Shown here in pieces: positions 1 through 29,314 of a stretch of DNA of 29,314 nt; position 1 is the first letter of the stretch; every line of letters begins with the position of its first letter. The notes under the pieces are model-generated. The model was not told where the DNA came from and did not search any database. It saw nothing but the letters and a program-made list of their open reading frames with translations. Made by a program: the position numbers and the translations under genes. The stretch is taken from the IMG/VR virus record IMGVR_UViG_3300049791_000036, positions 1-29,314 of that record; one strand, given 5' to 3'. Origin of the DNA: a virus.

Positions 1-230
1 CGGCCATCTGGGAGCAGGACCGACGTCCCGCCGTCCGCCTTCACCGTGGTGAGGAACGCGTTGAGCTGGGCGATGGTCGCAGTCGGAGTGACGCTCGCTG
101 CGGCGGTGCGGGCGACGGGTGCTTGGTGGGTCACCGTAGCCTCCTGGGAGTGGCTGGATGAGGCGCCGCCGAATCCGAAGAGCACCGTCAGAACTACGGC
201 GGGTGTGGTGATGATCCGGCTGATGTTCAT
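1..230 (-). CDS. secreted protein, N-terminal part (cut by window start)
   Basis: An open frame begins at an ATG on the minus strand at 230 and runs off the left edge after about 76 codons. The N-terminus (MNISRIITTPAVVLTVLFGF...) is a clear Sec signal peptide: basic n-region, hydrophobic core, then a small-residue stretch GGASSSHS. The mature part starts Ala/Thr/Pro-rich and then reads TIAQLNAFLTTVKADGG. No family can be assigned from the visible part. It is divergent from the lysis operon and sits directly behind a 16-bp palindrome that resembles the operators of the immunity region, so it may be repressor-controlled. An earlier in-frame ATG is excluded because TGA follows it after three codons. 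Confidence 0.75.
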   Translation of the reverse strand, partial: MNISRIITTPAVVLTVLFGFGGASSSHSQEATVTHQAPVARTAAASVTPTATIAQLNAFLTTVKADGGTSVLLPDG

Positions 231-266
231 GTGCGCAGCATGACACAGATGCGCAACGTTGCGCAA
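231..266 (-). promoter_or_regulatory. candidate leaderless promoter of the secreted-protein gene
   Basis: Read on the minus strand, a -35-like TTGCGC (261-266) is followed by 18 bp, a weak -10-like CATGCT (237-242), then 6 bp to the ATG at 230. The -10 is poor, but the spacing is identical to that of the excisionase and repressor promoters in this window. A start codon 6 bp after the -10 implies a leaderless mRNA. Confidence 0.4.
250..265. promoter_or_regulatory. palindromic operator candidate TGCGCAACGTTGCGCA
   Basis: This is a perfect 16-bp palindrome covering the -35 and spacer of the minus-strand promoter. It differs at only two positions from the site at 9918-9933 in the repressor promoter. 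It is probably bound by the phage repressor or the Cro-like protein. Confidence 0.55.
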
Positions 267-268
267 GT

Positions 269-284
269 TCTCTCGGGGGAGAGA
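269..284 (+). other. small hairpin in the 5' region of the lysis operon
   Basis: TCTCTC-GGGG-GAGAGA forms a 6-bp stem with a 4-nt loop, upstream of the first plus-strand ORF. There is no T-tract, so it is not an intrinsic terminator. It may be a 5'-UTR element. Confidence 0.3.
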
Positions 285-318
285 GCCCTATCCGAGCAGT
301 AACAACCCGGGGGAACCC

Positions 319-363
319 ATGACCACCAACGGACAACTCTGCCTCGACCACAAGGCTCCCTGA
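319..363 (+). CDS. possible 14-residue leader peptide
   Basis: A short ORF, MTTNGQLCLDHKAP, follows a good Shine-Dalgarno (GGGGGA about 5 nt upstream). Its TGA overlaps the ATG of the next gene (TGATG), an arrangement that would couple translation. It has no family; support is the RBS and the overlap only. Confidence 0.35.
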   Translation: MTTNGQLCLDHKAP

Positions 364-770
364 TGTTGGCCGCCTTCCTGGCGGCTGACCCGACCGCGAC
401 CACGGCGTTCGACTGGGCGAAGGCGGTCGGCGGGCTCGGCGGCTCCGCGATGCTCGCCCTCGGCACCTTCGCCTGGTACAGGGGACTCATAGTCACAAGG
501 GCCGAACTGAAACGCGCCCAAGACGCTGGCGCCGATGCGTTGACCCGCATCCAGGCCGCAGCCGCAGTGACCCGGAACGACTTGCAGTCGATCATCGCCA
601 CCAAGGATCTGCAACTTGCGGCGAAGGATGAACTGGTCGAACGGAAAGACGAACAGTTGGCGGCGGCTATGCAGACGCTGGTCGACGAGACGGTCCCTGC
701 GCTGGTGAAGGCGACCGTTGTCATGGAACACCAGCAGGCCGAGCTCAGGGCGAGGCGAACACAGCGATGA
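363..770 (+). CDS. membrane-anchored coiled-coil protein
   Basis: The 135-residue product has one probable transmembrane segment at about residues 21-44 (GGLGGSAMLALGTFAWYRGLIV). A long Lys/Glu/Ala-rich helix over about 46-125, rich in AAKDELVERKDEQL-type heptads, should form a coiled coil in the cytoplasm or periplasm. It is the first substantial gene of the lysis block and is followed by two small genes and the peptidase. A role in lysis control is inferred from position only; no family is recognised. Confidence 0.7.
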   Translation: MLAAFLAADPTATTAFDWAKAVGGLGGSAMLALGTFAWYRGLIVTRAELKRAQDAGADALTRIQAAAAVTRNDLQSIIATKDLQLAAKDELVERKDEQLAAAMQTLVDETVPALVKATVVMEHQQAELRARRTQR

Positions 771-937
771 ACCTGCTACTGCCGAATATGACGGCGGGGG
801 TGCAGCAGATCGACCGGGCCGTGGACCTACTACGGACAGTGAGCAAGTCACTTAATCGGGTAGCCGAGAGTGCGTTGGCCGAATACGGCGAGGGGGAGGA
901 CGGAGACGATGCCGCCACTGGAGCCCATATCGGATAA
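767..937 (+). CDS. small hypothetical protein, 56 aa
   Basis: It starts at an ATG overlapping the previous stop by 4 bp (ATGA) and ends in TAA after 56 codons. The product (MNLLLPNMTAGVQQIDRAV...) has an amphipathic helical N-half and an acidic Gly/Asp/Glu C-terminus. The last 29 bp overlap the next gene. No family is recognised; start/stop coupling is the main support. Confidence 0.5.
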   Translation: MNLLLPNMTAGVQQIDRAVDLLRTVSKSLNRVAESALAEYGEGEDGDDAATGAHIG

Positions 938-1301
938 TGACGTTAGGCCGGTAACCCGGGGGCAGACCGAGCGTCTGATCGCAGCGACCGAGCGGTTGGC
1001 GGACAGCAACACGTGGCGGAAGGCAGCGAGGGTTCTCCTCGCACTCGGCATGGTCGGTCTCCTGGCCCTCGGTGTGTCGAACTTCCTTCTGTACCAGCAG
1101 GTCAAGGCGCAGGCGTCGTGCCGGTCGGTGTTCGCCGCCGCCCGCGCGAACGCACTCGACGACTGGATCCGCGCCCTGCCATCGACGACACCGAAGACCC
1201 CGGCCGAGCTGAAGCAGATCCAGCAGGTCTCCCAGGCCAAGCGGCTCGCCTATCTCAAGGTGTCGGACCAGTACCTCGACGCCGTCCGACACAGCTGCTA
1301 G
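909..1301 (+). CDS. single-pass membrane protein of the lysis region
   Basis: The 130-residue product starts at ATG 909, chosen over an upstream in-frame start because GGAGGACGGAG lies just before it. A cytoplasmic N-terminus is followed by a transmembrane segment at about 41-62 (RVLLALGMVGLLALGVSNFLL). A soluble C-terminal domain with two cysteines (SCRSVF near 70; the last residue is Cys) follows. Its position immediately before the lysins suggests an accessory holin or lysis regulator. That role is inference; the topology is read from the sequence. Confidence 0.75.
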   Translation: MPPLEPISDNDVRPVTRGQTERLIAATERLADSNTWRKAARVLLALGMVGLLALGVSNFLLYQQVKAQASCRSVFAAARANALDDWIRALPSTTPKTPAELKQIQQVSQAKRLAYLKVSDQYLDAVRHSC

Positions 1302-1310
1302 GAGCATCCG

Positions 1311-2129
1311 ATGCCTGACGCTAATGACCGGTACCGGTTCCCCGAGACGTCGCACGTCGGTGGCCACGGTCACGAAGGCCGCCTCGGCCGGCATGTCAAC
1401 CATGACCCGCGGTCGCGGGCGTTCGCCCATGTCGCGTCTGGGCGGACGCTCGTCACGGTCCGCCACGAACGGAAGATCCCCGTCCTCGACCAGGGCGACA
1501 TCGGCTCCTGCACCGGCAACGCCGCAGTCGGCGCCCTCGGGACGGTCCCGGACTGGGACGGGCTGCACCCCACCGTCCAGGTCGAGCTGAACGAAAAGTA
1601 CGCGGTGTCCGTCTACTCCGCGGCCACCAAACTCGATGACTACCCCGGCACGTACCCGCCCGAGGACACCGGCAGTGATGGGCTGTCGGTCGCGAAGGTG
1701 CTCTTGAACTGGGGCCTGATCTCCGAGTACAGGCACGCCTTCAGCCTCGCTGACGCCCTCGACGCCCTGCAGGACGGCCCAGTAATCACCGGGGTCTCGT
1801 GGCATACCGGGATGGACAACCCGTCGCCTAGTGGCCTCGTGTCGATCGAGGGGGCTATCCGGGGCGGTCACGAGTTCGTCGCCGACTACTACGACGCCGC
1901 CACCAAGCAGGTCGGGTTCACCAACTCCTGGGGCACCGGCTACGGCGTTCAGGGCCGGTTCTTCATGTCCGCCGTCGACTGGGGTCGGCTCCTCGCCGAT
2001 GACGGGGACGCGACGATCCTGATCCCCGCCAAGGTACCTACACCTGTGCCGACGCCGACGCCCGTTCCTCCGCAGCCCGAGTCGTGGTGGACGAAGTTCC
2101 TGCGCTGGCTGTCATCCCTGTTCCGATGA
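1311..2129 (+). CDS. papain-like (C1A) cysteine peptidase, probable endolysin component
   Basis: The 272-residue product carries the C1A catalytic set: Q61 (oxyanion hole) and C67 in DQGDIGSCTGNAA, H187 in RGGHEFV, and N205 in FTNSWGTGYG. There is no signal peptide or pro-domain, so it should be active in the cytoplasm and exported via the holin. A Pro/Thr/Val linker at about 240-255 leads to a Trp/basic amphipathic tail (ESWWTKFLRWLSSLFR). A GGAG is 6 nt upstream of the ATG. It overlaps the GH25 gene by 4 bp, and the pair looks like a lysin split into peptidase and muramidase. Cleavage of cell-wall peptide or of a host surface protein is inferred. Confidence 0.85.
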   Translation: MPDANDRYRFPETSHVGGHGHEGRLGRHVNHDPRSRAFAHVASGRTLVTVRHERKIPVLDQGDIGSCTGNAAVGALGTVPDWDGLHPTVQVELNEKYAVSVYSAATKLDDYPGTYPPEDTGSDGLSVAKVLLNWGLISEYRHAFSLADALDALQDGPVITGVSWHTGMDNPSPSGLVSIEGAIRGGHEFVADYYDAATKQVGFTNSWGTGYGVQGRFFMSAVDWGRLLADDGDATILIPAKVPTPVPTPTPVPPQPESWWTKFLRWLSSLFR

Positions 2130-3028
2130 TCCGCGGCCGCGACGTCAGTCACTATCAGGGCGACGTCGACTGGGCCGGGCTGACCGCGTCCGAGGGACTG
2201 GACTTCGGGGCCGCGAAGTGCTCCGAGGGTACGTCATTCGTCGACTCCTACTTCCGGCAGAACCGGTCCCGGATCAAGGCCGCTGGGCTCCGGTTCATCT
2301 CCTACCACTACGCCACCCCGAGCGCCTCGAGCCCCCGGACGCAGGCCGCGAAGCATGTGGCCCTGTCCGACCCGCAACCGGGTGACGCGCTCTGCCTCGA
2401 CCTCGAGAAGTCCAGCCTCACGCAGTCCGCCACGAACACGTGGATGCGGGCCTACGGCGACGCCCTCCGCGACCTCGCGCCCGGCATCACAACGATCGCC
2501 TACCTCGGTGGGTACGCCGCGAACGGGTCAGGCCAGTCCGCGATCGACCACTTCGACCGCTGGTGGTACCCCCGCTATCCCGGGCCGTCGACCTGGCCCA
2601 CCATCTACGCACCACGGGTCGACCTGAACACGACCGGATGGAAGGCGCCACCCGCCCCGCACATCTGGCAGTTCACGCCAGCGAGTAAGGGCATGGACGC
2701 CAACGTCTCGAACCTGACCATCGCCCAGTTGTTCAACACGGAGGCAAGCATGCCCACCGCGGCAGAGATCGTTGACGAGCTGTTCGCCCGGAAGATGACG
2801 AACCCTCTCGACCCGACCGGGGCCACCCTGGCCCGGTTCGACACGATGTTCGAGCAGACCTTCGGGCAGGCCCGCAGCATCAACCTCGCCCTCCCCGGCC
2901 TCGTTGATGACATCGCGCAGGCCGTCGTCGACAATCTCCCGCCCGCCAACACCGGCGGGCTCACGAAGCAGGACGTCGTCGATGCCCTGACGCAAGTCCT
3001 CGTCAACGGCACTGGAGGTACATCGTGA
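2126..3028 (+). CDS. GH25-family muramidase (endolysin)
   Basis: The 300-residue product starts at the ATG overlapping the previous TGA. The GH25 signature is at the N-terminus (GRDVSHYQGDVDW, D6 at the first catalytic-cleft position), followed by the acidic pair D92/E94 in CLDLEKS, a WWYPRYPG strand near 146-153, and IWQFT with Q182 and D191 at the barrel end. The family hydrolyses the beta-1,4 MurNAc-GlcNAc bond. Residues ~205-300 form a helical C-terminal module (AAEIVDELFARKM; LPGLVDDIAQAVVDNL; TKQDVVDALTQVL) that may bind the wall or oligomerise. It works with the upstream peptidase and the downstream holin. Confidence 0.9.
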   Translation: MIRGRDVSHYQGDVDWAGLTASEGLDFGAAKCSEGTSFVDSYFRQNRSRIKAAGLRFISYHYATPSASSPRTQAAKHVALSDPQPGDALCLDLEKSSLTQSATNTWMRAYGDALRDLAPGITTIAYLGGYAANGSGQSAIDHFDRWWYPRYPGPSTWPTIYAPRVDLNTTGWKAPPAPHIWQFTPASKGMDANVSNLTIAQLFNTEASMPTAAEIVDELFARKMTNPLDPTGATLARFDTMFEQTFGQARSINLALPGLVDDIAQAVVDNLPPANTGGLTKQDVVDALTQVLVNGTGGTS

Positions 3029-3402
3029 CCTGGGTCAAACTGCACGCCCACTCCCTCGAGCTCCTGGCATTCAGCCTGTTCCTGCTGATCCAGCCCCGCA
3101 TCGTCGGCGCATCCGAGTTCACCGCCCACGACTGGGACAAGGTCGGACTCGGCGCGTTGATGCTGGTCGTCGCCTACGTCGGCGCGAACACCAACGCGAC
3201 AGTCGGCCAGTACGCGAAGCAGGTCGGCGTCGTCGGCACCGCGGTCCTCGTTTCCGCTGACAACCTGTTGGACGGGCCCTGGTCGACGCAGAAGACGATG
3301 CAGGTCGTCGTCGCCGGTGTCGTCGCCTTCGGCGCACTGCTCGGATCTAGCGCCCCGAAGGCAGTCCTACCCGGCAAGGGTCAGATGGGTGACCAGCAAT
3401 GA
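3025..3402 (+). CDS. holin-like membrane protein
   Basis: This 125-residue protein uses a GTG start overlapping the muramidase TGA (GTGA). Hydrophobic segments lie at about 11-29, 41-55 and 91-107, with a weaker one near 66-77, and a short polar C-terminus follows. Size, topology and its place directly after two lysins fit a holin that opens the membrane to release them. No specific holin family motif is recognised. Confidence 0.75.
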   Translation: MTWVKLHAHSLELLAFSLFLLIQPRIVGASEFTAHDWDKVGLGALMLVVAYVGANTNATVGQYAKQVGVVGTAVLVSADNLLDGPWSTQKTMQVVVAGVVAFGALLGSSAPKAVLPGKGQMGDQQ

Positions 3403-3506
3403 GGGCGCGCATCAGGCTCCGTGACGCCGGATACACGGCCATCGAGCTCGTCGTCGGCGTGCTGCTCATCCTGATCTTGGTCTTCGTCCTGTTCCGACTG
3501 ATCTGA
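3399..3506 (+). CDS. 35-residue membrane protein with a prepilin-like motif
   Basis: The ORF starts at an ATG overlapping the holin TGA by 4 bp. A basic n-region (MRARIRLRDAG) is followed by YTAIELVVG and a Leu/Ile/Val helix ending in FRLI. G11|Y12 with Thr at +2 and Glu at +5 matches the prepilin peptidase/class III signal motif. The protein has almost no residues after the helix. It could be a pilin-like peptide, an accessory holin or a simple membrane anchor; the motif is seen and the function is unknown. Confidence 0.6.
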   Translation: MRARIRLRDAGYTAIELVVGVLLILILVFVLFRLI

Positions 3507-3517
3507 AAGGCCAGCCC

Positions 3518-3802
3518 ATGTCGAAGCTCGACGACTCGGTCACCCAAGGAGACGGCGGCTGGGACTTCACCTGCCCCGCCCCGCCCGGCACTTGCGGTGA
3601 CCCCGGCACCGGCGTCCCGTTCACCTCGACGGGCTGGCCCACCAAGAAGATCGCGCAGGCCAGGGCCGGGCAGCACCTCGACGAGCACCTCGAAGGGGTA
3701 GCGGCCAAGGCTGAGAACCGGCCGGTCGACCCGTCCAAGATCATGTCCGACCTTGACGCCTTCCGGGCCAAGCATCTCAACCCTGACGGGACGGCTCGCT
3801 GA
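3518..3802 (+). CDS. small hypothetical protein, 94 aa
   Basis: A soluble protein (MSKLDDSVTQGDGGWDFTCP...) with two early cysteines (FTCPAPPGTCG), a TGWPTKKIAQARAGQHLDEH segment and a charged helical C-terminus. The repeated His/Asp/Glu of the middle part could bind metal, but no family is recognised. An AAAGG lies about 7 nt upstream, and the stop overlaps the next gene by 1 bp (TGATG). Confidence 0.65.
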   Translation: MSKLDDSVTQGDGGWDFTCPAPPGTCGDPGTGVPFTSTGWPTKKIAQARAGQHLDEHLEGVAAKAENRPVDPSKIMSDLDAFRAKHLNPDGTAR

Positions 3803-4350
3803 TGAGCGCCATTGTCGCTGGAGAGATCGTCTTCCGGTACACCACGACCGCCGGCGCGGCTGGTGACACGACCGCGAACACGACCGTCTCCACGTTCCTC
3901 GGGAAGTACGCGGCCACGTCCGCGTGGGCCGGTGGTTCACTCAACGACCTGTTCGCTGACATCTCCGGCGCAGAGAACGCCGCGAGCCAGGTCGACTACG
4001 CCGGGCTCGCGATCCTGAACAACAACGGCGCCAACGCCATGCAGAACACCGTCATCTACATCAGCGCCGAAACCGCGTTGGGTGCCAGCATCGCAGTCGG
4101 CGTCGACACGACCGCATCGTTGGCGAAGGGGTCCGCGTCAGTCCAGCTCGTCACCATCGCCAACCGAACCACCGCCCCGTCCGGGCCAACGTTCTCCAGC
4201 CCGACCACGCTCGCCACCGGGCTCGCGCTCGGGTCCATCGCGGTCGCGTTCGTCAAGGGCGTGTGGATCCGCCGCACCGCCTCGAACAGTGCGGCGCTCT
4301 CCAACGATGGCGTGACGATCGCTATCGGCTGTGACACCGGGTCGCTGTGA
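3802..4350 (+). CDS. probable virion or tail-surface protein
   Basis: The 182-residue product is rich in Ala/Thr/Ser/Gly with alternating hydrophobic strands, typical of beta-rich phage surface proteins. Characteristic stretches are EIVFRYTTTAG, QVDYAGLAILNNN, MQNTVIYISAET and GVWIRRTASN. There is no signal peptide and no membrane helix. It starts at an ATG overlapping the previous TGA. Neighbouring genes at 5581, 6182 and 7843 have the same composition, so this stretch is read as tail-tip/fibre genes interleaved with lysis genes. The precise role is unknown. Confidence 0.6.
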   Translation: MSAIVAGEIVFRYTTTAGAAGDTTANTTVSTFLGKYAATSAWAGGSLNDLFADISGAENAASQVDYAGLAILNNNGANAMQNTVIYISAETALGASIAVGVDTTASLAKGSASVQLVTIANRTTAPSGPTFSSPTTLATGLALGSIAVAFVKGVWIRRTASNSAALSNDGVTIAIGCDTGSL

Positions 4351-5300
4351 TGCGTGCCCCCAAGATCCACCGCGCGCTGATCGTGGGGGCTTCCGCTCTG
4401 ATCGTGATCGTGGCTGTCATGGTCGGCGTGGGGCTGCTGTCGTCGAACAACGGCGGCGAGTCGCAGTCGCTCGGGAAGGTCAAGTGCGGTGCCCCGACCG
4501 CGACCATCGCTAAGGACCCGATCGTGCATCACGACGAGCCCGACGCGGTCGTCCACATGCACCAGATCTTCGGGAACTCGGGCTGGGTCAACCTGGCCGA
4601 GCCGAACGCCGCGAACTACGAGGACCTCAACGGGCAGTCGACCAGCTGCCGGATCATCGGCGACACCGCCGGCTACTGGATCCCCTGCCTGCAGCACCGC
4701 AACGACGACGGCACCTTCGGCCCGACATGCATCGGGACGAACCAGTTCACGGCCTACTACCGGCCGTTCACCGGCATCGGCGGCCCGCAGTACGGTCCCG
4801 GGTTGGCGTTCCCGCCGGACACCCGGCTCGTCGGGCACCTCTACAACTGGACGTGCGGCACCAACTCCGGCGCCCGCTCGGCCCCTGTCCAGAAGATCCC
4901 CGACTGCTCCGGCCTGTCCGGGAAACCCGGCTACACGTTGACCGCTCACATCGACCTACCGAACTGCTACGACGGCGTCCCGCCGAACCATCTGGCCGAG
5001 GATGTCGGCGACACGAGCGATAACCCGCACTACGCGTACTCGGTGAAGGTCAACCGGGTGAAGACGTGCCCGGCCGGGTTCCCTAACCAGATGGTCGCCG
5101 TGCGAGAGACGGTCCAGTTCGCCTACGTGGGCGACGGCACCGACGTGCTGCTGTCCTCGGATGTCATGGCCAGCGCGACCGTTCCGGGGTCGACGTTGCA
5201 CGCTGACTTCTGGAACGCCTGGGACCAACCGTTCTTCGAGCAGTGGGTCCATGACTGCGTGAACTTCCACATCGGCGACACCGCCCGGTGCGACCCGTGA
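4350..5300 (+). CDS. secreted or membrane-anchored DUF1996 protein
   Basis: The 316-residue product has an N-terminal signal anchor (ALIVGASALIVIVAVMVGVGLL, about residues 9-30), so it is exported or tethered outside. The body matches DUF1996 features: HMHQIFGN at 69-76, TSC...DTAGYWIPCL at 98-114, many paired cysteines, and HADFWNAWDQPFFEQWVHDC near the end. DUF1996 is known from fungi and actinomycetes and has no established biochemical function. Its presence in a phage operon is unusual: it may act at the cell wall during lysis, or be cargo. ATG 4350 is favoured (TGATG overlap). Confidence 0.8.
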   Translation: MRAPKIHRALIVGASALIVIVAVMVGVGLLSSNNGGESQSLGKVKCGAPTATIAKDPIVHHDEPDAVVHMHQIFGNSGWVNLAEPNAANYEDLNGQSTSCRIIGDTAGYWIPCLQHRNDDGTFGPTCIGTNQFTAYYRPFTGIGGPQYGPGLAFPPDTRLVGHLYNWTCGTNSGARSAPVQKIPDCSGLSGKPGYTLTAHIDLPNCYDGVPPNHLAEDVGDTSDNPHYAYSVKVNRVKTCPAGFPNQMVAVRETVQFAYVGDGTDVLLSSDVMASATVPGSTLHADFWNAWDQPFFEQWVHDCVNFHIGDTARCDP

Positions 5301-5581
5301 GGGGCCACGACTGCGCGGCGCACCATCACCGCGAGCTCGTCCCGATCGAGGTCCACCACGTCTGGCCGCTCGGCTACCACGGCCCGAACATCGCCTCGAA
5401 CAAGGTGGCGATCTGCTGTAACGCGCACTCCGATACCCACTACCTCCTTGAGGACATGCTCCGCGGCCACCCCTACGACCTCCGCGAGTACGGTCCCGCG
5501 GTGCGAGCGTTGGCACGCAAGGGTTATGACGAAGTCATGGCCTACGGACAGGCACTCTCCGACACGATGGAAGGCACCTGA
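5297..5581 (+). CDS. small HNH-type nuclease-like protein
   Basis: GTG 5297 overlaps the previous TGA (GTGA) and gives 94 residues. The core EVHHVWPLGYHGPN...NKVAICCNAHSDTHYLL resembles an HNH/beta-beta-alpha-metal finger: an HH pair, a conserved Asn, a C-C-x2-H, and a final H. HNH nucleases are common in phages, usually near the terminase; this one lies between the DUF1996 gene and tail-type genes. It could act in packaging or be an inserted homing-like gene. Activity is inferred. Confidence 0.65.
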   Translation: MRGHDCAAHHHRELVPIEVHHVWPLGYHGPNIASNKVAICCNAHSDTHYLLEDMLRGHPYDLREYGPAVRALARKGYDEVMAYGQALSDTMEGT

Positions 5582-6150
5582 TGCCGCAGAACAGCACGTG
5601 GGATAACCTCCTCGACCCCTTCCCGCCCGCACGCGGCGCGGCGATCTCCGGGTTCACCGCGTTCCGCGACATCTCACCGACCCCACTCGTTGCGTCGATG
5701 GCCGGACAGCTGGTCGTCGGCACCAAGGTCACCATCGAGGCATGGGGTGAGCACTCAGGGATCACCAGTTGCACCGTGCAGCTCGGCATCATCTACAACG
5801 CAACCGCCGGAGCAGCCGGCGGGACGACGCTCGCCGCGAACACTGCCGCCGCGTTCGGCACCACCCCGGTCGCGTGGCCCTGGCATCTGCGCTACGAGGG
5901 ACTCATCACCGCTATCGGCTCGGCCGGGACGATCGACGGCATGGGCCTTGTCGATGTGTCCTCGTCGCTGGTCGCCATGACGTCCACTGCGATGCCGGTC
6001 ACCGCGGCCGCGCGGATCGTCACCATCGACACGACCCTGGCTCGGCCGCTGTGGGGCATCGGCGCCGCCTTGGGTGTGTCGTCCGGGTCGAACATCGTGA
6101 CTTGCTACGGCTACAACGTGGAGATCATGAACCAAGGCAAGACATCCTGA
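5581..6150 (+). CDS. probable tail or virion beta-rich protein
   Basis: The 189-residue product (MPQNSTWDNLLDPFPPARG...) is beta-rich with repeated short strands (GTKVTIEAWG, CTVQLGIIYNAT, VAWPWHLRYEGLI) and ends CYGYNVEIMNQGKTS. It has no signal peptide. Composition and place between the HNH gene and the repeat-fibre gene suggest a tail-tip or fibre component. It starts at an ATG overlapping the previous TGA by 1 bp. No specific family is recognised. Confidence 0.6.
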   Translation: MPQNSTWDNLLDPFPPARGAAISGFTAFRDISPTPLVASMAGQLVVGTKVTIEAWGEHSGITSCTVQLGIIYNATAGAAGGTTLAANTAAAFGTTPVAWPWHLRYEGLITAIGSAGTIDGMGLVDVSSSLVAMTSTAMPVTAAARIVTIDTTLARPLWGIGAALGVSSGSNIVTCYGYNVEIMNQGKTS

Positions 6151-6181
6151 CCCGCCGACCCTAAATCAGAGGCGGTAACTC

Positions 6182-7843
6182 GTGGCGCTTACGACCCCGG
6201 TCGCCCTCACCGCTATTGCGTCCGGGGCCGCGGCGACTCTCGTCTCGGCGTCGTACACGCCGACCGCCAACGGCATCCAGTTCGTCTACATCGCAGCGAC
6301 CGGGTCAGTCAACGGGCAAACCCTCTCCTCCGTCTCGTCGACCCACGCGGGCACGGGCGCGTGGACGATCGTCAAGTTCACGCCATCTGCACTGTCGAAG
6401 TGTTGCGCGGCCGTCGCATGGGCCATCACGGGTTCCTCGCCCGGCTCCGGGACATTCACCGCGACGTTCGCGTCCACCAGCGCGGACAACGAGCTGCTGG
6501 TCTGTGAGACGACGGGCCAGGACGCTGTCACCCCGGTCAATGGGCAGGACTTTCAGGGCGACGCGGTAACCGCGACGACACCGGTCCTGACCCTGTCTGT
6601 CGCCCCCGCCGTCGGCGACATGACGGTCGTCTGTTTCGCCGGCCGGAATGTCGGCGCCAACCCCGGTGTCCCGTCCGCCACCGACACGTTCCTGTCGTTG
6701 GGTGCGAACAACCACGTCAACCCGTGCGCGTCGATCATCGGCGCCTACCGCATCACCTCCACATCGACCGGGATCACCCCGGCCGGCATGGGGACCGTCG
6801 CCAACGCTGGCGCCGCGATCGTCATCAAAGCCGCAGCAGCCGCCGCGGCCGGTGCCCCGTTCGTCCTGCCCCCGTTCCCCAGCACCCGGGCGCTACGGCC
6901 AGGGTTCGGCTTCCTCCCGACGCCGCTGCTCGGGTTCATGCCGTGGGCAGGCTTGCCGCTGCTCGCGCAGACCGCCGCGCAGGTCACGACCCCGGTCACC
7001 GCCACCCGCTCGACAACATGGAATGTGCTGGCGCCGGTCGCCGCCACGAGGGCCACGTCCTGGAACGTCGCCGCGCAGGTCCAGCAGACCAAGGCCACGA
7101 CGTGGAACGTCCTCGGTCAGGTCGCTGCGACTCGCGCCACAACCTGGAATGTTGCCGCGCAGGTCGCCCAGACGAAGGCAACTACCTGGAACGTGGCCGC
7201 GCAAGTGGCCGCCACAAGGGCCACAACGTGGAACGTAGCCGCCCAAGTCCTCGGAACACGCGCAACTACCTGGAACACCCTCGCGGCCGTCACAGCCGCC
7301 ACCAGGGCCACCACATGGAACACCCTCGCCCAAGTCCAGCAGACCAAAGCGACCCTCTGGAACGTCGCCAGCTCACTGACCCCAGTCCTCGCCACCAGGG
7401 CGACCACATGGAACGTCGCCGCACAGGTCCAAGGCACCCGAGCGACGACCTGGAATGTCAACGCAGCAGTGGCAGCGACCCGCTCCACAACGTGGAATGT
7501 GCGAGCCACCGCCACCGCATCGCGAGCCACGTCCTGGAACGTGGCCGCTCAGTTACAGGCTACTCGGTCGACGACCTGGGACACCCGCAGCCAGGTCGCG
7601 AGCCTGCGACCCACCACGTGGACCGTCCTCGCCACCATCCTCGCCACACGGACCACCCTATGGAACGTCGCCGCCGGCGGCGGACCACCGCCGTCCGGGT
7701 TCACCTACAAAGCCGGACACCTTATCAGCCTTTGGGAAGCCGGCCGACCTACCGATGAGCTACCCACCGCGCCCGCCTGGCGGGAGACCGCCACCCACAC
7801 GACCTGGAAGACAGGCCGCCCGACGTCGAGGAGTCCTGTCTGA
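6182..7843 (+). CDS. tail fibre-like protein with TWNV repeats
   Basis: The 553-residue product uses a GTG start after GAGGCGG. Residues 1-225 are a beta-sandwich-like domain (TLVSASYTPTANGIQFVYIA; WAITGSSPGSGTFTATFAS), perhaps carbohydrate-binding. A Pro-rich hydrophobic segment follows at 228-262. Sixteen tandem units of about 14 residues then run from 275 to about 498, consensus T[RK]ATTWNVAAQVxx, with a conserved Trp-Asn/Asp. A short C-terminal region has two related W-x-AGRPT/W-KTGRPT motifs. A rod or fibre shaft presenting a receptor-binding domain is the best reading. Host recognition is inferred. Confidence 0.75.
   Translation: MALTTPVALTAIASGAAATLVSASYTPTANGIQFVYIAATGSVNGQTLSSVSSTHAGTGAWTIVKFTPSALSKCCAAVAWAITGSSPGSGTFTATFASTSADNELLVCETTGQDAVTPVNGQDFQGDAVTATTPVLTLSVAPAVGDMTVVCFAGRNVGANPGVPSATDTFLSLGANNHVNPCASIIGAYRITSTSTGITPAGMGTVANAGAAIVIKAAAAAAAGAPFVLPPFPSTRALRPGFGFLPTPLLGFMPWAGLPLLAQTAAQVTTPVTATRSTTWNVLAPVAATRATSWNVAAQVQQTKATTWNVLGQVAATRATTWNVAAQVAQTKATTWNVAAQVAATRATTWNVAAQVLGTRATTWNTLAAVTAATRATTWNTLAQVQQTKATLWNVASSLTPVLATRATTWNVAAQVQGTRATTWNVNAAVAATRSTTWNVRATATASRATSWNVAAQLQATRSTTWDTRSQVASLRPTTWTVLATILATRTTLWNVAAGGGPPPSGFTYKAGHLISLWEAGRPTDELPTAPAWRETATHTTWKTGRPTSRSPV
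7004..7675 (+). repeat. 16 in-frame ~42-bp repeats coding TWNV units
   Basis: Each unit codes roughly TRATTWNVAAQVxx. Thirteen complete units are 14 codons, one is 15, one is 17, and the last is partial. DNA copies diverge mainly at third positions and at unit residues 9-14, so the array is old enough to vary but still expandable by slippage or recombination. Confidence 0.85.
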
Positions 7844-8160
7844 TGCGCCACGACTCCGTCACCCCCATCTACATTCCCGTGACCGGCCCCTCCGGCTGGC
7901 AGTCAACGGCGACCGGTGTGGCCGTGTCGATCAACGACGGCGCCGCGTGGTTGACGGCGGGGATCACGATCGTCACGGCGACCGCTACCGCGATCACCCT
8001 GGCGAACGGGACTGCCGGGACCCGCTGCTACATCAGCATCCCGGCCGCGACGGTCGGCATCAGCGCACTCGCTGGCCAACTGCTTGAGTTCCTCGTCAAG
8101 CTGACCAACGGCGCGGATGTGCCGGTCATGTCGGCGGCAGGGAAGTTCTGGATCGAATAG
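7843..8160 (+). CDS. small beta-rich hypothetical protein, probably virion-associated
   Basis: The 105-residue product (MRHDSVTPIYIPVTGPSGW...) has alternating strands (VAVSINDGAAW, TIVTATATAITLANG, CYISIPAATVGI) and ends KFWIE. It is the last gene of the operon before the terminator at 8187. It starts at an ATG overlapping the fibre stop (TGATG), which suggests a fibre partner such as a chaperone or tip protein. No family is recognised. Confidence 0.6.
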   Translation: MRHDSVTPIYIPVTGPSGWQSTATGVAVSINDGAAWLTAGITIVTATATAITLANGTAGTRCYISIPAATVGISALAGQLLEFLVKLTNGADVPVMSAAGKFWIE

Positions 8161-8186
8161 CCCTACCTGCTCGGCCCCCTTTTGCT

Positions 8187-8234
8187 GGCCCCGCTCTGTT
8201 TCCCCTAACCCGGGCAGAGCGGGGCCGCTTTTCT
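8187..8234 (+). terminator. strong intrinsic terminator of the lysis/tail operon
   Basis: A perfect 12-bp stem, GGCCCCGCTCTG (8187-8198) and CAGAGCGGGGCC (8215-8226), with a 16-nt loop is followed by GCTTTTCT. It separates the rightward operon from the convergent leftward immunity operon, whose last stop is at 8233. The opposite strand has no T-tract, so termination is expected mainly for plus-strand transcripts. Confidence 0.85.
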
Positions 8235-8406
8235 ATGTCCGCTCCACGTCACCTAACGGGCAGCACGCCGCCCCGTCATATGAATCGTCGGCCATGCACT
8301 CGCCCGCATGGGCGGCCGGGGCCGGTGCAGTCCGTGGCTGGTCCCGGACCTCGAACCTCAGCGGGACCGCTTCGTCTTCGAGCTCTTCGACGTCGAGGCG
8401 CCCCAT
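8233..8406 (-). CDS. small acidic hypothetical protein, 57 aa
   Basis: ATG at 8406 overlaps the stop of the upstream small gene (TGATG). The product (MGRLDVEELEDEAVPLRFEV...) has an acidic N-half and ends in a cysteine-bearing segment (GECMADDSYDGAACCPLGD). It is the last gene of the leftward operon. No family is recognised. Position suggests a lysogeny-expressed gene. Confidence 0.5.
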   Translation of the reverse strand: MGRLDVEELEDEAVPLRFEVRDQPRTAPAPAAHAGECMADDSYDGAACCPLGDVERT

Positions 8407-8507
8407 CAGAACGTGCCCCGATCCGCGGCCGTCCGCCGCGGCTTCGCCAACCTGGCCGCGACCACCAACCCAGCCACCACGAGCCCAGCCGCGATCAGAA
8501 TCTTCAC
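8406..8507 (-). CDS. 33-residue membrane protein downstream of integrase
   Basis: A GTG start (MKILIAAGLVVAGLVVAARLAKPRR...) lies 9 bp after the integrase stop and is coupled to the next gene by TGATG. Residues 2-19 form one hydrophobic helix followed by a basic tail. Such tiny membrane proteins expressed with int/rep can serve superinfection exclusion, but that is only a possibility here. Confidence 0.5.
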   Translation of the reverse strand: MKILIAAGLVVAGLVVAARLAKPRRTAADRGTF

Positions 8508-8516
8508 CGCACGACT

Positions 8517-9401
8517 CTAACCCCGCAACACGGGAAGCCGCCCGATCGCCTCGACCCGCCGGTCCTCCCCCACCGCAACGTAGATCGCGGTCGTAGCTAG
8601 CGATGCGTGCCGGAGCAACGTCTGCGCGGTCCTCAGATCGGCGCCGTTGCGGACCAGCTGCGTCCCATACCAATGCCGCAGCCCGTGCGCTGTACCGGGG
8701 ACGCCGGCGCGGGTCATCGCTATCGACACGATCCGGGAGACCGACGCCGCCAACACTGGACCGACCGTCCGGTGATCCGCATTCCCGACATACGTGGTGA
8801 ACCAGTACCCCTTCCCGGGATAGCCAGCGGCCTCCCGCGCGATCCGCGGATGCAGGGGCAGCCACTCATCCACGCCGCCCTTGCCGACTACGTAGAGGCG
8901 GGCGCCGAGCTGGTCGACGTCCTCGCCCCGAATCTTCGCTATCTCATGGACCCGCAAGCCTTGGAAGGCGGCGAGCAGGATCATGGTCCGCGTCCGCCGG
9001 TGCATCCGCGAGGCCAGGAGGCGCTCGATATGTGCTGTCTCGACCGGCCGGGGTCGGCGGCGGGGGATCTTGGGCCTAGGCACTTCGGTCATCGGGTTGT
9101 CGCCGCGGTGGCCATGCTCGACTAGCCATCTGCACCATGCGGAGAGGGCTACGTGGTAGTTGGCGCGGGTCGACTGGGAGATCCCGGACCGGGCGAGGTA
9201 GGTGAGGATCTGCCGGGAGGTTAAGACGTGTGGTGATACGTCGGATGCTTTGGCGACCCGGTTGACCATCATCGGCCGGTCGCGGATGGTGCGTCTGGCC
9301 ATCCCCTGCGCCTGCATCCAGAGCACCCAGTCATCTGTGAGGCTGGGTGGTCCGGGTGCTGGGTTGGGGATGCTCCGAAGCTGTCCCGCCACGCCGACCA
9401 C
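8517..9401 (-). CDS. int: tyrosine-family integrase
   Basis: The 294-residue product has the tyrosine recombinase catalytic set: R150 (FQGLRVHEI), K174 (VVGKGG), H239-x2-R242 (HGLRHWYGTQL), H265 (LLRHASLATT) and Y274 (AIYV). Residues ~20-100 form the SAM-like core-binding domain (WVLWMQAQGMARRTIRD; RANYHVALSAWCRWLV). There is little N-terminal sequence for an arm-binding domain. It uses a GTG start. The attP lies about 150 bp upstream, inside the repressor gene, and both genes are transcribed leftward. It should join attP to a host tRNA gene and, with the HTH protein at 10011, excise. Confidence 0.93.
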   Translation of the reverse strand: MVGVAGQLRSIPNPAPGPPSLTDDWVLWMQAQGMARRTIRDRPMMVNRVAKASDVSPHVLTSRQILTYLARSGISQSTRANYHVALSAWCRWLVEHGHRGDNPMTEVPRPKIPRRRPRPVETAHIERLLASRMHRRTRTMILLAAFQGLRVHEIAKIRGEDVDQLGARLYVVGKGGVDEWLPLHPRIAREAAGYPGKGYWFTTYVGNADHRTVGPVLAASVSRIVSIAMTRAGVPGTAHGLRHWYGTQLVRNGADLRTAQTLLRHASLATTAIYVAVGEDRRVEAIGRLPVLRG

Positions 9402-9434
9402 CTCGCCGTAAGTAACGAGCCAGTCGCAGAATAG

Positions 9435-9860
9435 TTACGCAGCGGGCTCGCAGATAGGGCCGAATGGCTTGGGGGCAAAGGGATTCCAGCGCCGGGAGGC
9501 ACGCGCGTTGCGCCTGCGCTCGGCGTGGCCCATGAGGTCAGAAGGCGGTGCGTCTGACGTGTAATCGGACGGCCGTTGGTTCGAGTCCAACCGCGGGAGC
9601 TTCTCACCACCATCTGGACCACCGCGTGTGGTCCCTTCGGATAGCCAGGCCATGGCCACTCCGGTCCTCATCGCCCAAGCGAGCAACACGGGGCGTGACG
9701 GGCTGGAGTGGCCTTTCTCGTAGTTGGTGACTGAGCGGCGGCTGATCCCAACCTGGTCGGCGAAGTCGGCCTGGTCGAGGCCGGCGTGTTCGCGGGCCTT
9801 GCGGAGTCTGTCCGCCAGCGTCCATTGCGGGACGTTCCCTGGTAGCGGTGCCTGTGTCAT
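9435..9860 (-). CDS. immunity repressor, virion (full-length) form, with attP inside
   Basis: The 141-residue product has a Cro/C1-type helix-turn-helix at about 15-72 (TLADRLRKAREHAGL; DFADQVGISRRSVTNYEKG). Residues 87-103 (KLPRLDSNQRPSDYTSD) are the antisense translation of a tRNA-like sequence, so the probable attP core is in the coding sequence. After it comes a basic tail ending PFGPICEPAA. A terminal Ala-Ala resembles the ssrA/ClpXP degron. Integration would swap everything beyond about residue 100 for host-encoded sequence. This is the architecture of the BPs-type integration-dependent repressor. ATG 9860 overlaps the uORF TGA by 4 bp. The stability claim is inference. Confidence 0.85.
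   Translation of the reverse strand: MTQAPLPGNVPQWTLADRLRKAREHAGLDQADFADQVGISRRSVTNYEKGHSSPSRPVLLAWAMRTGVAMAWLSEGTTRGGPDGGEKLPRLDSNQRPSDYTSDAPPSDLMGHAERRRNARASRRWNPFAPKPFGPICEPAA
9527..9601 (+). other. attP: attP: degenerate tRNA-like sequence inside the repressor gene
   Basis: The 3' half reads as a tRNA: anticodon stem TCTGA/TCGGA (9553-9557, 9565-9569), loop CGTGTAA, variable region CGGCC, perfect T-arm GTTGG-TTCGAGT-CCAAC (9575-9591), then CGCGGGAG. The 5' half is decayed but recognisable (GGTCAG...GGTGC at 9536-9551), with mispaired D and acceptor stems. The whole fits a 73-nt tRNA. The anticodon position reads TGT (Thr). The loop lacks T33, and the acceptor ending GGGA-G would suit tRNA-Asn if host identity begins only at 9562. 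It is therefore an attachment site, not a working tRNA. Confidence 0.8.
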
Positions 9861-9916
9861 ATCTGAGCCTTCTGGGCGGGCCGGGGTTTCTGTGGGGGCG
9901 GGTGCCCCGGCGTCAT
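9857..9916 (-). CDS. 19-codon uORF of the repressor transcript
   Basis: MTPGHPPPQKPRPAQKAQI starts 6 bp after the -10-like AACGAT and so could be translated from a leaderless mRNA. Its TGA overlaps the repressor ATG by 4 bp (ATGA). The PPP run can stall ribosomes unless EF-P acts, offering a way to tune repressor translation. Sequence layout is direct; expression is inferred. Confidence 0.45.
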   Translation of the reverse strand: MTPGHPPPQKPRPAQKAQI

Positions 9917-9952
9917 GTGAGCATCGTTGCGCACCCGAGCAAGGTTAGTCAA
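9917..9952 (-). promoter_or_regulatory. candidate repressor promoter
   Basis: On the minus strand TTGACT (9947-9952) is followed by 18 bp, AACGAT (9923-9928, weak -10) and 6 bp to the uORF ATG at 9916. The operator at 9918-9933 covers the -10, which suggests autoregulation or Cro-type repression. Confidence 0.5.
9918..9933. promoter_or_regulatory. operator candidate TGAGCATCGTTGCGCA
   Basis: It differs at two of 16 positions from the perfect palindrome at 250-265 and overlaps the repressor -10. Its right half TTGCGCA is intact; the left half is altered to TGAGCAT. Confidence 0.5.
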
Positions 9953-9961
9953 CCCCTGGGC

Positions 9962-9977
9962 TGAACAACGTTGCTTG
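9962..9977. promoter_or_regulatory. operator candidate over the excisionase -35
   Basis: TGAACAACGTTGCTTG keeps the CAACGTTG(C) core of the 250-265 palindrome with altered outer bases. It overlaps the first bases of the excisionase -35 (TTGACA at 9975-9980). Confidence 0.4.
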
Positions 9978-10010
9978 ACAGAGGTGCGCATCTGCGCATA
10001 CCTTCTACCT
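9975..10010 (+). promoter_or_regulatory. early rightward promoter, leaderless
   Basis: A consensus -35 TTGACA (9975-9980), an 18-bp spacer and -10 TACCTT (9999-10004) lie 6 bp before the ATG at 10011. No Shine-Dalgarno precedes that ATG, so transcription should start at or next to it. The spacer holds TGCGCATCTGCGCA. Confidence 0.7.
9985..9998. promoter_or_regulatory. operator candidate TGCGCA-TC-TGCGCA
   Basis: Two TGCGCA half-sites with a 2-bp spacer lie between the -35 and -10 of the early promoter. The arrangement recurs at 24521-24534 as TGCGCA-TA-CGCGCA. Binding there would block early transcription. Confidence 0.5.
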
Positions 10011-10211
10011 ATGGCAGACCTGCTCACCACGGCACAGACCGCCGAAAAGTTCAACCGGTCTGTACCCACCATCAACCGCTGGGCCGCCGAAGGGCGGCTC
10101 CCCGTCGCACTCAAGCTCGACGGCCCTCGCGGCGCCAACCTGTTCGACCCCAAGGTCGTCCAGGCCCTTCTCGACGCGGAAACCGCCGCAGCCCAACAGA
10201 TTTCAGCCTGA
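10011..10211 (+). CDS. small HTH protein: excisionase or Cro-like
   Basis: This 66-residue protein has a MerR/excisionase-type helix-turn-helix (TTAQTAEKFNRSVPTINRWAAEGRLPVALKL) and a short strand-helix ending (FDPKVVQALLDAETAAAQQ). ATG 10011 is chosen because the upstream in-frame extension would include the operator/promoter. It is divergent from the repressor and first in the early operon, where an excisionase or Cro belongs. One protein may do both jobs; sequence alone does not tell. Confidence 0.8.
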   Translation: MADLLTTAQTAEKFNRSVPTINRWAAEGRLPVALKLDGPRGANLFDPKVVQALLDAETAAAQQISA

Positions 10212-10220
10212 ACGACGACC

Positions 10221-10265
10221 GGTCCCCAACACCACCCCTGGAACGGGTCAGCGGTGATGGGGACC
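10221..10265 (+). other. inverted repeat between excisionase and LamG genes
   Basis: GGTCCCCA-AC-ACC (10221-10233) pairs with GGT-GA-TGGGGACC (10253-10265): an 8-bp plus a 3-bp stem around a small internal loop, with a 19-nt apical loop. There is no T-tract afterwards. It may be an RNA element that attenuates or processes the early transcript. Confidence 0.4.
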
Positions 10266-10283
10266 AGACAGGACAAGTCTCGC

Positions 10284-11081
10284 ATGCGCACTACACGTCT
10301 CGCTATCACCGGCCTCGTCTTGGCCGGGCTCGCCCTGCTCGGGGGGGCGAGCCCAGCACCAGCTAGCACCTCCACCTCTGCGACGGCCAGCCCGTCCGCG
10401 ACGTGCCCCGAGCTCACCGGCAACTTCGACCGCATCTACTGGGGACTCAACGAGGCCGCCGGGTCCACGTTCGTCGACGACTCCCACGGCGACCCCGCCA
10501 ACCGGCTCTCGATCACCGACAACGGCAACGCAGTAACCAACCAAGTCACCATCGGCGGCGGCACCGCCCGCGGCAACGACCACGGCCTCCTCACTTCTCC
10601 CGCCGCGGTCATGAACCCGGGCACCCACGACTTCTTCATCTGCGCCTCCCTCAACACCGTCACCGCCGGCGACGGGTTCAACTGGCTGCAGGAGGGCACG
10701 TCTAACGGCGGCACCGACGCCTGCGCCGGCGGGACGTCGAACGGGCAGATCAAGTTCGGCCCCAACACCTACGTGAAAGTCCAGGGCACGTTGGGTTGCG
10801 CGAAGCCGCTGACCGGGGTCAGCCCCAACAGTTTCAACGGCTCCGCCTATCACACGTTCGGCGTTGTCCGGCACGGCGACTACATCGCCGTCTACGTCGA
10901 CCACACCTCCCGCGGGACCGTGCATACGGTCGGCGGGATCGGCGCCGTGAACCTCTCCGGCAGTGCTGACCGGCTCTCCGTCCTCGGCAAGTACATCGAG
11001 TCCGGCACCTACCCGGCCGACTACACGGTCGACATGTGTCAGTGCGCCGTCCGGGAGCTTGAGATGGGCGTAGCGCCATGA
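10284..11081 (+). CDS. secreted LamG/concanavalin-A-like protein
   Basis: The 265-residue product starts with a signal peptide (MRTTRLAITGLVLAGLALLGGASPAPA) and a Ser/Thr/Ala linker. The rest resembles a LamG-like jelly roll: DRIYWGLNEAAGSTFVDDSHGD near 49-70, then alternating strands (THDFFICASLNT; YHTFGVVRHGDYIAVYVDHTSRG) and paired cysteines. ATG 10284 is used because an AGGACA precedes it and the signal peptide begins there. As second gene of the early operon, an exported sugar-binding-like protein may alter the host surface. That function is inferred. Confidence 0.75.
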   Translation: MRTTRLAITGLVLAGLALLGGASPAPASTSTSATASPSATCPELTGNFDRIYWGLNEAAGSTFVDDSHGDPANRLSITDNGNAVTNQVTIGGGTARGNDHGLLTSPAAVMNPGTHDFFICASLNTVTAGDGFNWLQEGTSNGGTDACAGGTSNGQIKFGPNTYVKVQGTLGCAKPLTGVSPNSFNGSAYHTFGVVRHGDYIAVYVDHTSRGTVHTVGGIGAVNLSGSADRLSVLGKYIESGTYPADYTVDMCQCAVRELEMGVAP

Positions 11082-11608
11082 CCGCCGTCTGGCTGGAGAT
11101 CGACGGTTCGCCCGTTAAGGCCGAGGACTGCTGCTGGCTGACCTACGCTCCGTGTGGCTGCGTTAGCGGCGTCTGCCTGGTCGATGTCGGTGACGAGGTG
11201 CTTGTTACCGAGGAGCAGGCGCTGGCCTACACCCACGAGAACAAACAACTTCGCGAGGAGTCCATCCGCCAGGGAGACCGACTCGAACTGGCAGCCCGCT
11301 CAACGTTCGCGGCGATAGAGAATTTCGGCAGATGCCCGCACATCCCGCAGTGGGGCGTCGAGCCAACGCCGATCCCGGAAGGCATGGTCTGGGCCAGCCC
11401 TGACGGAAGTGGACGCCGCACCAACATCAAGCACCTGATCGACTCGGACAAGGTCAACGACTACTCGTCACAGTCAAAGCCGTTGTGTGGCAAGGCAACT
11501 CGCGGCGTCTACCGCGACGAGCGCTGGTCGACAAGTTCCTGCGCCGAGTGTGTGAAGTGCCGTGAAACGGCAATGGCACTGAGCCCAGCACTAGCGGTGA
11601 CCTCATGA
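11078..11608 (+). CDS. cysteine-rich hypothetical protein, 176 aa
   Basis: It overlaps the LamG gene by ATGA. The N-terminal part has clustered cysteines (EDCCWLTYAPCGCVSGVC), followed by a helical stretch (EEQALAYTHENKQLREESIRQ). A C-terminal CGK...SSCAECVKCRE cluster and an earlier GRCPHI give enough cysteines for one or two zinc sites. No family is recognised. It is a cytoplasmic early protein. Confidence 0.65.
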   Translation: MTAVWLEIDGSPVKAEDCCWLTYAPCGCVSGVCLVDVGDEVLVTEEQALAYTHENKQLREESIRQGDRLELAARSTFAAIENFGRCPHIPQWGVEPTPIPEGMVWASPDGSGRRTNIKHLIDSDKVNDYSSQSKPLCGKATRGVYRDERWSTSSCAECVKCRETAMALSPALAVTS

Positions 11609-11802
11609 CCGCCGCGCGGCCTCTAGCCGGCCGGTGGACGTTAGCCATCCTCATCCCCCTGACCGTCGCCGCATGCGTCGCAGTCGGGCTGGTCGCGGTG
11701 CCGCAGTACGAGAAGGCCCACGGCTCCGACTACCGGCAGACCACGCCCGCGCCGGCCGGGGACGCCGGCAGCGGCAAGCAGTACCCGGAGGCCACCCCGT
11801 GA
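11605..11802 (+). CDS. small membrane protein, 65 aa
   Basis: One hydrophobic helix at about 12-32 (TLAILIPLTVAACVAVGLVAVP) follows a basic N-terminus, then a Pro/Gly/Ala tail. The cysteine near residue 24 is not in a lipobox. ATGA and GTGA overlaps on both sides. The function is unknown; it could be an inner-membrane exclusion peptide. Confidence 0.6.
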   Translation: MTAARPLAGRWTLAILIPLTVAACVAVGLVAVPQYEKAHGSDYRQTTPAPAGDAGSGKQYPEATP

Positions 11803-12062
11803 CCACCACCGACACCCAAGTCACCTGCCCAGTCCGCCTACTCAGCCGCGGCGACCACATCACCATCAACGACCGCACCGTCGAAGTCACCGGGAACCAC
11901 CCGCAACGCCGACTCGGCGACGAGCGCCGCGAGTTCGCCCGCACCTACGAACTGTGCTGGATGGACGTCGAAACCTGGCACAACGACGGCGCCACGTTCC
12001 CAGCTGACCTTGAGTTCCCGTTCATCCGTTCTGCCGCAGAGATTCTGGAGACCACACCATGA
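11799..12062 (+). CDS. hypothetical protein, 87 aa
   Basis: The GTG start overlaps the preceding TGA (GTGA) and the stop overlaps the next ATG. The product begins TTTDTQVTCPVRLLSRGDHI and looks like a small beta-barrel (TINDRTVEVTGNHP) followed by a segment with TYELCWMDVETW and FPADLEFPF. No family is recognised. Confidence 0.6.
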   Translation: MTTTDTQVTCPVRLLSRGDHITINDRTVEVTGNHPQRRLGDERREFARTYELCWMDVETWHNDGATFPADLEFPFIRSAAEILETTP

Positions 12063-12373
12063 CCACCACACCGACCACCCCCGCCGCCAAGAAGACGCGG
12101 AAGATCCGCACCGCCGCGGAGGTCGCGCAGGACAACGTCGACGCCGTCACCAAGCGGGTCGCCCGCGCCGATGAGGCTTACACGCGTGCCGCGAAGGCTG
12201 CGACTGATGCGATCGCCGCGAAGGATGCCGCGCTCGCCGAGCGGACGGCCGCGAGGGCCGCCCTCGACTACGCCAAGAAAAACCCCGACCTGAAAGCCAC
12301 GACCCCGCAGGCCAGTTCGGCTGCGATCACCGAGGCCGTCAAGCCCATCGCGGAACCGGGGCTGACGTCATGA
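12059..12373 (+). CDS. Ala/Lys-rich coiled-coil protein, 104 aa
   Basis: A basic, Pro/Thr-rich N-terminus (TTTPTTPAAKKTRKIR) precedes an uninterrupted Ala/Asp/Arg helix at about 20-85, probably a coiled coil. The composition recalls small DNA-binding or scaffold-like phage proteins. It is coupled by 4-bp overlaps on both sides; function unknown. Confidence 0.6.
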   Translation: MTTTPTTPAAKKTRKIRTAAEVAQDNVDAVTKRVARADEAYTRAAKAATDAIAAKDAALAERTAARAALDYAKKNPDLKATTPQASSAAITEAVKPIAEPGLTS

Positions 12374-12891
12374 CCGCCACCGTCAGCACACTGCGCCCAG
12401 TCCCCGGCAGCGACGGAGCCATCCACGCCGAACCACCCACCGCCCAACGCGCCATCACCGGCGAGTCCTGGAACGTCACCCTCGACGTCACCGGCCAAGT
12501 CGACCTGCAGAAACTCGCCCGCACCATCGCAGCCGACGAGAACCTCCGCGAAGCCTGGCGCGTCCTCTCCCACAACAGGTCCGACACGGCCGCCGGCCGG
12601 GACCTGCGACTCTCCGCGGCCAACCAGATCCGCCGCGCCGACACCGCACAGCAAGCGTTCACCCTCACCCTCGGCCCCACTCAGGCCGAGGATCTGGCCG
12701 AGCGGCTCGGTGAGCTGGCGTTGGAGCCGCAGCGATGCGAGTCGTTCGACGGCACCTGCAACGTCATCCTCACCGAGGACCCTAAGCGGCTCAACGAGGT
12801 CGCCGGGCACCTGCTCTGCCCGGCGTGCCTGACGGATGTTGACGAGCACGGCATGCCTGAGGACCGCGGCTCCTACGCGGACGGAGCCTGA
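12370..12891 (+). CDS. hypothetical protein, 173 aa, with CxxC
   Basis: The middle is helical (QVDLQKLARTIAADENLREAW; LTLGPTQAEDLAERLGELAL). A C-terminal part has three to four cysteines (RCESFDGTCNV; HLLCPACLTDVDEHG) able to bind zinc. No family is recognised; it belongs to the early operon. Confidence 0.6.
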   Translation: MTATVSTLRPVPGSDGAIHAEPPTAQRAITGESWNVTLDVTGQVDLQKLARTIAADENLREAWRVLSHNRSDTAAGRDLRLSAANQIRRADTAQQAFTLTLGPTQAEDLAERLGELALEPQRCESFDGTCNVILTEDPKRLNEVAGHLLCPACLTDVDEHGMPEDRGSYADGA

Positions 12892-12896
12892 CGGTC

Positions 12897-12977
12897 ATGT
12901 TCCTGATCCTGTTGTGCGGCACCGTCATCGCCTGTTGGCGAGTGCTCCGCATCCTCGCGCAAAGGCACGGGCGATGA
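12897..12977 (+). CDS. 26-residue membrane peptide
   Basis: MFLILLCGTVIACWRVLRI begins 5 bp after the previous stop, and its TGA overlaps the HNH start by 4 bp. One hydrophobic helix is followed by a basic tail. The TGA of the previous gene and the ATGA overlap with the next are the main support. Confidence 0.45.
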   Translation: MFLILLCGTVIACWRVLRILAQRHGR

Positions 12978-13432
12978 GCATCACCGACGCCACGAGCCGC
13001 ACCCGCGTCCTGCGACGCTTCCAGGCCGCCACCGACAAGCAGGCCGATGGGTGCTGGATCTGGCAGGCCAAGCGCGGCCGGGACGGGTACGGCCGGTTCA
13101 GCATCCAATGCCGGTGGCACATGGCCCACCGGATCAGCCACCAGCTGTTCAAGGGACCGATCCCACCCGGGCTCGACGTCGACCACCTCTGCCGCGTCCG
13201 TGCCTGCGTCAACCCAGATCACCTGGAAGCCGTTACGCGGCAAGTGAACCTGCGCCGCAACCCCTACATCGGGGCCAAGGTCGCGCAGACCCACTGCAAG
13301 CGTGACCACGAGTTCACCGACGCCAACACCTACATCAACGCCAAGGGCAATCGCGAGTGCCGGGCGTGTGGTGCCCTGTTCGCTCGCGAGAAGAAGGCGC
13401 GCCTTCGCGAGCTAATGAGGGTCGACGCATGA
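12974..13432 (+). CDS. HNH endonuclease
   Basis: The 152-residue product is an HNH_3-type nuclease: CWIWQAKRGRDGYGRF at 27-42, then D70-H71 in DVDHLCR, C78-N80 and H83 in ACVNPDHLE, and N92 in VNLRRN. A C-terminal zinc ribbon follows (HCKRDHEF; ECRACG). These enzymes nick or cut DNA with one metal. It starts at the ATG overlapping the 26-codon ORF. It may be a homing-type nuclease or serve phage recombination or host DNA degradation. Confidence 0.85.
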   Translation: MSITDATSRTRVLRRFQAATDKQADGCWIWQAKRGRDGYGRFSIQCRWHMAHRISHQLFKGPIPPGLDVDHLCRVRACVNPDHLEAVTRQVNLRRNPYIGAKVAQTHCKRDHEFTDANTYINAKGNRECRACGALFAREKKARLRELMRVDA

Positions 13433-14313
13433 CGCAGCCGAAGTTGGCCCACGCCACAGATTCGGGTCGATTCTATTTAGATCCCAAGTCAGGCGAGATG
13501 CTCATCAGCGTCACCAACGTCCTCGACAAAGGCGTCGGCTTGAAAGGCCCCGCACTCCAAGGCTGGGCCGTCAAAGTCACCGTCGATTACGTGTGGGAAC
13601 ACCTCCCCCGGATCGTCACAGCCTCACGCATCCCGGCAGACCGTGAGGCTGTGACCCGGGAGATAAAGGCCGCCCGAGAAGTGGTGCGAGACAAGGCATC
13701 CGACCTCGGCAGCCGAGTCCACCACATGGCCGACGCCCACCTCACCGGCAAACCCATGCCCGACGACCCCGAAGCCCAGCCCTACGTCGCCCAATACGAA
13801 GCCTGGCTAGCGGAGTTCGGCGTCGACCTGGCCGCCGACGTGTTCGCCGCGGAAGCCTCTGTGTTTAACCGGGACTGGGGGTACGCCGGCACCCTCGACG
13901 TGCTGCTGTACCTGCACCTCTTCCAGGACCCCGAAACCCTCGTCACATCCAAGAGTGACAAGCGGCACCTCTGGCTCATCGACCTCAAGAGCTCGCAGAC
14001 GAAACCCGACTCCGCAGTCTACCCCGACCAGACACTCCAGCTCGCCGGCCTCCGCTACGCCAAAGGGATCTGGCTACCGGACGACTCCGAGATGGCGATG
14101 CCCCCCGTGCACGCCTGCGCCACCCTGAACCTCCGCACGGGCTCTTACGGGTTCATCCCGCATGTGGTGGGGACTGCTGAGCGGCAGGCGTTCCAGGGGG
14201 CGCTAGCCGTCGCCAAGTGGGGCACTACGCAGCGGGACGTCCCGAAACCTGTTGCGGCGTCAGGGGATCCGAAACGACCAGCGCGTAAGCGCGCAACCAA
14301 GAAAGCAGCCTGA
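13429..14313 (+). CDS. PD-(D/E)XK exonuclease, RecB/Cas4-like
   Basis: The 294-residue product has the RecB-like nuclease motifs: H98 in SRVHHMADAH, GTLD with D157 in YAGTLDVLL, D185-x-K187 in LIDLKSSQ, and a glutamine motif QTLQLAGLRY. A basic Lys/Arg/Ala tail (PARKRATKKAA) could bind DNA. Phage members act as 5'-3' exonucleases in recombination or replication. Its neighbour at 14315 would be a natural ssDNA-handling partner. There are no Fe-S cluster cysteines, so it is not a canonical Cas4. Confidence 0.85.
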   Translation: MTQPKLAHATDSGRFYLDPKSGEMLISVTNVLDKGVGLKGPALQGWAVKVTVDYVWEHLPRIVTASRIPADREAVTREIKAAREVVRDKASDLGSRVHHMADAHLTGKPMPDDPEAQPYVAQYEAWLAEFGVDLAADVFAAEASVFNRDWGYAGTLDVLLYLHLFQDPETLVTSKSDKRHLWLIDLKSSQTKPDSAVYPDQTLQLAGLRYAKGIWLPDDSEMAMPPVHACATLNLRTGSYGFIPHVVGTAERQAFQGALAVAKWGTTQRDVPKPVAASGDPKRPARKRATKKAA

Positions 14314-14314
14314 C

Positions 14315-15358
14315 ATGCCTATCAGTCCAATCACATTGCAGCGTCGTCACGCCGAGCTCGGCCGGATCAGGCTTGGCAAGAAGGGCGACAAGGGTCAGCC
14401 ACAGAAGCTCGACCGGTTCCGGTTCACCTCGCCGCTGGAGCGGCACATCCGGGACCTCGCCACCCTCTACGGTGGCACCCCGCAGGAGTGGAAGAACGGC
14501 ACCGCCACCGAGTGGGAGGTCTACTCGACCGCCAACAGCATCCCCGTCGTGGTGGTCAAGGGCGGCCTGTCGCAGTGGATGGAAACCTGGTCCGGCGGTG
14601 GCTGCGTCCACCGCTGCGACGGCGTCACCAACGCCCTCACCGGGGACCTCTGCAACCCGGAGGACCCCGCACACCAGAACGCCAAGCCGACGACCCGTCT
14701 GTCCGTCATGCTCCCCGAGCTCGAAGCCATCGGCGTCTGGAGAACCGAGACGCATGGATGGAACGCAGCCGCCACGTTGCCGAACATGCACGACCTCGCC
14801 GCCTACCTCGGTGACCTAGTCCCGGCCCGGCTGATGCTCAAGGAGCAGAAGACGGTCAAGGATGGCCGAACTAACCGGTTCGTCGTCCCCGTCCTCGACC
14901 TGGAAGTCTCGGCGTCCCGGCTGACGGCCCTTGTGCAGCAAGCGAACGGTGGGCAGATCGGAGCCATCGAACAGCAGTCTGAGGCCAAGGCAATCGAGTC
15001 TGCTGCGGACACCGACTGGATCACAGAGGCTCTCGCCCAGTGCCAGACGGCTGATGACGTCCGAGACCTCTGGCAGCGGGTCAACTTCGCCCACGCCATG
15101 AACCCAGACCTCGCAGCTGTTCTGACCGCTCGTGGAGAAGAGCTCAAGGCAGCAGTCGACGGCACCGTCGACCCTGACATGTCGGTGGACGATGCGTGGT
15201 CGGCGATGGTCGCCGAAGCCGGCAAGCACAACCTGACGGCCAGCGCCATCGACTTCGAGCTCACCACCCGGTACGCGCCACTCACCCCCGACCAGCTGAC
15301 CGCGCTGCAGTTGGTCGAGTTCACGGCTGACCTCAAGGCCGGGAAGGTCGCAGCATGA
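14315..15358 (+). CDS. Gp3-like (recombination directionality factor-like) protein
   Basis: The 347-residue product begins MPISPITLQRRHAELGRIRLG and contains WEVY, IPVVVVKGG, and SQWMETWSGGGCVHRCDG (C97, C101, then C113), features I associate with the actinophage Gp3-like family. Some members are recombination directionality factors for serine integrases. Here the integrase is a tyrosine recombinase, so a DNA-binding role in replication or recombination with the adjacent exonuclease is more likely. The C-terminal half is helical and acidic. The start is set by ATG 14315, 1 bp after the exonuclease stop. Confidence 0.65.
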   Translation: MPISPITLQRRHAELGRIRLGKKGDKGQPQKLDRFRFTSPLERHIRDLATLYGGTPQEWKNGTATEWEVYSTANSIPVVVVKGGLSQWMETWSGGGCVHRCDGVTNALTGDLCNPEDPAHQNAKPTTRLSVMLPELEAIGVWRTETHGWNAAATLPNMHDLAAYLGDLVPARLMLKEQKTVKDGRTNRFVVPVLDLEVSASRLTALVQQANGGQIGAIEQQSEAKAIESAADTDWITEALAQCQTADDVRDLWQRVNFAHAMNPDLAAVLTARGEELKAAVDGTVDPDMSVDDAWSAMVAEAGKHNLTASAIDFELTTRYAPLTPDQLTALQLVEFTADLKAGKVAA

Positions 15359-15615
15359 GCGCGTCGAGAGTGCGACACGCGCTGTCCTACAAAGATGCCC
15401 GGACCTACCTGCGGATCGGCATCACGCCGGTTGAGATCGTCCGGCTGCGCTGGCCTGACATCACCGACCAGGGCGCCGACTACGTGCTGTGGGAGCTGAC
15501 CCCGTTCCCGCTGGTGCGAGGGGTCCATGACCTCGCGGATGCGGTCTGTGCGATCGAGGAAGAACCCCCGGGCCTGCCGCCGCGGGCTCCACGGTCGAAG
15601 GTCGTGGCTGCATGA
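15355..15615 (+). CDS. hypothetical protein, 86 aa
   Basis: A compact protein (MSASRVRHALSYKDARTYLRIGI...) with the motif TPVEIVRLRWPDI and an acidic/Pro-rich C-terminus (AIEEEPPGLPPRAPRSK). The middle can fold as a helix-turn-helix-like pair but is not diagnostic. ATGA overlaps on both sides. Confidence 0.6.
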   Translation: MSASRVRHALSYKDARTYLRIGITPVEIVRLRWPDITDQGADYVLWELTPFPLVRGVHDLADAVCAIEEEPPGLPPRAPRSKVVAA

Positions 15616-16361
15616 GCATCCCCTGGCACCTCCAGCCCATGGTCGCCTTCGACCTCGAAACCACCGGCCCACACCCAGACACCGCACGCATCGTCACCGC
15701 CACCATCATCGAAGTCTCAAGCTCCGGCATGGGCAACGTCTACGAATGGCTAGTCGACCCCGGCATGGAAATCCCCGCCGGGGCGACCGCCATCCACGGC
15801 ATCACCACCGAACGCGCCCAAGAAGACGGCCAAGACCCCGCCGAAGCCATCATGGAGATCACCGAGCTCCTCAGCTTCACCCTCGCCCGCGGCATCCCAG
15901 TCGTCGGCCAGAATATCTCCTATGACCTGACCGTCCTCGACCGCGAATGCCGCCGACACGGCATCCGCACCCTCGGTGACCGACTCGACCGAGTCGCCCC
16001 GATCATCGACACCTACGTCCTCGACAAGCAGGTCGACCAGTTCAGGAAGGGCAAGCGGACCCTGACCGCGATGGCCGCCCACTACGGCGTCAACCTCGCC
16101 GACGCCCACACCGCGTCCGCTGACGCCCTCGCAGCGTCCCGGATCGCCGTCGTCATGGCCGAGTGGTACGCCGAGCTCCGCGTGGACGCTGACCGGCTCC
16201 ACCGGTCGCAGGTGGACTGGCGGTTCGAGCAGTGCAAGTCGCTGCAGGAGTATTTCCGCCGCACCGACCCCACCGCCATCGTCAACGGCGACTGGCCAGT
16301 CCAGCAACTCCCCAACGACTGGACCCCGCAGCTCGTCGACGTCGAAGAGGTGACCGCATGA
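15612..16361 (+). CDS. DnaQ-like DEDDh 3'-5' exonuclease
   Basis: The 249-residue product contains all DEDDh residues: D14 and E16 in FDLETTGP, D105 in GQNISYDLTVLD, H166 and D171 in HTASADALA. It resembles a Pol III epsilon proofreading subunit without a polymerase; no phage DNA polymerase gene is present in the window. It may trim DNA ends or scavenge nucleotides. The C-terminal ~60 residues are an extra basic/aromatic helix region. Confidence 0.9.
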   Translation: MSIPWHLQPMVAFDLETTGPHPDTARIVTATIIEVSSSGMGNVYEWLVDPGMEIPAGATAIHGITTERAQEDGQDPAEAIMEITELLSFTLARGIPVVGQNISYDLTVLDRECRRHGIRTLGDRLDRVAPIIDTYVLDKQVDQFRKGKRTLTAMAAHYGVNLADAHTASADALAASRIAVVMAEWYAELRVDADRLHRSQVDWRFEQCKSLQEYFRRTDPTAIVNGDWPVQQLPNDWTPQLVDVEEVTA

Positions 16362-16525
16362 TCCCCGCACCAGAGGAAGCATCGGCCACCTCCCGGCAGA
16401 TGGCCCGCGCCTGTCGTGACACCTACGTCGCGCTCGTGGCCGAAGGGTTCACCGAGTGGCAGGCCCTCATCATCGTCGGCCAGTGCATCTCAGCTGCCGC
16501 ACAACAGAACCGAGACGACTCATGA
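16358..16525 (+). CDS. small helical protein, 55 aa
   Basis: MIPAPEEASATSRQMARACRD continues as helical YVALVAEGFTEWQALIIVGQCISAA and a short acidic end. The pattern, an amphipathic helix then 'GFTExQALxIVxQ', recurs in small actinophage proteins. ATGA overlaps on both sides; function unknown. Confidence 0.6.
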   Translation: MIPAPEEASATSRQMARACRDTYVALVAEGFTEWQALIIVGQCISAAAQQNRDDS

Positions 16526-16698
16526 GGGTCTGGCAGGCGGCAGCGGTCGTCACCGGAGGCATCCTCTGGGGCGAGTTCTGGATCTGGCTCCGCGACCACG
16601 CCACCCCACGCCGACACGCCAACGAGGCGCACTCGGACGAGCTGCACTCGTTCCTCGACGACGCCGACTGGCCAGACAACCGAGGGGACCAGACATGA
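16522..16698 (+). CDS. small membrane-associated protein, 58 aa
   Basis: A short hydrophobic N-terminal helix (WQAAAVVTGGILWGEFWIWL) is followed by a His/Asp-rich tail (RRHANEAHSDELHSFLDDADW) that could bind metal. Coupled by 4-bp overlaps upstream and downstream. No family is recognised. Confidence 0.55.
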   Translation: MRVWQAAAVVTGGILWGEFWIWLRDHATPRRHANEAHSDELHSFLDDADWPDNRGDQT

Positions 16699-17132
16699 CC
16701 AACCAACGGCCACGTGCACAGTGCGGCACGACCGGCGGGTACGACTCCCACCGCTACCACAACGAAGACCCCTGCGAGCGCTGCAAACGTGCCAATCGCG
16801 AGTACCAGCGCGAATGGCGGCAACGTAACCGCCCCACCCGCGCCGTCCCCCCCGACCCGAAGACAATGTTCCCAACGCAACGGATCCCGGTCGCGGAGAA
16901 GCCGACGCCATGTCAGGTCCAGAACAAGGACCTATGGCTGGCGGAGGAGCCGGACAGCGTTGCCGCGCAATGGTGCCAGTCGTGTCCACTGATTAAGCCG
17001 TGCCTGGCTTACGCGTTGGGATGGAAGCTGTTCGGTGTCTGGGGTGGTCTCACGATGGATGAGCGGAAGGCGATCCAGAAGGAACAGGGGATTAAGGCCA
17101 AGCCCGTCCTGAGCGGCTGGCGCGCGTCATGA
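16695..17132 (+). CDS. WhiB-family protein with an added N-terminal zinc-like domain
   Basis: The 145-residue product ends with a WhiB domain: C73, C94-x2-C97, C103 for a [4Fe-4S] cluster, then the GVWGG turn (114-118) and a basic tail. Residues ~8-42 (CGTTGGYDSHRYHNEDPCERC) form a separate C/H cluster likely to bind zinc. WhiB proteins are redox-sensitive transcription factors of actinobacteria; a phage copy (WhiB of TM4) is known to antagonise host WhiB2. Control of host division or superinfection is therefore possible. Family is certain; the role is inferred. Confidence 0.92.
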   Translation: MTNQRPRAQCGTTGGYDSHRYHNEDPCERCKRANREYQREWRQRNRPTRAVPPDPKTMFPTQRIPVAEKPTPCQVQNKDLWLAEEPDSVAAQWCQSCPLIKPCLAYALGWKLFGVWGGLTMDERKAIQKEQGIKAKPVLSGWRAS

Positions 17133-17350
17133 ACGACGACACCGACTCGGTCAACCACCCGGCCCACTACACGTCGCACCCGTCCGGTATCGAGTGCATC
17201 GAGGTTACCCGGCACATGGGGTTCAACCTCGGCAACGCCGTCAAGTACATCTGGCGAGCCGACCTGAAAGCCAACGCGATCGAGGATCTGGAGAAGGCCG
17301 CCTGGTACGTCGCCGACGAGATCGCCAAACGGAAGGCGGCGACCGCATGA
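17129..17350 (+). CDS. DUF3310 protein
   Basis: The 73-residue product shows the family pattern clearly: VNHPAHYTSHPSGIECIEV, FNLGNAVKYIWRADLK and EDLEKAAWYV. DUF3310 is a small phage-enriched family of unknown biochemical role, sometimes annotated as nucleotide kinase-like. It is inside the replication operon with 4-bp overlaps. Confidence 0.9.
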   Translation: MNDDTDSVNHPAHYTSHPSGIECIEVTRHMGFNLGNAVKYIWRADLKANAIEDLEKAAWYVADEIAKRKAATA

Positions 17351-17475
17351 CCGCCACCGAGCTGGAGCCCGGCACCCCGCAGGCCGCATCCTGCTACGGC
17401 AAAACCCGCGGCCACTACTACACCAAGGTCAACGGCGTGTGGGTCTGCGTCGCATGCAAGGAGCCACGACCATGA
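17347..17475 (+). CDS. zinc-ribbon-like microprotein, 42 aa
   Basis: MTATELEPGTPQAASCYGK...VCVACKEPRP has CYG and CVAC pairs around an aromatic strand (HYYTKVNGVWVCV), as in half zinc ribbons. ATGA overlaps on both sides support it despite its length. Confidence 0.5.
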   Translation: MTATELEPGTPQAASCYGKTRGHYYTKVNGVWVCVACKEPRP

Positions 17476-17672
17476 TCCACGCCCTGACCTGCCCGGTCCG
17501 TTCCCGCTGGCTGCGGTGGCGCAACCACCAGCCGTTCTGGTGTGACGACAAGACAGCCAACATGCTCGGCGTCGCGCAGTACGGGTGCCGCCGTTGTGGA
17601 CATGGGGCCATGCAGCAACGACCTGCCGCCCACCGCACTCCGCATCCCGTCGAGACACAGGACCGGCCATGA
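17472..17672 (+). CDS. small CxxC protein, 66 aa
   Basis: MIHALTCPVRSRWLRWRNHQ... carries CP, WC and a CRRCGH pair, with a basic N-half and a Pro/His tail. It could bind zinc or nucleic acid. 4-bp overlaps on both sides; no family recognised. Confidence 0.55.
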   Translation: MIHALTCPVRSRWLRWRNHQPFWCDDKTANMLGVAQYGCRRCGHGAMQQRPAAHRTPHPVETQDRP

Positions 17673-17938
17673 CCGACCAGCGTGTCTACATCGCCACCCG
17701 CCAAGTCCGACACATCGCCGTCCGGATCACCGACCTCGACAACGACCCCACCGACAACGCCGGACGCTACCGCGCCATCTGCGGCTCACAAGCCGTCGCC
17801 GACTGGCCCATCCTCGGCGACGCACCCCGACTCCTCTTCGGCGCCGACCCCGACAACGGCGACGGACGCTGGAGCCTGCACGTCTGCCAACGGTGCTACC
17901 GCGAAGCCCAGACCATCATGTCGGCGGCAATCACATGA
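17669..17938 (+). CDS. small hypothetical protein, 89 aa
   Basis: A compact protein with RQVRHIAVRITDLDND, GRYRAICG and a C-terminal HVCQRCYREAQ zinc-type pair. The RAICG...CQRC pattern looks like a single zinc site. Function unknown; coupled to both neighbours. Confidence 0.6.
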   Translation: MTDQRVYIATRQVRHIAVRITDLDNDPTDNAGRYRAICGSQAVADWPILGDAPRLLFGADPDNGDGRWSLHVCQRCYREAQTIMSAAIT

Positions 17939-18333
17939 CCGACGACGAAGCCGCCCAGATCCGGCGCAGCGCAGACACGCTCACCGCCATCGTCGGTCGC
18001 ATCGGCTACGACGAGGCCGCAGCAGTCACGGTCGGATGGTCCCGCCGCAAACTCCTCACCGTCGCCCTAGAGCTCGCCCGGCGCAACTTCCACGGCACCA
18101 ACGCCGACCCTCTCGCCGACCCGCACCGGCCCCGTTCACGGCAACGGCTTCTGCTCGAAGAGGACCGATGGACAGTGGAGGACGCGCGGCTAGCGCACCG
18201 CATGTACGACGCCGGACTCAAGACTGCCCACGTCATGGAAGGTAACCGGGTCTATGCCCGGCGTGCGCGGAGGGCACGTTCCGAAGCGGCGATCGAGGCG
18301 CAGCGGCAGAGGCTCATGGGGGCGACAGGATGA
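17935..18333 (+). CDS. hypothetical protein, 132 aa, helical and basic
   Basis: MTDDEAAQIRRSADTLTAIV... is mainly helical. RIGYDEAAAVTVGWSRRKLLTVALELARRN looks like a helix-turn-helix-like pair, followed by a basic end (YARRARRARSEAAIEAQRQRL). It may bind DNA as a regulator or replication accessory. No family is recognised. Confidence 0.6.
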   Translation: MTDDEAAQIRRSADTLTAIVGRIGYDEAAAVTVGWSRRKLLTVALELARRNFHGTNADPLADPHRPRSRQRLLLEEDRWTVEDARLAHRMYDAGLKTAHVMEGNRVYARRARRARSEAAIEAQRQRLMGATG

Positions 18334-18875
18334 CCAACCGACCCCGCGCCATCGGCACCGCCGCCGAAACCGCCGTCGTCAAAGTCCTACGCGCCAACGG
18401 ATTCGGCCAAGCCGAACGCCGACCACTACACGGCAACCAGGACTGGGGCGACATCTACGGCACCCCCGGCATCTGTTGGGAAGTCAAAGGCGGCGAGGCA
18501 GGCAAAGCCGCCCACGGACGCCCCACCCTGCTCGCATCGTTCCTCGCCCAGACCGAGACCGAACGCCGGAACAGCAGCAGCGACGTCGGCGTCCTGGTCC
18601 TCGCACGCAAGGGCTTCCCGCGCGCCGACCAGTGGTGGGCCGTCATCCAGCTCGGGCAGTTCCTCGAAATCGGCACCGGAGACTCAGTCCACTTCCTTGA
18701 CACCGTGCGCTCTGTCCCGAGCCTCGTCGAACGCGCCATCCACCTATCCACACCGATCTGGCTAGAGCTCGGCGACCTCATTCGCGCGCTCAGGATCACC
18801 GGCTACGGCGACCCGCTGCCCGAGACCTACGGCCACCGCATCGACACCCTCGACGTCAACAGCGGTGTCCTGTGA
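18330..18875 (+). CDS. Holliday-junction-resolvase-like PD-(D/E)XK nuclease
   Basis: The 181-residue product has the endonuclease fold pattern: E13 in GTAAETAVVKVLRANGF, D41 in NQDWGDIYG, and E51-x-K53 in WEVKGG. The N-terminal 100 residues match archaeal-Hjc-like/VRR-type phage nucleases; residues 120-181 are an extra helical part. It probably resolves branched DNA during replication or before packaging. Confidence 0.75.
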   Translation: MTNRPRAIGTAAETAVVKVLRANGFGQAERRPLHGNQDWGDIYGTPGICWEVKGGEAGKAAHGRPTLLASFLAQTETERRNSSSDVGVLVLARKGFPRADQWWAVIQLGQFLEIGTGDSVHFLDTVRSVPSLVERAIHLSTPIWLELGDLIRALRITGYGDPLPETYGHRIDTLDVNSGVL

Positions 18876-18991
18876 CCGACCGCCGCATCGCCATCCTCGC
18901 CGCCATCGCCGTCGCCATCGCGGTCCCCCTCATCACCACCGGACTCGTCATCGCCGACCAGTTCTGGACGAAATGGAAGAACAGCCGATGA
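18872..18991 (+). CDS. 39-residue membrane peptide
   Basis: The GTG start overlaps the nuclease TGA and the stop overlaps the methylase ATG. The product, MTDRRIAILAAIAVAIAVPL..., is a single Ala/Ile/Val helix with a basic end (FWTKWKNSR). Function unknown. Confidence 0.5.
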   Translation: MTDRRIAILAAIAVAIAVPLITTGLVIADQFWTKWKNSR

Positions 18992-19602
18992 CACGCCCGA
19001 CGATGCTCGACACCTACTGCAAGGCCGGCGGGTCCGCCATGGGGTGGGACCTCGCCGGCTTCGACGTCGTCGGCGTCGACATCGAACCCCAACCCAACTA
19101 CCCGTTCGAGTTCCACCAGTGCGACGCCATCGAATACATCGACACCCACGGCCACGAGTTCGACGCGGTCACCGGTTCACCGCCCTGCCCGCGCTATGCG
19201 GCGGTGACGAAGTGGCGGGGCAACCCCGGCGATCACCCGGACCTGATCGCCCCGACCCGTGACGCGATGAATCGCGCGGGCCGGCCGTGGGTGATCGAGA
19301 ACGTGCCGGAGGCCCCGATCCGCCGCGACTTCCTCCTCTGCGGGACGCAGTTCGGGTTGAACATCCGCCGGCACCGCGTCTTCGAGGTCGGCTTGTGGAC
19401 TCCAGCGTTCGAGCTGCAGCCGGGGTGCCTGTGCTATCGGAACCCGCGGCTGGTGCCATTCGAGCACAAGGACGAGCGGGCGTTCGCTGACGCACTCGGC
19501 TGCCCGTGGATGACCGCGAAGGAAGGCCGCGACGCCATCCCGCCCGCCTTCACCGAGTACATCGGCCGGCAGCTACTCGCCGCCTTGGTGATGGCCGCGT
19601 GA
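18988..19602 (+). CDS. short DNA cytosine-5 methyltransferase-like protein
   Basis: The 204-residue product carries motif I (MLDTYCKAGGSAMGWDLAGF, binding AdoMet), D31 in VGVDIEP, motif IV GSPPC with the catalytic-type C67, ENV at 104-106 and RRHRVFEV at 127-134. It is much shorter than typical Dcm enzymes and lacks a clear target-recognition domain before the last motifs. No restriction partner lies next to it. It may protect phage DNA from host restriction or regulate packaging; specificity cannot be read. Confidence 0.8.
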   Translation: MTRPTMLDTYCKAGGSAMGWDLAGFDVVGVDIEPQPNYPFEFHQCDAIEYIDTHGHEFDAVTGSPPCPRYAAVTKWRGNPGDHPDLIAPTRDAMNRAGRPWVIENVPEAPIRRDFLLCGTQFGLNIRRHRVFEVGLWTPAFELQPGCLCYRNPRLVPFEHKDERAFADALGCPWMTAKEGRDAIPPAFTEYIGRQLLAALVMAA

Positions 19603-19877
19603 ACATCGACGACCTCGGCACCTACAGCGACGGCTACCTCCACGGCGCCACCTGGGCAATCAACCACACCACCAACCAGCTCGAGCAACGCGACGAACGA
19701 CTCGCCCGACGCATCGTCGCCCTCCAGTACGACCACGACCACCCACTCGACCCCAACACGGAATCGTGGATCGACCGCAACGTTCGCATCTGGGCTGCAT
19801 CCACCGTCCGAGCGTCACTGGCCGGCCCGACCCCGACCTACGAGCAGTGCATGGCCTCCTGGGATGACCCCACATGA
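19599..19877 (+). CDS. hypothetical protein, 92 aa
   Basis: GTG start overlapping the methylase TGA. MNIDDLGTYSDGYLHGATWAI... is mostly helical with a Trp/Arg pattern (ESWIDRNVRIWAAS) and one Cys near the end. Position directly before the RepA-like ATPase suggests a replication accessory; no family recognised. Confidence 0.6.
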   Translation: MNIDDLGTYSDGYLHGATWAINHTTNQLEQRDERLARRIVALQYDHDHPLDPNTESWIDRNVRIWAASTVRASLAGPTPTYEQCMASWDDPT

Positions 19878-21247
19878 GCGACGAATGGGGCGACCAACCC
19901 GTCAACGACGACGAACTCGAAGCCCACGACCAAGCCGTCGAAACCCAGCTCGCACACAACCGAGCCGTCCACGAAGCCGCAGCACGCCTCCGCGCACAAC
20001 GTGACGCTCGCGACCTCGTCCGCGGCGAAGAGCTCGCCGACATCGACCTCCCCGAGCCCTACCGCCTCGACGCATTCCTCGCCCGACCCCTCGAACCCAT
20101 CACCCACCGCATAGCCGGCCTGATGCCGATGGGGGCGCGCATCCTGCTCTCGGCGCAGTGGAAGGCCGGGAAGACGACCCTGCGGGACAACTTCGTCCGG
20201 TCCCTGGTCGACGGTGACCCGTTCCTCGACCGCTACGAGATCACGGCCCTACCCGAGCACGGCACCGTTACGATCCTCGACTTCGAGCTCGACGACCAGA
20301 CCCTCCAACGTTGGCTGACCGACCACCAGATCGAGAACCAGCACCACGTCAACGTCATCCCCATGCGTGGCCGCGCCTCCGCGTTCGACATCCGTGACCC
20401 ACATCTACGCGAACGCTGGGCCAAGCAGCTACAGCAGATCGGCACCGCCGTCATCGTCCTGGACTGCCTCAGACCCATCCTCGACGCACTCGGCCTCGAC
20501 GAGAGCCACGACGCCGGCCTGTTCCTCGTCGCCTTCGACGCCCTCCTGACCGAGTGCGGTGCCCGCGAAGCCCTCGTCATCCACCACATGGGACACACCT
20601 CCGAACGGGCTCGCGGCGACTCCAGACTCCGCGACTGGCCCGACGCCGAATGGCGACTAGTCCGCGACAAAGACCCCGAAGACCCCACCCTCGACGACCC
20701 CTCCGGAGCCCGCTACTTCACCGCCTACGGACGCGACGTCGACCACCCACAACAAGAGCTCACCTACAACCCCGACACCCGCCACATCAGCCTCCGAGCC
20801 GGCGCAGGAGACCGCCAGCTGACCGCCAAGAGGCGGAAGACGGCAGCCGCCTGCCAGAACGTCCAACGCATGGTCACCGCCCAACCGGGCATCGGGAAAC
20901 GAGCCCTCCTCACCGCCATCTCAGGCCACAACCCCACCATCACCGACGCCATCGAACAGCTCGTCGAAGACGGACTAATCACCCGCCACGTCGACGGACA
21001 GAAGCACTCATACTTCCCAGGAGCCCAACCACCCGAACTGGACATAACACCAACCGTGCCCACCGTGCCCACCCGTACCCAGGGCACAGGGGCACGGACC
21101 GTGCCCAGACCTTTAGGGATGGGCACGGTCCCAGGCACACCCGACACGGCCCCTGAAAGTGGGCACGGTCACGACCTGCCACCACTTCGCGGCTTCGCCA
21201 ACCAAACCCACGTCCCACCCAACCAGCCACCCGAGGAGAAATGGTGA
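19874..21247 (+). CDS. RepA-like AAA ATPase (replication protein)
   Basis: The 457-residue product is AAA_25/RepA-like: Walker A AQWKAGKTT at 94-102, Walker B VIVLD at 193-197, a conserved VIHHMGH near 235-241, and a C-terminal winged-helix-like region (KRALLTAISGHNPTITDAIEQL). The N-terminal 60 residues are acidic and helical. Members act as replicative hexameric helicases or loaders. The last ~70 residues are low-complexity (Pro/Thr/Gly/His) and coincide with iteron-like repeats in the DNA. With no polymerase in the window, replication probably relies on host enzymes. Confidence 0.88.
   Translation: MSDEWGDQPVNDDELEAHDQAVETQLAHNRAVHEAAARLRAQRDARDLVRGEELADIDLPEPYRLDAFLARPLEPITHRIAGLMPMGARILLSAQWKAGKTTLRDNFVRSLVDGDPFLDRYEITALPEHGTVTILDFELDDQTLQRWLTDHQIENQHHVNVIPMRGRASAFDIRDPHLRERWAKQLQQIGTAVIVLDCLRPILDALGLDESHDAGLFLVAFDALLTECGAREALVIHHMGHTSERARGDSRLRDWPDAEWRLVRDKDPEDPTLDDPSGARYFTAYGRDVDHPQQELTYNPDTRHISLRAGAGDRQLTAKRRKTAAACQNVQRMVTAQPGIGKRALLTAISGHNPTITDAIEQLVEDGLITRHVDGQKHSYFPGAQPPELDITPTVPTVPTRTQGTGARTVPRPLGMGTVPGTPDTAPESGHGHDLPPLRGFANQTHVPPNQPPEEKW
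21053..21169. repeat. iteron-like ACCGTGCCCA cluster, candidate origin
   Basis: ACCGTGCCCA occurs at 21053-21062, 21062-21071 and 21098-21107, and inverted (TGGGCACGGT) at 21120-21129 and 21160-21169. Degenerate copies sit at 21072-21081 and 21089-21098. The copies at 21098 and 21120 form a perfect 10-bp inverted repeat. They lie in the 3' end of the ATPase gene, where the encoded protein is low-complexity, so selection may be on the DNA. Confidence 0.55.
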
Positions 21248-21957
21248 ACACTCAACCACTTGACGACAACAAATCAGACGGCGGACATTCCTGGCTGGGT
21301 TCGCATGACAGGGGCAGTTGGCCGTCCTGGGCTGACGGCAATCCGCGTTGCCGCTGCGGCCACCAGGCCACCGGGCACAGGTGGGCTACGGAACCATCCA
21401 CTGAGTGCCTCTACGGGGACGGCTGTGCGGAGTTCTCGCCGGCCGACTACGACGGCCCCGTCTATGTGGGTCTTGAGCTGGATGAGCCGGAGCTGGTCGA
21501 CGTCGGCGTCGACGAGGGGCCTGTACCAGCAGCCGGGGAACGGGACCAGCGGCAGATCGACTACGAGGCTGGGGACTGGTGCGGCGAGTGCCGTTACGGC
21601 GTCGTGGAAGATCCGCCTTGCTGTACGCAGCCTGCTGTCCCGGTTGTTGTCCAACTAGAACCAGCCGAGGACGCGCGGTGGTGCGAGATGGCCCGGTTCC
21701 ACGAGCCGCACGAATGGCAATACGCCGCGAAACCGGCCCACTGCCCTGGCTATCAAGGCCAGTCCTGGCCCGCCGCTGTTCCTGTCGTCCATCCAGAACC
21801 AGGAGACCGAGCCGAGACGATCGATGGTCGGGCGAACGACTGCCGCCATGACTCCGCATCGGGCGTCGACACTGCGGCGAACGGCCCAGACAAGGTGTGG
21901 CGTTGCGACCACTGCGGCCTGCGGTGGCGTCAAGGCGATGGGGAGGAACTGCGATGA
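21244..21957 (+). CDS. cysteine-rich hypothetical protein, ~237 aa
   Basis: GTG 21244 overlaps the ATPase TGA and is 5 nt after GGAG; an ATG one codon earlier is possible. Several cysteine clusters occur: NPRCRCGHQATGH, CLYGDGC, DWCGECRYG...PPCC, and a final WRCDHCGLRW. These suggest two or three zinc sites. No family is recognised. Acidic/Pro stretches separate the clusters. Confidence 0.6.
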   Translation: MNTQPLDDNKSDGGHSWLGSHDRGSWPSWADGNPRCRCGHQATGHRWATEPSTECLYGDGCAEFSPADYDGPVYVGLELDEPELVDVGVDEGPVPAAGERDQRQIDYEAGDWCGECRYGVVEDPPCCTQPAVPVVVQLEPAEDARWCEMARFHEPHEWQYAAKPAHCPGYQGQSWPAAVPVVHPEPGDRAETIDGRANDCRHDSASGVDTAANGPDKVWRCDHCGLRWRQGDGEELR

Positions 21958-22199
21958 CCCGCGAGGAGCGCTGGCGTGAGGCCGTGGACCGCTACTTCGC
22001 CCCGGCCGGCATGGCGTTGGCTGATGTGGAGGTTGCTGCTGCTGTGGCTGCTGTACGGGCCGACATGGAGGCGCTGGCGGTGCAGATCGAGTCGCGGCAG
22101 GTGTCGCATGCGGCGGGCAAGAGAGGCCCGGAGGCGTGGAACGACGCGCTTCGCTTCGCCGCTGCGGCTGTTCGTTCGGCTACCAAGGAGGAATCGTGA
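21954..22199 (+). CDS. hypothetical helical protein, 81 aa
   Basis: MTREERWREAVDRYFAPAGMA... is almost wholly helical with an Ala/Val-rich middle (DVEVAAAVAAVRADMEAL) and a basic C-terminus. 4-bp overlaps on both sides; function unknown. Confidence 0.6.
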   Translation: MTREERWREAVDRYFAPAGMALADVEVAAAVAAVRADMEALAVQIESRQVSHAAGKRGPEAWNDALRFAAAAVRSATKEES

Positions 22200-22369
22200 G
22201 CGTCGCAACGAAGCAAGGCGCATGGATCAGCGCCACCCAGGTGACCCGCCTGGAGTGTTCGCAGTGCGGCTTGGTCAGCGTCTCGAAGTGGCCGATGAAC
22301 GACCGCCAGTTAGACGAGGCGATCGCGGAGCACGCACGGAAGCACGGAGGGATCGATCGTGGCTACTGA
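22196..22369 (+). CDS. zinc-type microprotein, 57 aa
   Basis: GTG start (MSVATKQGAWISATQVTRL...). ECSQCG followed by HARKHGG resembles a C2H2-like metal site. The GTG is preceded by GGAGGA, a strong Shine-Dalgarno. Overlaps neighbours. Confidence 0.55.
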   Translation: MSVATKQGAWISATQVTRLECSQCGLVSVSKWPMNDRQLDEAIAEHARKHGGIDRGY

Positions 22370-22763
22370 GACCCCGGAGGTGCAACCAGCCGGCCAGGAG
22401 GAGCGACAGCGGCGGATCGACGCAGCGTTGCCGTTCGGGCGGTCGATGGTCGAAGCCGACCTAGCGGAGGGACGCAACTACTCACTCCTCAACCCTGTGG
22501 CCATCCTGGCGATCTTGGACGACTACTCCGAGCTTCGGGTTGTGGTTGAGGGGCTCCGAACCCAACTAGCCGACACGGAAGCCTGGACGGCGCGCATCGA
22601 AGCCGAGTACCGCGCTCTCGGGGTTCAGGTGGCCGCAGTCAAAGCCCTGCACTTCCAGGACCGCGCGCTGCCTGAGGTCGGCGGTGAGCTGACCCGGTAC
22701 TGCGCGGAGTGCGGCGACGTCTGGCCATGTCGCACCGTCGAGGCAGTTGGGGGGCTGGGATGA
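22359..22763 (+). CDS. hypothetical protein, 134 aa, C-terminal CxxC
   Basis: GTG start, overlapping the previous gene by 11 bp, after GGAGGG. A helical, coiled-coil-like middle (LRVVVEGLRTQLADTEAWTARIEAEYRAL) leads to a YCAECGDVWPC cluster. No family is recognised. Confidence 0.6.
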   Translation: MATETPEVQPAGQEERQRRIDAALPFGRSMVEADLAEGRNYSLLNPVAILAILDDYSELRVVVEGLRTQLADTEAWTARIEAEYRALGVQVAAVKALHFQDRALPEVGGELTRYCAECGDVWPCRTVEAVGGLG

Positions 22764-23341
22764 CACCCACAGAACGCCTGGAGGTGCCGACGTTGTTCGA
22801 TCAGCCCGCGCCGTCGCCGATCAGCACGGCCGTCGTCACCATTGACGGCCTCTATCGGTACAGGCTGCTCCGGTCGTGGCAGCCGTCCAAGCCCATGATG
22901 GTGTGGGTGATGCTCAACCCCTCCACGGCTGATGCCAGGGCCGACGATGCCACGATCCGACGCTGCAAGGGCTACGCCAAGCAGGAGGGCTGCGGCGGGA
23001 TCATCGTCGTCAACCTGTACGCCTACCGGGCCACTAGCCCGGCCGTCATGCTCGCCGCCGCCGACCGGGTTGGCCCGGACAACGACGACTGGCTGCAGGT
23101 CGAGTTAGTCAACGCCCACCGTCACGGCTGGCCTGTCGTCTGCGGCTGGGGTGGCAACGCCGAACCGCACCGGGTTGCCGCGTTCCGCCGAATAGCCGAC
23201 ATGTGCGAAGCCCGGCTGCTGTGCATCGGTGTCACCAAGGACGGCGCGCCTCGGCATCCCTCGCGTGGCTCCTACGTGCCACTAACTCCATGGCTCACCG
23301 GTTCGGTTGGGGTGTCCGACAAGGAAGCAGGAAACGAATGA
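22760..23341 (+). CDS. DUF1643 protein
   Basis: The 193-residue product matches DUF1643: VMLNPSTADARADDATIRRC at about 50-69, GYAKQEG, IIVVNLYAYRATSP, VGPDND and VVCGWGGNA. The family is common in phages and plasmids; its biochemistry is not established. It starts at an ATG overlapping the previous TGA. Confidence 0.9.
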   Translation: MTPTERLEVPTLFDQPAPSPISTAVVTIDGLYRYRLLRSWQPSKPMMVWVMLNPSTADARADDATIRRCKGYAKQEGCGGIIVVNLYAYRATSPAVMLAAADRVGPDNDDWLQVELVNAHRHGWPVVCGWGGNAEPHRVAAFRRIADMCEARLLCIGVTKDGAPRHPSRGSYVPLTPWLTGSVGVSDKEAGNE

Positions 23342-24348
23342 CCGCCACGATGTGCGCGACTGGCTGCGGCCGGCCAACGTCCGCGGTCCTCTGCCCGCCA
23401 TGCGCCGAACAGACCGCCGACGCGCTAGCGAAGCTGGCCAGCTGGTCGCGGACACCCGGCAGCGCGGCTGGTCTGTTGCCGGGTGACAAGTACGGGTGCC
23501 TACCATCCAGCCCGTTCGACCTGCCGTCCGGGCTGTCGATGCTCGGCGGGTCGAAGGCGTTGGCCGTCGAGCTCGACATAGCCCGCTCCAGGCAAGGGCG
23601 GCGCGGAGACCAGACGGGGCCGCGGCCGGCGCCCGGCAGCAAGATTTGGTGGCCGTTCGAGGGCGGCCGGGAAGCCACACCCGGCCGGGCCGCAGTCCGA
23701 CCCAGGATCTCCCGGCTGGATGAGGCTGAGCGGGATCTGACGCGGGCGGTGCAGCATTGGATCGCGACGCTCGCGCGGGGGCAGGTGGTGGCCCCGCATG
23801 TGATCGTCGAGGGCCACGTCCTAGCCCGAGCTTGCACGTGGCTTCTGTGGCATGTCCACGACATCACCGTCCACCCGCAGGCGGGGGATGCGCACCGGGC
23901 GTTCACGGATGTGGCGGGGGCGATTGAGAAGCTGGTTGACCGGCCGGAGGACCGGGTCTATGTCGGCCCTTGCTTCCAGGTCATCGACGGGACTGAGTGT
24001 CGGACGGACATGTACGCGAAGCCGGGTGACCGGGTCGTCCAGTGCGCATCGTGCGGGCATGTCGTCGGGGTGGAGGAGCGGCGGGCGTGGTTGGCGGATC
24101 ATCTGGAGGAGGTGGAGTTGACGTCGATCGAGGCGTGTCGTGCGTTGGCCAGGATCGGTGTGGAGGTGGATGACTCGCAGGTCCGGGGTTGGGCGACGCG
24201 GGGGGCGCTGACCAGCCGGGGGAAGGTGAAGAAGGATGGGCGGATGCGGCCGGTCTATCGGGTGGGTGACGTGATGCTGCTGGCGTACAAGAAGGCTGAG
24301 GATCCGCGGGCTGAGCGGCGGGCGGCACGGCAGGAGGTCAGCGCATGA
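23338..24348 (+). CDS. DNA-binding-like protein with two zinc clusters and HTH
   Basis: The 336-residue product begins with C6, C10, C19, C22 (CATGCG...LCPPC), then a Gly/Arg-rich linker, a helical domain (~130-205) and a second cysteine cluster (PCFQV...TECRTD...CASCG). The C-terminal region (ELTSIEACRALARIGVEVDDSQVRGWATRG) looks like a winged/MerR-type helix-turn-helix. It may be a late-gene activator because it is near the end of the early operon. That role is inference. Confidence 0.65.
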   Translation: MTATMCATGCGRPTSAVLCPPCAEQTADALAKLASWSRTPGSAAGLLPGDKYGCLPSSPFDLPSGLSMLGGSKALAVELDIARSRQGRRGDQTGPRPAPGSKIWWPFEGGREATPGRAAVRPRISRLDEAERDLTRAVQHWIATLARGQVVAPHVIVEGHVLARACTWLLWHVHDITVHPQAGDAHRAFTDVAGAIEKLVDRPEDRVYVGPCFQVIDGTECRTDMYAKPGDRVVQCASCGHVVGVEERRAWLADHLEEVELTSIEACRALARIGVEVDDSQVRGWATRGALTSRGKVKKDGRMRPVYRVGDVMLLAYKKAEDPRAERRAARQEVSA

Positions 24349-24503
24349 AGGTCGGATATCTGATGCTGAGCGGCCACGAGTCGACGGCGTATCTCGACGA
24401 CGACCCGGACGACCTAGGGATATATCACGGCGAGAACAAGCACAGCGATGAGCCGGTCGCCGTGCGGTGGACTGGCGAGCGATGGGAGGAGGTCGAGCGG
24501 TGA
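24345..24503 (+). CDS. small acidic hypothetical protein, 52 aa
   Basis: MKVGYLMLSGHESTAYLDDDPDD... is acidic and ends WTGERWEEVER. ATGA overlap upstream, GTGA downstream. No family recognised. Confidence 0.55.
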   Translation: MKVGYLMLSGHESTAYLDDDPDDLGIYHGENKHSDEPVAVRWTGERWEEVER

Positions 24504-24655
24504 CTTTCGCGAGTCGCATGTGCGCATACGCGCATGTCTGCTATGTTCCCTCTGTAGCGCCCGATTCTGCATGCTTGTCGTGCCCTGAACTCGCTGGCCA
24601 CGCACTCCGTGAGCACGAACCCCGCACAGATCGGGACCACACGCTGGTGAGGTGA
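24500..24655 (+). CDS. possible 51-aa cysteine/histidine protein
   Basis: GTG start in a GTGA overlap. The product contains MCAYAHVC, ACLSCPEL and GHALREHEPRTDRDH, which would fit a small zinc site. It also contains the operator/promoter candidate at 24519-24547, so either the gene is real and the promoter is embedded, or the frame is accidental. Confidence 0.4.
   Translation: MTFASRMCAYAHVCYVPSVAPDSACLSCPELAGHALREHEPRTDRDHTLVR
24519..24547 (+). promoter_or_regulatory. candidate promoter/operator ahead of the packaging genes
   Basis: TGCGCATACGCGCA (24521-24534) matches the operator type at 9985-9998. A -10-like TATGTT follows at 24542-24547, giving a start about 110 nt before the terminase ATG. 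The -35 (TGTGCG) is weak and is covered by the operator. Confidence 0.4.
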
Positions 24656-24662
24656 GGCCACC

Positions 24663-25214
24663 ATGCCGAACCAGCCCAACCGCCCGTACACCCCCGAAGA
24701 GGACGAGATTCTCCGCGCCGGGAACGCCGCCGGCGAGTCGTTGAACACGCTGGCGAAACGGTTGGGCCGGGCTCCATCGTCGGTCAGCAGTCACTCGAAG
24801 CTGATGGTCCCTCCTGTGTTGTGGGATCGGTCGAAGACTGAGGCCGCGGTCCGTGCCCACGCGGCGGACGCCAAGGCTCGCCGCCTTGCCCTCCAGGACC
24901 GGGCGCTAGGGCAGGCCGAGAAGGGCTATGACGTCCTCGAGGCCGGCAAGTATAAGCGGATTTTCAAGGGCCAGTATGGCACCGAGTCCATTCAGGAAAT
25001 CGACTTCATCCCGCCGAACGAGCGCCGCGATCTGGCTGCGTCGATCGCCCAGCACGTCGCGGTCAGTGCCCGGCTCGCTGCGGTCGATGAGGATCCACGT
25101 GTGGGGGCGGGCCGGTCGATGCTCGGGAAGCTGGCTGAGGACATCGGTGGTGCGCTCGCGGTGGACCTCAGGTCGAAACTCGATCTGACTGGCCCGGATC
25201 GCACCGATGTCTGA
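24663..25214 (+). CDS. terS: terminase small subunit
   Basis: The 183-residue product has an N-terminal SANT/Myb-like helix-turn-helix (YTPEEDEILRAGNAAGESLNTLAKRLGRAPSSVSSHS) for DNA binding. A long helical middle follows, for oligomerisation. It overlaps the large subunit by 8 bp. It recognises the packaging site and stimulates the large subunit. Confidence 0.8.
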   Translation: MPNQPNRPYTPEEDEILRAGNAAGESLNTLAKRLGRAPSSVSSHSKLMVPPVLWDRSKTEAAVRAHAADAKARRLALQDRALGQAEKGYDVLEAGKYKRIFKGQYGTESIQEIDFIPPNERRDLAASIAQHVAVSARLAAVDEDPRVGAGRSMLGKLAEDIGGALAVDLRSKLDLTGPDRTDV

Positions 25215-26565
25215 CCCGGTCGGGTTGTCGGCGGCGCAGCTGTCGAGTGTCCGTGAGTCGGTTGGCGCGGTGAACATCTGGGAGGGTGCCGTTTCGTCTG
25301 GGAAGACGATCGGGTCGCTGCTCCGGTTCCTGATCGAGATTGCGCAGGCCCCGAGCTCGGGTTCGGTAGCGATCATCGGCCGCACCAAGGATTCCATCGC
25401 TCGTAACATCCTCGGCCCGTTGATGGACCCGGGGCTGTTCGGTGATATCGCCGCGTTGACGACGTACACGCGGGGCGCGAACCTGGCGAAGATCCTCGGC
25501 CGTGACGTTGAGGTGATCGGCGCGAACGACGCGAAGGCTGAGCCGAAGATCCGCGGTCTGACGATCGCCGTGGCTTACGTCGATGAGATCACGACGCTCC
25601 CGGAGGATGTCTTCACCCGGCTGTTGGACCGGATCCGGGTGCCGGGTGCCCGGCTGTTCGGGACGACGAACCCGGACTCGCCGGCGCACTGGTTCAAGGC
25701 GAAGTTCCTGGACCGCATGGGCGACGCCGACGATGACATCCAGGATTGGCGCCGGTTCCACTTCCTGATGGACGACAACCCGGTTCTGCCGGCCGCGTAC
25801 AAGGTGCGGATGCACCGGGAGTTGACGGGGCTCTGGCGGCGCCGGTTCATCCTCGGTGAGTGGGTGGCCGCTGAGGGTGCCGTGTATGACATGTGGGATC
25901 CGGAGCGGCATGTCGTGCCGTGGGCTGAGCTTCCCTATATCGATCGGCTGATCGGTGTCGGCATCGACTACGGCACCAGGAATGCGACGTCGGCGATTCT
26001 CCTGGGCATGACCCGGGCGGGCAGCCTGGTCCTGGTCGACGAGTGGCGGCATGACTCCCGCGTTGCCGGTGTCGAGGTGTGGACGGATGCGCAGCAGTCG
26101 GCAGCGCTACAGGAATGGCTAGCCCAGAAGCACACCCCGCAGGTCGGGGACCCGCCCATTGAGCAGATCTACCTCGACCCGTCCGCTGCATCGCTGTCTC
26201 GACAGATGTGGCAGGACGGCATCGGCAACGTCCACGCCGACAACAACGTGACCTATGGGATTCGGATTGTCGCGACCCTGCTCGGCCAGGGGCGGCTGAT
26301 CGTGTCGGATCGGTGTACGGGGTTCATCAACGAGGCACCGGGGTACGTGTGGGATGACAAGGCGACGGCGCGCGGCGTGGACCAGCCGAAGAAGGGCTCC
26401 GGTGTCTCGGATCACAGCATGGACGCGGCCCGGTACGCGGTCTGTTCGACGGAGCCGATCTGGCGTGAAGCGCTCGTGGACCGAATCGGGGTCGCCGTTC
26501 TGCGGCATCAGCTCGAGGACGAGTACGGCAGCGGCGGGATCGACTTCATGACGGAACCGATGTGA
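25207..26565 (+). CDS. terL: terminase large subunit
   Basis: The 452-residue product has Walker A EGAVSSGKT at 26-34, Walker B VAYVDE at 122-127 (D126, catalytic E127) and coupling motif FGTTNPDS at 151-158. The RNase H-like nuclease acidic residues are D254 (GIDYGTRNAT), D324 (YLDPSA), D402 and D406 (SDHSMDAARYA). It pumps DNA into the prohead and cuts it. Confidence 0.95.
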   Translation: MSDPVGLSAAQLSSVRESVGAVNIWEGAVSSGKTIGSLLRFLIEIAQAPSSGSVAIIGRTKDSIARNILGPLMDPGLFGDIAALTTYTRGANLAKILGRDVEVIGANDAKAEPKIRGLTIAVAYVDEITTLPEDVFTRLLDRIRVPGARLFGTTNPDSPAHWFKAKFLDRMGDADDDIQDWRRFHFLMDDNPVLPAAYKVRMHRELTGLWRRRFILGEWVAAEGAVYDMWDPERHVVPWAELPYIDRLIGVGIDYGTRNATSAILLGMTRAGSLVLVDEWRHDSRVAGVEVWTDAQQSAALQEWLAQKHTPQVGDPPIEQIYLDPSAASLSRQMWQDGIGNVHADNNVTYGIRIVATLLGQGRLIVSDRCTGFINEAPGYVWDDKATARGVDQPKKGSGVSDHSMDAARYAVCSTEPIWREALVDRIGVAVLRHQLEDEYGSGGIDFMTEPM

Positions 26566-26584
26566 CGAGAGGCGGGTGGATCTG

Positions 26585-28687
26585 ATGGCTGGAACATCTC
26601 TCGGTTACGTCGATGATGGGGCCACCGGTTTCACTCTCCTCGACAGCCTCCTCGAGTACGTCCCCGACCTCACCTGGCCCGACAGTGTCCGCACGTATGC
26701 GCGGATGCGGTGGGATCCGACGCTGCAGTCTGTTCTCAAGGCGTACACGCTGCCGATCCGCCGCGCGTCCTGGAGTGTTGACCCGGCTGGGTGCCGGCCG
26801 CTGGTGGTTGAGACGGTTGCTGACCAGCTGGGGTTGTCGATCCTCGGGCAGGATGCGAAGCCGTCGCCGGCGCGGCGGCGTGGTGTGGTCTGGGGCGATC
26901 ATCTGCGGTTGTCCCTCCTTGACTTGACGTTCGGTCACATGGTGTTCGAGCGGACCTACGGCGACATCAACGCCGCCGGGATCCAGCCGCTCAACGTGTT
27001 CCAGGAGCGGATGCCGCAGACGATCCGCGACATCCGCATCAACACTGACGGGTCGTTGGCTGAGGTGCGGCAGAACCCGATGATCCTCAACAGTGCCGCC
27101 CCGTCGATCGGTGTGGCGCCGATCCCGGCGCAGAACCTTGTCTGGTACGCCCACGACAAGGAGGGCACCGCCTGGATGGGCCAGAGCCTGTTGCGGCCGG
27201 CGTATGGGGCGTGGCTTATCAAGCATGAGATGAGCCGGGTTCTAGCCACCAGCAACCGGCGGTTCGGGATGGGTGTCCCGTCCGTGGAGGCGCCTCCCGG
27301 GTCGACGGCCACGCAGGTCGCCGCAGCTCAGGCGATGGCGTCGGCTGCCCGGGTCGGTGACCAGTCGGGTGTGGGGATGCCGTCCGGGTTCAAGTTCGCG
27401 CTGACCGGCCTGTCCGGGTCGGCGCCGGACACGTTGGCATTCCTGCGGTACCTCGACTCGCAGATGTCCCGGTCGACGCTTACCGGGCTGCTTGACCTCG
27501 GTGACTCGAGCAACGGGTCGCGGGCGCTCGGTGACTCGTTCCTCGACGTCTTCATCCTCGCGTTGCAGTCGATCGCCGACGAACACGCAGCGACCGGCAC
27601 GAGTCAGATCGTGGTCCCGTTCGTGGACGTGAACTGGGGTGAGGATGAGCCGGCCCCGCGGATCGTCTGCGGTGACGTCGGGTCCGAGCATGCGGTGACC
27701 GCGGCTGCCCTGGCTGAGTTGGTGAAGTCGGGGGCGTTGCAGCCTGACCCGGCCTTGGATTCGTTCATCCGTGGCGAGTGGAAGCTGCCGCCGCGGGAGG
27801 TCTCCGCGCCGTGGCAGGAGCCAGCCGCACCGGTTGACCCGAATGTGGCTAAGCCTGCGAAGCCTGCCGCGTCCGCGCGTCCGGTGGGGGAGGTTCGTGC
27901 TGCGGCCGGCCAGTTTCGCCGCCAACCGACCGCGGTAGAGGCGGCGGCTAAGACTGACTTCGCGGCCGTCCAACAGGACTGGCTGTCGGCGTTGGATGGG
28001 CTCGTCGCGGACTGGGCGAAGATCACCAAGGCGCAACGCAAGAGCATCCTCGACCAGATCAGCCAGGCCGCGCATGACGACAACCTTGATGCGTTGGCCT
28101 CGTTGGCGGTCGATAGCAAGCCGGCCGCCGCGTTGCTTGAGGAGCGGATGGTTGGGCTCGCTGATGAGGCTGCGCAGATGCAGGCGGATGAGGCTGACCG
28201 GCAGGGTGTGAGCGTGCCGGTCGGCGTCCCCGACCAGGATCGTCTGGCGGCTTCGGCTGCCGTGGTGGCTGCGGTGTTGGCGTCGTCGCTGGTTGACGGG
28301 TCAACTAAGAAGGCGTTGCAGGCGTGGACGCCGGGCGCCACTAGCGCGGATGTTGTGCAGGCGGTTGGCGGGTGGATGGACACGCTGACTGACGCGTCGC
28401 TGCGTGACCAGCTGGGCGGCGGGTTGTCGTTGGCGCAGGGTGCTGGTCGTGGTGCGACTCTGATGGCGGCTGCGGATGCTGGGATGGGTGCGTCGTACTA
28501 CGCGAGCGAGATCCTCGACGGGTCGACGTGTGGCCCGTGTCAGGCCGAGGACGGTCACCAGTTCGACTCGCTTGACGAGGCTGACGCGGCGTATGCGTCC
28601 GGTGGGTTCGTTGAGTGTGAGGGTGGGTTGCGGTGTCGGGGGATCATCGTGACTGTTTGGGATGACGCGAAGGCGCAGGCCGCCTGA
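26585..28687 (+). CDS. portal protein fused to a MuF-like domain
   Basis: The product is 700 residues from ATG 26585 (GGTGGA upstream); GTG 26576 would add three. Residues ~10-400 are portal-like (DLTWPDSVRTYARMRWDPTLQSVL; LPIRRASWSVDP; DSQMSRSTLTGLLDLGDSSNGSRAL), forming the connector through which DNA passes. A Pro/Ala linker near 415-440 leads to a helical region and a C-terminal MuF-type end (STCGPCQAEDGHQF...CEGGLRCRGIIVTVW). In many phages these are two proteins. The fusion is intact, with no frameshift seen. Confidence 0.88.
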   Translation: MAGTSLGYVDDGATGFTLLDSLLEYVPDLTWPDSVRTYARMRWDPTLQSVLKAYTLPIRRASWSVDPAGCRPLVVETVADQLGLSILGQDAKPSPARRRGVVWGDHLRLSLLDLTFGHMVFERTYGDINAAGIQPLNVFQERMPQTIRDIRINTDGSLAEVRQNPMILNSAAPSIGVAPIPAQNLVWYAHDKEGTAWMGQSLLRPAYGAWLIKHEMSRVLATSNRRFGMGVPSVEAPPGSTATQVAAAQAMASAARVGDQSGVGMPSGFKFALTGLSGSAPDTLAFLRYLDSQMSRSTLTGLLDLGDSSNGSRALGDSFLDVFILALQSIADEHAATGTSQIVVPFVDVNWGEDEPAPRIVCGDVGSEHAVTAAALAELVKSGALQPDPALDSFIRGEWKLPPREVSAPWQEPAAPVDPNVAKPAKPAASARPVGEVRAAAGQFRRQPTAVEAAAKTDFAAVQQDWLSALDGLVADWAKITKAQRKSILDQISQAAHDDNLDALASLAVDSKPAAALLEERMVGLADEAAQMQADEADRQGVSVPVGVPDQDRLAASAAVVAAVLASSLVDGSTKKALQAWTPGATSADVVQAVGGWMDTLTDASLRDQLGGGLSLAQGAGRGATLMAAADAGMGASYYASEILDGSTCGPCQAEDGHQFDSLDEADAAYASGGFVECEGGLRCRGIIVTVWDDAKAQAA

Positions 28688-28887
28688 TGTACCTCTCGGC
28701 GTCGACTGCGACCACGACGTGCGGGACGCCCGCGACGATCACCTACGTGTCTACGACGTGGCCGTGGCGTTGGCCTGACGAAGGCCCCGAAGCCGGCGTC
28801 CGCGAGCCGCGGCGTCCGGCCCCTGATCCGTCCGGTGTGCTGGCTGGTGTCAACCCGCCCCCGGCGATGGCTCGACCACTCATTTAA
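28687..28887 (+). CDS. small hypothetical protein, 66 aa
   Basis: ATG overlaps the portal stop (TGATG). MYLSASTATTTCGTPATITY is Thr/Ser-rich, followed by WPWRWPDEGPE and a Pro-rich tail. No family recognised; it may be a head-associated small protein. Confidence 0.5.
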   Translation: MYLSASTATTTCGTPATITYVSTTWPWRWPDEGPEAGVREPRRPAPDPSGVLAGVNPPPAMARPLI

Positions 28888-28997
28888 GGCGGTAAGGCCG
28901 TTCGGCGGTTCTGATGTCGGGTGTTCCTGCCGCTGCCATGAACGCGACCTGCACCAACTAGCACACCGGACTAACACAGCCAGGAGGCGACCCCTCC

Positions 28998-29314
28998 ATG
29001 GCGATCACTGTGCCCGCAGCCCCCGCACTCTCCCGCATCCCCAACGTGGAACTCATCCACACCGGCACCTGGGCCATCTCCACCGGCGTCTGGACCGTCA
29101 CGCCCGAGGACATCACCAACGCCGTCGCCGCAATGGAATGCCCAGCCGTCGGCCGGCCCATCCTCAAGCTCGGGCACACCGACCCCCGTTTCGACGGGGA
29201 ACCCGCGGTCGGCTACATCTCGAACATCGCAGCAGCCGAGGGCGGTCACACGCTCGTCGGTGACTACGAAGGTATGCCCGGCTGGCTCGGCCCCGTCATC
29301 GGATCCGCCTATCC
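28998..29314 (+). CDS. prohead protease/scaffold-like protein (N-terminal part)
   Basis: ATG 28998 follows AGGAGG by 10 nt. The visible 105 residues include WAISTGVWTVTPEDITNAV, CPAVGRPILKLGHTDPRFDGEPAVGY and GMPGWLGPVIGSAY, typical of actinophage/Mu-gpI-like capsid maturation proteases next to the portal. The frame continues past the window end, so the catalytic region cannot be judged. Confidence 0.7.
   Translation, partial: MAITVPAAPALSRIPNVELIHTGTWAISTGVWTVTPEDITNAVAAMECPAVGRPILKLGHTDPRFDGEPAVGYISNIAAAEGGHTLVGDYEGMPGWLGPVIGSAY

Follow-up and report, generated by a model that had tools for sequence, protein, structure and literature searches.

The viral DNA analyzed here (IMG/VR virus record G000; the whole stretch of 29,314 nt is referred to as the window) carries a repressor gene that is read through tRNA-like sequence and lies next to an integrase gene, which raises the question of whether integration into a host tRNA gene would itself convert the repressor from one form to another. 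The gene, rep (9435–9860, minus strand, ATG start, stop codon 9435–9437), encodes a Cro/C1-type HTH repressor of 141 aa in its virion form, with matches to the HTH_3 domain (E = 2.3e-13) and to phrog_2328 “transcriptional repressor” (E = 1.2e-28). Its C-terminus, ...PFGPICEPAA, confirms the CEPAA ending reported in a first-pass annotation of this DNA. Judging from this sequence and from the Ala-ending tails found family-wide, the codons for the terminal Pro-Ala-Ala (9438–9446, minus strand) may give the virion form an ssrA-like degron. An AlphaFold model of the repressor, built with 17 sequences, is confident for residues 11–75 only (the HTH core), and the pLDDT of ~50–74 in the tail suggests that the tail is disordered. 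As the annotation had also described, the integrase gene int (8517–9401, minus strand) lies just downstream of rep on the same strand, and an HTH gene (10011–10211, plus strand) is divergent. A megablast search of positions 7000–12000 returned no DNA-level match among phages. The record (1–29314) seems incomplete, with the portal gene (26576–28687) near its right end and the lysis genes near its left; no capsid gene was recognized among the window proteins scanned.

The claim that rep runs antisense through a tRNA-like sequence holds, specifically, for the 3' half of a tRNA. Positions 9562–9599 match tRNA-Asn(GTT) at 37 of 38 bases, and the attP common core (9562–9600, plus strand) corresponds to the tRNA from anticodon base 36 to the 3' end. 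The annotation had placed the translation of the tRNA at residues 87–103; the overlap is real, but the range is narrower, since the antisense core encodes residues 88–99 and two bases of codon 100. ARAGORN found no complete tRNA in the window, and Rfam gave only a sub-threshold tRNA-Sec match on this stretch, as expected because it is half a tRNA. The exact 38-mer (9562–9599) is absent from 84,980 species genomes, and neither it nor a 40-mer, which started 1–2 bases left of the true core, had a match in the genome and viral contigs. Using a relaxed core pattern, we found 36 matching stretches, all in Actinomycetota, and those that retained the whole tRNA carried the anticodon loop of tRNA-Asn(GTT), with ARAGORN confirming six of them as tRNA-Asn. 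The best matches, at 37/38 over 9562–9599, come from three genera (Paraoerskovia sediminicola, Sediminihabitans luteus, and Cellulomonas sp. PhB143), and their sole difference from the core is C versus T at 9573, in the variable loop; Promicromonospora and Isoptericola match the core at 36/38. Since the 37/38 match is to real tRNA-Asn(GTT) genes, chance is excluded.

The same matches bear on the likely host. In a sample of 222 genomes of Cellulomonadaceae sensu GTDB (the family having been assigned by reading its members), a pattern search recovered the one-mismatch core only in the three species named above, and relatives of the window large terminase, at 47–58% identity, occur in 11 of these 222 genomes. 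Because both the core matches and the terminase relatives are found there, the host likely lies in or near this family. In the genomes searched (84,980 species genomes and 222 family genomes), no core with 38/38 identity and no lysogen of the window phage was found, and attB is predicted at the tRNA level, as tRNA-Asn(GTT).

Two smaller observations concern the surroundings of the core. Positions 9535–9561 (plus strand) resemble, in degenerate form and in register with the core, the D-arm and 5' anticodon stem of tRNA-Asn (17/27 identity; only 3 of ~58,600 window positions score as high). This flank gives the impression that a longer part of the tRNA was once present in attP, and no such resemblance was apparent, by eye, in the attP flanks of relatives. 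In addition, extra tRNA-Asn 3' halves without a 5' half, in Promicromonospora kroppenstedtii (L066/L067), Promicromonospora sp. MEB111 (L086), and an Arcanobacterium MAG (L089), are att remnants of other elements that used the same tRNA-Asn.

The edge of the core determines what integration would do to rep. Identity between attP and tRNA-Asn starts at 9562, and the phage has G at the flanking base 9561, where the tRNA-Asn genes examined have T. On the rep strand, this host base changes codon 100 (9561–9563, minus strand) from TAC (Tyr) to TAA. We joined the 5' half of six real tRNA-Asn genes to the phage 3' half in silico; in 6/6 hosts, the resulting attL restored a tRNA-Asn(gtt) recognized by ARAGORN and encoded a 99-aa repressor ending GGEKLPRLDSNQRPSD. 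The predicted prophage rep is therefore 99 aa long, ending ...LPRLDSNQRPSD, with the host tRNA restored. The annotation had expected host codons to replace the C-terminus beyond about residue 100; the tag would indeed be removed, but by an immediate stop instead of a stretch of host codons. With tRNA-Asn, the antisense of the anticodon loop itself provides the stop codon, and this same TAA is the stop in homologous repressors of related actinobacterial chromosomal prophages.

We propose, with a probability of roughly 0.87, that the locus works as a BPs-type switch of integration-dependent immunity, in which attP lies within rep and integration at tRNA-Asn(GTT) yields a tagless repressor. This reading starts from the gene anatomy, the identity of attB at the tRNA level, the stop-codon logic seen in silico, and the presence of the two forms in many integrated relatives. 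In the virion genome, rep would be read through attP into the Pro-Ala-Ala-ending tail, and the 141-aa protein would most likely be a substrate of a ClpXP-type protease, so that lytic growth would be the default. Int would recombine attP (within 9562–9600) with the 3' half of the host tRNA-Asn(GTT) gene, and the first host base beside the core would then turn codon 100 from TAC into TAA, so that the prophage would make the 99-aa tagless repressor and dormancy would be locked in. The tag-coding remnant would stay with int at the other end of the prophage.

Integrated relatives show the truncated form directly. Scanning viral contigs with the rep alignment gave 48 loci, and in two IMG/VR proviruses (L008 and L009) rep runs antisense into a complete tRNA-Asn and stops at the same TAA (...LPRLDLNQRPSD and ...LPRLDSNQQPFD). 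Relatives of the window rep are present in 8/222 genomes of the family (E ≤ 1e-12) and in 17/396 genomes of the order (E ≤ 1e-10), and in most of these 17 the end of rep falls within a complete tRNA-Asn, tRNA-Arg, or tRNA-Lys. In chromosomal elements of genomes G074, G202, G304, G184, G463, G565, G509, G558, and G462, rep likewise stops at this antisense TAA in a complete tRNA-Asn, and further rep relatives use other tRNAs (Arg and Lys). Weak matches in G001–G003 and G012 were rejected as rep genes, being largely the antisense of tRNA-Asn itself.

To recover the corresponding virion forms, we excised 11 chromosomal elements in silico, finding the second att site next to int (attR was located by mismatch-tolerant matching) and joining both ends to rebuild rep. 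Excision gave a longer rep in 11/11 elements, all ending in Ala and 7 in Ala-Ala: ...KAA in G304 and G184, ...EAA in G220, ...MAA in G463, ...RAA in G565 and G509, ...VAA in G558, ...SIA in G202, ...VSA in G462 and G463b, and ...CVA in G412 (for G463b and G412, the crossover was placed before an A/G mismatch). In the tRNA-Asn elements and in G220 (tRNA-Lys), where the host has GATTAA, the phage has GATTA or GGTTA and then C or T; therefore, as in the window, a tyrosine codon stands in place of the stop. The attR of G202, G304, G184, and G463 has the T-stem ACTGG/CCAGT and the attL tRNA has a different one, which suggests that the phage 3' half takes the place of the host one in the tRNA, with the crossover located close to the anticodon end of the core. 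Together with the predicted attB, these excisions support the proposal of the annotation that attP lies in rep and that recombination at a tRNA removes the Ala-Ala tail. The many natural attL/attR pairs make the two-form model checkable directly from sequence and offer a panel for stability and immunity tests.

Some of these elements are short. Those of G558 (L179:3562–19603), G509 (L175:3598–19600), and G565 (L171, L172) are ~16 kb long and sit at tRNA-Asn; G509 and G565 have a Phage_portal domain, and G558 has a weak terminase match and an amidase. They are very small tailed phages with the same switch. In G074, a tagged rep (...TPVAA) with int (C1:589759–592100; L116, L118, L119, L121) lies ~42 kb from the untagged rep at tRNA-Asn, and four more short rep-like HTH genes follow in a row; this locus may be what is left of a tandem prophage, or else a repressor gene array.

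The window Int is a tyrosine integrase with a catalytic domain (Pfam Phage_integrase, E = 4e-18), and the scan of viral contigs returned no relative of it. Pfam gave no match to an arm-binding domain in Int, and no arm-like direct-repeat array was found at attP, which has only isolated 9–10-nt pairs; the lack of both is expected for the BPs-type group. The C-terminal Int tag usually sets the frequency of lysogeny. The window Int ends in VLRG, without an Ala-Ala tag, so that this feature of BPs-type systems is missing here, and the untagged Int and the tRNA-Asn attB are the departures from the known members. The tag is frequent in the group and not universal: the Int of Charlie ends in SAVS, also without Ala-Ala, and some reconstructed elements likewise lack it. 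Therefore, we do not treat the tag as defining.

The untagged Int, the lack of a lysogen of the window phage and of a 38/38 core among our search results, and Ala counts that come from related sequences weigh against the switch. The alternative that fares best would be that attP overlaps the rep 3' end for compactness only, both forms of the repressor being equally stable and immunity being independent of integration. Integration sites commonly overlap gene ends, the Int tag expected in a full system is absent, and both the degradation of the long form and the immunity activity of the short form are predictions from sequence. However, virion-type reps end in Ala in 24/25 cases (Ala-Ala in 17/25), compared with 0/23 prophage-form reps ending in Ala and 0/65 other phage proteins, taken as background, ending in Ala-Ala, although p-values of ~1e-12 overstate independence here, the sequences being related and the prophage ends being dictated by the tRNA sequence. 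Moreover, the Ala tails recur across unrelated tail sequences and virus types, and the virion form of the BPs repressor is degraded through such a tag (PMC4557955). We thus regard compactness alone as an unlikely explanation.

The stop-codon logic would fail if attB were another tRNA, such as tRNA-Thr(TGT), which has one mismatch to the attP anticodon loop and would create no stop at codon 100. By eye, the attP loop CGTGTAA is indeed nearer to CTTGTAA (Thr) than to CTGTTAA (Asn). Yet the acceptor stem and G73 agree with tRNA-Asn, the pattern matches that keep the whole tRNA have the tRNA-Asn anticodon loop, the nearest rep relatives are located at tRNA-Asn, and the attP sites of relatives also diverge from the tRNA on exactly this side of the core. 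We rejected tRNA-Thr as attB, its chances being slim in view of the acceptor stem, G73, and the sites of the relatives.

The predicted integration at tRNA-Asn with loss of the tag has counterparts in known systems. Integration-dependent immunity has been described in mycobacteriophages of clusters G, I, N, and P (PMC4557955, PMC9262239), in Gordonia phages (PMC5559632), and in Bifidobacterium prophages (PMC6109161), and in M. abscessus prophages, where bacterial sequence contributes a stop codon that shortens rep at attL (PMC9934374). Among the precedents named by the annotation (BPs, Brujita, and Giles), BPs and Brujita (I1) stand, and Giles was rejected, as it is not among the phages named in this literature. 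As compared by published descriptions only, BPs (EU568876; cluster G, gp33-136/gp33-103) shares with the window attP in rep, a tRNA attB, a tagged long form, a stop codon made by the host base beside the core, and the rep–int order with a divergent Cro-like gene. It differs in using tRNA-Arg instead of tRNA-Asn and in converting a Cys codon to a stop instead of a Tyr codon to TAA; the window also has the untagged Int and a different host group.

Other members are linked to the window by homology. Over the HTH part, the window rep is 42% identical to that of Purky (cluster P, E = 3e-22, ending DAA), 31% to that of Charlie (N, 2e-7, ending SAA), and 28% to that of Brujita (ending HAA), and the Int proteins of all three are homologous to the window Int at 45–46% identity. 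The cluster P attB is tRNA-Thr (PMC9635641). These phages differ from the window in other genes, and the window terminase is nearest, among named phages, to those of Streptomyces phages (50% identity). Among named phages, the reps closest to that of the window come from Arthrobacter phage Gusanita and Gordonia Wizardvirus (Jambalaya), at 45–46% identity over the first 100 aa; they end in ETAA and EPAAA, respectively. Both phages have a tRNA-like antisense segment in rep, int downstream, and a divergent HTH gene, with an Int only ~30% identical to that of the window. In G. terrae, the tRNA used by Wizard and Twister6 is tRNA-Arg (PMC5559632). In Bifidobacterium prophages Bb423phi2 and 689b-1, the virion rep rebuilt in silico gains an ssrA-like tail (PMC6109161); they differ from the window in using tRNA-Met, in their host, and in having small genomes. 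An independent, convergent origin in a new host group, raised by the annotation and seemingly favored by a host group and tRNA that differ from the classical mycobacteriophage cases, is very improbable given the rep and Int homology to Purky, Charlie, and Brujita just described, the continuum of relatives in Gordonia, Arthrobacter, and Actinomycetales prophages, and the wide distribution of the arrangement in actinobacterial prophages. The switch type is already described, and the sequence similarities indicate that the window version is homologous to the known cases; it adds phages of Cellulomonadaceae-like hosts, and tRNA-Asn as the target, to the range of this compact, self-contained lysogeny switch.

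The switch also appears outside tailed phages. Of the relatives found, the one nearest to the window rep (62% identity) belongs to the integrated element of G463 (L169:4082–19900, 15.8 kb), which is tectivirus-like, has rep at tRNA-Asn, and gave no matches to the terminase or portal of the window. Its capsid gene matches Pfam P3 just under the cutoff (E = 2.9e-5), a five-sequence capsid profile matches the PRD1 P3 major capsid chains in the PDB (1w8x, 1cjd; E = 2e-4), and tblastn finds the Lysinibacillus tectivirus phiG2 (1e-16). Further copies occur in G462 (L199/L200), as a second copy in G463 (G463b, L201/L202), in G412 (L203/L204), and in G580 (L205). These elements are ~16 kb where both ends were found and have a P3-like (PRD1/Bam35) capsid, packaging-ATPase-like genes, and a tyrosine integrase. 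The G463, G463b, G462, and G412 copies each have a rep cut short at tRNA-Asn or tRNA-Lys, and in silico excision gives it back an Ala-ending tail. The switch is probably a portable cassette, common to tailed phages and tailless tectivirus-like viruses of Cellulomonadaceae sensu GTDB, all with tRNA-Asn or tRNA-Lys as their docking site. Actinobacteria are known to harbor Toil-like prophages (PMC5894146), and in the literature searched we found no paper tying Toil-like or tectivirus-like prophages to integration-dependent immunity. Since the described actinobacterial tectiviruses are without an integrase or known lysogeny genes (PMC11768872, PMC6950372), the tectivirus-like prophages with this switch suggest how integrating tailless viruses control lysogeny.

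Finally, the region between rep and the divergent gene (9861–10010) would be, by analogy with BPs, the control region of the switch. The divergent gene (HTH_17) is in the Cro/Xis position and matches phrog_66, excisionase and transcriptional regulator (E = 2.9e-6). A consensus promoter scan returned no promoter. Before this gene, the palindromic TGCGCAtcTGCGCA (9985–9998) sits between TTGACA (9975–9980) and TACCTT (9999–10004). In BPs, the operator lies between the –35 and –10 of PR (PMC4557955), and by this analogy TGCGCAtcTGCGCA is operator-like and a candidate rep operator. The operator pattern is rare by shuffling, with 3 strand matches at 2 sites versus 0.26 expected. Upstream of the packaging genes, at 24521–24534, there is a related TGCGCAtacGCGCA, and positions 250–265 hold a 16-bp palindrome, TGCGCAACGTTGCGCA. 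TGCGCA-based palindromes are thus dispersed before gene blocks at these three places, and it is possible that they are repressor operators, as in BPs.
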